From positions 62,001 through 126,000 of the forward strand of contig NZ_JAALJI010000018.1 of NCBI RefSeq assembly GCF_011064595.1: DNA of 64,000 nucleotides, written 5' to 3'. This DNA comes from Paludisphaera soli (GTDB taxonomy: Bacteria > Planctomycetota > Planctomycetia > Isosphaerales > Isosphaeraceae). Made by a program: the position numbers and the translations under genes. Of the stretch, positions 1 to 64,000 are shown one piece after another; position 1 is the first letter of the stretch; every line of letters starts with the position of its first letter. The notes under the pieces are model-generated. The model ran no database searches and was not told the origin of the DNA. It saw only the letters and a program-made list of their open reading frames with translations.

Positions 1-2146
1 AGCCGCCGGACTTGGCGTCGTACAACTCCAGGCCCAGGTCGTTGCCCCCCAGGAACCATTCGAAGGCGCGGCGGGCCTCGGCGAGCCAGGCGGGGTCCTC
101 GGTGGCCTGGTAGGCCTCCAGGCAGGCGGCGACCATGGCCTGGGCCTCGACCGGCTGCTGGTCGAACTGGGCTCGCTCCCCGTCGCGGACGTAGAAGCCG
201 TTGCAGCCGATGGGGCGGAAGCAGCCCGAGGGGGCCTTGTGGTGGCCGGCCAGCCAGGCCAGCGAATCCAGGCCGGCCTTCAGGGCCTCCGGCGGGCCGC
301 CGTTGCGGGCGCTGGCGATCAGGCCCTGGGAGAGCCGCGCGTTGTCGTAGGTCAGGCTGTTCTCGAACCAGCGCCAGCCGTCGTTGGCGACGGCCTCGTA
401 CAGGTGGAGCAGCTTCTGGGTCAGCAGGTCGCGGGCCTGGCTGGCGGGCCGGGCCCCGGCGAGCCGTTGCAGATAGTGGCAGACCCCCAGGAGTCCGAAG
501 GCCCAGGCGCGGGGCGAGGTCGTCTCCAGCAGACCGGGGAGGGCCCGGTCGAACAGGTGCGAGGCCCAGAACTGGAGGTCGTGCCGCTGCGAACGGTGGA
601 CGCACGCCCCCAGGACCCAGATCGTCCGGCCGTGGCTGTCGTCCGAGCCGACGTCCTCCAGCCATCGGCGGTCGAAGCTCATGAAGTTGCGGAACCGCCC
701 CCGCGGCGGGTCGAACGCGTAGTTCAGGAACGCCGCGTAGGTCGACGCCAGCCGCGCGGTCTGGGACGAGTTCTGGCCGAGCTGCTCCAGCAGCACCGTC
801 AGCAGGAGGGCTCGGGCGTTGTCGTCGGTGCAGTAGCCCTCGGCGAAGTTGGGGATGGTGAACGTGGCGTGCTGGATCATCCCGGCCGAATCGCTCATCC
901 GCGCCAGGTGGTCGAGCCGCCAGCCGGGGAGGTCCAGGGGCTGCTCGGCCAGCGTCCGCACGGCCAGGGGCTTGATCGGCACGTCCAGCCGGCTCCGCCG
1001 CGCCTGCTGGAAGGACTCGACGAACTGGTGGGCGACCCGGCTCCAGATCATCTCGCGGCCCATCAGGTAGCCGCGCTTCCGCATCGCGTGCCGCCGCGAG
1101 TCGTCGCGGAGCAGGTCGCGGATGGCGGTCGAGAGCGCCTGCGAGTCGGCGAACGGCACCAGCACGCCGCGGCCGTCGGCCAGCAGCTCCTCGGCGTGCC
1201 AGTAGGGGGTCGAGACCACGGACTTGCCGCAGCCGAAGGCGTAGGCCAGCGTCCCCGAGGTGATCTGCGCCGGGTTCAGGTAGGGCGTGACGTAGATGTC
1301 GGCCACGCCGATGAACTCGATCAGCTCGGGAAGCTCGACGAACCGGTTGTAGAAGCTGACGTTCTCGCGGATGCCCAGCTTCCGGGCCAGCCGCTCCAGG
1401 CTGATCCGGTAGCGTTCCCCCTGCTCGCGGACGAGGTTGGGGTGGGTCGCCCCCAGGACGATGTAGACGAAGTCCGGGAACTCCTCCAGGATCGCCGGCA
1501 TCGCCTCCAGCATGTACTCGATGCCCTTATTGGGCGAGAGCAGGCCGAAGGTCAAGGCGACGTGCTTCCCCTCGACGCCGAACTGGTCCTTGTAGAACGC
1601 CGGGTCCACGAACGGCATGTCGGGGATGCCGTGGGGGATCAGGTCGATCTTCGATTCGGGCGTCTTCCAGACGTCCAGCAGGAACGCCTTGGCCCGCTCC
1701 GACATCACGATCACCCGCGCCGACAGGTCGAGGATCTCGTCCATCACCCGCCGTTGGGTGGCGTCGGGCTCCTTGAGGACGGTGTGGAGCGTGGTGACGA
1801 TCGGCATCCGGAGGTTGCGGAGCAGCCGGACGACGTGGCTGCCCGCCGGGCCGCCGAAGATGCCGTACTCGTGCTGGAGGCAGACGACGTCGGCGTTGCT
1901 GAAATTGAGGAAGTCGGCCGCGCGAAGGTAGGAGTCCAGCTCCTGCTCCTCGATCTCGAACCGGACCTCGGGGGGGTAGTCGTACCCCTCGGGAAGGTCG
2001 TTGACCGGGACCACGAAGCAGTCGGCCGAGGGGAACTGAGTGGCCGTGGACGTGCAGAGGTCGTGGGTGAACGTGGCGATCCCGCATTTGCGCGGCAGGT
2101 AGTCGCCGAGGAACGCGATCTTCCGGACTTCGCTGGTTCGGTTCAT
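1..2146 (-). CDS. Glycosyltransferase family 4-like protein with C-terminal helical domain, 3' end cut off
   Basis: Translation of the minus strand gives 715 codons that stay open to the window edge. The N-terminal ~400 residues look like a GT-B glycosyltransferase: an early GDYLPRKCGIATFTHDL loop, LQHEYGIFGG, PHGIPD, then TFGLLSPNKGIEYMLEAM and VADIYVTPYLNPAQITSGTLAYAFGCGK followed by STPYWHAEELLADGRG. The rest is rich in Trp, Leu and Ala and resembles an alpha/alpha toroid (WLEDVGSDDSHGRTIWVLG, GWRWFENSLTYDNARLSQ), as in planctomycete mannosyltransferase-like proteins. The acidic residue expected in the donor-sugar loop is not obvious (LNPAQ). It probably transfers a sugar from a nucleotide-sugar donor in the cytoplasm; donor and acceptor are unknown. 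The ATG follows a weak purine stretch. Genes upstream on the same strand are secreted proteins with no clear link. Confidence 0.85.
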   Translation of the reverse strand, partial: MNRTSEVRKIAFLGDYLPRKCGIATFTHDLCTSTATQFPSADCFVVPVNDLPEGYDYPPEVRFEIEEQELDSYLRAADFLNFSNADVVCLQHEYGIFGGPAGSHVVRLLRNLRMPIVTTLHTVLKEPDATQRRVMDEILDLSARVIVMSERAKAFLLDVWKTPESKIDLIPHGIPDMPFVDPAFYKDQFGVEGKHVALTFGLLSPNKGIEYMLEAMPAILEEFPDFVYIVLGATHPNLVREQGERYRISLERLARKLGIRENVSFYNRFVELPELIEFIGVADIYVTPYLNPAQITSGTLAYAFGCGKSVVSTPYWHAEELLADGRGVLVPFADSQALSTAIRDLLRDDSRRHAMRKRGYLMGREMIWSRVAHQFVESFQQARRSRLDVPIKPLAVRTLAEQPLDLPGWRLDHLARMSDSAGMIQHATFTIPNFAEGYCTDDNARALLLTVLLEQLGQNSSQTARLASTYAAFLNYAFDPPRGRFRNFMSFDRRWLEDVGSDDSHGRTIWVLGACVHRSQRHDLQFWASHLFDRALPGLLETTSPRAWAFGLLGVCHYLQRLAGARPASQARDLLTQKLLHLYEAVANDGWRWFENSLTYDNARLSQGLIASARNGGPPEALKAGLDSLAWLAGHHKAPSGCFRPIGCNGFYVRDGERAQFDQQPVEAQAMVAACLEAYQATEDPAWLAEARRAFEWFLGGNDLGLELYDAKSGG

Positions 2147-2208
2147 AGGACCTGACGGACCATGCCGGGGGGACCTGACGGGCCGGCCGGCGGCTTTCCT
2201 TGTCGGAC

Positions 2209-2592
2209 TCAACGACGGTTCCCGTAGACGCCCGCCCGCGAGGGCGTGCAGTGGTGCCGGACCTGGCCGGACCTCCCGCTCGGGAAGTAGTTCCGGGAGA
2301 CGACGACGGGGGCCGGCCCGCGCGCCGGCGGGGGCGTCGCGACCGAAGGGCTCCCGGAGCCCGCGCGAGGCCTCGACGTGTAGGGAGCCAGCGGATCGGC
2401 CCCGAGCCGCGACGCCGACGCGGTCCGCTCGAACCCGGCGTAAGCCCGTCGCGACGCCGTGGGCGACGACGTCGAGGCTCCGCCCCCCCCGCTCGTCGTG
2501 CGGTTGAAGTGCGAGCCCGGCGCCGACTGGGCGCACGCCTCGCCGCCCCGCATCGCGAGGACGATCAGCACGAAGACGCTCGCGAGCCTCAT
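2209..2592 (-). CDS. Small secreted hypothetical protein
   Basis: 127 residues. The N-terminus (MRLASVFVLIVLAMRGGEACAQS) reads as a signal peptide with likely cleavage after the A-C-A-Q region. The mature part is low complexity, rich in Ser, Pro, Arg and Gly, and ends with Arg/His-rich sequence. I recognise no domain. It lies on the same strand between the SGNH hydrolase and the glycosyltransferase, with gaps of 158 and 62 bases. The signal peptide in a matching frame is the main argument that it is real; a chance open frame in GC-rich DNA cannot be excluded. Confidence 0.55.
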   Translation of the reverse strand: MRLASVFVLIVLAMRGGEACAQSAPGSHFNRTTSGGGGASTSSPTASRRAYAGFERTASASRLGADPLAPYTSRPRAGSGSPSVATPPPARGPAPVVVSRNYFPSGRSGQVRHHCTPSRAGVYGNRR

Positions 2593-2750
2593 GGGACGAC
2601 CCCCCTCGGACCCGCCGACGGTTCACAAAACCGGCGAGGCACCGGCTTGAGGATACCCGTCGCCCGCCTCTTCCGCCAGAGGGACGAAACCCGCCGCGGG
2701 GCGGCGCGGGGCGGGCGGGCGGGCGACGGCCCCCGGATCGGGCGTCGGCT

Positions 2751-3716
2751 TCAGGCCGCGCGGCGAAGCCGAGCCGCGCCGAAAGCCGCGACGCCGGCGA
2801 TCGCCAAAAGCGCGGCCGACGAGGGCTCGGGCACGGCGGCGGCGAAGGCGCGGGCGGCGATCACCTGGTGGATCGCGGTCGTCGGGTGCACCGCGTCCCA
2901 GAACAGGTAGCCCTGGCCGTCCAGGACCCCGCTCGGCAGCGCCCCGTCCGTCACGTTGGTCAGCCCGTAGGCGGCGGGGTCGGCGAGGATCTGCTGGAAC
3001 TCGGCGTTCACGTCGTTGAAGAAGATGCGGACGCCGGGCAAGGTCGCCTTCAGGCCCTCGATCCGCGCCGCGAGCGCGGCGTTGAACGCCAGGGTGAGCA
3101 TGTTGAGGCCCGCCCGTTGCTCGGGGGTGGTGGTCGCTTCCAGCGGGAGCAGGCCGAGCAGCGGCAGGTTGCCCACCAGGAAGTTCGACCCCCCCGCGGC
3201 GGCCAGCGCGGTGATCGCCGTCGCCACGTTGTCGGCCACCTGGAGGTAGTCGGTCACGCCGTTGTTCAGGAAGTCGTTCGCGCCCGCCCAGACCGAAACG
3301 AGCTGGTCCGGGGCCAGCGTGCCGCCGCCGAGGAGGAACCCGCCGACCTGCGTCAGCAGGTTCGGGACGCCCGGCCCGCCGGGGCCCAGCGGATAGCTGA
3401 AGCCGTCGCCCGACTGCGCGTATCCCCAGGCGTGGTTCGTCCCGCCCAGGACGCTCGGCGTCGGCGCGGCCACCCCCAGCTTGGCCGCCAGGTAATCCGT
3501 CCAGATCGGCCCGTTCGAGTACCGACCTTCGTGGTACGGCGACGGCGGGAAGCCCGCCGCGGCGAACGTGTTTCCGGAATCCGAGAGGCTGTCGCCGAAG
3601 ACGACGAGCCCCGAGTACATCCCCGCTTCCGCCTCGACGCCCATCCCGAGGACGACCATCAGGCAGGCCGCCCACATCGCCGGCCGGGCCGACTTCCCAC
3701 GCTTCGTCACGTCCAT
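2751..3716 (-). CDS. SGNH/GDSL-family hydrolase with PEP-CTERM sorting signal
   Basis: 321 residues from the ATG chosen at the signal peptide; the frame stays open upstream, but the extra 16 codons precede the export signal. Residues 8-32 form the signal peptide. Catalytic blocks are visible: GDSLSDSGN with Ser43 as nucleophile, GAND (145-148, block III), and WDAVHP with Asp274 and His277 (block V). The protein ends with VPEP at 295-298, a hydrophobic stretch and RLRR, the PEP-CTERM signal used for export-linked sorting to the cell surface. The family hydrolyses esters of lipids or acetylated polysaccharides; the substrate here is unknown. Confidence in family and sorting signal is high. Confidence 0.92.
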   Translation of the reverse strand: MDVTKRGKSARPAMWAACLMVVLGMGVEAEAGMYSGLVVFGDSLSDSGNTFAAAGFPPSPYHEGRYSNGPIWTDYLAAKLGVAAPTPSVLGGTNHAWGYAQSGDGFSYPLGPGGPGVPNLLTQVGGFLLGGGTLAPDQLVSVWAGANDFLNNGVTDYLQVADNVATAITALAAAGGSNFLVGNLPLLGLLPLEATTTPEQRAGLNMLTLAFNAALAARIEGLKATLPGVRIFFNDVNAEFQQILADPAAYGLTNVTDGALPSGVLDGQGYLFWDAVHPTTAIHQVIAARAFAAAVPEPSSAALLAIAGVAAFGAARLRRAA

Positions 3717-4069
3717 GATCTTCAGGCTCCTCGTCTTCGTCGCTTCGAGTCGAGACGTTCGCACGTCCGGCCGATCGCCCCTCCGGGGCGGAGGCCCCCG
3801 CCATGCATCCTTCCAAGGTATGGCGAGGGTGGCACTCTAGGGACATTTTGGGACCTTCGCAAGTCCATAACGAGTGATCACGATCCGTTCGGTCGAATTC
3901 CGCGGAATCCGGGGCGGGCTCGGTCGTTGGTTCGCTTGCAGTCATCGATGGCCCCCTCTACAGTGATGGGCACACGAGGGCCGCGACGACTCGTCGGTTC
4001 GTGCGGACGAGAAGCCCGGGACCGGACGAGTCCCCGGCTCGCCCTTCGCAATTAGCGGAGAGACCCATC
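3717..4069. other. Divergent intergenic region, no gene seen
   Basis: Separates the minus-strand SGNH hydrolase from the plus-strand secreted protein. Apart from one plus-strand promoter candidate I see no hairpin or conserved open frame; the overlapping open frames lack coding character. Confidence 0.5.
3936..3964 (+). promoter_or_regulatory. Candidate sigma-70-type promoter
   Basis: TTGCAG and TACAGT are separated by 17 bases, about 105 bases upstream of the start of the following secreted protein. Each box matches four of six consensus positions. Prediction by eye only. Confidence 0.4.
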
Positions 4070-5824
4070 ATGATCGCGCAACTGTCTGCGTGGCTCCTGA
4101 CTGTGACGCTGGCGCAGGCCCCGACGGAGCCGGCGCCCGCCTGGCTCAAGGTCGTCCCGGGCGATATCGACGTGGTCGTCCGCAGCCGGGGGATCGAGTC
4201 GACCTCCCGCGACCTGACCGACATGCTCCGGGCTATGAGCCCCCGCGCGGCCGAGACGGCGGTCCCCGCCCTGACCCAGCTCCTCGACCAGTTCCGGGGC
4301 CAGCTCGGCGAGGACGCCGCGAAGACCCCCTGGGCGGCCCTCATCCGCGCCGTGCCCCCCGGGCCCGACGGCGTCTTGCCGTTCGCCGTGCTGGTGATGG
4401 AGGACGATTCCAAGGCCGTGCTCAAGGCGCTCGGCTCCGGTAAGGAGCCCGCGCTCCGGCCGCAGGACGGGGGGGTCGACGAGTTCGACGATCCCCATGG
4501 CGAGGGTTCGTGGTACGCCTTCGACGGGGCCGGTTTCACGGCCGTCGGCCCGGACCGCTCGCTGGTCGCCGCGGTGGCGAGTCCCGCGGAGAAGGCCTTC
4601 GACGCGACCCTCACCCCCGGCCTGGCCGGGCCCTTCCTGTCGGGAGACGTGGGCCTCTACGTCAACGTCGCCCGGCTCGCGACGCGTTACGCCGACCAGA
4701 TCGCGCAGGGCCGGCAGACGTTCATGGCGGCACTCGACCAGGCCGCCCAGGCGTCGCCGAACCCGGGCTCGATGGACTTCGTCAAGAACCTCTACGGAGG
4801 CCTTTTCGACTCGCTCGGCGACGCCGAGGCCCTGACCCTCGGCCTCGATTTCGCCGCCGAGGGCCTCCGCCTCGCCGGGCGGCTCGACCTCAAGGCGGCG
4901 GCCGACTCCGCGCAGCCGGCCGATGACGACGGGGCGACACTGGCCGACCTGGGCAGGCTCCCCGCGGACGCCGGCTTCTACGTCTTCATGAACATGCAGG
5001 CGTCGACCATCCAGAAATGGCAGGCCATGAGCCTGAGCATGATGAACCCGGGCGGCAAGCTCGACCCCGCGACGGCCCGGGCCTTGGAAGGCTTCGAGAA
5101 GCTGGGCCGCCTGGAGACGCTCGGCACCATGACGTTCGACGGCGGCCTACGCGGGTTCAATGTCATCAAGACGTCGGATCCCAAGGCTTACATCGCCGCG
5201 ACTGAGGCCATGCTCACGGGGATGAAAGGCTCGGACGGTCCGCTCAACGTCTACAAGGACGTGAAGATCGAGCGGGACGTCCAGGAACACCGGGGGATTC
5301 GCTTCACCCACATCGTCGCCACGTTCGACGAGGAGAAGCTCGCCAAGCTCGCGGCCGGGAACCCGCAAGGCTCCGCGAGCCTCAAGGCGATGATGGGCGG
5401 CGACGCCCTCGGCTACTGGATCGGCACCGACGACCGCCGCGTCATCCAGGCGACCACGCCGGACTGGGATCGGGCCCGGGCCCAGATCGATCAGTTCCTG
5501 GACGGCGGGAAGTCCGTCGGCGACCAGCCCGCCTTCCAGGCCGTGCGGTCCGCCCTGGCCGATCGAGCGAGCTTCCTGATGATCCTCAGCGCCCAGGGTC
5601 TCGTCCGGATGATGGCGACGCAGTTGGCCGCGACCGCGAACAAGCCCGAGCTGAAGGACCTCGCCGACCTCCCCAGCGAGCCGGCCTACTTCGGCCTCTC
5701 GCTCACCCCGGCCGCCCCCAACGGGTACGAATTCCGGCTCTCCGTCCCGAGCCCCGTCGTGCCCGTCTTCGAGAAGGGGATGCTGCCGGTCCTCCAGAAC
5801 CTGCAGGGGCAGGCCCCGCGCTGA
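4070..5824 (+). CDS. Large secreted protein of unknown function
   Basis: 584 residues. The ATG is preceded by GGAGAG and opens a short signal peptide (MIAQLSAWLLTVTLAQA). The mature protein alternates hydrophobic beta-strand-like and helical stretches without Cys or an obvious catalytic motif. Segments such as GSWYAFDGAGFTAVGPDR, LYVNVARLATRYADQI, ADAGFYVFMNMQAS and EPAYFGLSLTPAAPNGYEF suggest duplicated alpha/beta sub-domains like those of large planctomycete periplasmic proteins. I do not recognise a named family. It stands alone between a divergent hydrolase and queE, with its own candidate promoter. Signal peptide and codon use make it a confident gene but no function can be given. Confidence 0.88.
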   Translation: MIAQLSAWLLTVTLAQAPTEPAPAWLKVVPGDIDVVVRSRGIESTSRDLTDMLRAMSPRAAETAVPALTQLLDQFRGQLGEDAAKTPWAALIRAVPPGPDGVLPFAVLVMEDDSKAVLKALGSGKEPALRPQDGGVDEFDDPHGEGSWYAFDGAGFTAVGPDRSLVAAVASPAEKAFDATLTPGLAGPFLSGDVGLYVNVARLATRYADQIAQGRQTFMAALDQAAQASPNPGSMDFVKNLYGGLFDSLGDAEALTLGLDFAAEGLRLAGRLDLKAAADSAQPADDDGATLADLGRLPADAGFYVFMNMQASTIQKWQAMSLSMMNPGGKLDPATARALEGFEKLGRLETLGTMTFDGGLRGFNVIKTSDPKAYIAATEAMLTGMKGSDGPLNVYKDVKIERDVQEHRGIRFTHIVATFDEEKLAKLAAGNPQGSASLKAMMGGDALGYWIGTDDRRVIQATTPDWDRARAQIDQFLDGGKSVGDQPAFQAVRSALADRASFLMILSAQGLVRMMATQLAATANKPELKDLADLPSEPAYFGLSLTPAAPNGYEFRLSVPSPVVPVFEKGMLPVLQNLQGQAPR

Positions 5825-6141
5825 GCTTCGCCAGGCTCCCACGGCCCCCGGCCGCCGTCGCGACCACGCCGGCGGCCGGTCCGCTCTGAGCTGGCATGGC
5901 GTTCCTCAGGGCGAAACCTTACGCTTGACTGGGGCGTCGGCGAACGGTCGCGCGCCTCGGAGTGGAGGCGCGGCCGTCGCGGACGGGCCGCGCGAGGTCC
6001 CTCGACGCCGCAGGAAAGCCCCGCGATCTCCCCATGCACGAAGTCGCCCCGCCCGATCCTCGGACCGCCTCCCCCGAAGCCCGCGACGCCGCGCTCGCGC
6101 GACGGCTCAGGCCGCTGGCGGGGAGGACGGCGGGGACCCTG
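5825..6141. other. Intergenic region upstream of queE
   Basis: No separate gene seen. The queE frame is open through part of it, with an alternative ATG at 6034, so some may be translated as an N-terminal extension of about 36 residues. Confidence 0.5.
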
Positions 6142-6774
6142 ATGGTCCACGAGATCTACCGCAGCATCCAGGGGGAGAGCACGTTCGCCGGCCTCCCCTG
6201 CGTCTTCGTCCGGCTCACCGCGTGCCACCTGCGCTGCGTCTACTGCGACACGCCCCACGCCTTCAACCAGGGCGAGCCGATGGGCCTCGACGCGGTCGTC
6301 GCGGCCGTCGAGGAACTGGGCGGAGGGCTCGTCGAACTGACCGGCGGCGAGCCCCTGCTCCAGGACGAGGCCTATCCTCTGATGGCGCAGCTGGCCGACC
6401 GGGGCTGGACCGTGCTGCTGGAGACCAGCGGCGGCGTGGCCACGGATCGGGTGGACCCGCGCGTCCGCGTGATCCTGGACGTGAAGACGCCGGCCTCGGG
6501 CGAGGTCGACGCCAACGTCTGGAGCAACCTCGACCGGCTCCGGCCGACCGACGAGGTCAAGTTCGTCCTCGGCGATCGCGAGGACTTCGAGTGGGCCGTC
6601 GACGTCGTCCGCCGCCACGAGCTGGCCCGACGCTGCCCCGTCCTGATGAGCGCGGTCTTCGGCCGCGTGGACCCGACCGAGCTGGCGACCTGGATCCTGG
6701 AGACGCGCCTGCCGATCCGGCTCCAGGTGCAGCTCCACAAGATCCTCTGGCACCCGAAGGCGCGTGGGGTCTGA
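6142..6774 (+). CDS. queE: 7-carboxy-7-deazaguanine synthase (radical SAM)
   Basis: 210 residues from the chosen ATG, the usual length of the family. HEIYRSIQGEST and FVRLTACHLRCVYCDTPHAF are diagnostic: Cys28, Cys32 and Cys35 form the CxxxCxxC site for the [4Fe-4S] cluster, and TGGEP (67-71) binds SAM. The enzyme converts 6-carboxy-tetrahydropterin to 7-carboxy-7-deazaguanine in queuosine/preQ1 synthesis in the cytoplasm. An in-frame ATG at 6034 would add 36 residues with no counterpart in the family; the GGGGAGGA stretch just upstream of 6142 favours the shorter form, but the start is not certain. Other que genes are not in this window. Confidence 0.93.
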   Translation: MVHEIYRSIQGESTFAGLPCVFVRLTACHLRCVYCDTPHAFNQGEPMGLDAVVAAVEELGGGLVELTGGEPLLQDEAYPLMAQLADRGWTVLLETSGGVATDRVDPRVRVILDVKTPASGEVDANVWSNLDRLRPTDEVKFVLGDREDFEWAVDVVRRHELARRCPVLMSAVFGRVDPTELATWILETRLPIRLQVQLHKILWHPKARGV

Positions 6775-6819
6775 TCGCGCCGGTCGCAGGATCTCAGCGG
6801 GGATCGACCCGACGCCGGC

Positions 6820-7053
6820 TCACCAGCCGAAGGTCGACCGCAGCCCGATGAAGTGCTGCACCAGCATGAGCCCCACGACGTAGCCTGCTACGCGCAGCAG
6901 CATCGCCGAGAAATTGCCGGCAATGACGCGCACGTCCTTGGCGGACGAGACCCGGGCGACGCCGCTCCGCGACGCGATGAACGCGCCGCTCAGCAGCAGG
7001 GCGAGGACGGGGATCGAAACGACGGACACGGCGATGATGTGCTTAAGGTCCAT
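6820..7053 (-). CDS. Small two-helix membrane protein
   Basis: 77 residues with two hydrophobic segments (about 6-27 and 46-66) joined by a short basic loop. GGGAGCG precedes the ATG at a suitable distance. No family recognised. It lies downstream of tatD on the same strand, 163 bases away, and could be transcribed with it or alone. The membrane pattern and ribosome-binding site support it as a real gene of unknown role. Confidence 0.7.
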   Translation of the reverse strand: MDLKHIIAVSVVSIPVLALLLSGAFIASRSGVARVSSAKDVRVIAGNFSAMLLRVAGYVVGLMLVQHFIGLRSTFGW

Positions 7054-7215
7054 CTCGAGAACGCTCCCGGCCTGGAGGCGCGGCGACAGTTCGACATGTT
7101 GCGGCTTCGAAGGATCGCACCGCGCGTATTAAACGCGAACCCGGTCGATCCGTCGAGACGGAGTATCATAGGATCGCTGAAAGGATATGGCAAATGCCGG
7201 GCCGAAACGGAAAAT

Positions 7216-8088
7216 TTAGGGGGTTTCCGGGGGATGTCCGACCAGGACGTCGGCCTCGGGGAGCCGGAACAACGCCCGGGCGTTGGCGGTGACGGCACGG
7301 GCTAATTCGCGTTCGTCGATCCCTCGGACTTCCGCGAGCTTGCGCGCGGTCCAGGCGACGTAGGCCGGCTCGTTGCCGCGTCCTCGGAGCGGCTGGGGCG
7401 TCAGATAGGGGCTGTCGGTCTCGACCAGCAGGCGGTCGAGCGGCACGGCGGCGGCGGCCTCGCGGAGCGCGTCGAGGTTCCTGTTCCCGAACGTGAGCAT
7501 GCCGGCGAACGAGATGTGGAGCCCCAGGGCCAGGAACGCCTCGGCCTGGTCGCGGTCGCCCGTGAACGAGTGCAGGACCCCGCGCACCGGGCTTCCCATC
7601 GCGGCGAGCTGCGCGACGATGTCGGCTTCGCAGTTCCGGCAGTGGATCACCACCGGCAGGTCGCGCTCGAGGGCGAGGTCGAGGTGGCGCTGGAACCAGT
7701 CCCGCTGGAGGTCGAACGGCGTCCGGTCCCAATGGCGGTCGAGGCCCGTCTCCCCCAGGGCGACCACCCGAGGGGCCGAGGCCAGCTCGACGATCCGGGC
7801 CCAGTCCCCCTCCACGGCCTCGACGACGTTGTTGGGCTGGAAGCCGACGGCGGCGAAGACCCCTGGGTGCTCGGACGCCAGGGCCGCGACGTCGGCGGAG
7901 TCCGCCGCCGTCGTGCCGATCGCGACGACCTGCATCACCCCCGCGCGGCGAGCCCGGGCGAGGATTTCGCGCAGCTGGGGGCGGAGCCGGGGGTCGTCGA
8001 GGTGGGCGTGCGTGTCCACCAGGGGTTCGAGAGGGGGCGTCGGGCCGGGCTCGCGACGGCTGCGGGGGGCCTGCGGGGTGTCGGTCAT
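7216..8088 (-). CDS. tatD: TatD-family metal-dependent hydrolase/DNase
   Basis: 290 residues. The TIM-barrel metal ligands of the TatD family are in place: DTHAHLD (His27, His29), ALGETGLD (Glu113), VVIHCRN (His149), LHSFTG (His173) and VETDSPYL (Asp225). The family includes 3'-5' exonucleases acting on DNA and some deacylases such as D-aminoacyl-tRNA deacylase-like members, so the exact substrate is inferred. The ATG overlaps the stop codon of the Fur-family gene in ATGA, so the two are probably translationally coupled. The frame is open further upstream, but that part is antisense-like Pro/Arg-rich sequence. Confidence 0.93.
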   Translation of the reverse strand: MTDTPQAPRSRREPGPTPPLEPLVDTHAHLDDPRLRPQLREILARARRAGVMQVVAIGTTAADSADVAALASEHPGVFAAVGFQPNNVVEAVEGDWARIVELASAPRVVALGETGLDRHWDRTPFDLQRDWFQRHLDLALERDLPVVIHCRNCEADIVAQLAAMGSPVRGVLHSFTGDRDQAEAFLALGLHISFAGMLTFGNRNLDALREAAAAVPLDRLLVETDSPYLTPQPLRGRGNEPAYVAWTARKLAEVRGIDERELARAVTANARALFRLPEADVLVGHPPETP

Positions 8089-8609
8089 GCGTCGTGGTCG
8101 CCCTGGCGCGGCTCGGTCTCGGGCTCGTCTTCGTCCTCGCCCGGGCGTTCGCGATCGCGGCCGGGGACCTGGAAGCCCAGGAGTTCCAGGCGATAGCCGG
8201 TGACCTGGAAGCCTCGGCGGCGGAGGTCCTCGGCGAGGGTGGGGTCGAGTTGCTCGATCAGCCTGGGGTCGTACTGGGTGGGAAGGTCGTGGATGGTCCC
8301 GGTGCGGAGGCATCGGAAATGGTAGTGGCGATCCCCCCGGGCGTCGTAGCGGGCGGGCCCGGCGGCCGATTCGGCGCCCAGGCGGTCCGCCGCGCCGACG
8401 GCCACCAGGGCCTCGAGCGCCTTGTACACGGTGGCCAGGCTGATCCGCGGGCTTCGGGGACGGACGGCCCGGAAGACCTCCTCGGCCGTGGGATGCTCGT
8501 CCATCGCCGCGAGCTGGTCGTAGACCGCCAGCCGCTGGGGCGTGGGACGCAGCCCGGCGGCCTCCAGGGCGTCGCGCACGGCGTCGTGATCGAGGCGGGA
8601 TGGCGTCAT
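8085..8609 (-). CDS. Fur-family transcriptional regulator
   Basis: 174 residues. Residues 15-80 form the winged helix of Fur/PerR/Zur proteins (GLRPTPQRLAVYDQLA, HPTAEEVFRAVR, SLATVYKALEALV). The dimerisation/metal half begins with DRHYHFRC (His95, His97, Cys100). The usual structural zinc CxxC is not kept: Cys100 is followed by L-R-T, and no second CxxC occurs in the acidic C-terminal tail. It could be an iron, zinc, manganese or peroxide sensor; sequence alone does not decide. It overlaps tatD by four bases and is divergent from nusA. A perfect palindrome about 120 bases upstream is a plausible operator, perhaps for autoregulation. Confidence 0.88.
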   Translation of the reverse strand: MTPSRLDHDAVRDALEAAGLRPTPQRLAVYDQLAAMDEHPTAEEVFRAVRPRSPRISLATVYKALEALVAVGAADRLGAESAAGPARYDARGDRHYHFRCLRTGTIHDLPTQYDPRLIEQLDPTLAEDLRRRGFQVTGYRLELLGFQVPGRDRERPGEDEDEPETEPRQGDHDA

Positions 8610-9039
8610 CGCGGTTCCGTGGCGGACGATGGGGCGGGGCCGGACGACCCCGCCGCGTCGGACGCCGGCTCGATCCCCGTCGGGATCGACGTCCCCGGGG
8701 TCGGGGCTCTCCACGCTATTGTGCGGACGCTTGACAGAACTGTCAACACGCGGGTAGGATGCAACAGGGCCGGGGCCTCCGGAAAGCGGTGGATTCCGGC
8801 TCGGCCCGTGCGGGGTTGGGTTCGTCCCTGCGCCTTCGTCCGGCACGTGCGGCCGGCGGACGCGCAGGCGGTCGACCCAGGAGGCGCTGCCCACTCGATG
8901 GTATCGCGGCATCAACCCGAGCCCCGCCCGTCCCCGGGCGAGGCCCGGCCTCGCCGAGGCGGCCCAACCGCCCCGGCCGACGCCGGATCCGCCGCGCCGC
9001 CGTCGAGTGAACCTCAAAAGCACGCCTCGGAGGGAAGGA
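8610..9039. other. Divergent fur/nusA intergenic region
   Basis: No gene seen. The only clear structure is the palindrome and the two overlapping promoter candidates at 8718-8760; the rest is a GC-rich leader of about 280 bases before nusA. Confidence 0.6.
8718..8760. promoter_or_regulatory. Palindromic operator with two divergent promoter candidates
   Basis: TTGACAG-AA-CTGTCAA at 8731-8746 is a perfect 7-base inverted repeat with a 2-base centre. On the plus strand TTGACA is followed after 18 bases by TAGGAT (8755-8760), towards nusA. On the minus strand the other TTGACA is followed after 17 bases by CACAAT (8723-8718), towards the Fur-family gene. A protein bound here would cover both -35 boxes. 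That the Fur-family protein binds it is inference; the site does not resemble the classical E. coli Fur box. Confidence 0.6.
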
Positions 9040-10674
9040 ATGAGCGTCGATTTGGTCCGGATCGTCGATAGCATCCATCGCGACAAGAACATCTCCAAGG
9101 AGATCTTGTTCGACGGGATCCAGTCGGCGCTCGCCACCGCGGCGCGGAAGCACTACCCGGACGCCGGCGACATCGAGGTCCGCATCGACCGCGACAGCGG
9201 GGCCATCGAGGCGACCAAGGACGGCGTGCGGATGGACCCCGCCGAGCTGGGGCGGATCTCCGCCCAGACCGCCAAGCAGGTCATCATCCAGAAGATCCGC
9301 GAGGCCGAGCGCGACAGCCTGTTCGACGAGTTCGAGGACCAGCGCGGCGACCTCATGACGGGGACCGTCCAGCGCTTCGAAGGCGGCGCGGTCATCGTCA
9401 ACCTGGGCAAGACCGACGCGATCCTCCCCCGCGGCGAGCAGATCCCCGGCGAGAGCTACCACCCCAACGAGCGGATCCGGGCGATCATCCTGGACGTCCG
9501 CAAGGTGGGCCAGCGGGTCAAGATCATCCTCAGCCGGACCCACCCCGACTTCGTCCGCCGCCTGTTCGAGCTGGAGATCCCCGAGATCGCCGACTCGACC
9601 ATCGCCATCCGAGCGTTGGCCCGCGAGGCCGGATACCGCTCGAAGGTGGCCGTGACCTCGATCGACGCCAAGATCGACGCGGTCGGCGCCTGCGTCGGCG
9701 TGCGGGGGACTCGCATCAAGAACATCGTCGACGAGCTGGGGGGCGAGCGGATCGACATCGTCCGCTGGAACGAGTCGCTCCAGGTGCTCATCCCCAACTC
9801 CTTGCAGCCGGCCGAGATCGACGAGGTCATGCTCTGCCACCTGCTGGGCCGGGCGATCGTCCTGGTGCGCGACGACCAGCTCTCGCTGGCGATCGGCCGC
9901 CGGGGCCAGAACGTCCGCCTGGCGTCCAAGCTGGTGGGCTGGGACGTCGAGATCATGACGGCCGAGGAGCTGGACGAGGTGATCGAGAAGGCCGTCGGCT
10001 CGTTCTCCAAGATCGAGGGGGTCGACGTCGAGCTGGCCGAGCGGCTCGTCGAGCAGGGGATCCTCAGCTACGACGACCTGTCGGTGATGGAGATCGCCGA
10101 CCTGGTCAACACGATCGACGGCCTCGACGAGGAGCTGGCGGCCTCCGTCGTCTCCCGCGCCGAGGAGCTGGCCGAGGAACAGACCGACGACCTCCCCCGA
10201 CGCAAGTCGGGCCGGACCGCCGCCGCCCTGGCCGACGGCCAGGAGTCGGCCCCAGCCGCCGCCCCCGCCGAGGGCGAGGCGTTCGAGGGCGAAGGCCAGG
10301 TCGAAGCCGACGGCGAAGGGGGCCCGCTCGACGGGCCCGAGGACGAATCCGATCCGGGGACGGACGGCGATCTCGAGTCGGCCTTGCCCGCCGACCTCCG
10401 CGACGCGGTCGACCCCGACGCCTCCGAGGACGACGACCCCGACGGGGGCGAGTCCGAAGGGGGAGACGAGCGGCGCGACGTCGCCCTGGCCGAGGAGACC
10501 GGCAGGCTGACGTCCAACGGCCGCGAGGTGACCTCGGCGCCCGACGACGCCGAGCAGACCGAGACGCTCCGGCTCGTCACCGACGCGGTCGAAGGGGAGG
10601 ATCCGCCGACCCTGGACGCCGACCCCGGCCGCGACCCCGAGGTCGCCGAGACCGCCGACGACGAGGAACCCTGA
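9040..10674 (+). CDS. nusA: Transcription termination/antitermination protein NusA
   Basis: 544 residues. The start has an excellent ribosome-binding site (GGAGGGAAGGA). Domains in order: N-terminal RNA polymerase-binding domain (1-115, [20 protein letters not shown]), S1 domain (about 105-170, [19 protein letters not shown]), KH1 and KH2 (about 195-340, including [20 protein letters not shown] and [19 protein letters not shown]), then a helix-hairpin-helix-like segment to about 385. The last ~160 residues are a strongly acidic, low-complexity tail of Asp, Glu, Gly and Ala, unlike the AR domains of E. coli NusA. It is first in a translation block with infB and rbfA, as in most bacteria; rimP, usually directly upstream, is absent here. 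Confidence 0.97.
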
Positions 10675-11026
10675 GCCCCGGCCGGCCCGGGCCCCGGGCG
10701 AGGATCCGACCGTCGGCGGACGCCGGCGGCAACGCAGCCCCAGTAATCGAGGATCGCCGCACTCGACTCCCCCAAACCGACCCGGACCATACCGCACCGA
10801 CTCGCGCCCCGAGGCGAGCCGGCCCCCGACCTCGGCCCCGACGCCCCTCGCGGCGACGCGCCCCGCCGCCCCCGGGTGCCCTTTGGAACACCCGGAAGGT
10901 CGCCGACGCCCGCGAACGGGCTCGCCGCGCGGCCGGTCGCCACGCTACAATCGAATCGATCAGAGACTTTCGTATGGGGTCGCGGCCGTCGCGGCCAGCC
11001 GGAGCCGGTTCCGGGAGGAGTTGCCT
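10675..11026. other. nusA-infB spacer
   Basis: 352 bases without a gene. It contains a -10-like TACAAT at 10946-10951 without a convincing -35 box, so infB may have its own promoter as well as read-through from nusA. Confidence 0.5.
11013..11020 (+). promoter_or_regulatory. Ribosome binding site that fixes a TTG start for infB
   Basis: GGGAGGAG ends 6 bases before TTG at 11027. No ATG or GTG in frame has a comparable site, and the conserved IF2 N-terminal sequence begins directly after this TTG. Confidence 0.75.
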
Positions 11027-14000
11027 TTGTCCACGCGTGTTCACGAGTTGGCGAAAGAGCTGGGATTGAAGAGCCAGGACTTGCTGGATCGGATCCAGAA
11101 GTGGAATTTGGACGTGAAGGCGAACGCCCTGGCCGTGGTCGATCCCCCAACCGTGGAGCAGATCCGGGACCTGATGACGCGCGAGACCAAGGGGGGCCCC
11201 GCGCCGGCCGCCAAGTCCGCGCCCGTCGAGGAATCCCCGCGGCGTCCGGCCGCCAAGGCCGCCGAAGCCCCGCCCACGAAGACGCCCCCCACCCCCAAGG
11301 CCGCCCCGCCCCCGGCGCCCGCCGTCGAGGCTTCGGCCCCCACGCCCGCGGCCGCGACGCCCCCCCCCGCCGCCACGTCTCCGGCCGCCGCCACGACGGC
11401 GACGCCCTCGACCGCCGCGACGGCCGCCCCGGCCCCCGCCGCGTCGGCCGCGACGACCCCGGCCCCGTCGGCCGGCCGGCTCGGCCCCACGCCGACGCCC
11501 GCCCCCGGTCGCGCCGGGGCCGGCTCTCCGCCGGTCTCCCGGCCCAGCGGCCCGCTCTCCGGCCACACGCCGCACCGCGCCGCCGGCGCCGGCCCGCGTC
11601 CGGGCGAATCCCGGGCCCCGCAGCCCGCCGCCGGCCAGTCCCCCTCGCCGACCTCCCCCCAGCAGGCCGGGGGCGGGCCCCCCTCCTTCCAACCTCTGAA
11701 GCGGAGCGAATACATGAGTTCGGCGGGAATCCGCCCCCCGGTCCAGCGGACCGGCTCGCATTCGGCCCCCCCGCCCGCCGCCCGCCGCGCCGGCGAGGAG
11801 GGCCGACGCCCGGCCGACGAGACCGCCGAGGCCGCGCGTCGCGACGCCTCCGGGCCGCGCCGCCCGCTCCCCCCCGTCGCGCCCCCCCTGCAGTCGTCGG
11901 GGCCGCCCCGCCCCCAGGCGGGCTCGCCGTCGCGGCCGGCCTCGGCCTCGTCCGCGGCCGAGAAGACCCAGCGGCCCGAGAAGCGGATGACCCGCGAGGA
12001 CATGCTGGCCATGATGCGGGCGGGCCAGATCGGCCCCAACGCCACGGCGGCCCCCAGGCCGAGCGGCCCGCTCCGGCCGGGAGGCCCCGGCGGCCTCGCG
12101 GCGCGTCCCGCCCCCGGCCGCCCCGGCGCGCCGCCGTCGGGCCCCGCCAGCGGCCCCAGCCGCGGCCCCGTCGCCCGGGGCCCGTCCCCCGGGCCCCTCG
12201 GCCAGGCCCCGCCGCCGCTCGCGCCGCCCGCCGAGGAGGACGACGACCGCAAGAAGGGCAAGGGCGTCGGCTCCTCCGCCGACCGCGCCGGCCGTCGCGC
12301 CCGCCGCAATGAGCGGGCCACGGACCGCCGGGTCAGCTCGCCCCAGCCGGCCGCCGCGCTGCTCAACGAGGACGAAGAGGCCCGCCGCGGCCGCTCCGGC
12401 CGCCGGCCCCACCACAAGTCCGGAGGCCGCCACGCCTCGGCCGCCCAGGCGCGGAAGTCCCACGCCGAGGTCGAGGCCCCGATCACCGTCCGGACCCTCT
12501 CCGAGGCGCTCGGCGTCAAGGCCAACGACCTGCTCCGCAAGCTCATGGCGATGGGCCAGATGGCGACCATCAACGCCAACCTGGACGACGAGCTGGCCAT
12601 CATGCTGGCGATGGAGTTCGGCATGACCCTCGACGTGACGCACGAGCGCACGGCCGAGGACGACTTCATGCAAGCCTTCGCGCCGGTCGAGCAGTCCGAG
12701 AACCTCAAGCCCCGGCCGCCGGTCATCACGATCCTGGGCCACGTCGACCACGGCAAGACCTCGCTTTTGGACCGGATCCGCACGGCCAAGGTCGTCGAGA
12801 GCGAGAGCGGCGGCATCACCCAGCACATCGGCGCCTACCAGGTCGACTACAACGGCAACCCGATCACGTTCGTCGACACCCCGGGCCACGAGGCGTTCAC
12901 CGCCATGCGGGCCCGCGGCGCCAACGTGACCGACATCGTGGTGCTGGTCGTCGCGGCCGACGACGGCGTCATGCCCCAGACGGTCGAGGCCATCGCCCAC
13001 GCCAAGGCGGCCGAGGTGCCGATCGTGGTCGCCCTCAACAAGATCGACATCCCCAACGTCGACACCAACGCCAACATCAGCAAGATCTACGGCGAGCTGG
13101 CCCAGCAGGGGCTCAACCCCGTCGAGTGGGGCGGCGACGTCGAGGTCGTCAAGACGTCGGCCACCACCGGCCAAGGCGTCTCCGACCTGCTCGCGACCCT
13201 CGAGACGATCGCCGAGCTGCACGAGCTGAAGGCCGACCCCGACCGGCCGGCGACCGGCACCTGCCTGGAGGCCTCGATCTCGGAGGGCCGCGGCGTCGTC
13301 GCCACGGTCCTGGTCCGCGAGGGGACGCTCAAGGTCGGCGACGTCGTCGTCTGCGGCGACGGCTACGGCCGCGTCCGGGCCCTCTTCGACGACCGGGGCC
13401 GCCCGGTCGAGAAGGCCGGCCCGTCGTTCCCCGTCGAGATCTCCGGCCTCGACGTCGTCCCGGTCGCCGGCGAGAACTTCGCCGTCACCGACGACCTCAG
13501 CCGGGCCCGCGAGGTCGCCGAGACCCGCCGGCTCCGCACCCGCGACGCCGCCCAGGCCGAGCGCCAGACCGTCACGCTCGAGAACCTCTACAACCGGATG
13601 GCCGAGCGCAAGGTCAAGTCGCTCAACCTGATCGTCAAGGCCGACGTCCAGGGCTCGATCGAGGCCATCATCAAGGAGTTGGAGAAGCTCGAGAACGCCG
13701 AGGTCCCGATCCGCATCCTGCTGAAGGGGGTCGGCGGCATCAGCGAGAGCGACGTCATCCTCGCCGACGCCTCGCAGGCGATCATCATCGGCTACCGCGT
13801 CGCCCCCGAGGACCGGGCGATCTCCCTCGCCGACGAGCGAGACATCGAGATCCGCCGCTACGACATCATCTATCAGGTCACCGACGACGTGAAGAAGGCC
13901 GTCGAGGGCATGCTCGTCCCCGAGATCAAGGAAGTCCACCTGGGACGCGCCGTCGTCCGCCAGGTCTTCCGGATCTCGAAGGTGGGCGCCGTCGCCGGCT

Positions 14001-14227
14001 GCTTCGTCACCCAGGGCGTCATCGAACGCTCCGCGAAGGTCCGCCTGATCCGCGAGGGCCGCGAGATCTACAAGGGCGCCGTCGACGCCCTCAAGAGGTT
14101 CAAGGAGGACGTCAAGGAAGTCCCCGCGAACTTCGAGTGCGGCATCAAGATCACCAACTTCGACGACGTGAAGGCCGACGACGTGATCGAGGCCTACCGG
14201 GTCGACGTGATCCGCCGCACCCTCTGA
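11027..14227 (+). CDS. infB: Translation initiation factor IF-2
   Basis: 1066 residues from a TTG start. [20 protein letters not shown] is the first IF2 N-terminal domain. Residues ~55-470 are a very long linker of Pro, Ala, Arg, Ser and Gly. A second IF2-N domain ([20 protein letters not shown]) follows, then the G domain: G1 GHVDHGKTS (from ~570), G2 [11 protein letters not shown]3 DTPGHEAF, G4 NKID, G5 TSATTGQG, and the C-terminal domains ending with [13 protein letters not shown]-2 is the GTPase that places initiator tRNA on the ribosome. The linker makes it longer than E. coli IF-2 (890 residues). It lies between nusA and rbfA. Confidence 0.97.
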
Positions 14228-14391
14228 TCGCCGGGCCGAGGCGGGCCCCCCCGCCTCCGCCGCGACACGCCGGGCCGTGCCGGCCGGAGCGTCCCCCGAC
14301 GCCCGCCGGCCGGCCCGCTCGTCGTCGGAGGGGACGCGGGCCCGACCCGACCAACCGAGACCAGACCGACCGACCGAGGAACGCACCGCCG

Positions 14392-14892
14392 ATGCCCTCC
14401 CACCGCAGCCTCCGGATCGCCCAAGCCATTCGCGAGGTGGTCGCCTCGGCCGTCCTGTTCGAAGTGGCCGACCCTCGCATCCGGGGGGTCACCGTCCTCC
14501 ACGTCGAGGTCAGCCAGGACCTCCGCAGCGCGACCGTCTTCGTCACCGTCATGGGCGACGAGACCGAGCGCAACCTGGCCATGAAGGGCCTTCGCAGCGC
14601 CTGCGGCTTCCTGCAGGCGCGGGTCGCCGCCCGGCTCCAGATCCGCTACACCCCGATCCTCGGCTTCAAGCTCGACGACAGCGTCAAGAAGTCGGTCGAG
14701 ATGGGCCGGCTGATCGAAGAGGCCGTCTCGGCCGACCGCAAGCCCGGCCCCGACGACGAACTCGGCGAGGATGAAGACGGCTTCGACGACGACGAACTCG
14801 ACGACGACGACGACGACGAACTCGACGAGGACGACGAGGCCCCCGACGGGCCCGGATCCTCGAACCAAGACGACCACTCCCGGAATTCCTGA
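14392..14892 (+). CDS. rbfA: Ribosome-binding factor A with acidic tail
   Basis: 166 residues. The first ~120 match RbfA, a KH-fold protein that helps mature the 30S subunit (RSLRIAQAIREVVASAVLFE, DPRIRGVTVLHVEVSQDLR, QIRYTPILGFKLDDSV). From about residue 120 the protein carries an unusual run of Asp and Glu ending with GSSNQDDHSRNS; typical RbfA is 110-130 residues. CGAGGA precedes the ATG. It lies 164 bases after infB, the conserved order nusA-infB-rbfA. Confidence 0.95.
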   Translation: MPSHRSLRIAQAIREVVASAVLFEVADPRIRGVTVLHVEVSQDLRSATVFVTVMGDETERNLAMKGLRSACGFLQARVAARLQIRYTPILGFKLDDSVKKSVEMGRLIEEAVSADRKPGPDDELGEDEDGFDDDELDDDDDDELDEDDEAPDGPGSSNQDDHSRNS

Positions 14893-14972
14893 GCGTCCCC
14901 GCCCCCCCCGACGGCGGAGCCGGCGTCGCCCGCCCGGCCCGGACGCGAGCGCACCCAACCCCCGACAGGTCC

Positions 14973-15821
14973 ATGGCGACTCAAAGCAAAACCCAGTATC
15001 TCGCCGATCTCCAGGCCTACCTGAAACGCCGGTACAAGCCCAAGGCCGAGCCGGCATCCGCCCGGCTCTCGGTGATCGACGCCGTGGTCTACGGGATCTG
15101 CCACGAGGACACGACCCGCGAGCAGGCCAACCAGGCCCTCTCCCGGTTCAAGGACCAGTTCGTCGACTGGAACGAGGTCCGCGTCAGCCCGCTGGAGGAA
15201 CTCCAGGAGACCCTGGCCGACGTGCCCGACCCCGCCGCCCGCGCCCAGCGGATCCGCCGGTTCCTCCGCCAGCTCTTCGAGAAGACGTACAGCTTCACGG
15301 CCCTCGAACAGCTCGCCAAGAAGCCGCTGAAGGAGGCCCTCAAGACCCTCCAGCCGTTCGAGGCCTTCCACTCCGACTACGTCACCGCCACCGTCGTCCA
15401 TCAGGCCCTCGGCGGCCACGCCATCCCGATCGACGAGGCCACCCGCAAGGCGCTCGAGAGCCTCGGCCTCCACGAGCCCGACGTCGCCTCGCTCCGCGGC
15501 CTGATCGAGCGCGCCATCCCCAAAAACCGCGGCGCCGAGTTCGTCGACCTCCTGGAAGAGCTGGCCCGCGACGCGGCCGTCGCCACCGACCCCAAGGCCC
15601 CCCGCTGGGAGCACGCGGGCAAGCCCGCCAAGCCCGGCAAGGAGGCCGCCGCGGCCCCTGCCAAGGAAGCCAAGGCCAAGGAGAAGGACAAGGCCCGGGA
15701 GAAGGAGGCCCCCCCCCCGGCCCCCGAGCCCGCCCCCAAGGCCAAGAAGTCCCCGCCCAAGGAGGAGCCCCCCACGCCCCCCAAGAAGGGCGGCGGCAAG
15801 GGCAAGCCCGGCGGCAAATGA
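14973..15821 (+). CDS. Degenerate endonuclease III-like (HhH-GPD fold) protein with Lys/Pro tail
   Basis: 282 residues. Residues ~30-165 can be laid over the endonuclease III/HhH-GPD fold: LSVIDAVVYGICHEDTTREQ corresponds to the first helices, LEELQETLADVPDPAARAQR to the helix before the hairpin, and IPIDEATRKALESLGL to the segment holding the catalytic Asp (Asp154). The helix-hairpin-helix LPGVGxKTA is replaced by LQPFEAFHSDYVTATVV, so the catalytic Lys is missing, and no FeS Cys cluster is present. Residues ~205-282 are a low-complexity tail of Lys, Pro, Ala and Glu. Base-excision activity is unlikely; a nucleic acid- or ribosome-binding role is a guess from its place 80 bases after rbfA. 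The fold assignment is by eye. Confidence 0.8.
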   Translation: MATQSKTQYLADLQAYLKRRYKPKAEPASARLSVIDAVVYGICHEDTTREQANQALSRFKDQFVDWNEVRVSPLEELQETLADVPDPAARAQRIRRFLRQLFEKTYSFTALEQLAKKPLKEALKTLQPFEAFHSDYVTATVVHQALGGHAIPIDEATRKALESLGLHEPDVASLRGLIERAIPKNRGAEFVDLLEELARDAAVATDPKAPRWEHAGKPAKPGKEAAAAPAKEAKAKEKDKAREKEAPPPAPEPAPKAKKSPPKEEPPTPPKKGGGKGKPGGK

Positions 15822-15842
15822 CCCCCGACCCGCGAGTGCGAG

Positions 15843-15870
15843 GGCCCCGCGCCGATCCCGACGCGGGGCC
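15843..15870. terminator. Hairpin between convergent genes
   Basis: GGCCCCGCG and CGCGGGGCC pair perfectly around a 10-base loop, between the plus-strand gene ending at 15821 and the minus-strand gene ending at 15897. No T-tract follows on either strand, so termination is only likely. Confidence 0.45.
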
Positions 15871-15896
15871 TCCCAGGGCGTGGCGAGGTGCGAGCG

Positions 15897-16130
15897 TCAG
15901 TCGGCGGCCGGGGCCGGCTTCGCGGTCGCCTTCGACTTCTTGACGGGGAGGACGGGCGTGCCCCGCTCCTCGGCCTCGATCCGCGCGTCCTCGGCGCGGA
16001 TCGTCTGAAGGTCCTCCGCCGAGAGCGGCGGGAGCTTGTCGGGCCCGATCGGGGGGTGTCCCCCCTCGTCGCAGGCCGCCGGGATGACCGCGGCTAGCAG
16101 GAAGATCGCGGCGTGTCGGCGTCGTTTCAT
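15897..16130 (-). CDS. Small lipoprotein-like protein
   Basis: 77 residues. The N-terminus MKRRRHAAIFLLAAVIPAAC has basic residues, a hydrophobic core and a Cys at 20 that may be lipidated, although the residue at -3 is Pro rather than the usual Leu. The rest is short and hydrophilic with a Lys/Ala/Pro end. It follows the DUF1559 gene by 37 bases on the same strand. In planctomycetes such small lipoprotein-like genes often follow DUF1559 genes (family knowledge). Function unknown. Confidence 0.72.
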   Translation of the reverse strand: MKRRRHAAIFLLAAVIPAACDEGGHPPIGPDKLPPLSAEDLQTIRAEDARIEAEERGTPVLPVKKSKATAKPAPAAD

Positions 16131-16167
16131 GGCGTCGGTCCCTCGCGGGTGATGGGTCGCGTCGGCG

Positions 16168-17301
16168 TCAGTAGGAGTCGCTGCTGATCGGCTCGCCGTC
16201 GTCGATGACGGCCAGCTTGCGGAACGTCCCGGCGTCGACGGTGAACTTCACGAACCGGACCGAGCCGTCGCACAGGAGCATGTTCGCCCCGCCGGGGTGC
16301 GAGCTGCCGAAGGTCCGACGCCAGATCGAATTGCCCCCCGGCGTCGGCGGCGTGGCGCAGGCCCCGGCCCCGTTGGGCGCCTGCCGATCGGCGACCGGCA
16401 CGAAATGCCATCGGACCACGTCTTCATCCCAACCGGCGTTGTTCCAGCGCTCGTTGTCGCCCCCCTCGGCGGCGTGACGGTCGGGCGGGAGGCCCTTCTC
16501 GCCGATCAGGATCGAGTTGCTCGTGCCGTCGGAGATCTCGGCGAGCCGACGCTTGGCCCCGCGCCCGGACCAGGCGATCGCCCCCTTCCGGCCTCCGGTA
16601 TTGGCCTGGTTGATCGTCGACCGCTCGTCGCTGTTGGGCGTCGCCCCGTTGGGCGCGGGGGGGATGAACCGGCCGGGTTCGGCGACGCCGAAGTCGCAGT
16701 CGATGGACTGCCCGGTGAAGAAGCCGGCGCAGCCGGCGTAGTCGTTCTTGCCCACGGCGGTCGCCTGGTCGGTGCCGTAGCGCTGGGGGGAGCGGCGGCT
16801 CGGGCAGTACTGGTAGGCGATCGCCACCCGCGAGACGTCCAGGTCGCCGTTGAAGCTCTGGCCGCCGTTGTAGGGGAGCATCGAGAAGTTGGCGAGGTTG
16901 TAGACCGCCTGCTGCTCCGCGTAGGGGAGGATCTTGAAGAACTGGTTCCAGCCCTCGGGGTGCCAGGAGTTGCAGCAGGTCGTGCCGCCGTAGGCCGGCG
17001 AGACCTCGTCGTAGTTGTAGCCGCCGGGGTCCGGCGCGCCCGAGCTGGTCACGGCCTGGGGGTGGCCGTCGAACGGGCCCTGGGGGAAGTAGCCGTTGAC
17101 GCTCTCGAAGTTGAAGCAGCCGAGGCCGATCTGCTTCATGTTGTTCGTGCACTGGGTCCGCCGGGCGGCCTCGCGGGCCGACTGCACGGCGGGGAGCAAA
17201 AGCGCGATAAGGACCGCGATGATCGCGATCACCACCAGCAGCTCGATCAGCGTGAAGGCGGCCCGCGACGGGCGGGGGCTCGGGGTCGGGCGCAGGCTCA
17301 T
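16168..17301 (-). CDS. DUF1559 protein with prepilin-type N-terminus
   Basis: 377 residues. After a short basic leader the sequence [20 protein letters not shown] is the prepilin cleavage/methylation helix, followed by [20 protein letters not shown], the start of the DUF1559 domain greatly expanded in planctomycetes. The C-terminus carries the family's H-x9-DG motif ([18 protein letters not shown]). Such proteins are probably processed by a prepilin peptidase and displayed at the envelope; the role of individual copies is unknown. The start is the ATG directly before the leader; the frame continues upstream without coding character. A small lipoprotein-like gene follows. Confidence 0.94.
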
Positions 17302-17586
17302 GCGGTTCCTCGACACGGTCTCGTCACCTCGCAACCAGGGGAACGATCGATCGGAAGACACGAAGATGGGGGCGGGAGCAGCCCACGCGTCGCATCCTAT
17401 CCCCCGGTTTCGAAGGTCCCGCGCGGGGTCGGGGAATGTCGCATGGTTAAGCGAAGAAGCTCTGGAGAAGTCCGCTCCGGACACCTCGAATCGCGTGGCG
17501 AGGCGATCCACGCTCGCTTATCCTCGCACGGGTCGAGGCACCGACGGTCGGGCCTCGCGCCGTCGCCCTCGCCGTGGAGAATCGCC

Positions 17587-18153
17587 ATGCGTCGCGTCGA
17601 TATGCTCGCCGTCCTGATCCCCCTCGCCGCCTTGGGGACGTCGCTGGCGGGGGCCGAGGAGGTGGAGAACCCGATCTACGCGAGCTGGGCGCGGCAACGC
17701 CCGGGGACGACCGTGGTCGTCCGCGAGGACACCGCCGGCGACGCCGGGGGCGAGCGCCTGGTCGCGACCAGGAGGCGCACGCTCAAGTCGCTCGACGACC
17801 GGAAGGCCGTCGTGGAGGAGGTGGTGGAGACCGAGTCGGCGGCCGGCTCGACCCGCTCCGAGCCCCAGGAGTTCACCCACCGCCGGACGTTCGCGCTGCT
17901 CCCCGGCGTCGACCGGGCCCGCCTCGGCCGCCCCCAGAAATTCGACGCCCAGGGCGAGGAGGACGTCGAGGCCGCCGGCCGGACCTACCACGCCGAGTGG
18001 TTCGACACCAAGGGCCAGACCGAGGCCGGACCCTCCCACGTCCGCGCCTGGTACGCCGACGACCTCCCCGGCCTCCTCGTCAAGTCCGTCACCCGCGTCC
18101 CCGCCGCGAAGAAGACGACGACCATGACCGTCGTCGAGCTGAAGACGCCCTGA
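17587..18153 (+). CDS. Secreted hypothetical protein
   Basis: 188 residues with a signal peptide (MRRVDMLAVLIPLAALGTSLAGA). The mature part is rich in charged residues and strand-like segments (TTVVVREDT, YHAEWFDTKGQT, HVRAWYADDLPGLLVKSVT), suggesting a small beta-rich periplasmic domain. GGAGAATC precedes the ATG. No named family recognised. It is divergent from the DUF1559 gene and converges on the BlaR1-like gene, whose stop lies only 9 bases away. Confidence 0.82.
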   Translation: MRRVDMLAVLIPLAALGTSLAGAEEVENPIYASWARQRPGTTVVVREDTAGDAGGERLVATRRRTLKSLDDRKAVVEEVVETESAAGSTRSEPQEFTHRRTFALLPGVDRARLGRPQKFDAQGEEDVEAAGRTYHAEWFDTKGQTEAGPSHVRAWYADDLPGLLVKSVTRVPAAKKTTTMTVVELKTP

Positions 18154-18162
18154 CCGGCCCGC

Positions 18163-21100
18163 CTACCGACCGAGCCGGATCTCGCCCGCGTCGGCGGTCC
18201 GGCCGGGCTCGACCTCGACCTCGCGCTGCGCGGTCCGAAGGGCGTCCTTCCGGCCCGCGAACGGCGCGGCCAGCCCACCCTTCGAGACGATCAGGACGTA
18301 CTTGCACCCGGCGGGCGCCGCGACGGCGAACCGGCCCTCGGCGTCGGCGACGCTCGCGATCGACCGGAAGCCGAAGTTGACGCCCGCGGCGACGATCGCG
18401 TGGACCGCGGCGGCCGAGGCCGGCGAGCCGTCCACGTCGGTCACCTTGCCGACGATCCGGGCCAGCGGCACGAGCTTGACCTCGACGGGGCCCTTCGTGT
18501 CGTCCCCGGGCCGCAGTTCGACGACCGCGCCAAGGCCCTTCCCCTCGTGGCGGAGGGACAGGCTGCGCGTCTCGTCGGGGCGGAGGTGGAGGACCTCGAA
18601 CTCGCTCGCCTCCTGCGTCTCGGACGCCGGCTCCCCCTGCCGGGTCCGGCCGTACATCTCCGCCCCGGTCGCGGGTTCGCCCCGATCGTCGACGACCCGG
18701 ACGCGCACCGACGCCCCGCGCGTCGCCGCAAGCTCGACGACCACGGTCTTCGCGCCCGCCGGCGGGTCGATGGGCTTCATCACGGTGGGCCAGGCCGAGC
18801 TGGGCTGATTCGGGTTGCTGTAGGTGTCGAGCCGACCGCCGGGAGCGAGCTTCCGGGTCGATTCGTCATATCCCTGGCCCTGCATGTGACGCATCGGCGA
18901 AGGCTCCACCGCGCCGACGACGGCGGGCCCGGGAAGGCCGACGATGCGGAACGACCCGTCGGCCCGGGTGCGGTTGAGTTCGCGGAAGTCGCGGCCCTCC
19001 GGGCGCGAGGCGCCCAACTCGGACTCGTCGAACTCCGGAAGCTCGCGCGTGAACGGGTTGGTCCGCAGCGGCAGGTAGTGCACGTCGGCGCCGGCGATGG
19101 GCTCGCCGGTCTCCTCGTCGGTCAGGCGTCCCAGGATCCAGAGGCCCTCGTGCAGCGCCGCGGAGACCTCGATCGGGCCGTCTCCCGGCGCGTCGGGGAT
19201 CGGGATCTCGCGAAACATGTGGGGCGTCGCGGAGGTGGTCGGGGACGAAGGCGCGATCGACGTCGCGGGCATCGCGAGGATCACGTTCCCCTCGCCCGAC
19301 GGCATGCCGACGAGGCGGAACCGGCCGTTGGGCCCGGCCGTCGTCCTCAGGCTGGTGATCGCGACGAAGTTGGAGCCCGCGAAGCGGTAGCTGCGGACCT
19401 CCGCGCCGGGGATCGGAACGCCGGTCGCCGCGTCCGTGACGATCCCCTCGATGGGCCGGCTCGGCGCGGACGTATGCGTGAAGTCCGGGCCGTGGACGAC
19501 GATCGGCTCGGCCCCGTATGGGTTCGAGAAGCCGGGCGCGGGCGTCGGTGGTCCCGGCCGGGTGACGACGTCGATCTCCGCGTAGGCGATCGCGTCGCCC
19601 GCGATCGCCAACCGCACCACTCGCTCCGCCGGGATCCCGTCGATCCGGAACCGGCCGTCGGCGTCGGTGGCGAACCGGCGACCCAGGAGCGCCTTGGCCT
19701 CCCCCGCCTCGGCCAGCAGGCGGCCCGCGATCGACCCGTCCTCCCCCGCCCTCGCCTCTTCGAGCCACGCCGCCAGGTCCCCTTGCTTCGGGGCCCGGAT
19801 CCCCTCGATCGTCGCCATCGCCCCCGCGACCGGCCTCCCTTGGCGGTCGACGATCCGTCCGGTGATCGGGACGGCCCCCGCACCGGCGTCGATCAAAACC
19901 GGCTTCCCCTTGTCGACGTCGAACGTGCCGAAGTCGATCGGCTTGCCGGGCTCGATGACCAGGTCGCGGGTGAGGAAGAAACGCTGGAAACCGTTCGTGA
20001 GCCTGTCCCTGGCGACCCGGAGACCGCTGCCTTGTTCCTGGGCGTTGGCGACGGAGACGTTGTAGGGCCCCCCCACGTCGGCGAGGAATCGGAACCGACC
20101 TTGCTCGTCGATGGGGTTCATCGGCTCGATCAACTCGCCGAAACCGTTCGGGTTGGTGCTGAACGAGACGAGGATCCGCGCCTGGAACGGAGGGCCCTCG
20201 GCCCGGACGAGGCGGCCGGTGATGGGGACCTTCCGACCGACGAGCACCGTACGGTGGGGGGAGTCGGCGGCAATGGTCAGCCTCGCCCCCCGCTGCCCGT
20301 CCGGCGACTGGATCGCGATCTTCCGCACCTCGCCCGGGGAGAGCCCTTCGACCGCTTCCTCGGTCACGCCGTCGGTAGCCGGGGAGCGGGACGGGATCCC
20401 GCTCCTCTCCGGCTGTCGACCGCTCACGATCCGCGCCGACACCGGCGCCCCCGCCTCATCGACGAACTTCAACACGACCGACCGGCCGCGTTCGACCGAG
20501 ACCTCGCAGGCGAAGGTGGTCGCGCCTTCGGGGACGTCGACCGTCTGGTAGCCGTGGAACGCGCGCACCATGCCGAAGTAGTCCCACGGCAGGGTCGTAC
20601 CCTGGCGGCTCTTGCCGACGGCCTCGACCCCGGTCCCGAGCCGGTACGATTCGTCCTCGGCGCGGGCCGCGACGATCCCTCGGCCGGGGATGCCCAGCAC
20701 GCGGAAGGCGCCGGATGCGTCGGTGTGGAACCGCTTGCCGTGCAGCTCGGTCTTCTCGGTGTGCCCGCCGATCGACGGCGGCTCCAGGTAGTCCCCCGCC
20801 CTGGGGTTCGAGATGGCCGGGACGTAGTCGACCGTGGCTGCGACGGCCTTGCCGTCGGCCTTGTCGATCACCTGGCCCGTGATCCAGACGCCGCGGTGCA
20901 GTTCGACGTCGCAGGTCGCCCGGCCGTCGACGTCGGGCTTCGTCTCCACGCCCCGCCGGATGAAGAAAGGCTGTTCGGCCCGGGGATGGACCGACAGCCG
21001 GGGGCCGTCCCCCACGACGCGGGGGACGCCGACGATCCGATAACGGCCCTGCTCGTCGGTCGCGGCCGAGAATCGCGGGGGGATCTGCGGCGACCGTTCC

Positions 21101-24100
21101 GACTCGACCCCGACGACGACGCCGGCGATCGGCTCGCGCGTCCCGGCCTCGCGGACGACCCCCTCGACGATCCAGCCCGGCTCGACGGTTAGGGTGCATG
21201 TCGACCCGTGGATCAGCCGACCCGACAGCCGGTCGACGACCCGGGTCCCGCCGACCTGCCTGGGCTCCTGGGGACGCCTCGGCTCCATGGCCCTCGCGAG
21301 GACGAGGAAGGTCGTCGTTGCGACGTCCGGTCGCGTCACCTCGACGTAGGCCAGCGCGTCGCGGCCGAGGCCCTCGACGCGGAATCGGCCGTCGGCGTCG
21401 GTCGTCAGGCCCTCGGCCCCGATCGCCGCCGCCAGGGGCTCGCCGGGGAGTTGGGATCGGCCGGTCAGCTTCCAGGGCTCGACCGCGTCGGCCGTCGCGC
21501 CCGCCGCGAGCGCCTCGACCGAAGCGATCCGCACCCGCGCCCCCTCGACGGGCTTTCCCTGCGGGTCGACCACCCGGCCGTCGATCGGCTGATCCCCGCC
21601 CGGCAGTCGCGCCTCCCCGTCGCGAGCCAGCGCCGCGCCGAAGCCTCGCGCGGCCGCCAGCACGCTCACCTGCGCGTCCCTCTGCCTCGGGTCGCGGGGG
21701 CCCTCCTCGGCGATCGGCGCGAAGCCGGGGATCTCGTACTTTCCGTCCGCATCCGTCGTGGCGCGATGCACCTCGATCGACTGGGTGGACGCATCCTCCC
21801 GCAATTCCACCGCCCGAGCCTTCGCCGGAAGATACCGCCAGCCGACCACCGCCGCACCGGCGACGGGCCGGCCGTCGGCGTCCAGAACGCGGCCCCGGAT
21901 CGGCTTGGGCTTCGGGGCCTCAGCCCCGGCGACGGCCTCGGCCGGCTTGCCCGTATCGACGTCGAACGTCCCCAGGTCGATCGGCCCGGCCGCGTCGACC
22001 TCCCGATCCCGCACGAGGTCGAAGCCCTCGAAGCCGCCGGGGACCTTCTTCGTGGAATGGCTGCGGCCGCCGTTCGGATTCTCGCGGACGAGGTTCATGG
22101 CGAAGACCCGGATCGGGGCGCCTCGGTAGGCGACGCAGCGGAACCTCCCCTCGGCGTCGATGTCGGACGAGGAGATCGCCATCGACGGCCTGGGCCGGCG
22201 GTCGGGGGCCAGCGCTTCCACCTCCACCTGGCCCTTCGCCGGTCTTCCGTCGGAATGTACCATGCGGCCCGTCACCAGGACGGTCGGGGGCACGACGACG
22301 GTTCGCTCGGGATCGCCTTCGGCGACGGTGAGGATCGCTCCCAGGTTCCTGTCGAAGTTCTGCAGCATGACCGTGCGGACCTCGCCCGGGTCGAGGCCCA
22401 GGATGCGAGCCTCGGCCTGTTCCAGTACGAAACCCTCTTCGTCCAGGCTGTTCGGCAGACGTCCGGAGACGAGCCGAGCGGGTGCCGGCGCGCCGGCCTC
22501 GTCGACGAACCTGAGGAGCACGGAGCCGCCCCGGACGAGCCGGACGTCCCCCACGGACGCCGGAGCGGCGTCGGCGACCTCGACGGCCTTCATCGCGTGG
22601 AACGAGCCGGGGGCGATCCGCAGGTAGGTGGCCAGTCGGTCCACGTCGTTCAGGCGCTCGATCGCCTCGGCGCCGATCCGCACGCGGTAGCCCAGGTCGT
22701 CGGCCTTGACCAGGACCACGCCGCGCCCGGGCATGCCCAGCACGCGGAAGCGGCCCTCGGCGTCGGTGCGGAAGCGCTCGCCGTGCAGCCGCGACGTGAA
22801 GACGGCGCCCGGCGGTGCGGGGAGGTAGTCCGGCGCGTGCGGGTTGTCCTCCATCGGGACGTAGTCCACCCGCGCGGCGACCGGCTTGCCGTCGGCCTGG
22901 TCGAGCGCCCGGCCCTCGATCCAGGCCCCGCGCTTGAGCTTCACGTCGAACGTAGTCGGACCGGCCTCGGGGGCGGGCGGGAGCGCCAGCCGTTCCGCCG
23001 CGAAGTAGGGCCGATCCACGGCCGGGTAGACGAACAGATTGCGAGCCCGGTCGCCCGCGATCGGGATGCCTTCCAGCCGGTAGCGGCCCTCGGCGTCGGT
23101 TCGGCATCCGCTCGCCTCGTCGACCGGGCTCGGCCAGTTGAAGACCGGTTTCGCGGTGACGAACGCGCCGGCGATCGGCGATCCGTCGTCGGCGTCGCGG
23201 ACGAACCCTTCGATCGGCCGCGACGACTCGACGACGAGCGTGCAGGCGGCGCCGTGGATCTCGGTGAACGACCGATCGCCGAGCCGGCCGTCCTGGAAAG
23301 AATGGGTGTTCGGGAGTTCGGCCCGGTCCATCGCCCGGGTCAGTACGAGGGCGTATCGGCTCGCCGCAACGGGCCCGGAGATCGCCAGGATCGCCACGGA
23401 ATCGCGCCCCAACCCTTCGATGCGGAAGCGGCCCTCGGCATCGGTTGACACTTCGGACCCGGACGGCGGCAGGTCGTCCAGGAAGGTCCGGTCGCCGATC
23501 CGCCAGGGTTCGGCCGGGTCGGCCTGCTTCCCCGCCGGCAGGAAGTACACGTTCTGGGGCCGGACCTTCGCGCCGGCGACCGGCCCGCCTTGTGCGTCCA
23601 CCACGCGGCCGTCGATCGGCGGACCGGGCACGCCGAGCCTCACAGTCCCGTCTTCCCCGAGCGTCCCAGGGCCGTGCCCCTTCGCGACGGCGACCAGGCG
23701 CATCGGATACTTCGGATCGGCCGGCGGCGTGTCGAACCCGGCCAGCTCGAAGCGGCCCTCGTCGTCGGTCGTCCCTCGTCGTTCTTCGTACGATCCGAGC
23801 TTCACCCCGCCCGGACCAACGCGCCCCTCCCGCATGCTCCAGGCCGTGACGCCCGCCCCCGCGACGGGACTGCCAGCCTGGTCGACGACCCGGCCCCGGA
23901 TCGGTTCGGTTTTGAAAGTGGGATCGGCGGGGGCGGGTGCCTGGTCGTCCTCGATCGGGGCCGACTCCTCGGCGGCGGGGCGGTCGCCGACGCGGAGGAG
24001 GCCGGCGACGGCGGTGGAGGCCAGGCCGATGGCCAAGACGGTGAGCAGGGCGCGGCGGCCGGCGCGGGTCATGAGCGGGCGGGAGGCGTCGAGGATCCGC

Positions 24101-25119
24101 GCGACGCGGCGGGCCAGCAGCGACCGCGGCGAGACCATGCCGACCATGCCCGGACCCAGCGGCGGCAGGGCCCGGCCGGCCAGGTCGACGAGCAGCTCGG
24201 CGTAGCGGGCGCGGTCGGCGCCGAAGGCCACCACCACGTCGTCGCAGACCTCCTCGGCCGACGACTCCAGGCGTCGCGAGAGCGCCCACAGCAAGGGCTG
24301 GAACCAGAGCGCCGCGACGGCCAGCCGACGCGCCAGGTTCCACCAGGCGTCGCGGCGGGCCAGGTGCGCCAGTTCGTGGACGAAGGCGTCGCGCGGGTCG
24401 TCGGCCCCCTCCGGCAGCAGGATCATCGGCCGTCGCAGGCCGTCCAGGCAGGGACTCGGCAGGAACGGGCTCCGCCGCACCGGGGGGGGCGCCACGCCCA
24501 GCCGGCCGGCGATCTCGTCGCAGGTCGCCTGCAGCTCCGGCTCCACGAGCGCCGCCGTCGCCCGCAGCCCTCGCATCCGAATCTGCTGGACGAGCATCCG
24601 CGCCAGGAGCAACAGCGTCCCGAAGGCCCAGGCCGCCACGCCGGCGGCCGCGGCCCTCGCGATCGTCTCGGGACGGCCGGGCTCCGGTTCCGGCGTCGTC
24701 GGCGCGACGGCCTCGATCGGGGCCTGGGCTTCCCTCGCGGGGGGCGTCCACGACGGCTCGGGCGCGGGCTCGCGCGGGGATTCGTCGAAGGCCGCCCGCA
24801 CCGCGATCGGCTCCGTGCGGGGCGCCGGCTCGGGCTCGATCGCGGCGATCGTCGCCGCCGGCGGCTCGGCCGGCGCGAACTCCGGCAGCCGGATCGCGAT
24901 CCCGTCGAAGCCCATCGCCGCCAGCGCCGCGGAGGCCACGGGGCCGAGCAGGACGGCCGCCAGCGTGGTCCGGTAGACGATCGATTGGAGCGCCGGGCCG
25001 CGGGCCTTCGCCCATCGCCCGGCGGCCAACCCCAGGAGCAGGAGGGCCGACGACTGCGCCAGCCAGGTCAGGCCGAAGCCCCCCGCCGCCAGGGCGGCGC
25101 CCAGGAATGCGTCGCTCAT
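18163..25119 (-). CDS. Giant BlaR1-like M56 metallopeptidase with repeated carboxypeptidase-regulatory-like domains
   Basis: 2318 residues. Residues 1-400 form a BlaR1/MecR1-type membrane peptidase: helices at about 12-34, 50-72 and 157-178, the zinc motif HELAH (248-252), the downstream acidic motif ESSAEEVCDDVV, and helices near 263-281 and 360-380. The rest is outside the membrane and contains about 14 Ig-like carboxypeptidase-regulatory/CnaB-type domains, each starting like IRGRVVDxxGxPVAGAxV. They form three supra-repeats starting near residues 407, 1071 and 1752; the first two end with a GTFDVDxGKP-type sequence. The ATG overlaps the stop of the blaI-like gene. By family, M56 proteins sense an outside signal and trigger cleavage of the partner repressor; ligand and target genes are unknown. 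Ordinary BlaR1 has ~600 residues. Confidence 0.93.
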   Translation of the reverse strand: MSDAFLGAALAAGGFGLTWLAQSSALLLLGLAAGRWAKARGPALQSIVYRTTLAAVLLGPVASAALAAMGFDGIAIRLPEFAPAEPPAATIAAIEPEPAPRTEPIAVRAAFDESPREPAPEPSWTPPAREAQAPIEAVAPTTPEPEPGRPETIARAAAAGVAAWAFGTLLLLARMLVQQIRMRGLRATAALVEPELQATCDEIAGRLGVAPPPVRRSPFLPSPCLDGLRRPMILLPEGADDPRDAFVHELAHLARRDAWWNLARRLAVAALWFQPLLWALSRRLESSAEEVCDDVVVAFGADRARYAELLVDLAGRALPPLGPGMVGMVSPRSLLARRVARILDASRPLMTRAGRRALLTVLAIGLASTAVAGLLRVGDRPAAEESAPIEDDQAPAPADPTFKTEPIRGRVVDQAGSPVAGAGVTAWSMREGRVGPGGVKLGSYEERRGTTDDEGRFELAGFDTPPADPKYPMRLVAVAKGHGPGTLGEDGTVRLGVPGPPIDGRVVDAQGGPVAGAKVRPQNVYFLPAGKQADPAEPWRIGDRTFLDDLPPSGSEVSTDAEGRFRIEGLGRDSVAILAISGPVAASRYALVLTRAMDRAELPNTHSFQDGRLGDRSFTEIHGAACTLVVESSRPIEGFVRDADDGSPIAGAFVTAKPVFNWPSPVDEASGCRTDAEGRYRLEGIPIAGDRARNLFVYPAVDRPYFAAERLALPPAPEAGPTTFDVKLKRGAWIEGRALDQADGKPVAARVDYVPMEDNPHAPDYLPAPPGAVFTSRLHGERFRTDAEGRFRVLGMPGRGVVLVKADDLGYRVRIGAEAIERLNDVDRLATYLRIAPGSFHAMKAVEVADAAPASVGDVRLVRGGSVLLRFVDEAGAPAPARLVSGRLPNSLDEEGFVLEQAEARILGLDPGEVRTVMLQNFDRNLGAILTVAEGDPERTVVVPPTVLVTGRMVHSDGRPAKGQVEVEALAPDRRPRPSMAISSSDIDAEGRFRCVAYRGAPIRVFAMNLVRENPNGGRSHSTKKVPGGFEGFDLVRDREVDAAGPIDLGTFDVDTGKPAEAVAGAEAPKPKPIRGRVLDADGRPVAGAAVVGWRYLPAKARAVELREDASTQSIEVHRATTDADGKYEIPGFAPIAEEGPRDPRQRDAQVSVLAAARGFGAALARDGEARLPGGDQPIDGRVVDPQGKPVEGARVRIASVEALAAGATADAVEPWKLTGRSQLPGEPLAAAIGAEGLTTDADGRFRVEGLGRDALAYVEVTRPDVATTTFLVLARAMEPRRPQEPRQVGGTRVVDRLSGRLIHGSTCTLTVEPGWIVEGVVREAGTREPIAGVVVGVESERSPQIPPRFSAATDEQGRYRIVGVPRVVGDGPRLSVHPRAEQPFFIRRGVETKPDVDGRATCDVELHRGVWITGQVIDKADGKAVAATVDYVPAISNPRAGDYLEPPSIGGHTEKTELHGKRFHTDASGAFRVLGIPGRGIVAARAEDESYRLGTGVEAVGKSRQGTTLPWDYFGMVRAFHGYQTVDVPEGATTFACEVSVERGRSVVLKFVDEAGAPVSARIVSGRQPERSGIPSRSPATDGVTEEAVEGLSPGEVRKIAIQSPDGQRGARLTIAADSPHRTVLVGRKVPITGRLVRAEGPPFQARILVSFSTNPNGFGELIEPMNPIDEQGRFRFLADVGGPYNVSVANAQEQGSGLRVARDRLTNGFQRFFLTRDLVIEPGKPIDFGTFDVDKGKPVLIDAGAGAVPITGRIVDRQGRPVAGAMATIEGIRAPKQGDLAAWLEEARAGEDGSIAGRLLAEAGEAKALLGRRFATDADGRFRIDGIPAERVVRLAIAGDAIAYAEIDVVTRPGPPTPAPGFSNPYGAEPIVVHGPDFTHTSAPSRPIEGIVTDAATGVPIPGAEVRSYRFAGSNFVAITSLRTTAGPNGRFRLVGMPSGEGNVILAMPATSIAPSSPTTSATPHMFREIPIPDAPGDGPIEVSAALHEGLWILGRLTDEETGEPIAGADVHYLPLRTNPFTRELPEFDESELGASRPEGRDFRELNRTRADGSFRIVGLPGPAVVGAVEPSPMRHMQGQGYDESTRKLAPGGRLDTYSNPNQPSSAWPTVMKPIDPPAGAKTVVVELAATRGASVRVRVVDDRGEPATGAEMYGRTRQGEPASETQEASEFEVLHLRPDETRSLSLRHEGKGLGAVVELRPGDDTKGPVEVKLVPLARIVGKVTDVDGSPASAAAVHAIVAAGVNFGFRSIASVADAEGRFAVAAPAGCKYVLIVSKGGLAAPFAGRKDALRTAQREVEVEPGRTADAGEIRLGR

Positions 25120-25508
25120 TTCGCACCCCCTTCCCCGCCCTTGCGGGTCTCGTCGATCAGCTTGCGGAGCGCGTCCAGCTCGGTGCGGGACAGGCCCTCG
25201 TCCTTGATCAGGTGGGCGACCAGGCTGCCGACGTTGCCGCCGAAGACCCGCTCCAGCAGGTCGCGGGTGGCCGTCCGCTTGACGCGGTCCTCCTTGAGCT
25301 TGGCGAAGAAGACGAACGTCCGGCCGTCGGCCTCGTGGCCGGCCGCCCCCTTGGCTTCGAGCTGCCGCAGGAGCGTCTGCACCGTGCTGTGCGCGACGGG
25401 CTCGCGCTCGTTGAGCGCGTCGGTGATCTCCCGGGCGCTGGCCCTGCCCCGGTCCCACAACACCTGCATGATCCGGAACTGCATCCGGCCCAGCTGCGTC
25501 TCGCCCAT
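25116..25508 (-). CDS. BlaI/MecI-family transcriptional repressor
   Basis: 130 residues. The N-terminal winged helix is typical of BlaI/MecI/CopY proteins: GRMQFRIMQVLWDRGRASAR, EPVAHSTVQTLLRQLEAKG and GRTFVFFAKLKEDRV, followed by the dimerisation helices (LLERVFGGNVGSLVAHLI). GGGAGGGA lies 8 bases before the ATG. The stop overlaps the start of the M56 gene, so sensor peptidase and repressor are coupled. It probably represses its own operon through the palindromic repeat just upstream; other targets are unknown. Confidence 0.95.
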   Translation of the reverse strand: MGETQLGRMQFRIMQVLWDRGRASAREITDALNEREPVAHSTVQTLLRQLEAKGAAGHEADGRTFVFFAKLKEDRVKRTATRDLLERVFGGNVGSLVAHLIKDEGLSRTELDALRKLIDETRKGGEGGAK

Positions 25509-25544
25509 GGCGGGTCCCTCCCGGAGCCTCGGTTCGTTGACTGG

Positions 25545-25564
25545 GGTAAATTTACCAGAGTAAA
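25545..25564. promoter_or_regulatory. Candidate operator for the BlaI-type repressor
   Basis: GGTAAATTTACC at 25545-25556 is a perfect 12-base palindrome, and its right half pairs again with GTAAA at 25560-25564 (TTTAC-CAGA-GTAAA). The result is three alternating GTAAA/TTTAC half-sites in 20 bases, AT-rich within GC-rich DNA, 37 bases upstream of the repressor start. BlaI/MecI operators are short palindromes of similar size; binding is inferred. Confidence 0.6.
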
Positions 25565-25620
25565 CGATCCGGTCAAGGGGGCGGCGTTCGGGCGGGGAGG
25601 GTCCGGGGGTTGAGGACGTC

Positions 25621-25650
25621 TTGGCAGGCTCCGTCGGGTGCTGATACGAT
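25621..25650 (+). promoter_or_regulatory. Candidate promoter of the TPR gene
   Basis: TTGGCA and TACGAT are separated by 18 bases, about 95 bases before the ATG of the TPR protein. Prediction by eye. Confidence 0.45.
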
Positions 25651-25744
25651 GGACTGGTAGTCTCGGCGGCGATCCCGCCGGGCTGGGATGAGGACGAGGG
25701 ACCGTCATCCCGACGGGCTCCATCGAGGACGGGGAGAGGTGAAC

Positions 25745-28198
25745 ATGGTCGGGCCGATCCGATGGTCTGCGACGTGTCGGGCGGGCTGGACGGCGGTCGC
25801 GCTGGCGGCCTGGACGGTCGGCCCCGGCGCGGGCCGGGCCCGCGCCCAGGAGGCGAAGCCCGAGGCCGAGGCCCCCGCTCCCAAGGGGGCCGCCCCGGCG
25901 GAGGCCGCCCCCAGGCCGGACGTGACGGAGCTTTACGAACGCCTCGGCGACGACCCGCCGAAGCCCTTCGTGCCCCAGAACCCCCAGACGGTCGAGGACC
26001 GCAAGCGGATCGAGGCCGTTCGGCTCTACACCGCCGCCCGGGCCCTGGAAGACCGCCGGGCCTTCGCCGACGCGGCCGACGTGCTGCAGGAGGCGTACAA
26101 GCTCGACCCCGAATCGACGGCGATCGCCCGCCGCCTGAGCCGGCTCTACGTCGGCCCCCTGGCCCGGCCCGACCTCGCCGTCGAGTTCGGCAAGAAGGCC
26201 CTGACCGCCGAGCCCGGCGACACCGACACGCTCGAGCGCCTATTCCAGTTCCACCTCCAGCGCAACGACCTGCGGGCCTGCGAGACGCTCCTGCAGGAGG
26301 TGCTCGCCAACCCCAAGCTGGAGCCCCACTCGCCGGGCCGGATCGTGGCCTGGTTCGAGCTGGGCCGGCTCTACTCCACCGGCCTGAGCGACCCGGAGAA
26401 GGCGGCCGACGCCTACGCCAAGGTCATGGCCGAGCTGGACGACAAGGAGTCGAACAAGCTCGCCCCGGCCGACGTGGCGCGGATCCTCGGCAACGAACCG
26501 GCCTCGACCTACCGCGACTTCGGCATCGTCTTCCTCGCCGCCAAGCGCGACGACCTGGCCGTCAAGGCGTTCGAGCGCGGGCTGGTCTACGACGATTCCA
26601 ACCCCCAGATCCCCCTGCTCCTGGCCGAGACCTACCTGAAGGCCAACCAGGGGGACAAGGCCCTCGCGCTGGTCGACCGCTACATCAAGCGGCAGCCCCA
26701 GGGCGTCGAGGCTTATGAGCTGCTCGCCAAGGTGCTCAAGGCCCTCAACCAGGAAGACCAGATCACCCCCCGGCTCGAAGAGGCCGCGCAGCGAGACGCC
26801 AAGAACGTGCCGCTGCAATACGTCCTGGCCGACCGCTACCGCGAGACCGGCCAGGTCGACAAGGCCGAGGCGCTCTACAAGGGCCTGCTGGCCAGCCAGC
26901 CGAACCCCCAGACCTACCGCGCCCTGGCCGCGTCGCTGCTCAAGCGGAAGAAGCCCGGCGACCTGCTGAAGGTGTTCTGCGAAGCCATCGGCCGGCCCCA
27001 GGGGTTCGAGGCCGTCATGCCCCAGCTCCAGGCCGTGGCGACCGACGACGCGATGGCCGAGGAGCTGCTCGACGAGGGGATCAAGCTCCTCTCCGCCGAC
27101 CCCCCGGCGCTCCCCCAGGCCCCCGCGTTCACCGTCCTGAGCATCATCGCCAACCCCGACCGCGGCGACCAGAAGGCCCCCCGGCTCGAACGCCTGCTCA
27201 AGCTCCAGCGGCTGATGCTGGAACGCTCGCCCAACCCCAAGATCTACCTCGAAGTCGTCGACACCCAGCGCCGCCTGGAGCGGTTCGGCGACGCGGCCGA
27301 GACCCTGGAGCAGATGCTCGCCAAGTATCCCGGCGAGCGCAAGCCCCGCTACCTGTTCTTCCTGGCGAGCTTCTACCGCAAGACCGACCGCGCCGAGAAG
27401 GCCCTGGAGATCGCCCGCGAGTCCGTCAAGATCGAGCCCACCGACTCCGAGACCCGCGCCCAGGCCGCCAACCTCCTGGCCGAGCTGGGCAAGATCGACG
27501 AGGCGGTGCCGATCTTCGAGAAGCTCATCAAGGATGAGCCCGGCAACCCGATGTACGAGTTCATGCTCGGCGGGCTGCTCACCAAGTACGGCCGCAACGA
27601 CGAGGCCGCCAAGTTCTTCCAGGAGATGCTGACGCGCAACGCCGGCAAGGACGAGATCGCCAAGCTGATCCGCTCCAACCTGTCGATCGTCTACGTCAAC
27701 CAGGGGGACTACGCCAAGGGCGAGGCCGAGCTGGAGACGGTCCTCCAGCAGTTCCCGGAGGACCCCGGCGTCAACAACGACCTGGGCTACCTCTACGCCG
27801 ACCAGGGCAAGAACCTGGAGAAGGCCGAGGCGATGATCCGCAAGGCCCTCAAGGAGGACCCGGACAACTTCGCGTACCTCGACAGCCTGGGCTGGGCGCT
27901 GTTCAAGCAGGGCAAGTACCAGGAGGCCGTCGAGCCACTGGAGAAGGCCGTCGAGCTGCACAAGGAGGCCGAGAAGCGCGGCCTCTCCTCGCCCGACGCC
28001 ACCCTGCCCGACCACCTGGGGGACGTCTACCTGCAGCTCCGCGAGGTCGAGAAGGCCCGGACCTGGTGGCGCGAGGCCGAGCAGGCCGCCGCCCGCAGCG
28101 AGCCCCCGGACAAGCGCCTGGAGGAGATCCGCAAGAAGCTGGCCTCGCTCGACTCCCTCGAACAGGGCCCCATGCCCTCGACGGGCCAGACCCCCTGA
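25745..28198 (+). CDS. Secreted tetratricopeptide repeat protein
   Basis: 817 residues. GGGGAGAGG precedes the ATG. The N-terminus to about residue 38 is a Sec-type signal peptide (ending GAGRARAQE). After an Ala/Pro/Glu-rich linker the protein is a chain of TPR helices with the usual A/G-x-A/L pattern: ALEDRRAFADAADVLQEAYK, DLAVEFGKKALTAEPGDTDT, VDKAEALYKGLLASQPNPQT, AEKALEIARESVKIEPTDSE, DEAVPIFEKLIKDEPGNPMY, GEAELETVLQQFPEDPGVNN and LEKAEAMIRKALKEDPDNFA, ending QEAVEPLEKAVELHKEAEKR. TPR scaffolds mediate protein contacts, here probably in the periplasm. No enzymatic domain and no clear partner gene is visible. Confidence 0.93.
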   Translation: MVGPIRWSATCRAGWTAVALAAWTVGPGAGRARAQEAKPEAEAPAPKGAAPAEAAPRPDVTELYERLGDDPPKPFVPQNPQTVEDRKRIEAVRLYTAARALEDRRAFADAADVLQEAYKLDPESTAIARRLSRLYVGPLARPDLAVEFGKKALTAEPGDTDTLERLFQFHLQRNDLRACETLLQEVLANPKLEPHSPGRIVAWFELGRLYSTGLSDPEKAADAYAKVMAELDDKESNKLAPADVARILGNEPASTYRDFGIVFLAAKRDDLAVKAFERGLVYDDSNPQIPLLLAETYLKANQGDKALALVDRYIKRQPQGVEAYELLAKVLKALNQEDQITPRLEEAAQRDAKNVPLQYVLADRYRETGQVDKAEALYKGLLASQPNPQTYRALAASLLKRKKPGDLLKVFCEAIGRPQGFEAVMPQLQAVATDDAMAEELLDEGIKLLSADPPALPQAPAFTVLSIIANPDRGDQKAPRLERLLKLQRLMLERSPNPKIYLEVVDTQRRLERFGDAAETLEQMLAKYPGERKPRYLFFLASFYRKTDRAEKALEIARESVKIEPTDSETRAQAANLLAELGKIDEAVPIFEKLIKDEPGNPMYEFMLGGLLTKYGRNDEAAKFFQEMLTRNAGKDEIAKLIRSNLSIVYVNQGDYAKGEAELETVLQQFPEDPGVNNDLGYLYADQGKNLEKAEAMIRKALKEDPDNFAYLDSLGWALFKQGKYQEAVEPLEKAVELHKEAEKRGLSSPDATLPDHLGDVYLQLREVEKARTWWREAEQAAARSEPPDKRLEEIRKKLASLDSLEQGPMPSTGQTP

Positions 28199-28373
28199 CC
28201 CGCATCCCCGGGGCCGCGTCCGGTCGACCCGGCCCCCTATAGACCCCCCCCCGGGCCGGCGCTCGAATCGAATCGAGTCGCCGGCCCGTCGTCGTCGACG
28301 CCGACCGAACTTCGACGTGACGCGTGAAGCGAACCGGCCGCGCGGCCGCCCGAGAGAGGAGCCGAGATCCCCG

Positions 28374-29114
28374 ATGGCAGGACATTCCCACTCCGCGAAC
28401 ATCGCCCATCGCAAGGGCGCCGTCGACGCCAAGCGGGGCAAGCTCTTCAGCAAGCTCTGCCGCGCGATCTACGTGGCCGCCCGCAACGGCGGCGGCGACC
28501 CGGCCGCCAACCTCCGCCTTCGTTACGCGATCGACAAGGCCCGGCAGTTCTCCTGCCCCAAGGAGAACATCGAGCGTTCGATCAAGAAGGCCACCGGCGA
28601 GCTGGGCGCGGAGAACTTCGAAGAGGTGATGTACGAGGGCTACGGCCCCTCGGGCGTGGCCGTACTCTGCGAGGTCCTCACCGACAACCGCAACCGCACC
28701 GCCGGCGACCTGCGGCGGATCTTCGAGAACGCCGGCGGCAACCTCGGCGCCACCGGCTGCGTGAACTACCTGTTCACCTACAAGGGCCTCTTCCTCGTCG
28801 ACCCCAAGCACGTCGAGGAGGACGCCCTGATGGAAGTCGCCCTCGAAGCCGGCGCCGACGACGTCGAACTGGTCGAGAACTACTTCGAGGTCACCTGCGA
28901 CCCCAAGCAGTTCGACGTCGTCCAGAAGGCCCTCGAAGACGCCAAGATCCCCACCGAGAGCGCCGAGACCAGCTACATCCCCTCCACCTACGTCGACCTC
29001 GACGTCGACGCCGGTCGGAAGATGCTCAGGCTCCGCGACCTCCTCGACGAGAACGACGACGTCCAGAACGTCTACGCCAACGACAACATCCCCGAGGAAG
29101 TCCTCGCGGACTGA
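28374..29114 (+). CDS. YebC/PmpR-family protein (transcriptional regulator / translation factor type)
   Basis: 246 residues. The N-terminus MAGHSHSANIAHRKGAVDAK matches the strongly conserved start of the family, followed by RGKLFSKLCRAIYVAARNGG, ENIERSIKKATGE and YEGYGPSGVAVLCEVLTDNR. The last third (VEEDALMEVALEAGADDVE, IPTESAETSYIPSTYVDLD) is the usual end, so the gene is intact. Members were first described as DNA-binding regulators (PmpR) and more recently linked to relief of ribosome stalling at proline stretches; which applies here cannot be told. CGAGAGAGGAG lies upstream. Confidence 0.95.
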   Translation: MAGHSHSANIAHRKGAVDAKRGKLFSKLCRAIYVAARNGGGDPAANLRLRYAIDKARQFSCPKENIERSIKKATGELGAENFEEVMYEGYGPSGVAVLCEVLTDNRNRTAGDLRRIFENAGGNLGATGCVNYLFTYKGLFLVDPKHVEEDALMEVALEAGADDVELVENYFEVTCDPKQFDVVQKALEDAKIPTESAETSYIPSTYVDLDVDAGRKMLRLRDLLDENDDVQNVYANDNIPEEVLAD

Positions 29115-29512
29115 GGCCAGCCCGGACCTCCGCTCCCGGTCCTGAGTCGCCCGGAGGGAAGGTCAGCGGCGCCGTCGATCGTTGGCCCGTAGGGGGGGCG
29201 GCCTAGCCCCTCTCGCCAACCCCTCGTCACGGAGGGCAGGCCCGATCAGGATCGGGCGGACGAGACGTACAACCCGGCCAGGTGCGAGGCGCCGACCTCG
29301 GCGATCGCGCGGAGGGCGTCGGCCGAGAACCGGGGCGTGGCGGAGGCTCACGCGGTGAAGGCCGGGTCCTGCGGATCTGTCGTTGTCAGGGTCGGGGCCA
29401 GTCATCCTCCTACAATCCGTCCGTCTCCCCCGTCCGAAAGCGTTCACGAGTCGAGGAGAAAATTTATTTGTATATAAATACGTTGATTTTAGGAGCGGAG
29501 CCCTGATCGCCA
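29115..29512. other. Intergenic region with an AT-rich islet
   Basis: No gene supported. Bases 29458-29490 are strikingly AT-rich for this genome and include the inverted repeat TATTT-N6-AAATA (29465-29480). It is downstream of genes on both sides (yebC ends at 29114, the minus-strand gene at 29513), so it may hold their transcript ends or mark an insertion scar. Confidence 0.5.
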
Positions 29513-29884
29513 TTAGCCTTGTTTGGCGACTTCAGCAAAATGCCGAAGCCAGTCTTCGACCGCTTGCACGATCTCTGCCTTGGAGCGACTCTCCAACATC
29601 TTCAGTGGATTAGCCCAAGAGACTGACATCTTTGTGTCGTCGGGGGATTTCCGGATCGCGAGAAGGCGGAAGGTGCCATGAGGGTCGCCGTCGGGATACC
29701 ACCCGAGGTCGATAAGGACCGAATTCCGCCCATGTACCAGTTGGAGAAGGTCCTCGCCGAATCCAATTGAAGCATGATCGTCGGCTTCAAATCCGGATTC
29801 GGTATCAAGGAACATGTTCCATTGGATCTCCCAGCCGGTCGGAATCCGGAGCGGCTGGAGGGAGGGTTCCGGCATGACGGGCAT
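29513..29884 (-). CDS. Small cytoplasmic protein of unknown function
   Basis: 123 residues, no signal peptide. The sequence is Trp- and Asp-rich (GWEIQWNMFLDTESGFEADD, SVLIDLGWYPDGDPHGTFRL) with a final helix (RSKAEIVQAVEDWLRHFAEV). This layout resembles small immunity-protein-like families of polymorphic toxin systems, but no toxin lies next to it and the comparison is only an impression. GGAGGA is 7 bases before the chosen ATG; a second ATG three codons later is possible. Its GC content and third-position GC look lower than in neighbouring genes, hinting at recent acquisition. Confidence 0.75.
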   Translation of the reverse strand: MPVMPEPSLQPLRIPTGWEIQWNMFLDTESGFEADDHASIGFGEDLLQLVHGRNSVLIDLGWYPDGDPHGTFRLLAIRKSPDDTKMSVSWANPLKMLESRSKAEIVQAVEDWLRHFAEVAKQG

Positions 29885-30068
29885 CCTGCATTCCTCCGAT
29901 GCAAGTACAGGCTTGGCGGAAAGCCATCATACCCTCGACAGCAGCGAGGGAACGGCATCGCACTGCTGCGAACCCGGCGAGCACGCTCGCGGCTGCTGGG
30001 TCATCGATTCGATCCCGGGACGGTCTTGAAGCGCAGGCCGTCCCGATGATCTCCGAGGCCGGTTGAGG

Positions 30069-32075
30069 TCAGCGCACCCCCGCCGTGGAGACCTGGGAGA
30101 CGCCCAGCGTGGACGAGCCGCTGGGGCCCGGCCGGGCGAGCAGGCGGGGCAGCTCGACGTTCTCGAAGAACGCGTAGTTGGGCTGCTCGAACTTCTTGAC
30201 GTGGTCGGCCAGCGACTCGTTCGGGCCGAGATGGGCGATCTCGAAGTGCGGCAGCGTGGACGAGCCGGACTCCCACGCCGGTTTGCCCTGATACGTCATC
30301 TTGATCCGGCTGATCTGGGGGCGGACCTTGAAGGTGTCGGTCCGGAACCCCAGCCCCATCGTCCGGTAGGAGATCTCCTCCTCCTTGCCCGCCTCCACCG
30401 CCGGGAGCAGCACCAGGGCCGCGCCCGGCGCCACCTTCACCTGCATCGCGGCGAGCTTCGCCGTCAGGGACTCCACCACCTTGCCCCGTCGCGAGGCGTC
30501 GGGGACGGCCGAGGCGTCGATCGAGACGGTCGCCCCCGGGCGGAGGATGAAAAAGTTCGGGTCGGCCAGCGCCTGCTTGAGCGTCTGCAGGACGCTCGGC
30601 TGGGGGAGGCGGGCCGGCACCAGGGCGCCGGGCTGGTTGTGCCCCGCGCCCAGGAGGAACCAGCAGAGCCCGTCGCGGTCGCAGACGGCGGCCTCGGGCC
30701 CCTGGTACTCCCAGAGCTTGACCTGGCTCTCGACGTCGATCAGGTAGCGGCCGCCCGCCAGGAAATGCTCGTCGTCCACCCAGGCGGGGGGCTGGTCGGG
30801 GGTGACGGCGATCGGGTGGAGGGCGATCTCGCGCCGGAGCACGCCGTCCTCGGCGTTCCAGACGAACGCCTTGCCGGCCGTGATGCAGGCGAACTTCTTC
30901 CCCGAGGGGCTGAACCCGAAAGTCGGCCAGGGGGCGTGCTGGACCGGAAGGGGTTGGAGCGCGGCGACCTGGCCGGCCTCGACGTCGAGCAGGCCGACCT
31001 TGCCGTCGCCGGCGAACGCCAGGAACTTGCCGTCGGGCGAGAGGGCCGGCAGGCAGCCGTCGGCCACCGAGAGGGTCAGCGTGGGACGCACCGGCTCGGC
31101 GTCCCAGACCACGAGCTTGCCGCCCCCCACCGTCGCGAACCGATCCGGCCCGAGGAACGCGGCCCACTTCACGTCACGCGCCGGCCCCTGCACGTCGCCG
31201 TAGGGGGCCATGCGCCAGGCCCGCGTCGGCCCCTGGGGCGTCAGCTCCCACAACTCCAGCTTGTCGGCGTTGCCGAAGCCGAATTCGTCCTTGCGCATCA
31301 GAGCCCGGTCGCCGGCGTCGGAGAGCGCCACGGGCGACATGACGCCCTCGGCCTTCGCCACGCCCAGGGTCTTGCCGGCCTTGAGGTCGCAGAGGACCAG
31401 CCGAGTGACGCCGGGCTTGGGGTCGTCCAGCGTGTAACCGATCGCGGCGTGGGTGCCGGGCGCGTTCAGGACGTAGCCCTTGCGACGCTCGAAGAAGTTG
31501 GTCGTCCCGGGGATCGGCACGCCTCGGGGCCGCGCGGCGGCGGCGGCGGGATCGGATGGGGCGGCGGGCGCGATCGCGACCTTCCAGTCGCCGTCGGGAG
31601 GGAGTCCCGCGAGCTGGGCCGAGGACCAGTCGGGCTCGATCTCCTCGGGCTCGCCGCTGGTCGGGGCCGGGCGCTGACGCGGGCTCGCCGCGGTCGCTCG
31701 GGATGGCCGGGCCATCGCGCCGGGGCGGCCGGCGGGGGCCTTGGGCTGGAACGGATCGGCGGCTTCCTTGGGCTTGAACGGGTCCTCGTCGGCCAGCTTC
31801 TTCTGCTGCTCGGCGACGTAATTCCGGTCGGCCGAGCAGAGTCGATCCAGCAGGACCTGCATCTCCTTCCCGTCGGCCTTACGGAGGGTGACGTTCTCCC
31901 CCTCCACGCCGACGTACCGGGCCTCGATCTTGAACCGGCCGCTGACGTCCTTCCAGATGCGCAACTCGGGCTCGTCGGCCCGGACCGTCACCGGCGGGGC
32001 GAGGCCCGTCGCCAGCAGGAACGTGCAGCCGATCGCCCACCGCCGCCACGAACCCCAAGAGGGGAATCCGCGCAT
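30069..32075 (-). CDS. Secreted SHD1-domain protein with WD40-like repeats
   Basis: 668 residues. The signal peptide spans about 1-33 (WAIGCTFLLATGLAPPVTVRA). Residues ~36-95 match the SLA1 homology domain 1 (SHD1) common in planctomycetes: LRIWKDVSGRFKIEARYVGV, then VTLRKADGKEMQVLLDRLCSADRNYV. After a Pro-rich linker come beta-propeller-like segments similar to WD40 repeats (GDRALMRKDEFGFGNADKLE, LVVWDAEPVRPTLTLSVADG, CLPALSPDGKFLAFAGDGKV, FGFSPSGKKFACITAGKAFV). The C-terminal 200 residues are unassigned. A scaffold or binding role at the envelope is likely; no partner is evident. The gene stands alone on the minus strand. Confidence 0.9.
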   Translation of the reverse strand: MRGFPSWGSWRRWAIGCTFLLATGLAPPVTVRADEPELRIWKDVSGRFKIEARYVGVEGENVTLRKADGKEMQVLLDRLCSADRNYVAEQQKKLADEDPFKPKEAADPFQPKAPAGRPGAMARPSRATAASPRQRPAPTSGEPEEIEPDWSSAQLAGLPPDGDWKVAIAPAAPSDPAAAAARPRGVPIPGTTNFFERRKGYVLNAPGTHAAIGYTLDDPKPGVTRLVLCDLKAGKTLGVAKAEGVMSPVALSDAGDRALMRKDEFGFGNADKLELWELTPQGPTRAWRMAPYGDVQGPARDVKWAAFLGPDRFATVGGGKLVVWDAEPVRPTLTLSVADGCLPALSPDGKFLAFAGDGKVGLLDVEAGQVAALQPLPVQHAPWPTFGFSPSGKKFACITAGKAFVWNAEDGVLRREIALHPIAVTPDQPPAWVDDEHFLAGGRYLIDVESQVKLWEYQGPEAAVCDRDGLCWFLLGAGHNQPGALVPARLPQPSVLQTLKQALADPNFFILRPGATVSIDASAVPDASRRGKVVESLTAKLAAMQVKVAPGAALVLLPAVEAGKEEEISYRTMGLGFRTDTFKVRPQISRIKMTYQGKPAWESGSSTLPHFEIAHLGPNESLADHVKKFEQPNYAFFENVELPRLLARPGPSGSSTLGVSQVSTAGVR

Positions 32076-32220
32076 GACCAGGCCCCCGAGACGCGAAATG
32101 GAGAGACGCCCCGGCCGCGTCCCCGATCCGCGACGTGGGATCGAGGCGTGCCGAGGCGTCGAATCTATCGGGGCGGCGCGGGAGGTTCAAGCGTGCAACG
32201 TTGCGGGTTTCGCGGGGGCC

Positions 32221-33120
32221 TCACTTGCCGGCGTTGACCGTCGGCTGGGTGCCCCGGTCGGAGCAGAGGACGACGAGTAGGTTGCCGATCATGGCGGCCT
32301 TCTTGTCGTTGTCCAGCTCGACGATGTTGTGGTGAGAGAGCCGGTCCAGGGCCATCTCGACCATCCCCACCGCGCCCTCCACGATCATCGTCCGGGCGGC
32401 GATCACCGCCCCCGCCTGCTGGCGCTGGAGCATCGCGTGGGCGATCTCCTGGGCGTAGGCCAGGTGGCTGATGCGGGCCTCCAGCACCAGGACGCCCGCC
32501 TGCACGAGCCGCTCCTGGATCTCCGTCTTGAGGTGCTCGGCGACCTCCGCCGTGTGGCTCCGCAGGGCGATCTCGCCGTCGACGTGGGGGTCGTACGGGT
32601 AGTTCAGGGCCAGGTTCCGCAGCGCGGCCTCGCTCTGGACGTGGACGAAGTCGTTGTAGTCGTCGACGTGGAAGAGGGCCTCGGCCGTGTCGACGACCCG
32701 CCAGACGACGACCGCGGCGATCTCGATCGGGTTGCCGGCCAGGTCGTTGACCTTCAGCCGCTCGCTCTCGAAGTTCCGCACCCGCAGCGACACGCTGCGC
32801 TTGGTGAAGAACGGGTTGACCCATCGCAGCCCCGGCTCGCGGACCGTGCCGCGGTAGTCGCCGAAGAGCTGCAGCACCTTGGCCTCGTTCGGCCCCACCG
32901 TGAACAGCCCGATGAGCCCGAAGAAGAGGGCCACCCCCGCCGCCAGCGCCGGCACCACGAAGACGCCGTTCTCGGTGCCGATCGCCACGGCCAGGAACAG
33001 AAGCCCGGCCGCCAGCAAGGCCCCGAACCAGGAGAGCACGCTCATGCCCGACCGCGGCTCGACGAGCACCTCGCGCATCTGGATCGTCGCCTTGCCGGTA
33101 CCTTCCCAATCCGCATCCAT
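32221..33120 (-). CDS. SPFH-domain (stomatin/prohibitin-like) membrane protein
   Basis: 299 residues. Two hydrophobic segments at about 28-48 and 52-74 are followed by an SPFH/Band 7 domain: [76 protein letters not shown], then the helical stretch [20 protein letters not shown] and [20 protein letters not shown]. Such proteins form large membrane-associated rings that organise microdomains or protect proteases; the particular role is unknown. AGGAATTC precedes the ATG. No NfeD-like partner gene is next to it. Confidence 0.94.
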
Positions 33121-33479
33121 CGTCGGAATTCCTGTTTGTTTCTGATGTTGGGTTGCGTCGTTCTCGCCCGTGTCTTCGCCAGGGACCCGGAATTATTGCC
33201 CGCAATGGGCGCGGGACGACGACGCGGCCGAAGAGGGGCGTCCCCTGTCTCGACGCGAAGGCCGGCGGCGGCCGCGCGGGAACGGATGGAGACCCGCCTC
33301 CGCCGCCGTCGCGGCCGGGCGCGGCCCGCCGTGGCGACGGCCGACGGTGGTCCGCCGCGCGAGTCGACGACCGGGTGCAGCTTCGTCCTGAGCCTTCGGA
33401 CCGGACCCTAACGGGGCCCCGGTCGGCGGAAGCGAAAATCGACCGTTTTTCACCCGTTTCGCAACGACAGGACGTCGAC
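33121..33479. other. Intergenic region, nothing recognised
   Basis: 359 bases between two minus-strand genes. Open frames on both strands read as Arg/Pro-rich shadows. Presumably contains the SPFH promoter, but no clear boxes were found. Confidence 0.4.
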
Positions 33480-33962
33480 TCAAGGTCGGTACTTCTCGTC
33501 GGGGCCCAGTTCCCGGACCAACTCGGCGAGGCAACCGACGAGCAGTTTCCATTGTTCGACGCCCGCGCCCGGAGGGTACTGGACCTTCGACGGCAAGTTC
33601 TTGTCGTGCTTCGTCTTCGTCTCGACCTTGATCAGCCGGTCCGGCCCCGTCAACGTCCAGGTCGCCCGGACGTTGTCCTTCGCCCGGACCTCGGGGCCCC
33701 GCATGAAACGGCGATCGATCTCCTCGTACTGCGCCGGCCACAACTCGACCGGCCCGCCTGCCGGTTTCCCGCCCGACCAGTGCGTGTGTCCAACGAACGC
33801 GAAATGGTCGTTCGAGGGGAGCATGAGCAGCGCGAAGATCTCCGCCCCCTCGGCCATCCGTCTCTCGTCGAACCCCAGCAGCCAGGCCATCTCCCTGGGG
33901 GTCTTTCCGAGGACCCATCGCTCCCTTGTTATGTAGCCCGTAACCAACTTGGTGTTCGTCAT
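33480..33962 (-). CDS. Hypothetical protein
   Basis: 160 residues, no signal peptide or membrane segment. The sequence has a mixed alpha/beta look (GYITRERWVLGKTPREMAW, DHFAFVGHTHWSGGKP, NVRATWTLTGPDRLIKVETK) and is richer in Lys, Asn and Met than the neighbours. No family recognised. The codon pattern supports a real gene. It stands alone between the SPFH gene and the DUF2071 gene, with gaps of ~360 and ~280 bases. Confidence 0.72.
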   Translation of the reverse strand: MTNTKLVTGYITRERWVLGKTPREMAWLLGFDERRMAEGAEIFALLMLPSNDHFAFVGHTHWSGGKPAGGPVELWPAQYEEIDRRFMRGPEVRAKDNVRATWTLTGPDRLIKVETKTKHDKNLPSKVQYPPGAGVEQWKLLVGCLAELVRELGPDEKYRP

Positions 33963-34241
33963 GGCTCCTCCCCCTTACAAAGTGGTGGAATCCATGCGTT
34001 CATGATTAGCCGGATTTCGTCCTAAAGCAAGGACCGAAGCCGGCCGGAGGGCCGCTCGCCGCTGGAGGATCCGGGGCGATGAGGATTCCGGCGGGGCCGG
34101 GCGACCTCGTCCCCCGCGCCCTCGGCGGCCGGGGCCGGGCCGGTCTGATCCGTCGACGTCAGGGACGCGACGTCGGTCGTCGATCGCGACCGGGACAAGC
34201 TGGCGAACGGGGGAAGCCGCGAATCGACCGCCGGGCCGGAT

Positions 34242-34982
34242 TCACCCCGCGGGGCGCAGCGGGAAGACGCGGACGCGCACCTCGCTCGCGTAATGGGCGA
34301 GGGGCGCGACGTCCGGACGCGGCAGCCCGGCGGCGGCGAGGAGGCACTCCTCCAGTCCGTCGACGCGGGCCGGCTGGAGCGGGTAGGGCGCGTGGTGGAC
34401 GCGGCCCGCGAGGAGCCGGCCCCGGTGGGTCGTGTAGAGGATGTAACGCTCGGCGAGGAAGTGTTCGAGCGTGCCGGGGGCCGAGGCTCGGGGCGTCCCC
34501 TTGGGGCGGTAAGCCAGGTCGCAGCCGGCGGGGGTCGGGCCCGGCCAGAGGCGTTCGGAGCGGTAGGCGATCCCTCCGGCGGCCCGGCTCAGGCCCATCC
34601 TGGCGAAATGGTAGGGCAGGCTCCAGAACCGCCGCGCCACCCGTACGGCGAGCGCGTTGGCGGCGTCCAGGCTGAAGAACCAGACGCCCGGATCGCGACC
34701 CTGGTGATGCACATAGGTGCGAACGTTGACCTCGTGAAACCGCGAGGTCCCCGGCACCGGCGGCGACCACGAAAAGCGGATCCCGGTCATCGTGAACGGG
34801 ACCAGGCCGACGTAGGCGACGCCCTCGTGCTCGTCGACCTCCAGAGCCTCGGGGATCAAGGGCCGGAGGACCGCCGCCGGGACGGGCCAGTGGAGGAACA
34901 GCAGGTCCGCCCAGCGCTGGCGCATCGAGGTGCGGCCGGCGGGGCGGAGGGTCGGGCCGATGCGGTCGATCGCGTCCGTCAT
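34242..34982 (-). CDS. DUF2071 (YqjF-like) protein
   Basis: 246 residues. The DUF2071 pattern is clear throughout: MRQRWADLLFLHWPVPAAVL near the start, then AYVGLVPFTMTGIRFSWSPP, FHEVNVRTYVHHQGRDPGVW, FFSLDAANALAVRVARRFWS, LPYHFARM and, near the end, LEHFLAERYILYTTHRGRLL and RVHHAPYPLQPARV. The family is a cytoplasmic acetoacetate decarboxylase-like beta-cone fold of unknown activity. The length matches the family. No operon partner is visible. Confidence 0.92.
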   Translation of the reverse strand: MTDAIDRIGPTLRPAGRTSMRQRWADLLFLHWPVPAAVLRPLIPEALEVDEHEGVAYVGLVPFTMTGIRFSWSPPVPGTSRFHEVNVRTYVHHQGRDPGVWFFSLDAANALAVRVARRFWSLPYHFARMGLSRAAGGIAYRSERLWPGPTPAGCDLAYRPKGTPRASAPGTLEHFLAERYILYTTHRGRLLAGRVHHAPYPLQPARVDGLEECLLAAAGLPRPDVAPLAHYASEVRVRVFPLRPAG

Positions 34983-35068
34983 GTCGCGGCTCCCCTTCGC
35001 CGTGAGGGCGAGGAGCCGAGTCTAGCGTGCCGCGGAGGGGCCGGCCATCCGTCTCTTTCGCGCGGCGA

Positions 35069-35100
35069 AAGGCCCGGCCCCATCGCGGGGGCCGGGCCTT
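35069..35100 (-). terminator. Strong hairpin after the PEP-CTERM gene
   Basis: A perfect 13-base stem (AAGGCCCGGCCCC with its complement) and 6-base loop lies 27 bases beyond the stop of the minus-strand PEP-CTERM gene. In that direction the stem ends in CCTTT, a short T-run only, so termination is probable rather than certain. Confidence 0.65.
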
Positions 35101-35126
35101 CGGTCGAGATCCGCTTGCGGCTTGGT

Positions 35127-35774
35127 TCAGGCGGTCGTGGCGCGGCGGCGACGGACGGCCCCGACGAGGCCGAGGGCGCCCGCCCCGAGGCCGAACATGG
35201 CGACCGAGGCCGGCTCGGGCACCGCGGGGGCGATCCCGCCGATGCGGAGCTGGCGGACGTCGTCGATCCCGCCGGGCGACGAGAAGCCGACGCTGCTGAT
35301 CCGCTCGCCGTTGATCGCCGTGATGGTGAAGAAGTTCTGCCCGTTGCCCAGGGCGAAAGCCGAGGACGTGTACTGCTCGGGGTTGTTGAAGGCGTCGAAG
35401 CCGTTGATCGTGAAGACCACGCTGCCGCTGCCGCTGAACAGGTTGAAGATCAGGCTGGTGAAGGTCGCACCGCCGGCGAGGTTGATGGAATCGAGCCCGA
35501 GCAGGTCGCCGGTCTCCGCCTCGACCCGAGCCTGGCCGCTCGAAGGCGACTCCAGGACCTGGGCGGCCGACGTGATGAACACGCCGGTGTTCGTCTGGTT
35601 GGTGACTCCGGTGATCGTGTTGCCGACCTCGCCGCTGGTCAGCAGCACGTTCTCGTCGACCTGGGGCACGTTCGCCTTGACGACGACGAAATCGGCCCGG
35701 GACAGCCCGGGGGCCGCTGCGAAGCCCAGCAGGGCGAGGGCCAGCGAGAGCACGGACAAGCGAGAAATCTTCAT
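35127..35774 (-). CDS. Secreted PEP-CTERM protein
   Basis: 215 residues. Signal peptide MKISRLSVLSLALALLGFAAAPGLSRA, then a beta-rich mature domain with Asn, Thr and Ser (GNTITGVTNQTNTGVFITSA, FTINGFDAFNNPEQYTSSAF, FFTITAINGERISSVGFSSP). The end is a canonical PEP-CTERM signal: VPEPAS near residue 185, a hydrophobic helix, then VRRRR. It is probably exported, processed by an exosortase-like enzyme and displayed in the extracellular matrix. The domain resembles planctomycete adhesin-like proteins without a named function. GGAGA lies 11 bases before the ATG. It is divergent from the metallophosphoesterase gene. Confidence 0.92.
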   Translation of the reverse strand: MKISRLSVLSLALALLGFAAAPGLSRADFVVVKANVPQVDENVLLTSGEVGNTITGVTNQTNTGVFITSAAQVLESPSSGQARVEAETGDLLGLDSINLAGGATFTSLIFNLFSGSGSVVFTINGFDAFNNPEQYTSSAFALGNGQNFFTITAINGERISSVGFSSPGGIDDVRQLRIGGIAPAVPEPASVAMFGLGAGALGLVGAVRRRRATTA

Positions 35775-36354
35775 AGGTGCCAGTTCTCCAATCGCAAATC
35801 GAAGGTGGTGGGGAAATCGACCGAAACTTCCTGGACCGAGCGCTTCGGAGTTCGACAAATCGTCCGCCTCGCGACCCCTGTCCGCCGAGCTCCCGAGCCG
35901 TCGCCCGGATCGGTCGTCCGATCCAAGGTCCGACATCCAACGGATCGCTCGGGTGAATCTGTGTTGAACGATAGCCGGGGCTCGGAGCCCTCGCCATCCG
36001 AGGATGAGCGAGAATCCGCCGGCCTTATCGAGGATCGGTCGGTTCCTCCGCAAGTTGATATTGGGCAGTAGTTTCGGCTGTGACTCCGGATGATTCGGGG
36101 ATCCCACGCGATGTTTTGTAGAGGCATCATGAGTTGTTCATGTCGACTTCGGTGAGCCCTGCGAGGCGGCCCCGCCGCGGATGGGGGTTTCGCGGAGCCC
36201 CCGGCCGTCCGGATCCCGCCGGACTCGCGACGCGGTCGAGGTCGGATCGCCCCCCGATTTTCTCCCACGCTTCGTGAAACCCTCTCGAAACGGGCCCATA
36301 ATGGACCGTCCGTCCCGACGCCAGCCTGGAACCCGCAGCCGGAGATCCGCCGTC
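35775..36354. other. Divergent intergenic region, no gene seen
   Basis: 580 bases between the PEP-CTERM gene and the metallophosphoesterase. The open frames crossing it are low-quality. It contains an AT-richer stretch near 36050-36140, the most likely place for promoters, but no boxes were convincing. Confidence 0.45.
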
Positions 36355-38082
36355 ATGAGAATGGTCCCCCCCGCCGCCCTGGCCCTGGCCTTGATGGCCG
36401 CCCTCGGCCTCGCGCAGGCCCAGCAGGCGCCCAACGCGCCGGCTCCCGGCGCGCCGAAGAACCCGACGGAGGCCGTCGTCCCGGCCGACGCCTCGCCGAG
36501 CCCCGCCCCGGCGGCCCCCGTCGGACAGGCGGCGACCGGCCTGGTCTTCCACGACCGCGACGGCGACGGCGTCCGCGACGAGGGGGAGCCGGGCCTGCCG
36601 GGCGTCCGGGTCTCCAACGGCCGCGACGTCGTCCGCACCGACGACTCGGGCCGCTACACCCTGCCGGTCGACGACGACACGATGCTGTTCGTCATCAAGC
36701 CGCGGAACTGGATGACGCCCGTCGACGGCGAGCAGCTGCCGAAGTTCTCCTACAACCACAAGCCCGGCGGCTCGCCCAAGACCCACTTCCCCGGCGTCGC
36801 GCCGACCGGCCCCCTGCCCGCCTCGGTCGACTTCGCGCTCGTCCCCCGGGAGGAGCCCGACTCGTTCAAGCTGCTCCTCTTCGGCGACACCCAGCCGCGC
36901 GACGTGAAGGAGGTCGAGTACATCACCCACGACGTGATCGAGCCCCTGATCGCCGCCGGCAAGCACGGGGCGGTCCTGGGCATGACCCTGGGCGACGTGG
37001 TCTTCAACGACCTGTCCGTCTTCGAGCCCCTCAAGCAGTCGATCGCGCTCCTGGGCCTCCCCTGGTACAACGTGCTGGGCAACCACGACATGAACTTCGA
37101 CGCGGCCGACGACCGCTACTCGGACGAGACCTGGGAGCACTACTTCGGCCCGCCGTACTACTCGTTCGACCACGGCCCGGTCCACTTCGTCGTCCTCGAC
37201 GACGTGATCTGGGTCGCCGCCGACCCGAACGACAAGAAATCCAAGGGGAAGTACCACGGCGGCCTGGGCGCCAGGCAGATGGAGTTCCTCCGCAACGACC
37301 TGGCGAACACCCCCAAGGACCAGCTCGTCGTCCTGACCATGCACATCCCGATCACCGAGGTCGAGGAGCGCCGCGAGATCTTCAAGCTGCTGGCCGAGCG
37401 CCCGCACTCGCTGTCGATCTCGGCCCACCTGCACCAGCAGCAGCACCGGTTCCTCGGCCCCGAGGACGGCTTCTCCGCCGAGAACCCCCACCACCACCTG
37501 GTCCACGGAACCGTCTGCGGGAGCTGGTGGTCCGGCGCGCCGGACGAGAACGGCATCCCCAACGCCACGATGTCCGACGGCGCCCCCAACGGCTACTCGA
37601 TCGTCACGTTCGACGGGCCCAAATATGACGTGGAGTTCCACGCCGCCCGCCGCCCCGCCGATCACCAGATGAACATCCACGCCCCCGAGGAGGTCGCCTC
37701 CGGGGCCCTCGCGGAGACCGACGCGATCGTCAACGTCTTCGCCGGCAACGAGAAGTCGACCGTGGAGATCCGCCTCGGCGACTCGGGCGAATGGCGGCCG
37801 ATGGAGCAGGTTCGCGAGGCCGACCCGTACTACCTCGCCATGAAGAAGCTGGAGGAGGGCCCCAACCCCCCGCCCGGCCGCAAGCTCCCGAATCCGGCCA
37901 AGTCCACCCACCTGTGGAAAGCCAGGCTGGCCGCCGGCGCGGAGGTCCCCGCCCCGGGCACCCACCTGATCCACGTCCGCGCCACCGACATGTTCGGCAA
38001 GACGTTCGAGGATCGCCGCGCCGTGCGGATCGCCGGGGGCTCCGACTCCGCCCCCGCCCAGCCGGCCGCCGCCGGCAACTGA
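36355..38082 (+). CDS. Secreted calcineurin-like metallophosphoesterase
   Basis: 575 residues. Signal peptide MRMVPPAALALALMAALGLA, a Pro/Ala linker, then an SdrD-B-like N-terminal domain (VFHDRDGDGVRDEGEPGLPG, RTDDSGRYTLPVDDDTM). The phosphoesterase core follows with its metal motifs: LLFGDTQPRD (~177), LGDVVFND (~211), LGNHDMNFD (~240), TMHIPITE (~328) and SAHLHQQQH (~355). The last part resembles the C-terminal domain of such proteins (KSTVEIRLGDSGEWRPM). It hydrolyses phosphoester bonds outside the cytoplasm, probably with a bimetal centre; the substrate is unknown. GGAG lies upstream. It converges on the membrane protein gene with a shared hairpin between them. Confidence 0.93.
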   Translation: MRMVPPAALALALMAALGLAQAQQAPNAPAPGAPKNPTEAVVPADASPSPAPAAPVGQAATGLVFHDRDGDGVRDEGEPGLPGVRVSNGRDVVRTDDSGRYTLPVDDDTMLFVIKPRNWMTPVDGEQLPKFSYNHKPGGSPKTHFPGVAPTGPLPASVDFALVPREEPDSFKLLLFGDTQPRDVKEVEYITHDVIEPLIAAGKHGAVLGMTLGDVVFNDLSVFEPLKQSIALLGLPWYNVLGNHDMNFDAADDRYSDETWEHYFGPPYYSFDHGPVHFVVLDDVIWVAADPNDKKSKGKYHGGLGARQMEFLRNDLANTPKDQLVVLTMHIPITEVEERREIFKLLAERPHSLSISAHLHQQQHRFLGPEDGFSAENPHHHLVHGTVCGSWWSGAPDENGIPNATMSDGAPNGYSIVTFDGPKYDVEFHAARRPADHQMNIHAPEEVASGALAETDAIVNVFAGNEKSTVEIRLGDSGEWRPMEQVREADPYYLAMKKLEEGPNPPPGRKLPNPAKSTHLWKARLAAGAEVPAPGTHLIHVRATDMFGKTFEDRRAVRIAGGSDSAPAQPAAAGN

Positions 38083-38110
38083 CCGACGCCGACCGCCTGA
38101 AGCCCCGACG

Positions 38111-38145
38111 AGCCCGGCCCTCCTCCATCACGAGGGGGCCGGGCT
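38111..38145. terminator. Bidirectional hairpin between convergent genes
   Basis: AGCCCGGCCC (38111-38120) pairs with GGGCCGGGCT (38136-38145), extended by a TC/GA pair with small mismatch. It follows the metallophosphoesterase by 28 bases and overlaps the stop codon of the opposite gene. No long T-tract. Confidence 0.55.
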
Positions 38146-38751
38146 CTCGTCGCTCCCGGGCCTGGCCCGACCGTCGCGAGGCCCCGCCACCTCGCGAGAC
38201 AGTTCGGCGAGCCGCAGCTCGTTCTCCAGCGCCGCGACCCGGCTTTCAAGCCGGAGGCGACGGGCCCATTCGACCGCCAGCCCGGCGCCGGCGCCGGCCA
38301 GCATCACGACGGCGACGCCGAGCATCCCGAACGCGGCTCGACGGTCGTCCAGCGAGCGGCCGACCTCGAAGGCCGCGGCGGCCAGGGCGACGACCGCGAC
38401 CACGCCGACGACCTGAAACGCCCGATCGGCCCGCCACGTCACGCGCCCGCCGCCGAGCAGCACGTGCAAGGTCCAGCCGCCGACCGCCAGCAACCCCGCC
38501 GCGCCCGCGACGTGGAAAGCGATCCATTCCGGCGGCATCCCCGGCCCGGCCCCCCCCAGCCGCCAGACGACCAGGAGCGCCAGCCCCAGGTTCAGCGGGG
38601 CGCTCAACCAGCCGGCGGCCTTCTGGGCCGGGGTCAGCCGCCGTTCCCGGAGCGCGAGCTTGCCCTCCTCGTAACGGCGCCGGAGTTCGGCGTCCTCGGG
38701 CTCGACGCGGATGAGTCGCTCGCCCAGGGTGAGATCGTTACCCGTATTCAT
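38128..38751 (-). CDS. Four-helix membrane protein downstream of ECF sigma factor
   Basis: 207 residues. A soluble acidic/basic N-terminus (~1-55, EPEDAELRRRYEEGKLALRE) is followed by about four membrane helices (near 55-70, 80-102, 117-135, 143-161), and the C-terminus is a short coiled coil (RLRLESRVAALENELRLAEL). It lacks the zinc-binding HxxxCxxC motif of classical anti-sigma factors. Its position 281 bases after an ECF sigma gene on the same strand suggests a membrane partner or regulator of that sigma factor. Start chosen at the ATG before the conserved-looking N-terminus; the upstream open frame is repeat-derived. Confidence 0.82.
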   Translation of the reverse strand: MNTGNDLTLGERLIRVEPEDAELRRRYEEGKLALRERRLTPAQKAAGWLSAPLNLGLALLVVWRLGGAGPGMPPEWIAFHVAGAAGLLAVGGWTLHVLLGGGRVTWRADRAFQVVGVVAVVALAAAAFEVGRSLDDRRAAFGMLGVAVVMLAGAGAGLAVEWARRLRLESRVAALENELRLAELSREVAGPRDGRARPGSDESPAPS

Positions 38752-38799
38752 GGCTGAAATGTCCCTTGGTATGAGCACGATGGATTTGTGCGAAAACGC

Positions 38800-38990
38800 C
38801 CTTCCCCCCTGGCGGGGGAAGGTGGCCCGTAGGGCCGGATGAGGGGGAAGACCAGCACGGGAGCCGTCCGGAGGATCAGGCGGGCCCGCCGTCAGGGAGA
38901 CGAATCGAGACCGTAGGCTCTCGGTGCGTCCGCCTTGATGGTCCCCCTCATCCGGCCTTCGGCCACCTTCCCCCACCCGGGGGGGAAGGG
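38800..38990. repeat. Large imperfect inverted repeat (REPIN/MITE-like)
   Basis: Left arm about 38800-38852 and right arm about 38938-38990 are inverted copies of a ~53-base sequence, each with its own internal C-run/G-run palindrome followed by GGCCGGATGAGGGGGA. About 85 bases separate the arms. The arrangement lies between the sigma factor and its membrane partner. Confidence 0.8.
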
Positions 38991-39032
38991 GAGATATGCG
39001 AATTCCGATTACGTTCCCCCTCCGGCAGGCAT

Positions 39033-39587
39033 TCACGGCGCCCGTGACGGGGCCAGCGCCGCTCTCAGCCGTCGCCGGGCGTGGTGGAGGCGGGACTTGA
39101 CCGTCCCGATCGGGGCGGAGACGACCTCGGCGATCTCGGCCAGGGGCATGTCCTCCAGGAGGTGCAGGGTCGCGACCTCGCGGTGCGCCAGGCTGAGCGT
39201 CGCGAGGGCGGCGTGGACGGCCTCGGCGTCGGCCGGGTCGGGGGCCCAGGCGTCGTCGAGGAGTTCGTCCGGGTCGAGTTCCTCAATGCGGCCTCGTCGG
39301 GCTTGCTCGGAGCGGAGGTGGCTCACGGCCTGATTCCGCGCCACGCGGTAGATCCAGGCGCGGAAGGCTCTCGGGTCTTTCAGGTCCCGGAGGTCGCGGA
39401 AGGCGGCCATCCAGGTGCGCTGGAGCGCGTCCCAGGCGTCGGCCTCCTGGGGCGTCGTCCGGCGGAGATAGTAGAGGAGCCGGGGCTCCCAACGGCGCAT
39501 CAGCTCGTCGAACGCCGAGGCGTCCCCGAGCCGGTGCTTCAGGACCAGGATCTCTTCGCGCAGGTTTTCGGGGGCGTCGGTCGTCAT
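39033..39587 (-). CDS. ECF-type RNA polymerase sigma factor
   Basis: 184 residues. Region 2 is FDELMRRWEPRLLYYLRRTT through AWDALQRTWMAAFRDLRDL and AFRAWIYRVARNQAVSHLR; region 4 is ALATLSLAHREVATLHLLED, MPLAEIAEVVSAPIGTVKSR and LHHARRRLRAAL. There is no region 3 and no C-terminal extension. It directs RNA polymerase to a small regulon, perhaps for envelope stress. The downstream gene encodes a membrane protein, possibly its regulator, although a ~190-base inverted repeat separates them. A small hydrophilic protein is encoded divergently. Confidence 0.93.
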   Translation of the reverse strand: MTTDAPENLREEILVLKHRLGDASAFDELMRRWEPRLLYYLRRTTPQEADAWDALQRTWMAAFRDLRDLKDPRAFRAWIYRVARNQAVSHLRSEQARRGRIEELDPDELLDDAWAPDPADAEAVHAALATLSLAHREVATLHLLEDMPLAEIAEVVSAPIGTVKSRLHHARRRLRAALAPSRAP

Positions 39588-39768
39588 GGGGCCCTCGTCG
39601 ACGGGCTCGCCGGCCCGCCTGGATCAAGGTCGCACCCCGACCCCCGTCGGTTCAATCCGAGGCTCACGCAGGGGAAAAGATTCCGATGGGTCCGGGAGTT
39701 GCTCCCCTGCCCTCACCTGTCGAGTCCTCTCCCAGAACAGACCCCCTGACTGCGAACGGAGCGATCCC

Positions 39769-39951
39769 ATGCCCGAAGATCCCAAGAAGCACGACCAGTT
39801 CGAGAAGGACGCCGACGCCATCGACGGCGGCGGCGCCACCACCGATCGCGGCAACCGCGACATGGGCCATCCCGGGCCCGCGCCCGAGGAAGCCGACAAG
39901 GAGCGCGAACGCGGCGAGCACCATAAGGCCGGCGAGCCCAAGAAGGGCTGA
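39769..39951 (+). CDS. Small hydrophilic protein
   Basis: 60 residues, highly charged, without hydrophobic segments (MPEDPKKHDQFEKDADAIDG at the start, Lys/Gly-rich at the end). GGAG stands at a good distance before the ATG. It is divergent from the ECF sigma gene, 181 bases apart. The composition resembles disordered stress-related small proteins, but no family is recognised. Confidence 0.62.
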   Translation: MPEDPKKHDQFEKDADAIDGGGATTDRGNRDMGHPGPAPEEADKERERGEHHKAGEPKKG

Positions 39952-40028
39952 CGACGACTTCGATCCCGCGACGGCAAGGCGGGACGCCCCTCGCTCAACA
40001 CCACCAAGGCGTGGCGGAAAGCCTCAGG

Positions 40029-40127
40029 GTGCCACGGGTTCGGAGAACCCGTGGACCGGCCGGGGACCTCGGCCGTGGCTCGGGACCGGCCCGACGCCGA
40101 TTCACGGGTTCGCAGAACCCGTGGCAC
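40029..40127. repeat. Pair of inverted REP-like palindromes
   Basis: Two hairpins of the same family: CCACGGGTTC-GGA-GAACCCGTGG (40032-40054) and CACGGGTTC-GCA-GAACCCGTG (40103-40123). The flanking GTG / CAC bases are inverted between the two, so the pair forms a REPIN-like unit with a ~48-base centre. Confidence 0.8.
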
Positions 40128-40391
40128 CCGGTTCAACGCCCGTCGACGACCTCGAGGCGGTGGTGTCGAGTGAGGAGCGTCCCAGGCGGATGACCTTCGG
40201 CCCGTCCCCGCCGAGACGTCGCTTTTCCGCCCTCCGAATCCCACGTGGCCCCTGCGCGCGCACAATTCCTCCTGGGGCCGGGTGGAAAATCCGTCTCCAG
40301 CTTTTCGAGCCCACGCGACGGCGGACCCCGCGAGGGGCCCGGAGCCCCGCGAATCTCGGCGTGTCCGAGCGAAAAGCCAGTGAGGAAGCGT

Positions 40392-40475
40392 CGAACGAAC
40401 CCAATTTTGTATCGATGTTAAAGCATTGTTGGGTATAGGTTTACGGTTGATTTTCTGTTGGCGAACGAACCCAAT
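40392..40475. repeat. 14-base direct repeats
   Basis: CGAACGAACCCAAT occurs at 40392-40405 and again at 40462-40475, with a lower-GC spacer between them. Confidence 0.75.
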
Positions 40476-40651
40476 CGAAGCCAACGGCAGGCGACAGGCG
40501 GGAGCGGCCCAGGGCTTCGGGACGAAGGCGCGGGGTGGGCCCTCGGCGAGGGGCGGCTCTTGCCCTTCTCGGTTTTCGGGGGGGCGGATAAGATCCGCGA
40601 TCCTGAAGGATTCCGTGGAGGGTGGCCCGAGTACAGGGAGGTCTCGAGCCG

Positions 40652-43600
40652 ATGCGAAGCCGGCGACGATCGCGCGTGGGTTGGTGCCTGGTCCTGACGG
40701 CCGGGCTGGCGGGGACGGGGATCGGGACCAGGGCCTCGGCCCAGGGGCCGGCGTCGGTGGGGCCCGCGGACGCGCCCGAGGCGGCGGCCGCGCCGCCGCC
40801 GGGCGTCCTGCACGATGGGTTCGAGAGCTCGGCCGCCGTCTGGCGTCGGGAGCACACCGACACTACCATCAACCTCCTGGCCCAGGAGCGGTCCGACCGC
40901 GCCGCGCACGACGGCCGGCTGTCGGAGCGGTTCCAGTTCGAGGCCGAGCCGGGCAGCCAGTTCTTCGTGAGCTACCCGCTGCCGAACATCCCGGTCACCG
41001 ACGCCCTGGAGGCGTCGCTGAGCGTCCGGGCGAACCGGGCCGGGGCGCAGCTGTTCGTCCGGGTCGTCCTCCCCAAGGACGTGGACCCGGAGAGCCGGGC
41101 CCCGTCGTTCGTGCTGGTCCCCGGCACGGTCTTCGACCGGGTCGACCGCTGGCAGACGCTGGACGTGACCCAGATCCCCCCCGCGGTCGAGCGTCAGGCC
41201 CGCGTGCTGCGGGCGTCGTCGAACCGGCCGGTCCCGCTGGAAGGGGCCTACATCGACTGCGTGGTGGTCAACCTGATGGGGGGCCAGGGGGGCGCGGAGG
41301 TCTTCCTGGACGACCTCCAGGTCGGCCCCGTCGCGCCCGAGGTCGCCGCCTCGTGGACGCCCCCCGGCGTACGGCCGGAACGCCCCGAGGCCGAGGCCCT
41401 GCCGGACGCCTCCGCGCCGGCGTCGGCCCCGGCGGCCGTGGCCGAGGACGCCCCGCGAGGGAAGTACGACCGCATCCGGCTCGACCGCAACTACCTCAGC
41501 CGGCTGGAGGACGACCAGCGCCGGCATCCCTGGTTCCCGACCGCCGTCGAGGCCCCCGGGGCCGACGTGGTGGAGCTTCGGCGATACGGGTTCGACGTCC
41601 TGGTCGACTCCCACGACGCCGACCGCGACCGCCTGCAGGAGGCCGTCGACCACGGCTTCTCGCTGATGCCCCGGCTCTCGCGTCCGAAGGCCGGCGAGGG
41701 GACCGACGCCCGGCTGAGGGAGGTGAAGGAGTATCCGTTCAAGGACGCCGCCGCCTTCTGGATGATCGGCGAGGACCTGGGCCGGAACCGCGAGCGAAAG
41801 TTCCGCGACGAGGAGCTGAAGCGGACCCGCGAGCTGATCCAGTCCCTCCACGCCCTGCCGCCGACCTTCTCTCGCCTGACCGTCGGCGAGGTCCGGGGCG
41901 AGCTCCCCCTCTACGCCCGCGCGCCTTCGAACCTGGACACGATCGCGATCCCGACCAACCACTGGGCCGCCGCCCAGGACCAGACCGAGTTCCACCGCTT
42001 CCTCCTCCAGCGCCGGGAGCTGACGGCCCGGGCGAACGCCGGCCAACTCTACTGGGCGATGATCCCGGCCGCGGCCCCCCGGGCCCTGGTGGAAAACATC
42101 TGGGGAGAGGCCCCGCCCCCCGCCTGGGGCGTCCCCCGGCCCCTGCCGGAGCACCTCCGGCTGATGACCTACCTGGCGCTCGCGGCCGGCTACCGCGGGC
42201 TGATCTTCCAGGGCGACGCCGACCTCACCCGCCCCGCCGGCCGGCCCCTGCTGATCGAGTCGGCCCTGCTCAACATGGAGATCGACCTGGTCCAGGGGAT
42301 CCTCGCCCGGAGCGCCGACCCGATCCCGGTCCACTCGGTCTTCGACCCCCCGCCGTCGGACCTGCCGCCGCCGGGGTCGATGCCGACGACGCGGGTGCGG
42401 CTGCAACCGGAGGCCAAGGCCAAGCCCTGGCACAAGGCGGCGGCGATCTCGGTGGACCGCCGTGGCGCCCTGCTGCTGATGTCGGACTACTCCGACCACG
42501 TCCAGTACCAGCCCCACCAGCTGGCCACCCGCGACCTGGTGGTCCGCGCCATCCTCCCCGAGGGGGTCGAGGCGTTCGACGTCAGCCCCGGCGGGGTGGA
42601 CGTGCTGGAGCACAAGCGGGGCCCGGGCGGGACCTACGTCACGCTCGGGGAGTTCGGGGTCACCTCGATGATCCTCTGCACGACCGACATGGCGCTGAAG
42701 GACCGGATCGAGGTCGCCATCGCGCGGGCCCGGCCGACGGCCGTGCAACTGGCCATCGAGCAGGCCGAGCTGATGCTCCAGCAGGTCGCCGAGATCAACG
42801 GCCGGCTCGCCGCCGACGGCGTGACGATCACCTCCCAGGAGGACGTGGCCCAGCGCCGGGCGCTGGGGCTGGACAAGCCCTTCAACGACGCGGCCGAGCT
42901 GCTGGCGCGGGCCGAGGCCAGCATCAAGTCGGCCCGCGAGGCCCGCGACCGCGAGGATTTCGGCCTGGCCTGGAAGGAGGCCCGGCGCGCCCACCGTCCG
43001 CTCCGCATCCTGGCCTTCGCCCACTGGGTCCAGGCCTACACCGCCCTGTCGAAGGCGGTGCCGTCCGACGCCTTCTCGCCCGACCCGCGCGAGTTCCGGG
43101 CCGTCAAGCGGTCCGACCCGCCGGTCCTGATGAAGCCGACGAGCTGCCCCCCCCTGACGACGTTCGCCACCCTCCCCGAGCTCTACGTCTGGCTCGACTG
43201 GATCCGCGGCGCGGCCGGCTACGAGTTCGGGGCCAACCGCGTCCCCTCCGGGGCGTTCGACGACCCCGCGGCGATGGCCGACGAGGGCTGGATGAACATG
43301 AGCTACGAGGCCGAGGGGATCAAGCCGACCATGGCCGTCGTCGCCCCCGACGTGGGGGTCTCGCGCACCGACCCCGACGCCTCCCCCGACGCCCCGTCCG
43401 ACGACGGCAACACGGCGATCCGCATGAACGCCACCCCGATCAACCCCAAGGACCTGGAGACCACCCTGCCGCCGTTCGTCGACCACCCCCTGGTCGCCGT
43501 CCGCTCGCCGACCCTGAAGGTCCGGGCCAACAACCTGATCCGGATCTCGGTGCTGGTCCGCCGGCCGATCGAGTCGGCCGCGGGCGCGGGGGGGATCATC

Positions 43601-43987
43601 GTCCGCGACTCGCTCGGCGGCGAGGCCCTCCAGTTCCGGAGCACGGCCCCGATCGTCAACTGGTCGCGGGTCGTCCTGTTCCGCAAGGCCCCGGCCGATG
43701 GCGAGTTCAACGTGACCCTCGGCCTGGCGGGCTACGGTCAGGCCTGGTTCGACGACTTCCGCGTGGAGCTGGTCGAGCAGGATCGGGGCGACCTCCCGGT
43801 CGACCCGGCCGACGGCCTCGCCGGCGACGAACCCGCCGCCGAGGACGCCGCCGCCGCCTCGACCTCCGCCGCCTCGGCCGATTCCGCCCCCGACCCCCGC
43901 CGCGAGTCCCGCGTCCCCCGCCTGCCCGACCCCCGGCTCCCCGCCACGGCCGGGTCGCCTGAACAAAACCCCGCCCGCCGACGTTGA
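40652..43987 (+). CDS. Large secreted protein with jelly-roll-like ends and a TIM-barrel-like centre
   Basis: 1111 residues. GGGAGG lies 11 bases before the ATG and the signal peptide ends near ASAQG (~30). Residues ~50-230 look like a carbohydrate-binding-type beta sandwich (HDGFESSAAVWRREH, FLDDLQVG); a similar sandwich may lie near the C-terminus (NLIRISVLVRRPIES, GYGQAWFDDFRVELVEQD). The centre resembles a glycoside-hydrolase-like barrel: YGFDVLVDSHDADRD, AFWMIGEDLGRNRE, DTIAIPTNHWAA, GYRGLIFQGDADLTRP. I cannot place catalytic residues, so enzymatic activity is open. It precedes the PilM-like gene by 502 bases on the same strand and ends with a disordered Ala/Pro/Arg tail. Confidence 0.88.
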   Translation: MRSRRRSRVGWCLVLTAGLAGTGIGTRASAQGPASVGPADAPEAAAAPPPGVLHDGFESSAAVWRREHTDTTINLLAQERSDRAAHDGRLSERFQFEAEPGSQFFVSYPLPNIPVTDALEASLSVRANRAGAQLFVRVVLPKDVDPESRAPSFVLVPGTVFDRVDRWQTLDVTQIPPAVERQARVLRASSNRPVPLEGAYIDCVVVNLMGGQGGAEVFLDDLQVGPVAPEVAASWTPPGVRPERPEAEALPDASAPASAPAAVAEDAPRGKYDRIRLDRNYLSRLEDDQRRHPWFPTAVEAPGADVVELRRYGFDVLVDSHDADRDRLQEAVDHGFSLMPRLSRPKAGEGTDARLREVKEYPFKDAAAFWMIGEDLGRNRERKFRDEELKRTRELIQSLHALPPTFSRLTVGEVRGELPLYARAPSNLDTIAIPTNHWAAAQDQTEFHRFLLQRRELTARANAGQLYWAMIPAAAPRALVENIWGEAPPPAWGVPRPLPEHLRLMTYLALAAGYRGLIFQGDADLTRPAGRPLLIESALLNMEIDLVQGILARSADPIPVHSVFDPPPSDLPPPGSMPTTRVRLQPEAKAKPWHKAAAISVDRRGALLLMSDYSDHVQYQPHQLATRDLVVRAILPEGVEAFDVSPGGVDVLEHKRGPGGTYVTLGEFGVTSMILCTTDMALKDRIEVAIARARPTAVQLAIEQAELMLQQVAEINGRLAADGVTITSQEDVAQRRALGLDKPFNDAAELLARAEASIKSAREARDREDFGLAWKEARRAHRPLRILAFAHWVQAYTALSKAVPSDAFSPDPREFRAVKRSDPPVLMKPTSCPPLTTFATLPELYVWLDWIRGAAGYEFGANRVPSGAFDDPAAMADEGWMNMSYEAEGIKPTMAVVAPDVGVSRTDPDASPDAPSDDGNTAIRMNATPINPKDLETTLPPFVDHPLVAVRSPTLKVRANNLIRISVLVRRPIESAAGAGGIIVRDSLGGEALQFRSTAPIVNWSRVVLFRKAPADGEFNVTLGLAGYGQAWFDDFRVELVEQDRGDLPVDPADGLAGDEPAAEDAAAASTSAASADSAPDPRRESRVPRLPDPRLPATAGSPEQNPARRR

Positions 43988-44489
43988 AAGAAGGTCGTTC
44001 CCGCCGCCCGGCCCCTACCCGTCACGTCGAAGGGGGCCGGCGAGCGGGGCGTCGCGGCGCGTGGCCGAAAGGCGATCGACGGCGTTTCCGGGCAGGGCCC
44101 GCGGACGCCCGTCGCCGCTCCGTCGTTGACAGCGGGCCCCGGGGATGATGCACTTACGGTCCTCGGACGCCGGAAGCCGAAGCGGCCCCTCGGCGTTGTG
44201 CTAAACTCGTTCGAGGGCCCGGCTCGCCGGGAGGCCGCGCCGGCGCGGGCCGAAAGCCCCGTCGTCGGCCCCGGAAATCCGGGAGACGTCGGAACTTTCC
44301 GCCCCGGCGCCGCATCGAAGGAATTGAGAAAGGGAGGGCGCGGGCCGACACGCCGGCCGGACGCCCCTCCCCCGCCGCCGCCATTCTCGCATTCACGAAC
44401 CGAATCCACGACGCATATTGACGATACGGCGGGCGGCCCGACGCCGATCGGGGCCTCCCGTCCGCTCGACCCGAGAGGAGTCTCACCTC
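43988..44489. other. Intergenic region upstream of the pilus-like cluster
   Basis: 502 bases without a gene. TTGACA at 44126-44131 is present but no good -10 box follows at the right distance, so the cluster promoter cannot be named. Confidence 0.45.
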
Positions 44490-46991
44490 ATGGCGAAGAT
44501 CCAGTCCGTCTGGGCGATCGACATCGGCCAGGCCGCGCTGAAGGCGCTCAAGCTGGCCCCCGGGGGGGACGCCGAGCACGTCACCGCCGAGGCGTTCGAC
44601 TTCATCGAGTATCCCAAGCTCCTCAGCCAGCCCGACGCCGACCCCGAGGAGCTGGTCCGCGAGGCCCTGGCGACGTTCACCGACCGCAACGACCTGAAGG
44701 GCTGCCGGGTGGCCATCGCCGTCCCCGGCCAGGCCGGCCTGGTGAAGTTCATCAAGCTGCCTCCGGTCGAGAAGAAGCGGATCCCGGACATCGTCAAATT
44801 CGAGGCCAAGCAGCAGATCCCGTTCGCCCTCGAGGAGGTCGTCTGGGCCTACCAGCAGATCGGCGACGACGACGAGGAGGGGGACGACGACGAGTTCATG
44901 ATGGCCGAGGTCGGCCTCTTCGCCATGAAGCGGGACCAGATCGCCCGCGCCATCCTCCCCCTGACCGTCGCCGGCATCGAGGTCGACGTCGTCCAGATGG
45001 CCCCGATCGCCCTGTACAACTACATCACCTACGACCAGATCAAGGGGAGCGGCTCCAAGGACTCGGTGGTCCTCCTGGACATCGGGGCCGACAACACCGA
45101 CCTGATCATCACCGACGGCGTGCGGATCTGGCAGCGGAACGTGCCGATCGGCGGCAACCACTTCACCCGGGCCCTGACCAAGGAGCTGAAGCTCACCTTC
45201 GCCAAGGCCGAGCACCTGAAGCGGAACGCCACCAAGGCCCCCGACCCCCGCGCCATCTTCACCGCCATGCGGGGCGTGTTCAACGACTTCGCCAGCGAGG
45301 TCAACCGCTCGATCGGCTTCTATTCGAGCATCAACCGGACGGCCAAGATCCGCAAGGTGGTGGGCCTGGGCAACGGCTTCAAGCTGCCGGGGCTCCAGAA
45401 GTTCCTCCAGCAGAACCTCAGCCACGAGGTCGAGAAGGTCGACGAGTTCAAGAGGCTGGAAGGCGACGAGGTCAAGGCGGCGCCCCAGTTCCAGGACAAC
45501 CTGGCGTCGTTCGCCGTCGCCTACGGCCTGGCGCTGCAGGGGGCGGGCCGGTCGGCCCTGCGGACCAACCTGCTGCCGCCGGAGATGGAGACCATCCGCC
45601 TGATCCGGGCCAAGAAGCCCTGGGCGCTGGCCGCCTCGGCCCTGATCATGCTGGGCCTCAGCTCGCTGTTCGTGCTGGGCGACTACCGGGCGCTCGCCAA
45701 GATCTCCACCCCGCAGTTCAAGTCGGCCGTCGACCAGGCGACCGGCGTCTCCAAGAACGGGGCGTCGATCAAGAGCGGCCTCGACACCGCCAAGTCCGAG
45801 TGGCAGGCCAAGTACGACGAGGGCAAGGCCCTGATCATCGACCCCTCCAACAAGGGGATGTGGCCCGCCTTCCTCAAGACCGTCAGCGGCTACTTCCCCG
45901 ACCCCGTCGCCGACTACGGGCTCAACCCCAACGAGCCCAAGAACGAGTACCTGATCGAGAAGCTCCGCCTCCACATCGACCGGATCATGCCGGTCTGGCG
46001 CACCGACCTCGCCGTCGACTGGTTCGACGAGCTCGACCCGCTCTACAAGCGGCTCATGCACCCCTACGACGCCGAGAACCCGCCGACCGGCGAAGGCTGG
46101 ATCGTCCAGGTCGTGGCGCACCACTACAACCCGTACCCCAACGCCGAGCAGCTCCGTCTCCCCGTCGACGACCCCCGCCGGGTCGACTTCGGCCCCTACG
46201 AGTTTCTCGTCCGCAAGGTGCTCCGCAAGCTCAACTCCCCCTCGCTGCGGCTCTACGGCGTCACCCACGTCGCCCTGGCCTGGATGAACACCGACAAGAA
46301 CTGGACCAACGAGAAGGGGAGCCAGACCAACAACCTCGCCAGCCGGACCGTCCCCCTCCTCGACCGCGCCGCTCCTCCGGTTGAAGAAGGCGGCGCAGGC
46401 GAGATGGGAATGATGGGCGGGATGATGGGGAGTATGATGGGGAGCATGAGTTCCGGCATGATGGGAGGCCGGGGCGGCCGAATGGGTGAGATGGGCGGCA
46501 TGGGCATGGAAGGTATGATGGGCATGGGGAGCATGATGCCCGGCATGATGGGCCCCGGCGGGATGCGCGGCATGGGCGGACCGAACGCCGAGGCCGAGAA
46601 GAACATCCGCAAGCTCACCCGCACCGACTTCCTGCTCCAGTTCGTCTGGATCCCTCCCGCGCCCAGCGAGGAGGACAAGGACAAGACCCCCGAGGAGCTG
46701 CTGGAAGCCCGCAAGGCCCAGCTCCAGGAGATCGTCGGCAAGATGAGCGAGGCCGAGAAGGGGAACTCGGCGGTCACGATCCCGGTGTCCGAGGCCGAGA
46801 TCGAGAAGGCCTCCACCAAGAAGTCCGACGAGATCGACAGCGCCATCACCAAGGCCCTGAGCGCCCCCGCGCCGGGGACCCCGGGTGCCCCCGCCGCCAA
46901 GGGAGCGACGCCCCCCGCCGCCCCGGGCGCCGCGACGCCCCCGGCCGCCAAGGGCGCGGCGGCACCGGCCGAGGCCGCCCCCAAGTCCTGA
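44490..46991 (+). CDS. PilM-like ATPase fused to a PilN-like membrane/periplasmic region
   Basis: 833 residues; GAGAGGAG precedes the ATG. Residues 1-~360 are a PilM-type actin-like ATPase: VWAIDIGQAALKAL, IAVPGQAGLVKFIKLPPVEK, DIVKFEAKQQIPFALEEVVW, SVVLLDIGADNTDLIITDG (~193) and VVGLGNGFKLPGLQKFL. A membrane helix follows (KPWALAASALIMLGLSSLFV, ~375-395), then a ~230-residue periplasmic part with no recognised domain, a Met/Gly-rich tract (~638-697) and an Ala/Pro-rich end. In type IV pili PilM and PilN are usually separate; here the topology suggests a fusion. It probably forms the cytoplasmic/inner-membrane base of a pilus- or secretion-like machine with the next three genes. Confidence 0.88.
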   Translation: MAKIQSVWAIDIGQAALKALKLAPGGDAEHVTAEAFDFIEYPKLLSQPDADPEELVREALATFTDRNDLKGCRVAIAVPGQAGLVKFIKLPPVEKKRIPDIVKFEAKQQIPFALEEVVWAYQQIGDDDEEGDDDEFMMAEVGLFAMKRDQIARAILPLTVAGIEVDVVQMAPIALYNYITYDQIKGSGSKDSVVLLDIGADNTDLIITDGVRIWQRNVPIGGNHFTRALTKELKLTFAKAEHLKRNATKAPDPRAIFTAMRGVFNDFASEVNRSIGFYSSINRTAKIRKVVGLGNGFKLPGLQKFLQQNLSHEVEKVDEFKRLEGDEVKAAPQFQDNLASFAVAYGLALQGAGRSALRTNLLPPEMETIRLIRAKKPWALAASALIMLGLSSLFVLGDYRALAKISTPQFKSAVDQATGVSKNGASIKSGLDTAKSEWQAKYDEGKALIIDPSNKGMWPAFLKTVSGYFPDPVADYGLNPNEPKNEYLIEKLRLHIDRIMPVWRTDLAVDWFDELDPLYKRLMHPYDAENPPTGEGWIVQVVAHHYNPYPNAEQLRLPVDDPRRVDFGPYEFLVRKVLRKLNSPSLRLYGVTHVALAWMNTDKNWTNEKGSQTNNLASRTVPLLDRAAPPVEEGGAGEMGMMGGMMGSMMGSMSSGMMGGRGGRMGEMGGMGMEGMMGMGSMMPGMMGPGGMRGMGGPNAEAEKNIRKLTRTDFLLQFVWIPPAPSEEDKDKTPEELLEARKAQLQEIVGKMSEAEKGNSAVTIPVSEAEIEKASTKKSDEIDSAITKALSAPAPGTPGAPAAKGATPPAAPGAATPPAAKGAAAPAEAAPKS
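46401..46580. repeat. Met/Gly-coding repeat tract 1
   Basis: Near-repeated ATGATGGGC/ATGGGC units encode strings of MMGG, MGG and MGM in the PilM-like protein. Copies also occur in the next two genes. Confidence 0.85.
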
Positions 46992-47093
46992 TCCATCGAG
47001 ACGCCGTCGCCGTCCCCGGGGCCGAATCGGCCCCGGGACGGCCGGCGGCCTCGCCCCTTCCCTTCCCCGGCCCATCGATCGAGGTTGCCCATC

Positions 47094-48917
47094 ATGGATC
47101 AAGTCAAGGATATCCTCCGGCAGATCGCCCGGTACCGATTCTGGATCTCCGTCTGCATCGCGGCCATGCTCTCGGCCGGGGCGTACGTCCTCGGCTCGGG
47201 CCCGGTCCAGAAGCAGACCGCCGACGAGACCGGCAAGATCACGTCGGCCTACAAAGACGTCCAGCAGTATGCCAGCAGCACCGTCCCCACCGGCGACTTC
47301 GCCCCGATCGTGGAGCAGAAGACGGCCGTCCTGACCAAGGACGTCGACACCGCCTGGCGGAAGCTCTACGATCGCCAGGCACCCCTCCTGACCTGGCCCG
47401 AGACCGTCTCGGAGCGGTTCACCAAGTGGGGCCGCAAGTGGCCTGAGGACGTCGCCCCGAGCGCCGTGACGCTCGCCATCGTCGACTACGTCGAGGCCTA
47501 CGACCCCTACGTCGATCAGGTCTTCAAGGTCTTCCGGCCGTTCGACTACGAGACCGGTGAGGGGGTGGTCGCCTCGGCACCCAAGGAGCAACTCCTCCGC
47601 CCCGTCAAGTTCGACCTCAATTCCAAGCCCCCCCGCCTCGGCGACGTCTGGTCCGCCCAGGAACGGCTCTGGGTCCAGCGCACCGCCCTCGAGGTGATCG
47701 CCGCCGTCAACCGCGGCGCCAAGGACTGGAACTCCGCCTACATCAAGGAGATCAAGGCCCTGGAAGTCGGCAGCGCCCTGGCCCAGGACCAGCGTTCGCT
47801 CGCCGCCGGCGAGGAGCTGGAAGAAGCCGAATCCATCCTCGCCCCGGGTGAGACCGAGGAAGAGGAAGAAACCGGCGGCATGGGCGAGATGGGGATGATG
47901 GGCGGCATGATGGGCGAGGCGATGAGTCGCCGTAGTGGAATGATGGGCGGCGGCGGCGGCCCCGCGGCCGGCACCAACGAGGCCGAGAGCGTCCTCTTTC
48001 TCAAGCCCGAGAACGCCACCCAGTACAAGATCCTGCCGATCATGCTGACCGTGCTCGTCGATCAGGACCACGTCCAGGATCTGCTCGTCGAGCTGGAAAA
48101 CTCGCCCATGTCCATCGAGGTCCGTGACTTCGAATTGCTCCGACCCACCGAGAAGGTCACGAAACCCGAGAAGGGCGAGCAGTTCATGGGTGGCTACGGC
48201 ATGATGGGAATGATGGGGATGATGGGTGGCCGCGGTCGCGGCGGCATGCAGGGTTATGGTGGGATGATGTCCGGCATGATGGGTGGCCGCGGCGGCCGCA
48301 TGGACGAGATGGGAATGGCCGGAATGATGGGGGGCATGGGCCCCGGCATGGGCGGCATGGGTGCCATGGGAGGAATGAACACCCGGAAGGGCGTCGACAA
48401 GCGTGGCGAGAACCGCGCCGAGAAGCGCAAGGAAGACGAGAAGGCCCTGGCGGCCTCCCGCCCCGTCGTCAACTTCGACGCCTACTTCAACATCGTCGAG
48501 GTCACCGTCTACGGTCAGGCCCGCTTCTATAACGATCCGGCCCTGGAGCCCGCGGCGACCGATTCGCTGGGCGAGGCCGGTGCCGAGGCCGAGACGCCCG
48601 CGGAACCGACTGCGGAAACGACCCCGGGCGAAGCCCCCGCCGAGACCCCGGCCGTCGAGACTCCGGCCGCCGAGACCCCGAAGGCCGACGCCTCGCCGAC
48701 GGAGGCCACTCCGGCCGAGGCGCCGAAGGCGGAAGCGGCCCCGGCGGACGCGCCGAAGACGGATGCGCCCCCGGCCGAGACCCCCGCGGCCGAGGCGCCG
48801 AAGGCGGAAGCGGCCCCGGCCGCGCCCGCCCAGCCGGCCGAGGCGCCGAAGGCGGAAGCGACCCCGGCCGCGCCCGCCCAGCCGGCCGAGGCGGATGCGG
48901 CGGCCCCCCAACCCTGA
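47094..48917 (+). CDS. Single-pass membrane protein in the PilO position, Met/Gly-rich
   Basis: 607 residues. A short cytoplasmic N-terminus and one membrane helix (~17-37, FWISVCIAAMLSAGAYVLG) are followed by a long periplasmic part, a topology shared with PilN/PilO. No sequence family is recognised. Met/Gly-rich tracts occur at about residues 262-289 and 365-428, and the last ~120 residues are an Ala/Pro/Glu/Thr/Lys low-complexity repeat (variants of EAPKAEAAPA). ATG chosen at MDQVKD after GATCGAGG; an in-frame TTG three codons earlier is possible. Its place right after the PilM-like gene supports an inner-membrane role in the same machine; function is inferred. Confidence 0.85.
   Translation: MDQVKDILRQIARYRFWISVCIAAMLSAGAYVLGSGPVQKQTADETGKITSAYKDVQQYASSTVPTGDFAPIVEQKTAVLTKDVDTAWRKLYDRQAPLLTWPETVSERFTKWGRKWPEDVAPSAVTLAIVDYVEAYDPYVDQVFKVFRPFDYETGEGVVASAPKEQLLRPVKFDLNSKPPRLGDVWSAQERLWVQRTALEVIAAVNRGAKDWNSAYIKEIKALEVGSALAQDQRSLAAGEELEEAESILAPGETEEEEETGGMGEMGMMGGMMGEAMSRRSGMMGGGGGPAAGTNEAESVLFLKPENATQYKILPIMLTVLVDQDHVQDLLVELENSPMSIEVRDFELLRPTEKVTKPEKGEQFMGGYGMMGMMGMMGGRGRGGMQGYGGMMSGMMGGRGGRMDEMGMAGMMGGMGPGMGGMGAMGGMNTRKGVDKRGENRAEKRKEDEKALAASRPVVNFDAYFNIVEVTVYGQARFYNDPALEPAATDSLGEAGAEAETPAEPTAETTPGEAPAETPAVETPAAETPKADASPTEATPAEAPKAEAAPADAPKTDAPPAETPAAEAPKAEAAPAAPAQPAEAPKAEATPAAPAQPAEADAAAPQP
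47878..48378. repeat. Met/Gly-coding repeat tracts 2
   Basis: Two tracts, 47878-47960 and 48187-48378, built of ATGATGGG/ATGGGC-type units encoding MMGG-rich sequence and separated by ordinary coding sequence. Confidence 0.82.
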
Positions 48918-49003
48918 CCCCTCGCCTCGCGGCGGAGCGAACCACCCGATCGACCACGGTCCTCCCCAAACCCGGGGGGCTCACTTCTCACGGAGATCCT
49001 CGC

Positions 49004-51100
49004 ATGGCCAACGCCACTGCGGAAAAGCTCAAGAACTTCGGCCTGAGGTTCGGCGACAAGATCGCCGTGGCCCTGGCCTCGGTCCTCTTCGTCTTGTGTC
49101 TGGTCAGCGCCCTGCAGCGGCCGACGATCGACGTCTCGCCAGAGCAGATCAAGAAGGCGGCCGAGCAGTCCGACTCCAACCTGCGCCGCAAGGTCCCGAC
49201 CGATCAGATCGTCGAGACCCTGGCCGAGGGGGGCCTCAAGAATTCCGACTTCGCCAAGGAGGCCGAGAAGTCGTCGCAGATGGTCCTCGTGGCGGCCGAC
49301 TTCAAGCCCCGCCGCGAGTGGGTGGTACCTGAACCGGGCGCGGGCCTGATCCGCGACCAGCCCGAACTGATCGCGCCGACCGACGTCTTCGCCTATCCCG
49401 GCCGCGGCGGGGCGCTCGTGTACGCCCTCGACGCCGAAGGGAACCGGATCGTCGAGACCGAGACGAAGGAGCCGCCGAAGTCCACCACCTTCCGCCGCAA
49501 CCGTCGCGGTCGTCGCGGCGGTGGAGGCTCGTCGAGCATGATGGGAAGCATGATGGGCGGAATGGGCGGCATGGGCATGGAAGGCATGATGGGCGGGGCC
49601 CCTCGGACCCCTGAGGAGGAGAAGGCCCAGAAGGCCGAGTACGAACGCCGCAAGCGTGAAATGCAGGCCCGCCTGGCCGGCAAGGACGCGCCCGCCAAGG
49701 ACGAGCCCGAGGATCCGGCCACGAAGGGCCAGGGCCCGCCCGCCAAGGAGATCACCAAGGGGCTGCGCTGGGTCGCCCTGACCGCGACCCTCGACCACAA
49801 GCAGATGCTCGACAACTACCGCTCGGCGCTCAAGAACCCGGCGATCGCCCACCCCAACTACTCCCGCCTGGACGTCCAGCGTCAGGCGAAGCAGAAGGAC
49901 GGCTCCTGGAGCGATTGGGCCGACGTCTCGGCCGACCGCAACCTGGAAATCCTCGACAACCTGCCGATGGAGGACGAGGAACTCGCCCCCGATACCGTCC
50001 GCCCCTCGAACCTCGTCGACCCCCTGCCGTTCCTGACCACCGGCCTCTGGGAGAAGGTCCACATCGCCAGCCTGGTCCCCAAGGAGTTGAAGGACATCCC
50101 CGACCCGACCGCGGCCGGCCAGGGAGGCATGATGGGCCGGGGCGGCATGATGGGAAGCATGATGGGGGGCATGATGGGCATGGAAAGTGAGATGGGCGGC
50201 ATGATGGGCGGCTCCGGCATGATGGGCGGCTCCGGCATGATGGGCCGGGGCTCCGGCAGCATGATGGGCATGGCCGGCATGATGGGCATGGAAGGTGAGA
50301 TGGGCGGAATGATGGGCGGCTCCGGCATGATGGGGGGCGGGGCCACCGAGACCCTGGCCAACTTCTGGCGGTCCGAGGAAGAGAAGGTGATGATCCGCGC
50401 CCTGGACTTCACCGCCCAGCCGGACGAGAGCTACCGCTACCGGGTCCGGATCGTGGTCTACAACCCGAACCTGAGCCGGGACGACGTCTCGCCGGGCGTG
50501 GACACCAAGTCCGAGACGCTGCCAGGCCCCTGGAGCGAGACGACGGCCGAGGTCCACATGCCGCCGGACGTGACCGCTTACGCGATGGGGACGCTCCCCG
50601 CCACGCCCAAGTCGGAGATGAAGGTGGTGTTCCAGGTCGTGAAGTTCAACCCGGAAGACGGCATGATCCTGCCCCGGAACTTCGAGGCCAGCCCCGGCGA
50701 GATCATCGGCGACCCGCGATCGGCCCCGATCCCGACGTCGGACGGCACGGGCCAGAAGACGAAGCTCGTGGACTTCAACAGCCACCTGATCGTGCTGGAC
50801 GTGGCCGGCGGCCTCAAGCCGCTGCCGGAGGACTTCCCGGGCAACGTGATCGCCCAGCCGGCCGTCGCCCTGCTGCTGCGTCCCGACGGGGCCGTGGAGC
50901 TCCGGGACGAGGCCGAGGACCGTCCCGACGAGGTCCGCAAGGACGTCGAGAGCAACTACAAGCGCGAGCTCAAGGAGTCCGACAAGGTCCGCTCCAGCTC
51001 CATGGGGGGCGGCTACGGCGACATGATGGGCGGGATGGGCTCCGGGATGATGGGCGGCTCCGGGATGATGGGCGGCGGCACCGGCCGCGGCCGTCGTTGA
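49004..51100 (+). CDS. Single-pass membrane protein in the PilP position, Met/Gly-rich
   Basis: 698 residues. Near the N-terminus is one helix (~20-40, KIAVALASVLFVLCLVSALQ), followed by a large periplasmic part. Met/Gly-rich tracts occur near residues 178-200 and 375-446 and at the C-terminus (~667-697). Between them are strand-rich segments (KGLRWVALTATLDHKQMLDN, ESYRYRVRIVVYNPNLSRDD, SEMKVVFQVVKFNPEDGMIL) that could form beta domains. No named family. GGAG lies before the ATG. It is the last gene before a strong terminator, so the PilM-like gene, the PilO-position gene and this gene probably form one transcript. Confidence 0.85.
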   Translation: MANATAEKLKNFGLRFGDKIAVALASVLFVLCLVSALQRPTIDVSPEQIKKAAEQSDSNLRRKVPTDQIVETLAEGGLKNSDFAKEAEKSSQMVLVAADFKPRREWVVPEPGAGLIRDQPELIAPTDVFAYPGRGGALVYALDAEGNRIVETETKEPPKSTTFRRNRRGRRGGGGSSSMMGSMMGGMGGMGMEGMMGGAPRTPEEEKAQKAEYERRKREMQARLAGKDAPAKDEPEDPATKGQGPPAKEITKGLRWVALTATLDHKQMLDNYRSALKNPAIAHPNYSRLDVQRQAKQKDGSWSDWADVSADRNLEILDNLPMEDEELAPDTVRPSNLVDPLPFLTTGLWEKVHIASLVPKELKDIPDPTAAGQGGMMGRGGMMGSMMGGMMGMESEMGGMMGGSGMMGGSGMMGRGSGSMMGMAGMMGMEGEMGGMMGGSGMMGGGATETLANFWRSEEEKVMIRALDFTAQPDESYRYRVRIVVYNPNLSRDDVSPGVDTKSETLPGPWSETTAEVHMPPDVTAYAMGTLPATPKSEMKVVFQVVKFNPEDGMILPRNFEASPGEIIGDPRSAPIPTSDGTGQKTKLVDFNSHLIVLDVAGGLKPLPEDFPGNVIAQPAVALLLRPDGAVELRDEAEDRPDEVRKDVESNYKRELKESDKVRSSSMGGGYGDMMGGMGSGMMGGSGMMGGGTGRGRR
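50127..50343. repeat. Met/Gly-coding repeat tract 3
   Basis: Longest of the tracts, encoding repeated MMGGSGMMGG and MGMEGEMGG-type units. A further shorter tract is at 49537-49603 and another at 51002-51088 in the same gene. Confidence 0.85.
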
Positions 51101-51153
51101 TCCCCGAGATTCTCCGACCCGTCCGATTCGACCGACCGACCGAACGACCCGAG

Positions 51154-51188
51154 ACGCCCCCGCCGTACAGCCGGCGGGGGCGTTTTTT
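51154..51188 (+). terminator. Intrinsic terminator of the PilM-like operon
   Basis: ACGCCCCCGCCG (51154-51165) pairs with CGGCGGGGGCGT (51172-51183) around a 6-base loop, followed by a run of six T from 51183. The textbook structure lies 54 bases after the last gene. Confidence 0.92.
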
Positions 51189-51247
51189 CTTGCCTCGTCG
51201 GAGCGGCCGGCATTTTCCGCGTTTTCGGGAAAAGTCGACCCCCCGTC

Positions 51248-51276
51248 TTGACCGAAACTCTCATTAGAGGTACACA
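51248..51276 (+). promoter_or_regulatory. Candidate promoter of the secretin gene
   Basis: TTGACC and TACACA are spaced by 17 bases, downstream of the terminator and ~230 bases before the secretin start. The -35 box is good, the -10 box weak. Confidence 0.35.
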
Positions 51277-51314
51277 CCGCCGCATCTTCTCCCGTTCTCG
51301 ACGCGCCCCTTTGG

Positions 51315-51467
51315 ATGAACACCTCGACTCGACGCGTCGGGAGGGATTTTCGTTTCACTTGGGTTGAAGACCCCGTCCTGGTGTACCTGGACGGGTTCCG
51401 GGCGCAGCTGCCGCACAAATTGTCTCTCGCCGTGGGACTCGAACGAAGGCCGCTCTCAGGGATGTAG
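51315..51467 (+). CDS. Possible short upstream open frame (50 codons)
   Basis: The frame begins MNTSTRRVGRDFRF and continues DPVLVYLDGFRAQLPHKLS, ending just before the secretin. The central codons have the high third-position GC typical of genes here, but there is no clear ribosome-binding site and the start codons are AT-richer. It may be a leader peptide, a real small gene or chance. Confidence 0.3.
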   Translation: MNTSTRRVGRDFRFTWVEDPVLVYLDGFRAQLPHKLSLAVGLERRPLSGM

Positions 51468-51490
51468 GCGGTCGTCCGCGTGGCGGCGAA

Positions 51491-51496
51491 AGGAGG
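51491..51496 (+). promoter_or_regulatory. Ribosome binding site fixing a TTG start for the secretin
   Basis: A perfect AGGAGG lies 5 bases before TTG at 51502, which directly opens the signal peptide. Other in-frame starts lack such a site. Confidence 0.7.
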
Positions 51497-51501
51497 TCGC
51501 G

Positions 51502-54500
51502 TTGAGAAGGCTCAGAACGCTCACTTTCATCATGGTCCTCGGTGCAGGGGGGGGAGCGTCCACGGAAGGTGCGACCCTCGACGACGCGGTCGCCTCGCCG
51601 TCATCGACGACGGCCCGGAAGCCGTCGCCGGCGCCCCCGGTCAAGTATCTGGAGGCGGGGGCCAAGCTCTTCAACGGCGGGCAGTTCGACCTGGCCGCCA
51701 AGTATCTCGATGCGGCCCAGCTGTATCGCGATCAATTGGAGCCGGCCCACCAGGCCCTGCTCGACGAATATGCGAGGGAGCTCAAGAAGGTCAAGGGGAC
51801 GGTCCTGGCGGCCGCCCCGGCCCCGGCGCCGGCCGCAACGCCGGCCGCCGCGGCGGTGACGCCGTCGGCCTCGTCGCCGGCGATCGCCGAGGCCCGCCCG
51901 GTCTCGCGTACGGAATCGGCCCCGGCCTCGGCCCGGCCCGAAGACCCGGACGCGAAGCAGCGGGGCCGCTGGCTCCTGCAGGAGGCCGGCGAGCAGATCC
52001 TGCTCGGCGACTACGACGCCGCCGAGGCGAAGATCGCCGAGGCCGAGGCCCTGAACGTCAAGTGGGGGCTCTTCGACGTGACGCCGGCCAAGGCCCGCGC
52101 GTCGCTGGCGAAGGCCCGCCCGAAGGGGGCCCCGGCCGCCGCGGGCAAGGCCGTGCAGGTGGCGGACCACAAGACCGCCAAGGCCAAGCTCAAGGAGGCC
52201 CGCACCGCCCTGGACGACCGCAAGTTCGAGGTCGCCGAGGCCATCGCGCTGGAGGTCAAGGGCTGGAACCTGTCGTACGGCATGTTCGAGGACAACCCGG
52301 AGAAGGTGGCGGCCGCCGCCCGCGCCCTCCGCAAGCGTGACGCGATCCGCGGCACGCCGAGCCGGGACCAGGCCAGCCCGGGCGTCTACGACGTGCTGGT
52401 CCAGGAGTCCCGCGAGCTGTTGAAGGCGGGCAAGCTGGCGGAGGCCGAGTCCAAGGCCCGCCAGGCCCAGCGCATGAACGTCGTCCCGGCCCTGACCGCC
52501 GACCGGGCGGAGGCCGTGCTGCACGAGGTCGCCATGGCCCGCGCCGCCGGCGACGCCGCCCCGACCGTCGCGGCCGCCCCGGCCGAGACCGTGGAGCGCG
52601 AGGCCGACGCCCTGCTCGCCAAGGGCGACCAGGCCGCGGCCGCCGCCAAGTTCGCCGAGGCCGACCGGCTCCGCGCCCAGGGCGCCGGCCTGCCGGCCCT
52701 CGCCGTCGCCTCCCCGCGGATCGACGACCAGGTGCAGAAGAGCGGGGCCGAGGAGCCCGCTCTCGACGCGCCGGGACTCGAACTCGCCCCGGCCCCCGCC
52801 CTCGCGGCGGACGCCGACGACCTCGCCGCCCCGGCCCCGGCCCCGGCCGAGGCCCCGGCCCCCGCCCTCGCGGCGGACGCCGACGACCTCGCCGCCCCGG
52901 CTCCGGCCGCGGCCCCGGCCCTCGCCGACGTCGACGCCGACGCGGCCCCGGGCAAGCCCGGCGATCGGATGCTGTCCCAGGCCAAGGCCCTCTACTCCGA
53001 AGGCAACTACGCGGCCGCCCGGCAGCTCGCCGAGCAGGTCAAGGCCGGCGGCTTCGGCCTCGAGGACGAGGCCGACGAGCTGTCCGCCCAGGTCGGCCTC
53101 GCCGAGCAGGGGGGCGCCCTCAGCCTGTACGAGTCCGCCCTCACCGCGATGCGGCAGGGTGAGAAGGATCGGGCCAGGAACCTGCTGACCGAGGTCGCCT
53201 CGGCCGGCTCGGTCCTCGACGAGAGCCTCCAGGCCAAGGTCCAGGAGCTGCTCAAGTCCCTGACCACCGACCAGATCGGCGATCCCGCCGGTCGGGCCGT
53301 CGTCAACGACCGGATGCAGAGCGCCAGCGACGTCGAGAGCGTCGCCGCCCAGAAGCTCAACGCCGAGGTCGGCGCCAAGATCGCCGAGGCCCGCCGGCTC
53401 CAGGAAGTCGACCCCGAGAAGGCCCTGGCCATCTACGAGCAGACCCTCAAGGCGGTCAAGGCCTCGGAAGTCGCCCCCAACCTCCAGCGTCCGATGGTCC
53501 GCCGCCTCGAGGTGGCCGTCGAGCTCGCCAAGAAGGACAAGGTCCTCTTCGACGAGAAGATGAAGGAGAAGGGCGCCCGCGAGGAGATCGAGGTCAAGCG
53601 GCTGCGGATCCTCGAGGCCGACAAGGCCAAGAAGGCCCGCTACAAGGAGCTGTTCGAGAAGGCCCAGGCGGCCTACGCCACCGAGGACTTCTACCGCGCC
53701 GAGTCCTACGCCAAGCAGGCCATGGAGATCGACCCCACCGAGGTCGCCGCCCCCATGATGGTCTTCAAGGCCAAGGCCGAACGCCGGTACAAGCAGGACA
53801 AGGACACGAAGGCCGCCAAGGAGGACGCCGTGGTCGTCGCCCTCCAGGAAGTGGACCGCGCGTCCTACGCCGACCCCGAGGTCCAGCTCCGGGACATCAG
53901 CTTCCCGAAGAGCTTCAACGACCTGACCAAGAGCCGCCTGGCGATGAACAAGCGGCTGGAGCCCAAGAAGAACCCCAAGACCCTGGCGGTGGAGACCAAG
54001 CTCCGCGAGCCCATCAGCGTCAACTTCGACAAGCAGCCGCTCGGCGAGGCCATGGCGTTCATCAGCAACTACACCGGGGTGAACATCACGATCGACCCGA
54101 AGGCGCTCAGCGACGAGGGCCTCACGTCCTCGACGCCGGTGTCGCTGAACCTGGCGAACGTGTCGCTCAAGACGGTGCTGAAGCTCATGCTCAAGCCCCT
54201 GGGCATGAACTACACGATCGAGGAAGACGTCCTCGTCGTCACCAACAACCAGGCCTCGAGCCAGGAGACGTTCACCAACACGTACTACGTCGGCGACCTG
54301 ATCGTGCCCAAGTCGAAGACCGGCCAGGAGACGGCCGGCTCGGCGTTCAGCCCGATCAAGGTGCCCAACGCCGACGGGACCGGCGGGGCCCAGGGGATCC
54401 CCCTGGGGGCGACCACGCCCGGGGCGCCGACGGCCGTCGGCCAGGAGCGGCCCGAGGTGAACATGGCCCCCCTGATCCAGCTCATCACCGCCTCGATCGC

Positions 54501-56001
54501 GCCCAACACCTGGCGGGTCATCGACGGCGGCGAGAACGGCCAGGACGTCTCGGCGGCCTACGGCCTCGGCGGCGGCTTCGGCGGCGGCGGCGGGGCGGGC
54601 GGCGACATCGACGCGGGGCGTCCCCCCGGCTCGATCACGCCGTTCTTCCTCAGCATCAGCCTGATCATCCGCCACACGGCCGAGGTGCATGAACAGGTCG
54701 CCGACCTGCTCCGCCAGCTCCGCCGGCTCCAGGACCTGCAGGTCTCGATCGAGGTCCGGTTCATCACGGTCACCGACTCGTTCTTCGAGCAGATCGGCGT
54801 CGACTTCGACTTCGCCATCAACTCCAAGAGCGTGGGCAAGCAGAGCACCTGGGCCTACCCGAACAACACCGTCACCAACCAGTTCGGGGCGCCCGGCGGC
54901 GGCGGCACGACCGGCGGCGGCGGCGGGATCGGCGGCGGCGGCGGCACGACCGGCGGCGGCACGACCGGCGGCGGCACGACCGGCGGCGGCACGACCGGCG
55001 GCGGGGCCGGCGGGATCGGCGGCGGCGGGGCCGGCGGGATCGGCGGCGGCGGGGCCGGCGGCGGCATCGGCGGCGGCGGGATCGGCGGCGGCGGGGCCGG
55101 CGGCGGGATCGGCGGCGGTGGCGGCACGACCGGCGGCGGCGGCGGCAACACCACGCCCGCCTACCTGATCAACCCGATCCGCGACTACTCCAACTACCTC
55201 CCCGGCGGCAAGCAGCCGATCGTGGTGGGGACGCAGGGGGGCGGGCTCTACAACTTCTCGCCGAACCTGCAGATCCCGTTCACCAACACCCAGGGGAGCC
55301 TGATCGCCCCGTTCAACACGGTGGCCGGGGCCGGCGCCTCGCTGGGCATGGCGTTCCTGAGCGACCTGGAAGTCTACTTCTTCCTCACGGCCGCCCAGGG
55401 CGACACCCGCAACAACATCCTCCAGGCGCCCAAGGTGACCACCTTCAACGGCGCCGCGGCCACGATCCAGAACGGCGACGTGCAGTACTTCGTCTCGTCG
55501 CTGCTGCCGATCATCGGCCCCGGCTCGGTGGCCTTCCAGCCCCAGGTCACGCCGCTGAACAACGGCGTCTTCCTGACGGTCACCCCGGTCGTCACGGCCG
55601 ACCGCCGGTACGTCCGGCTGAGCCTGTCGCCGCAGTTCACGATCGTCAACGGCTTCACCACGATCTCGGTCCCGGCCGCGGTCGGCGGGGCCGGCCTGGG
55701 CGGCGCCTCGGCGGCGATCAACGGCACGATCCAGCTGCCGAACTTCACCTTCACCACCGTCAACACCACGGTCACCGTCCCCGACGGCGGCACGGTGCTG
55801 CTCGGCGGCGTCAAGCAGCTCCAGGAACAGCGTCTGGAGTACGGCGTCCCCGTCCTCTCCAAGACCCCCTGGATCGACCGCCTCTTCCGCAACGTCGGCA
55901 TCGGCCGCACGTCCTCCAGCCTCATGCTGATGGTGACCCCCCGGATCATCATCCTCGAGGAAGAGGAAGAGCGGCTGGGCATCCCCTCGGTCGCCTTCTG
56001 A
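51502..56001 (+). CDS. Secretin (PilQ/GspD-type outer-membrane channel) with long N-terminal repeats and Gly-rich insertion
   Basis: 1499 residues from a TTG start; signal peptide RRLRTLTFIMVLGAGGGAST. Residues ~30-700 are TPR-like helical repeats separated by Ala/Pro linkers (LLLGDYDAAEAKIAEAEALN, LDDRKFEVAEAIALEVKGWN, ELLKAGKLAEAESKARQAQR). From ~830 comes an STN/secretin-N domain (LREPISVNFDKQPLGEAMAF, LNLANVSLKTVLKLMLKPLG); near 1050 a secretin repeat (HTAEVHEQVADLLRQLRRLQ). A ~90-residue Gly-rich insertion (~1128-1216) follows, then the secretin barrel (~1290-1483, GDTRNNILQAPKVTTFNGAA, VPDGGTVLLGGVKQLQEQRL, LMLMVTPRIIILEEEEERLG). It should form the outer-membrane pore of the machine encoded upstream. 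PilQ and GspD usually have 600-800 residues. Confidence 0.95.
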   Translation: MRRLRTLTFIMVLGAGGGASTEGATLDDAVASPSSTTARKPSPAPPVKYLEAGAKLFNGGQFDLAAKYLDAAQLYRDQLEPAHQALLDEYARELKKVKGTVLAAAPAPAPAATPAAAAVTPSASSPAIAEARPVSRTESAPASARPEDPDAKQRGRWLLQEAGEQILLGDYDAAEAKIAEAEALNVKWGLFDVTPAKARASLAKARPKGAPAAAGKAVQVADHKTAKAKLKEARTALDDRKFEVAEAIALEVKGWNLSYGMFEDNPEKVAAAARALRKRDAIRGTPSRDQASPGVYDVLVQESRELLKAGKLAEAESKARQAQRMNVVPALTADRAEAVLHEVAMARAAGDAAPTVAAAPAETVEREADALLAKGDQAAAAAKFAEADRLRAQGAGLPALAVASPRIDDQVQKSGAEEPALDAPGLELAPAPALAADADDLAAPAPAPAEAPAPALAADADDLAAPAPAAAPALADVDADAAPGKPGDRMLSQAKALYSEGNYAAARQLAEQVKAGGFGLEDEADELSAQVGLAEQGGALSLYESALTAMRQGEKDRARNLLTEVASAGSVLDESLQAKVQELLKSLTTDQIGDPAGRAVVNDRMQSASDVESVAAQKLNAEVGAKIAEARRLQEVDPEKALAIYEQTLKAVKASEVAPNLQRPMVRRLEVAVELAKKDKVLFDEKMKEKGAREEIEVKRLRILEADKAKKARYKELFEKAQAAYATEDFYRAESYAKQAMEIDPTEVAAPMMVFKAKAERRYKQDKDTKAAKEDAVVVALQEVDRASYADPEVQLRDISFPKSFNDLTKSRLAMNKRLEPKKNPKTLAVETKLREPISVNFDKQPLGEAMAFISNYTGVNITIDPKALSDEGLTSSTPVSLNLANVSLKTVLKLMLKPLGMNYTIEEDVLVVTNNQASSQETFTNTYYVGDLIVPKSKTGQETAGSAFSPIKVPNADGTGGAQGIPLGATTPGAPTAVGQERPEVNMAPLIQLITASIAPNTWRVIDGGENGQDVSAAYGLGGGFGGGGGAGGDIDAGRPPGSITPFFLSISLIIRHTAEVHEQVADLLRQLRRLQDLQVSIEVRFITVTDSFFEQIGVDFDFAINSKSVGKQSTWAYPNNTVTNQFGAPGGGGTTGGGGGIGGGGGTTGGGTTGGGTTGGGTTGGGAGGIGGGGAGGIGGGGAGGGIGGGGIGGGGAGGGIGGGGGTTGGGGGNTTPAYLINPIRDYSNYLPGGKQPIVVGTQGGGLYNFSPNLQIPFTNTQGSLIAPFNTVAGAGASLGMAFLSDLEVYFFLTAAQGDTRNNILQAPKVTTFNGAAATIQNGDVQYFVSSLLPIIGPGSVAFQPQVTPLNNGVFLTVTPVVTADRRYVRLSLSPQFTIVNGFTTISVPAAVGGAGLGGASAAINGTIQLPNFTFTTVNTTVTVPDGGTVLLGGVKQLQEQRLEYGVPVLSKTPWIDRLFRNVGIGRTSSSLMLMVTPRIIILEEEEERLGIPSVAF
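54886..55153. repeat. Tandem GGC-rich repeats coding Gly tract
   Basis: A ~270-base stretch of near-tandem units such as GGCGGCGGCACGACC (at least four adjacent copies near 54940-55010) and GGCGGCGGGGCC, encoding runs of Gly broken by TT, AGG or IGG. It is in frame inside the secretin gene. Confidence 0.85.
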
Positions 56002-56036
56002 CCCGAGGGCCGTCGACCGCGACGGGACGAGAAAGG

Positions 56037-56063
56037 GGCCGCCGGGATCAACTCCCGGCGGCC
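56037..56063 (+). terminator. Hairpin after the secretin gene
   Basis: GGCCGCCGGGA pairs with TCCCGGCGGCC around a 5-base loop, 35 bases after the stop. The following sequence has no clean T-run, so it may be a weak terminator or processing site. Confidence 0.5.
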
Positions 56064-56183
56064 TCGCCCGTTTCGAAGCCCGCGCCGCTTGCAACGGCCG
56101 CCGCGGCGGATCATGCTGGAGGGCCGGGCGGCGGCCGGGATCGAACCCGTCCCGCCCCGCGACGAGGCCCCGAGGAGCCCCGC

Positions 56184-56891
56184 ATGAGCCCGCTGATCCT
56201 GTCCGCGACCGTCCTGGCGACCCTGGGCTGGCAGGCCCCCGACGCCGAGCCGGCCGAGCCCCCCGCCGCCTTCAAGCCCGACCCCGCCTGGAAGCCCCTG
56301 GGGCGCAGCCTCTGGTTCGACGCCGCCTCGGAGCCCAAGCGGCTGATCGTCCGGGCCCGCGTCGCGTTCCGCGAGGGCCCGCTGGAGCACATGGTCTGCC
56401 TGCGGGGCACCAAGGAGCACGAATCGATCCTGGCGACCGACGCCCCCCCCACCCAGATCCACGCCGGGCTCCTCCTGACCGGCGCCGAGCCCGGCGGGCC
56501 CGTCCGCTTCAAGCCCGAGTTCCGCCCCCCCCACGGGCCGGCGATCGCCCTGACCGTCCGCTGGATGAAGGACGGCGAGGTCGCCGAGGCCGACGCCCGC
56601 ACCTGGATCCTCGACGAGAAGACGAAGAAGGACCTCGACGTCGACTGGGTCTTCGCCGGCAGCATCCTCTACGAGGACCCGGTCACCCGGAAGTCCGTCT
56701 ACGCCGCCGAGGAGGGGGACCTGATCACCGTCGCCAACTTCGCGAGCGCGATCCTCGACCTCCCCATCGTCAGCTCGGCCGACGACGCCGAGCGGACCTT
56801 CGTCGCGCACACCGATCGCATCCCCCCGATCGGGACCGAGGTCCAGCTCATCCTCAGCCCCCGGCCCGCCAGGGCCGCGAAGGCCCCATGA
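56184..56891 (+). CDS. YdjY-domain protein
   Basis: 235 residues. CGAGGAG precedes the ATG; the N-terminus (MSPLILSATVLATLGWQAPD) may be a short signal peptide. The family pattern is clear: LEHMVCLRGTKEHESILATD, IHAGLLLTGAEPGGPVRFKP, LTVRWMKDGEVAEADARTWI, WVFAGSILYEDPVTRKSVYA and LITVANFASAILDLPIVSS. YdjY-domain proteins are common in planctomycetes and of unknown function, probably periplasmic. It is 182 bases beyond the secretin on the same strand; whether it belongs to the machine is unclear. Confidence 0.88.
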   Translation: MSPLILSATVLATLGWQAPDAEPAEPPAAFKPDPAWKPLGRSLWFDAASEPKRLIVRARVAFREGPLEHMVCLRGTKEHESILATDAPPTQIHAGLLLTGAEPGGPVRFKPEFRPPHGPAIALTVRWMKDGEVAEADARTWILDEKTKKDLDVDWVFAGSILYEDPVTRKSVYAAEEGDLITVANFASAILDLPIVSSADDAERTFVAHTDRIPPIGTEVQLILSPRPARAAKAP

Positions 56892-56929
56892 AACCGGCCC
56901 CGGCCGCCCTCCCGCGCCGCCGCCGACTC

Positions 56930-57148
56930 CTATTCGGCCACGCGCAAGGCGCACCAGACGCCGAAAGGATGGTACTGGGCGTCGATCGGCCGGACCTCCA
57001 GCTCCTCCCACTCCTCGCGCGACCAGATCAGGAGTCGCGCCGGATGGCCGTTGATCCGCCACCCGCACGTGGGCTCCCTCCGCTCCTCCGGCCTCTGCGG
57101 CCGGAAGCTCGACATCGCCGCGCCGCTCATCCGACGGGTATAAATCAT
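56930..57148 (-). CDS. Small conserved-type hypothetical protein
   Basis: 72 residues. GAGGAG is 7 bases before the chosen ATG; two later in-frame ATGs (57130, 57115) are possible. The core GWRINGHPARLLIWSREEWE followed by DAQYHPFGVWCALRVAE looks like a compact single-domain protein, and its shape resembles small proteins found in several planctomycetes, but no function is known. It converges on the YdjY gene. Confidence 0.65.
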   Translation of the reverse strand: MIYTRRMSGAAMSSFRPQRPEERREPTCGWRINGHPARLLIWSREEWEELEVRPIDAQYHPFGVWCALRVAE

Positions 57149-57545
57149 TCCGGGACTCCTCTTCGGTCCGGGTCGAAACCGACCGCGCGGACGCCAGCGA
57201 GATTCTCTTGTCTTGGGACGCGACACCACGAACGAAGAGGCGAAAGCACCATCGCTCCCGCCCGGATCCGACTCGGCAACATGGTGTTCAAGGCTTTCGC
57301 CCGGGACGCGCGAGGGTCTCGGGGGCGATTCTCGTCGAGGGGTGCGGGCGATCGATCGAGCCTCGATCGCCGCTCAGGGAGCAGGGCTTAAAGTCATTTC
57401 CATTATGCGCTTATTAAGGCTTCGAGGCAAGGGCTTCGGCAAAGATTCTATGTTTTGATGATATGGTGCATGCATTGTTGGTGCTGCCGACCCGGGCCGG
57501 CCCCCGGCAGAGCCTCTTCGATACCCCGAAGCCGAGTCCCCGCCC
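57149..57545. other. Intergenic region upstream of the ABC transporter
   Basis: 397 bases with no supported gene. Bases 57395-57475 are unusually AT-rich and probably contain the transporter promoter, though no clear box pair was found. Confidence 0.5.
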
Positions 57546-58463
57546 ATGGATAGACCCCCCCTGATCGTCTCGGACGGACTGACCAAGGCCTACGGGCCGA
57601 CCTTCGCTCTACGCGACCTGAGCATGGACGTCCGTCAAGGAGAGGTGTACGGGTTGTTGGGACCTAACGGGTCGGGCAAGACGACCACGATCCGGCTCTG
57701 GCTAGGCCTGATGAGGCCGACGCGGGGCCGGGCGACGATCTTCGGCCACGACTGCTGGCGGGGCGGCCTGCAGGTGCGTCGGCTGGTCTCGTACCTGCCG
57801 GGCGAGCTGCGGATGCCGGGCTCGCTCTCGGGCCTGGGGGTGCTGAAGTTCCTGAGCGGGCTCCGCGACGGCGAGGGGCTCGACCGTGCGGCGGCGATCG
57901 CCGAGCGGGTCATGAAGCTGGACCTCCGCCGCAAGGTCCGCAAGTACTCCACCGGCATGAAGCAGAAGCTGGCCCTGGCGCAGGCGTTCGCCGACCCGGT
58001 CGACGTGCTGATCCTCGACGAGCCGACCTCGGCCCTCGATCCCTCGGCGCGGCTCGACGTGATGAACCTGATCCGCGAGGCGAAGGCCCAGGGCCAGACG
58101 GTCGTCTTCTCCGGCCACGTCCTCTCGGAGATCGAGGCGGTCTGCGACCGGGTCGCGATCCTCCGACGCGGCCGGCTGGTCCACGTCGAGGACATGCACG
58201 CCCGGCGTCGGCTCCGGATGCTCCTGGTCCGGTTCGCGGGCGGCGCGGCCCCCCCCTTCCCCGAGGAGCTGGGGCTTTCGGTGCGGAAGACGGAAGGCCC
58301 GGCGCTCCTGCTGGAGCATCGCGGGGAGCTGGCCCCCCTGCTCCGCTGGCTGGCGACGGCCCCGGTCGAGGACCTGGCGATCGGGACGGAGGACCTGCAC
58401 AGCCTCTACAACCAGTTCCACGGCGCCGAGGCCGTCGACGAGGACGAGGAGCCCGCCCGATGA
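57546..58463 (+). CDS. ABC transporter ATP-binding protein
   Basis: 305 residues. Walker A is GPNGSGKTT (39-47), the signature is YSTGMKQK (133-140, a common ABC-2-type variant of LSGGQ), Walker B with catalytic Glu is VLILDEPT (153-160), and the switch His is in FSGHVLSE. The last ~90 residues form an accessory domain ending in an acidic tail. It energises export or membrane remodelling with the next gene, whose ATG overlaps its stop. The substrate is unknown; bacterial relatives range from drug to lipid exporters. Confidence 0.95.
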   Translation: MDRPPLIVSDGLTKAYGPTFALRDLSMDVRQGEVYGLLGPNGSGKTTTIRLWLGLMRPTRGRATIFGHDCWRGGLQVRRLVSYLPGELRMPGSLSGLGVLKFLSGLRDGEGLDRAAAIAERVMKLDLRRKVRKYSTGMKQKLALAQAFADPVDVLILDEPTSALDPSARLDVMNLIREAKAQGQTVVFSGHVLSEIEAVCDRVAILRRGRLVHVEDMHARRRLRMLLVRFAGGAAPPFPEELGLSVRKTEGPALLLEHRGELAPLLRWLATAPVEDLAIGTEDLHSLYNQFHGAEAVDEDEEPAR

Positions 58464-59287
58464 AGCCGTTCTGGACCCTGGTGCGCAAGAACTTCCACGA
58501 CGTGCGCTGGTCGCTCTTCCTGTCGGCCGCCGCGCTGGCCGCGCTGGGGTGGCTGCTGGTCCACGTCGCCTCGCTCCAGGAGACGCGGATCCGCCAGGCC
58601 CTCAGCAACGGCAAGGGCTTCAACTGGGTCCGCCAGATGGGCCTGGACGCCGACCCGCCGTCGATCGAGATCATGATGGCGTTCTGGAACCACCCGTTCA
58701 TCATCCTGGTGGTGGCGATGTGGGCGATCGGCCGGGGGTCGAACGCGGTCAGCACTGAGATCGAGCGCGGGACGCTCGACATGGTGATGTCGCGGCCGGT
58801 CTCGCGGTCGTCGTACCTGGCGTCGCAAGTCCTGACGTCGACCCTGGGCCTGCTGCTGATCGCGGCGGCCCTGGCGGCGGGGGCCTACGCGGCGACCTTC
58901 TACAACATCCTGAAGGTGCCGCCGCCGTTCTGGCTGCTGATGCGGCCGGCGTTCAACCTTGCGGCGCTGGCGTTCCCGATGTACGGCTACGCCCTGCTCC
59001 TCTCGTCGTTCGACATCGTCCGCTGGCGGCCCCTGACGATCGCCTCGGTGCTGACTTTGGGGGGCTTCATCGCGCGGGTGATCTCGGTGATCCCGGTCTT
59101 CAAGGACTCGGTTTGGCAGCCCTGGGCCGAACGTGCGTCGCTGTTCACGCTCTATAACCCCGTGGACGCCGTCTCCGAGCGTTCCCGTTACGATTTCGAC
59201 GTGGCGGTGCTGTTGGGCCTGGGGTCGGCGTGCATCGCGCTGGCGTTCCTCGCGTTCGCCACGCGCGACCTGCCGGCCAACGCCTGA
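58460..59287 (+). CDS. ABC-2-type transporter permease
   Basis: 275 residues with about six membrane helices (near 18-37, 73-92, 117-140, 157-182, 190-211 and 246-266). The start MKPFWTLVRKNFHDVRWSLF is typical of ABC-2 permeases, as is TEIERGTLDMVMSRPVSRSS in the coupling region. The ATGA overlap with the ATPase gene implies coupling. It forms the channel half of the transporter. Confidence 0.93.
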   Translation: MKPFWTLVRKNFHDVRWSLFLSAAALAALGWLLVHVASLQETRIRQALSNGKGFNWVRQMGLDADPPSIEIMMAFWNHPFIILVVAMWAIGRGSNAVSTEIERGTLDMVMSRPVSRSSYLASQVLTSTLGLLLIAAALAAGAYAATFYNILKVPPPFWLLMRPAFNLAALAFPMYGYALLLSSFDIVRWRPLTIASVLTLGGFIARVISVIPVFKDSVWQPWAERASLFTLYNPVDAVSERSRYDFDVAVLLGLGSACIALAFLAFATRDLPANA

Positions 59288-59322
59288 CGCCCGCGACCGC
59301 CCAGAGCGAGGACTTCCCCGCC

Positions 59323-60141
59323 GTGAACCCGACCTTGACCACCGTCGACGCCTTCACCGACCGCCCGTTCGCCGGCAACCCGGCCGCCGTCTGCGTGCTC
59401 GACGCACCCGCCCCGGACGGCTGGATGCAGCTCGTCGCCCGCGAGATGAACCTGTCCGAGACCGCCTTCCTGCACCCGATCGACGGCGGCCCTCGTTATC
59501 GCCTGCGCTGGTTCACCCCGACGGTCGAGGTCGACCTCTGCGGCCACGCCACGCTCGCCACCGCGCATGTCCTCTGGGAGGAGGGGCGGCTCGCCCCCGA
59601 CGCCACGGCCGAGTTCGAGACCCGCAGCGGCCTCTTGACCGCCCGCCGGGTCGACGGCTGGATCGAGTTGGACTTCCCCGCCAAGCCCGCCGACCGCCCG
59701 GTGAATCCCGCCGAGCTGGCGACGATCGCCGAGGCCCTGCGCGGCCCGGTCGTCTCGGCCCGCCGCAACGCGTTCGACCTGCTGGTCGAGCTGGCCGACG
59801 AGCGCGCCGTCCGCGAGCTGGCGCCGGACTTCGGCCTGGTGAAGGGGATCACCCCGCGCGGGGCGATCGTCACGAGCCGGTCGAGCGACCCGGCCTTCGA
59901 CTTCGTCTCCCGCTTCTTCTGCCCCAACGTGGGCGTCGACGAGGACCCCGTCTGCGGCTCCGCCCATTGCTGCTCCGGCCCCTTCTGGGCCGCCCGCCTC
60001 GGCCGCGCCGACCTGCTCGCCCACCAGGTCTCCGCCCGGGGCGGCGTCCTCCGCCTCCGCGTCGGCCCCGACCGCGTCGCCCTCGCCGGCCAGGCCGTCA
60101 CCACCTTCCGGGGCCAACTGCAAGGCGCGGCAGGGTTCTGA
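59323..60141 (+). CDS. PhzF-family isomerase/epimerase-like protein
   Basis: 272 residues from a GTG preceded by GAGGA. Diagnostic features: TVDAFTDRPFAGNPAAVCVL at the N-terminus, SETAF with the catalytic Glu47, RLRWFTPTVEVDLCGHATLA and VDEDPVCGSAHCCSGPFWA. PhzF acts on phenazine precursors by proton shift; most homologues have other or unknown substrates. The frame extends upstream but the earlier codons are antisense-like. It starts 35 bases after the ABC permease and may be co-transcribed with it. Confidence 0.93.
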   Translation: MNPTLTTVDAFTDRPFAGNPAAVCVLDAPAPDGWMQLVAREMNLSETAFLHPIDGGPRYRLRWFTPTVEVDLCGHATLATAHVLWEEGRLAPDATAEFETRSGLLTARRVDGWIELDFPAKPADRPVNPAELATIAEALRGPVVSARRNAFDLLVELADERAVRELAPDFGLVKGITPRGAIVTSRSSDPAFDFVSRFFCPNVGVDEDPVCGSAHCCSGPFWAARLGRADLLAHQVSARGGVLRLRVGPDRVALAGQAVTTFRGQLQGAAGF

Positions 60142-60368
60142 CGACGTCGCGCGATCTCCGGCGGTTCGTCGGCCACTCATTGACACGCCCAGTTTGATCG
60201 GTAGTGTCGGGGTTGTTGATCTGGTCGATGTGATCGGTCGGTCGAACCACCCCCGGGCGAGCTTTCGCGATGCGGGGGAGGACTGCTCGATCCCGGCCCG
60301 CCCGCCGGATCGATCCGCGATGAAGCGGGAGCGCGGGCCGGCCGCATCGAGCCATCGAAAGGCATGCC

Positions 60369-62615
60369 ATGAGCACGATTCAACGGATGGGCCCTCGGGC
60401 GTCCGGACGATCGTCGGGCCGCCCGCAGCGCGGGAGCACACAGATTCGACTCCGGGCCCAATGCGAACGGTTGGAGCCCCGGGCGCTCCTCAGCCTGTTC
60501 CCGGGGGTTCAGGATTATTCCGTGGGGGTCCTGAACCAGGCGGCGGCCGTGGGCGACTTCGATCGCGACGGCAACCTGGACCTCGCCACCGCGAACAGCG
60601 TAGGGGTGTCCGTGCTCCCCGGGCTGGGGACCGGAGGCTTCGGGAGCCCAAGGTCGTTCGAGGCCGGGGGCGGCGGCGCGGCGAGCCTAGCGGTCGCGGA
60701 CTTCAATCGCGACGGCTGCCTCGACGTCGTGACGGCGAACCGCTTCCCCTTTTGCGTCGGTCTGCTGCTGGGCGACGGATTTGGCTCGTTCCTGCCGGCT
60801 TCCACCTTCACGGTCGGCGGTGGTCCCGTCTCGGTCGCTGTGGGCGACGTCGACGGCGACGGTCGGCTCGACGTGGTCACGGCCGAAGACGTCTTCGGCA
60901 CGGTGAGCGTCCTGCTGGGCGACGGGCTCGGATCCTTCGCACCAGCCGTCTCGTCGCCGGCCGGGGTGCGGCCGGACGCGGTCGCCGTGGCCGATCTCGA
61001 CGGGAATGGCCGGGCGGAATTGGTCGTGGCCGACCCCGGAGGCGGAGTGGTCCGGATCCTTCAGGGGGACGGCTCCGGGGCGTTCGTCGCGGCCGCGACC
61101 TACGCCGTCGGTACGGATCCGTCGGCGGTCGCCGTGGGCGATTTGGACGACGACGGTCGGCTCGACGTGGCCGTAGCCGATCGTGGCGCCGACGCCGTCG
61201 TCGTCCTTTACGCGCGACCGGACGGCTCCTACAGGGCCGGCGGTACAACGGCGGTGGGCCCGCAGCCAAATTCCTTGGCGCTGGCGGACCTCAACGGCGA
61301 CGGGCTCCTGGATCTCGCCGTCGCCGCGTCCGGCGACTGGATGTTTGGCGGGCACGGCTTCAATCCGTCCCCGACTTCGGCCGGCGGGGTGAGCGTGCTC
61401 CTGAACCGGCGCCGCGGCGGTTTCACGCGGGTCCTTCCCGAGCTTCCGACCGGGGCGGAAGCCAGGGGGATCGTGGTGGGGGACTTCAATCACGACCGCC
61501 TCCCCGACTTCGCCACGGCGAACTTTTTCGGCTACAGCGCGAGCGTGGCCCTGGCGCAGAGCCCGGGAAAGTATCCGGCCTCCCATTCGTACGACGCCGG
61601 CCCGGCTCCCCTGGCGCTCGCTGCCGGCTCGATTTTCCGTCGCGGCGGGGCGGATCTGGTGAGCGCGGACCCGGCCGACCCGAGCGTTGGCCTGTTGCGC
61701 AACTTGGGCACGGGACGTTTCGCCCAACCTCGGACGCTCGACGTCGGCGTCAAGCCGCAGGCGATCACCCTGGGCGACCTCGCCGGACGCGGCTGGGACG
61801 CGATCCTCGCCGTCGGGAACGAGGGGGAGGACGGCCGCTTGACCGTTCGGCAAGGGCTCGGCCATGGCCGGTTCGGTGCCGCCCAGTCTTACAATGTGCC
61901 AGGCTCGCCCCGGGCGATCGCAATCGGCGACCTCGACGACGACGGCCGGAACGATGTCGTCACGGCAAACGGCTGGAGCGGCGATCTCAGCGTTTTCCTA
62001 AACGTCGGCCGCGGCCGGCTGGCGGTCTTCGGGACCTTCGCCGCCGGGGTGTATCCTGCGCATCTCGGGCTCGGTGACCTCGACTGCGACGGCAAGCTCG
62101 ACGCCGTGGTCGCCGGCAGCTTCGGCAGCGAGGTCCTCGTCCTCCGCGGCCGGGGGGACGGCTCGTTCGAGCTCGGCCAGCCCTATCCGGCACCTCAGTT
62201 CCTGAGCGGGCTCGCGCTCGCTGATATGAACGTCGACGGCCGGCTCGACGTCGTCGTCGGTAGCGGATTGCCTGCACTCAGCGTGTTGTACAACCAAGGC
62301 GGCGCGCTGTCCGCCCCCGTCGGCTACCCGGGGCCGGCTTGGGGCTCAGGCCGCCTGGTCGTGGCCGATTTCGACGCCGACGGGCGGCCCGACGCCGTCG
62401 TGACGCAGGCGCGAGGGCAGATGGCGGCCTACGTGGGAGCCGGAGGGCTCCATTACGATGCCACCTACGCCGTCGCCCCCTTCCCCGTCAGCCTGGCCGC
62501 CGGGCCGTTCTTCGGGCCCGGCCGGACCGATCTGGCGGTGGGAGACTCCCTGGACGACCTGATCTATCTGTTCCCGGGGAGGGATACCAAGGGGGCGCTC
62601 AGGCGTTCGCGGTGA
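60369..62615 (+). CDS. Surface protein with LEPR-XLL N-terminus and FG-GAP/VCBS repeats
   Basis: 748 residues. The N-terminus is Arg-rich and contains CERLEPRALLSLFPG, the LEPR-XLL motif found at the start of many planctomycete extracellular proteins. It is followed by about a dozen FG-GAP/VCBS-type repeats with calcium-binding DxDxDG loops (AVGDFDRDGNLDLATAN, AVGDVDGDGRLDVVTAE, ALADLNGDGLLDLAVAA, AIGDLDDDGRNDVVTAN, VVADFDADGRPDAVVTQ), which fold as beta-propeller blades. It probably binds surface polymers or other proteins outside the cell; no catalytic domain is visible. It stands alone and converges on the PLP-enzyme gene with a 19-base gap. Confidence 0.92.
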   Translation: MSTIQRMGPRASGRSSGRPQRGSTQIRLRAQCERLEPRALLSLFPGVQDYSVGVLNQAAAVGDFDRDGNLDLATANSVGVSVLPGLGTGGFGSPRSFEAGGGGAASLAVADFNRDGCLDVVTANRFPFCVGLLLGDGFGSFLPASTFTVGGGPVSVAVGDVDGDGRLDVVTAEDVFGTVSVLLGDGLGSFAPAVSSPAGVRPDAVAVADLDGNGRAELVVADPGGGVVRILQGDGSGAFVAAATYAVGTDPSAVAVGDLDDDGRLDVAVADRGADAVVVLYARPDGSYRAGGTTAVGPQPNSLALADLNGDGLLDLAVAASGDWMFGGHGFNPSPTSAGGVSVLLNRRRGGFTRVLPELPTGAEARGIVVGDFNHDRLPDFATANFFGYSASVALAQSPGKYPASHSYDAGPAPLALAAGSIFRRGGADLVSADPADPSVGLLRNLGTGRFAQPRTLDVGVKPQAITLGDLAGRGWDAILAVGNEGEDGRLTVRQGLGHGRFGAAQSYNVPGSPRAIAIGDLDDDGRNDVVTANGWSGDLSVFLNVGRGRLAVFGTFAAGVYPAHLGLGDLDCDGKLDAVVAGSFGSEVLVLRGRGDGSFELGQPYPAPQFLSGLALADMNVDGRLDVVVGSGLPALSVLYNQGGALSAPVGYPGPAWGSGRLVVADFDADGRPDAVVTQARGQMAAYVGAGGLHYDATYAVAPFPVSLAAGPFFGPGRTDLAVGDSLDDLIYLFPGRDTKGALRRSR

Positions 62616-62634
62616 ATCGGGCCCGCCGCTTCGC

Positions 62635-63819
62635 TCAGGCGAACTCCAGCGCCTGGGCGAAGTCGGCCCAGAGGTCCTCGACGTCTTCGAGGCCCACGGA
62701 GACGCGGATCAGGCCCGGGGTGACGCCGAGGCGTTGGAGCGTCTCGGGGTCCTGGCCGCGGTGGCTGGTGGTGCAGGGGTGGCTGACGGTGGTCTGGGCG
62801 TCGCCGAGGCTGGGGGCGAGGGGGATGGCGCGGAGGGCTCGGACGAGGCGGTCGGCCCGGTCGCGGCCGCCGGCGTCGAACGAGATCATCGCGCCGAAGC
62901 CGGCGGGGAACTGCCGTTTCGCCAGCGCATGGTCGGGGTGCGAGACGAGTCCGGGGTAGAGCGTCCGTTCGACTTTGGGGTGGGCGTCGAGCCGACGCGC
63001 CAGCTCCAGCGCGGTGAGCGAGGTCCGCTCGACCCGCAGCGGCAGCGTGACGGCCCCGCGCATGGCCAGCCAGGAGTCGAACGGGTTGCCGGTCTGGCCG
63101 AACGTCGAGGCGACCGCGTGGATCCGGGCGATCAGGTCGCGAGGGCCGACGACCGCCCCCAGCGTCACGTCGGCGTGGCCGCCGATCAGCTTGGTCAAGG
63201 AGTGGACGACCAGCGTCGTCCCCATCGCGATCGGCTTGCACAAAAGCGGGGCGAACGTGTGGTCGACCATCAGGGGGACGCCGGCCTCGCGGGCGACGGC
63301 CCCGATCCCCTCCAGGTCGCAGACCCGGAGCAAGGGGTTCGACAGGGTCTCGGCCACCACCAGGCGGGCGTCGGGCGCGGCGGTCAGGGCCTGGCGGAGC
63401 GTCTCGGGCCGCGAGGGGTCGAACAGTCCGTGGGTGACGCCGAACCGGGCCAGCTCGCGGGCGACCAGCGTGGTGGTCTTGCCGTAGAGTCCCTCGGAGA
63501 GGAGGACGCGGCCCCCCTGCTCCGCCAGGGTGAGGATCGTCGCGGCGATCGCCCCCATGCCCGAGGCGCAGACGACGCCGGCCTCGGCGCCTTCGAGCTT
63601 GGCGAGCTTGTCGGCGAGCTGGGCGGCGTTGGGGTGGCCGTCGCGGGCGTAGAAGAAGCCCTCGGCGCGGCCGTCGAAGAGGGCGTCGACCTCGTCGAGG
63701 CCGGCGATCCGGTAGACCGAACTGAGCTGGATCGGCGGGGCCAGGGGCTCGCTGATGGTGCGCGGGGGCTCGGGCGCGCGGGCGCAGCGGGTCGCGTCGG
63801 AGGGGTGGTCGTGGGGCAT
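62635..63819 (-). CDS. Cys/Met-metabolism PLP-dependent enzyme (trans-sulfuration type)
   Basis: 394 residues. The family signature is complete: PPIQLSSVYRI, YARDGHPNAAQLADKLAKLE, CASGMGAIAATIL, VAETLSNPLLRVCDLE, PLMVDHTFAPLLCKP (Asp186) and VVHSLTKLIGGHADVTLGA with the PLP-binding Lys210; the end has SLGDAQTTVSHPCTTSHRGQ and VTPGLIRVSVGLEDVEDLWA. The family includes cystathionine gamma-synthase, beta- and gamma-lyases, O-acetylhomoserine sulfhydrylase and methionine gamma-lyase; sequence inspection does not decide. No other sulfur-amino-acid gene is nearby. Confidence 0.93.
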   Translation of the reverse strand: MPHDHPSDATRCARAPEPPRTISEPLAPPIQLSSVYRIAGLDEVDALFDGRAEGFFYARDGHPNAAQLADKLAKLEGAEAGVVCASGMGAIAATILTLAEQGGRVLLSEGLYGKTTTLVARELARFGVTHGLFDPSRPETLRQALTAAPDARLVVAETLSNPLLRVCDLEGIGAVAREAGVPLMVDHTFAPLLCKPIAMGTTLVVHSLTKLIGGHADVTLGAVVGPRDLIARIHAVASTFGQTGNPFDSWLAMRGAVTLPLRVERTSLTALELARRLDAHPKVERTLYPGLVSHPDHALAKRQFPAGFGAMISFDAGGRDRADRLVRALRAIPLAPSLGDAQTTVSHPCTTSHRGQDPETLQRLGVTPGLIRVSVGLEDVEDLWADFAQALEFA

Positions 63820-63866
63820 CGTCGGGCGTCCGTCCTTGCCTGGATCGTCGGTGGGAGGGCCGCCGA

Positions 63867-64000
63867 TCAGGTGGCGGCGTGCTTGCGATGGAACCGGCCG
63901 GCCTGGCCGAGCATCGAGGCGATCTCGCCGATCTCGCGGAGCATCACCCAGGAGTTGGCGGCGGCCTGCGCTTCGGCGAACTTCCGGCGGTGTTCCGAGA
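63867..64000 (-). CDS. C-terminal fragment of an unidentified protein
   Basis: The last 43 residues of a minus-strand gene cut by the window edge: a mainly helical end (RKFAEAQAAANSWVMLREIG, then ASMLGQAGRFHRKHAAT). Codon use is typical of the genome. Too little is present to name a family. It lies upstream of the PLP-enzyme gene with a 47-base gap, so they could share an operon. Confidence 0.6.
   Translation of the reverse strand, partial: SEHRRKFAEAQAAANSWVMLREIGEIASMLGQAGRFHRKHAAT

Follow-up and report, generated by a model that had tools for sequence, protein, structure and literature searches.

The window analyzed here is a stretch of 64,000 nucleotides of the Paludisphaera soli genome, and the genes within its positions 44490-56001 raise the question of whether they encode an envelope machine specific to planctomycetes or the base of a pilus of known kind. 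The initial annotation favored the former, since it recognized a pilM-N-O-P-Q order without a recognizable PilN, PilO or PilP in the middle, and long Met/Gly tracts in three consecutive proteins. Four consecutive open reading frames on the forward strand, encoding a PilM-like protein, two single-pass membrane proteins and a secretin, are indeed present in this region (Table 1). The gene order agrees with the earlier reading, but the number of genes does not: there are four genes rather than the five of pilMNOPQ because PilN is fused to PilM.

Table 1. Positions of the four genes and their low-complexity tracts in the window
Feature	Position	Strand	Basis
Gene 1, PilM-PilN fusion	44490..46991	+	PF11104, NF045709, PilM chains of the PDB, NLLP motif
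Met/Gly tract of gene 1 (protein residues 627-704)	46368..46601	+	Met counts
Gene 2, single-pass PilO/Amuc_1100-like protein	47094..48917	+	AlphaFold2 model, VIA alignment, profile chain
First Met/Gly tract of gene 2, in a loop predicted to be disordered	47847..47969	+	model, Met counts
Second Met/Gly tract of gene 2, in a loop predicted to be disordered that precedes the last helix and strand	48159..48407	+	model, Met counts
Gene 3, single-pass protein, Amuc_1099 position	49004..51100	+	AlphaFold2 model, VIA alignment, conserved position
First Met/Gly tract of gene 3	49499..49621	+	model, Met counts
Second Met/Gly tract of gene 3	50096..50365	+	model, Met counts
C-terminal Met/Gly tract of gene 3	50981..51094	+	model, Met counts
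Gene 4, PilQ/Amuc_1098-like secretin	~51502..56001	+	PF00263, PF07660, TIGR02515, NF042912; TTG start with RBS
Gly/Thr-rich, Met-free tract in the secretin	54880..55146	+	sequence

Gene 1 joins PilM-like and PilN-like parts

The gene 1 protein consists, in this order, of a cytoplasmic PilM domain, an NLLP motif, one membrane helix (around residue 378) and a periplasmic domain that carries a Met/Gly tract. Pfam recognized the PilM domain (PF11104, E = 1.5e-36), and the PilM model TIGR01175 of NCBIfam was matched above its cut-off (167.6 bits against 133), as for the PilM of a type IVa pilus. The best NCBIfam family was NF045709 (Amuc_1101, 5.6e-62), although its equivalog cut-off was not reached (210 of 650 bits). 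The PDB matches included PilM chains (3jc8 with 3.8e-30, as well as 2ych and 5eou), one of which, 5eou, carries PilN residues. There is one PilM copy in the genome.

The motif TNLLPPE lies between the PilM domain and the sole membrane helix. Motifs of the NLLP type are the PilN segment that docks on PilM, as established for the Thermus and Pseudomonas proteins. A strict pattern for this motif before the membrane helix was found in 61 of the 69 gene 1 homologues from Planctomycetota, Verrucomicrobia and Lentisphaerae, and most of those that failed it either show a close variant of the motif or are disrupted genes. The Pfam PilN family (PF05137) matched neither gene 1 nor any other part of the genome; the PilN features present in gene 1 are the NLLP motif, the membrane helix and the periplasmic domain. 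The part behind the helix was linked across groups by profile comparisons (8.9e-18, then 1.5e-13), which indicates that this region is homologous between them. Judged by its sequence, gene 1 is PilM joined to PilN. In one relative (locus L073, G038:C5, 11231-13767) the PilM-PilN gene lies in two reading frames, reflecting either a real break or a sequencing error.

Gene 2 resembles Amuc_1100 and PilO

Neither gene 2 nor gene 3 had a significant match to any Pfam or NCBIfam family. Pfam PilO (PF04350) was matched neither by gene 2 nor across the whole genome, and planctomycete queries matched neither the Amuc_1099 nor the Amuc_1100 model of NCBIfam. PDB sequence searches with genes 2 and 3 were rejected, as they gave low-complexity or chance matches only, and profile matches among genes 1, 2 and 3 of Planctomycetia, which spanned no more than roughly 20 to 50 columns around the membrane segment, were set aside.

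The AlphaFold2 model of gene 2 (mean pLDDT 77) consists of a membrane helix, a helical stalk and a ferredoxin-like core. The top PDB rows obtained with Foldseek were Amuc_1100 and PilO chains, with E-values that are non-significant when taken alone (0.68). Realignment with VIA gave Z-scores of 11.1 for Amuc_1100 6lad (rmsd 6.1, 179 residues aligned), 10.7 for Amuc_1100 6kny (rmsd 3.5, 168 residues aligned) and 6.7 for PilO 2rjz, while unrelated chains scored 5.2 or less; a GspM-type fold would also be compatible with these lists. The predicted fold is consistent with the periplasmic ferredoxin-like domain of PilO-type proteins. Profile comparisons led to the same relatives in three steps, from the Planctomycetia gene to the Phycisphaerae-type gene (5.9e-21), from there to the gene of Verrucomicrobia and Lentisphaerae (1e-8), and from the Verrucomicrobial gene to Amuc_1100 of the PDB (2.8e-20). 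In addition, a plain HMM of planctomycete gene 2 matched the Verrucomicrobial gene in two loci (5e-4 and 3e-3). Gene 2 is therefore related to the Amuc_1100 group by both profile and fold, and encodes a PilO-type protein akin to Amuc_1100 of Akkermansia. The earlier observation that the middle proteins lack known PilN, PilO or PilP relatives holds for ordinary profiles but not for fold and profile chain, and it loses its value as a sign of a new machine, with PilN appearing as the second half of gene 1 and gene 2 being PilO-like.

Gene 3 and the secretin

In the AlphaFold2 model of gene 3 (pLDDT 74) a membrane helix is followed by an Fn3-type domain split by a long insertion and by a further beta domain at the C-terminus. 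VIA aligned the model with an Fn3 tandem (Z 8.1, rmsd 2.7 over 101 residues), and one gene 3 homologue from a distant planctomycete matched Pfam Fn3 (1.9e-7). The Foldseek rows, which were antibodies and Fn3 chains, were read as denoting an Fn3-type domain only. Throughout the phylum, gene 3 follows gene 2 in most loci, and a weak profile link over the membrane segment (4.6e-5 and 7.9e-4) connects it to the third gene of the Verrucomicrobial loci, which hints at homology with Amuc_1099. PilP was not matched in the Pfam and NCBIfam scans, and no lipobox was seen on reading the sequence. Most likely, gene 3 stands in for PilP or GspC and would bridge to the secretin.

The TTG start of gene 4 stands behind the RBS AAAGGAGG. 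The encoded protein has a long N-terminal region that resembles repeats, followed by STN and secretin domains, and its Pfam matches (PF00263, 1.8e-26; PF07660, 7e-5) identify an outer-membrane secretin. Profiles for PilQ, GspD and Amuc_1098 were all matched, GspD with 1.3e-26 and PilQ with a slightly higher score. The NCBIfam matches to TIGR02515 (9.9e-29) and NF042912 (2.8e-24) were both below cut-off, the Amuc_1098 equivalog reaching 85 of 750 bits. A second, more GspD-like secretin is encoded elsewhere in the genome. Two Phycisphaerae-type loci contain a secretin-matching open reading frame, possibly a fusion, with up to 17 Met per 40 residues (L216:16064-19615 and L239:16084-19401), in contrast to the Met-free tract in the secretin of gene 4.

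Met/Gly tracts in the three inner-membrane proteins

The second observation of the initial annotation, that three consecutive proteins carry long Met/Gly tracts, was borne out. The maximum numbers of Met per 40 residues in genes 1, 2 and 3 are 16, 14 and 16, compared to means of 5.3, 6.1 and 7.6 in composition-preserving shuffles (99th percentiles 8, 9 and 10), and the secretin has a maximum of 3, as expected from shuffling. Of the 20 genome-wide occurrences of GGNATGATGGGNGG, 14 fall in genes 1-3. In both AlphaFold2 models, those of genes 2 and 3, the tracts fall where pLDDT is below 50, and the gene 1 tract, as read from the sequence, probably sits in a loop of the same kind. The tracts recur in relatives: in all 25 Isosphaeraceae loci each of the three inner-membrane proteins has at least 9 Met per 40 residues, and the secretins have at most 4. 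Outside this family most loci, including those of the named Gemmataceae, are without tracts; where tracts do occur, two or all three of proteins 1-3 tend to carry them (Fisher tests with loci treated as independent of relatedness: genes 2 and 3, p = 0.0006; genes 1 and 3, p = 0.007; genes 1 and 2, p = 0.025). In the alignment with Amuc_1100, the loop that matches the tract position is an Ala/Pro-rich low-complexity stretch, and the position therefore seems to hold a variable loop in the PVC group, with different content in different lineages.

The tracts are not unique to the pilus operon. Similar words were found in three other proteins of this genome, one of them DUF1559-like and one with an STN domain, as well as in many other places in the genomes of relatives, so a restriction to the operon was rejected; the words are enriched in the pilus genes. 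In one protein a sigma-70 (ECF) factor is joined to a DUF1559-like domain whose Met/Gly tracts resemble those of genes 1-3 (L178:3-2207, G000:C118). Another is a TPR and STN-domain protein that ends in a GGM-repeat tract (L182:3215-5311, G000:C165) and weakly resembles the N-region of the Amuc_1098 secretin, with no secretin domain matched.

It is possible, though rather doubtful, that the tracts do little and represent low-complexity expansions which the loops happen to tolerate. The occurrence of Met/Gly words in other Isosphaeraceae proteins and the variability of the loops in relatives are in line with this idea, as is the use of all four Gly codons in the tracts, which implies that they did not arise by recent copying of a single DNA unit. 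However, Met content remains high in all three proteins of all 25 loci, even though sequence identity drops to about 40% for gene 2 and about 35% for gene 3; a G+C content of 70% does not favor Met, and outside the family the tracts still tend to co-occur in tests blind to kinship.

The rest of the machine and its distribution

At a locus away from the window (L074, G000:C2) the genome encodes pilB-pilT-pilB-pilC and two prepilins, one of which is GspG-like. PilT scored 448 bits against a cut-off of 319, and PilB was just under its NCBIfam cut-off. The genome is thereby equipped with the PilB and PilT motors, PilC and prepilins of a type IVa pilus, and the presence of PilT points to a pilus that may retract. 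Among Isosphaeraceae, PilM was detected in 42 of 45 genomes, including all 26 good ones, and among sampled Planctomycetota in 243 of 244. Every good Isosphaeraceae genome has the secretin, which is directly downstream in 15 of the 25 loci and does not adjoin in the other 10. The four genes recur in identical order in loci of Verrucomicrobia and Lentisphaerae, and one of the secretins there exceeds the curated Amuc_1098 cut-off. Taken together with the near-universal PilM of Planctomycetota, this argues that the system is PVC-wide. The proposal of a planctomycete-specific envelope machine is consequently retained only in part: the machine is based on PilM and a secretin and would span the periplasm, but it is shared with these other phyla.

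One of the closest known systems is the Amuc_1098-1102 cluster of Akkermansia muciniphila (PilQ, Amuc_1099, Amuc_1100, Amuc_1101), which, read via the Verrucomicrobia and Lentisphaerae loci, has the same order and homologues of genes 1, 2 and 4. The proteins on the Isosphaeraceae side differ in being much longer and in having Met/Gly tracts, the homology of gene 3 is weak, and genes 1 and 4 remain below the curated equivalog cut-offs. The Akkermansia cluster, its abundance and the location of its secretin in the outer membrane have been described (PMC5332112, PMC4960237). Type IVa PilMNOPQ of Pseudomonas, Myxococcus and Thermus shares PilM, the NLLP motif, a PilO-like fold, the secretin and, in the genome, PilB, PilT and PilC. 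It differs in that PilN is here fused to PilM, with the Pfam families of PilN and PilO unmatched in the genome, and in that a single-pass Fn3-type protein takes the place of a recognizable PilP.

A platform for type II-like protein secretion (GspC/L/M/D-like) instead of a pilus seems quite unlikely. Such a platform would share the joined cytoplasmic and periplasmic parts of GspL, which the layout of the PilM-PilN fusion recalls, the single-pass partners and the secretin; the GspD match of gene 4 and the GspG-like prepilin in the motor cluster fit as well, and gene 3 may be regarded as GspC-like in having a membrane helix and no lipid anchor. Against this, gene 1 has a true PilM domain with a strong profile match above the TIGR01175 cut-off, PilT in the motor cluster exceeds its own cut-off, the predicted fold of gene 2 comes closest to those of Amuc_1100 and PilO, the PilQ profile slightly outscores GspD for gene 4, and the genome has another GspD-like secretin. 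Pfam and NCBIfam profiles of GspC and GspM were not matched by genes 2 and 3.

Based on the present data, the four genes very probably specify a type IVa alignment complex that serves a retractable pilus and has the PVC form known from Akkermansia Amuc_1101-1098, a degree of confidence that applies to the identity as a pilus and does not extend to the role of the Met/Gly loops. The gene content, the homology of genes 1, 2 and 4, the predicted folds of genes 2 and 3 and the presence of the motor are direct results; the identities of genes 1, 2 and 4 are well supported, and from these data we infer that of gene 3, the assembly of genes 1-4 into one complex and the retraction of the pilus. In such a complex, the cytoplasmic ring in contact with the PilB/PilT motor would be linked covalently, within gene 1, to both the membrane helix and the periplasmic domain, gene 2 would be the PilO-type partner of gene 1, gene 3 would lead to the secretin as PilP or GspC does elsewhere, and gene 4 would form the outer-membrane pore, with the motor (pilB, pilT, pilC) and prepilins supplied from the other locus.

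Possible roles of the loops

The pilus base itself is of a known kind, and the new element is formed by the Met/Gly tracts; no description of such loops common to three partner subunits was found in the searchable papers. Our tentative preference is that the loops are flexible, mutually interacting linkers. They may bridge a wide periplasm or bind to one another, and this would account for their appearance in several subunits together. For PilO, conserved residues in unstructured regions matter for pilus function in Pseudomonas (PMC5805733).

Planctomycetes have crateriform structures with 12 nm fibres that bind dextran and connect both membranes, the makeup of which was left open and called enigmatic (PMC5394234). 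In a later paper similar appendages were compared with the Thermus type IV pilus (PMC8303584), and in Planctopirus limnophila three pilQ-like genes could be deleted together (PMC11958385). That the loops of the three subunits stick together and let the base span or adjust to an enlarged periplasm, with the machine forming the inner part of the crateriform structures and their dextran-binding fibres, is an unlikely extension of the pilus reading.

The initial annotation also suggested Cu(I) binding or flexible, adhesive filaments. Met-rich sites bind Cu(I), and the tracts have dense Met at MxM and MxxM spacing in periplasmic segments; a copper-responsive or copper-carrying machine is nevertheless very improbable, as the tracts are limited to some lineages while the machine is phylum-wide and the neighboring genes tested by Pfam are not copper genes. 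A general role in copper handling, or a role as a filament, is unlikely because the tracts are lineage-restricted and lie within the inner-membrane platform.

The present assignments name planctomycete genes for which Pfam and NCBIfam offer no name or only a partial one, and show the Akkermansia-type pilus cluster to be the form that the pilus base takes across Planctomycetota. They also provide a defined gene set for asking what builds planctomycete fibres and crateriform structures, and the Met/Gly loops of the three partner subunits are directly testable. Upstream of the four genes, at 40622-43987 (+) of the window, lies a gene for a 1121-residue protein without a Pfam or NCBIfam match, which is kept at the same place in many of the Isosphaeraceae loci that cover this stretch.
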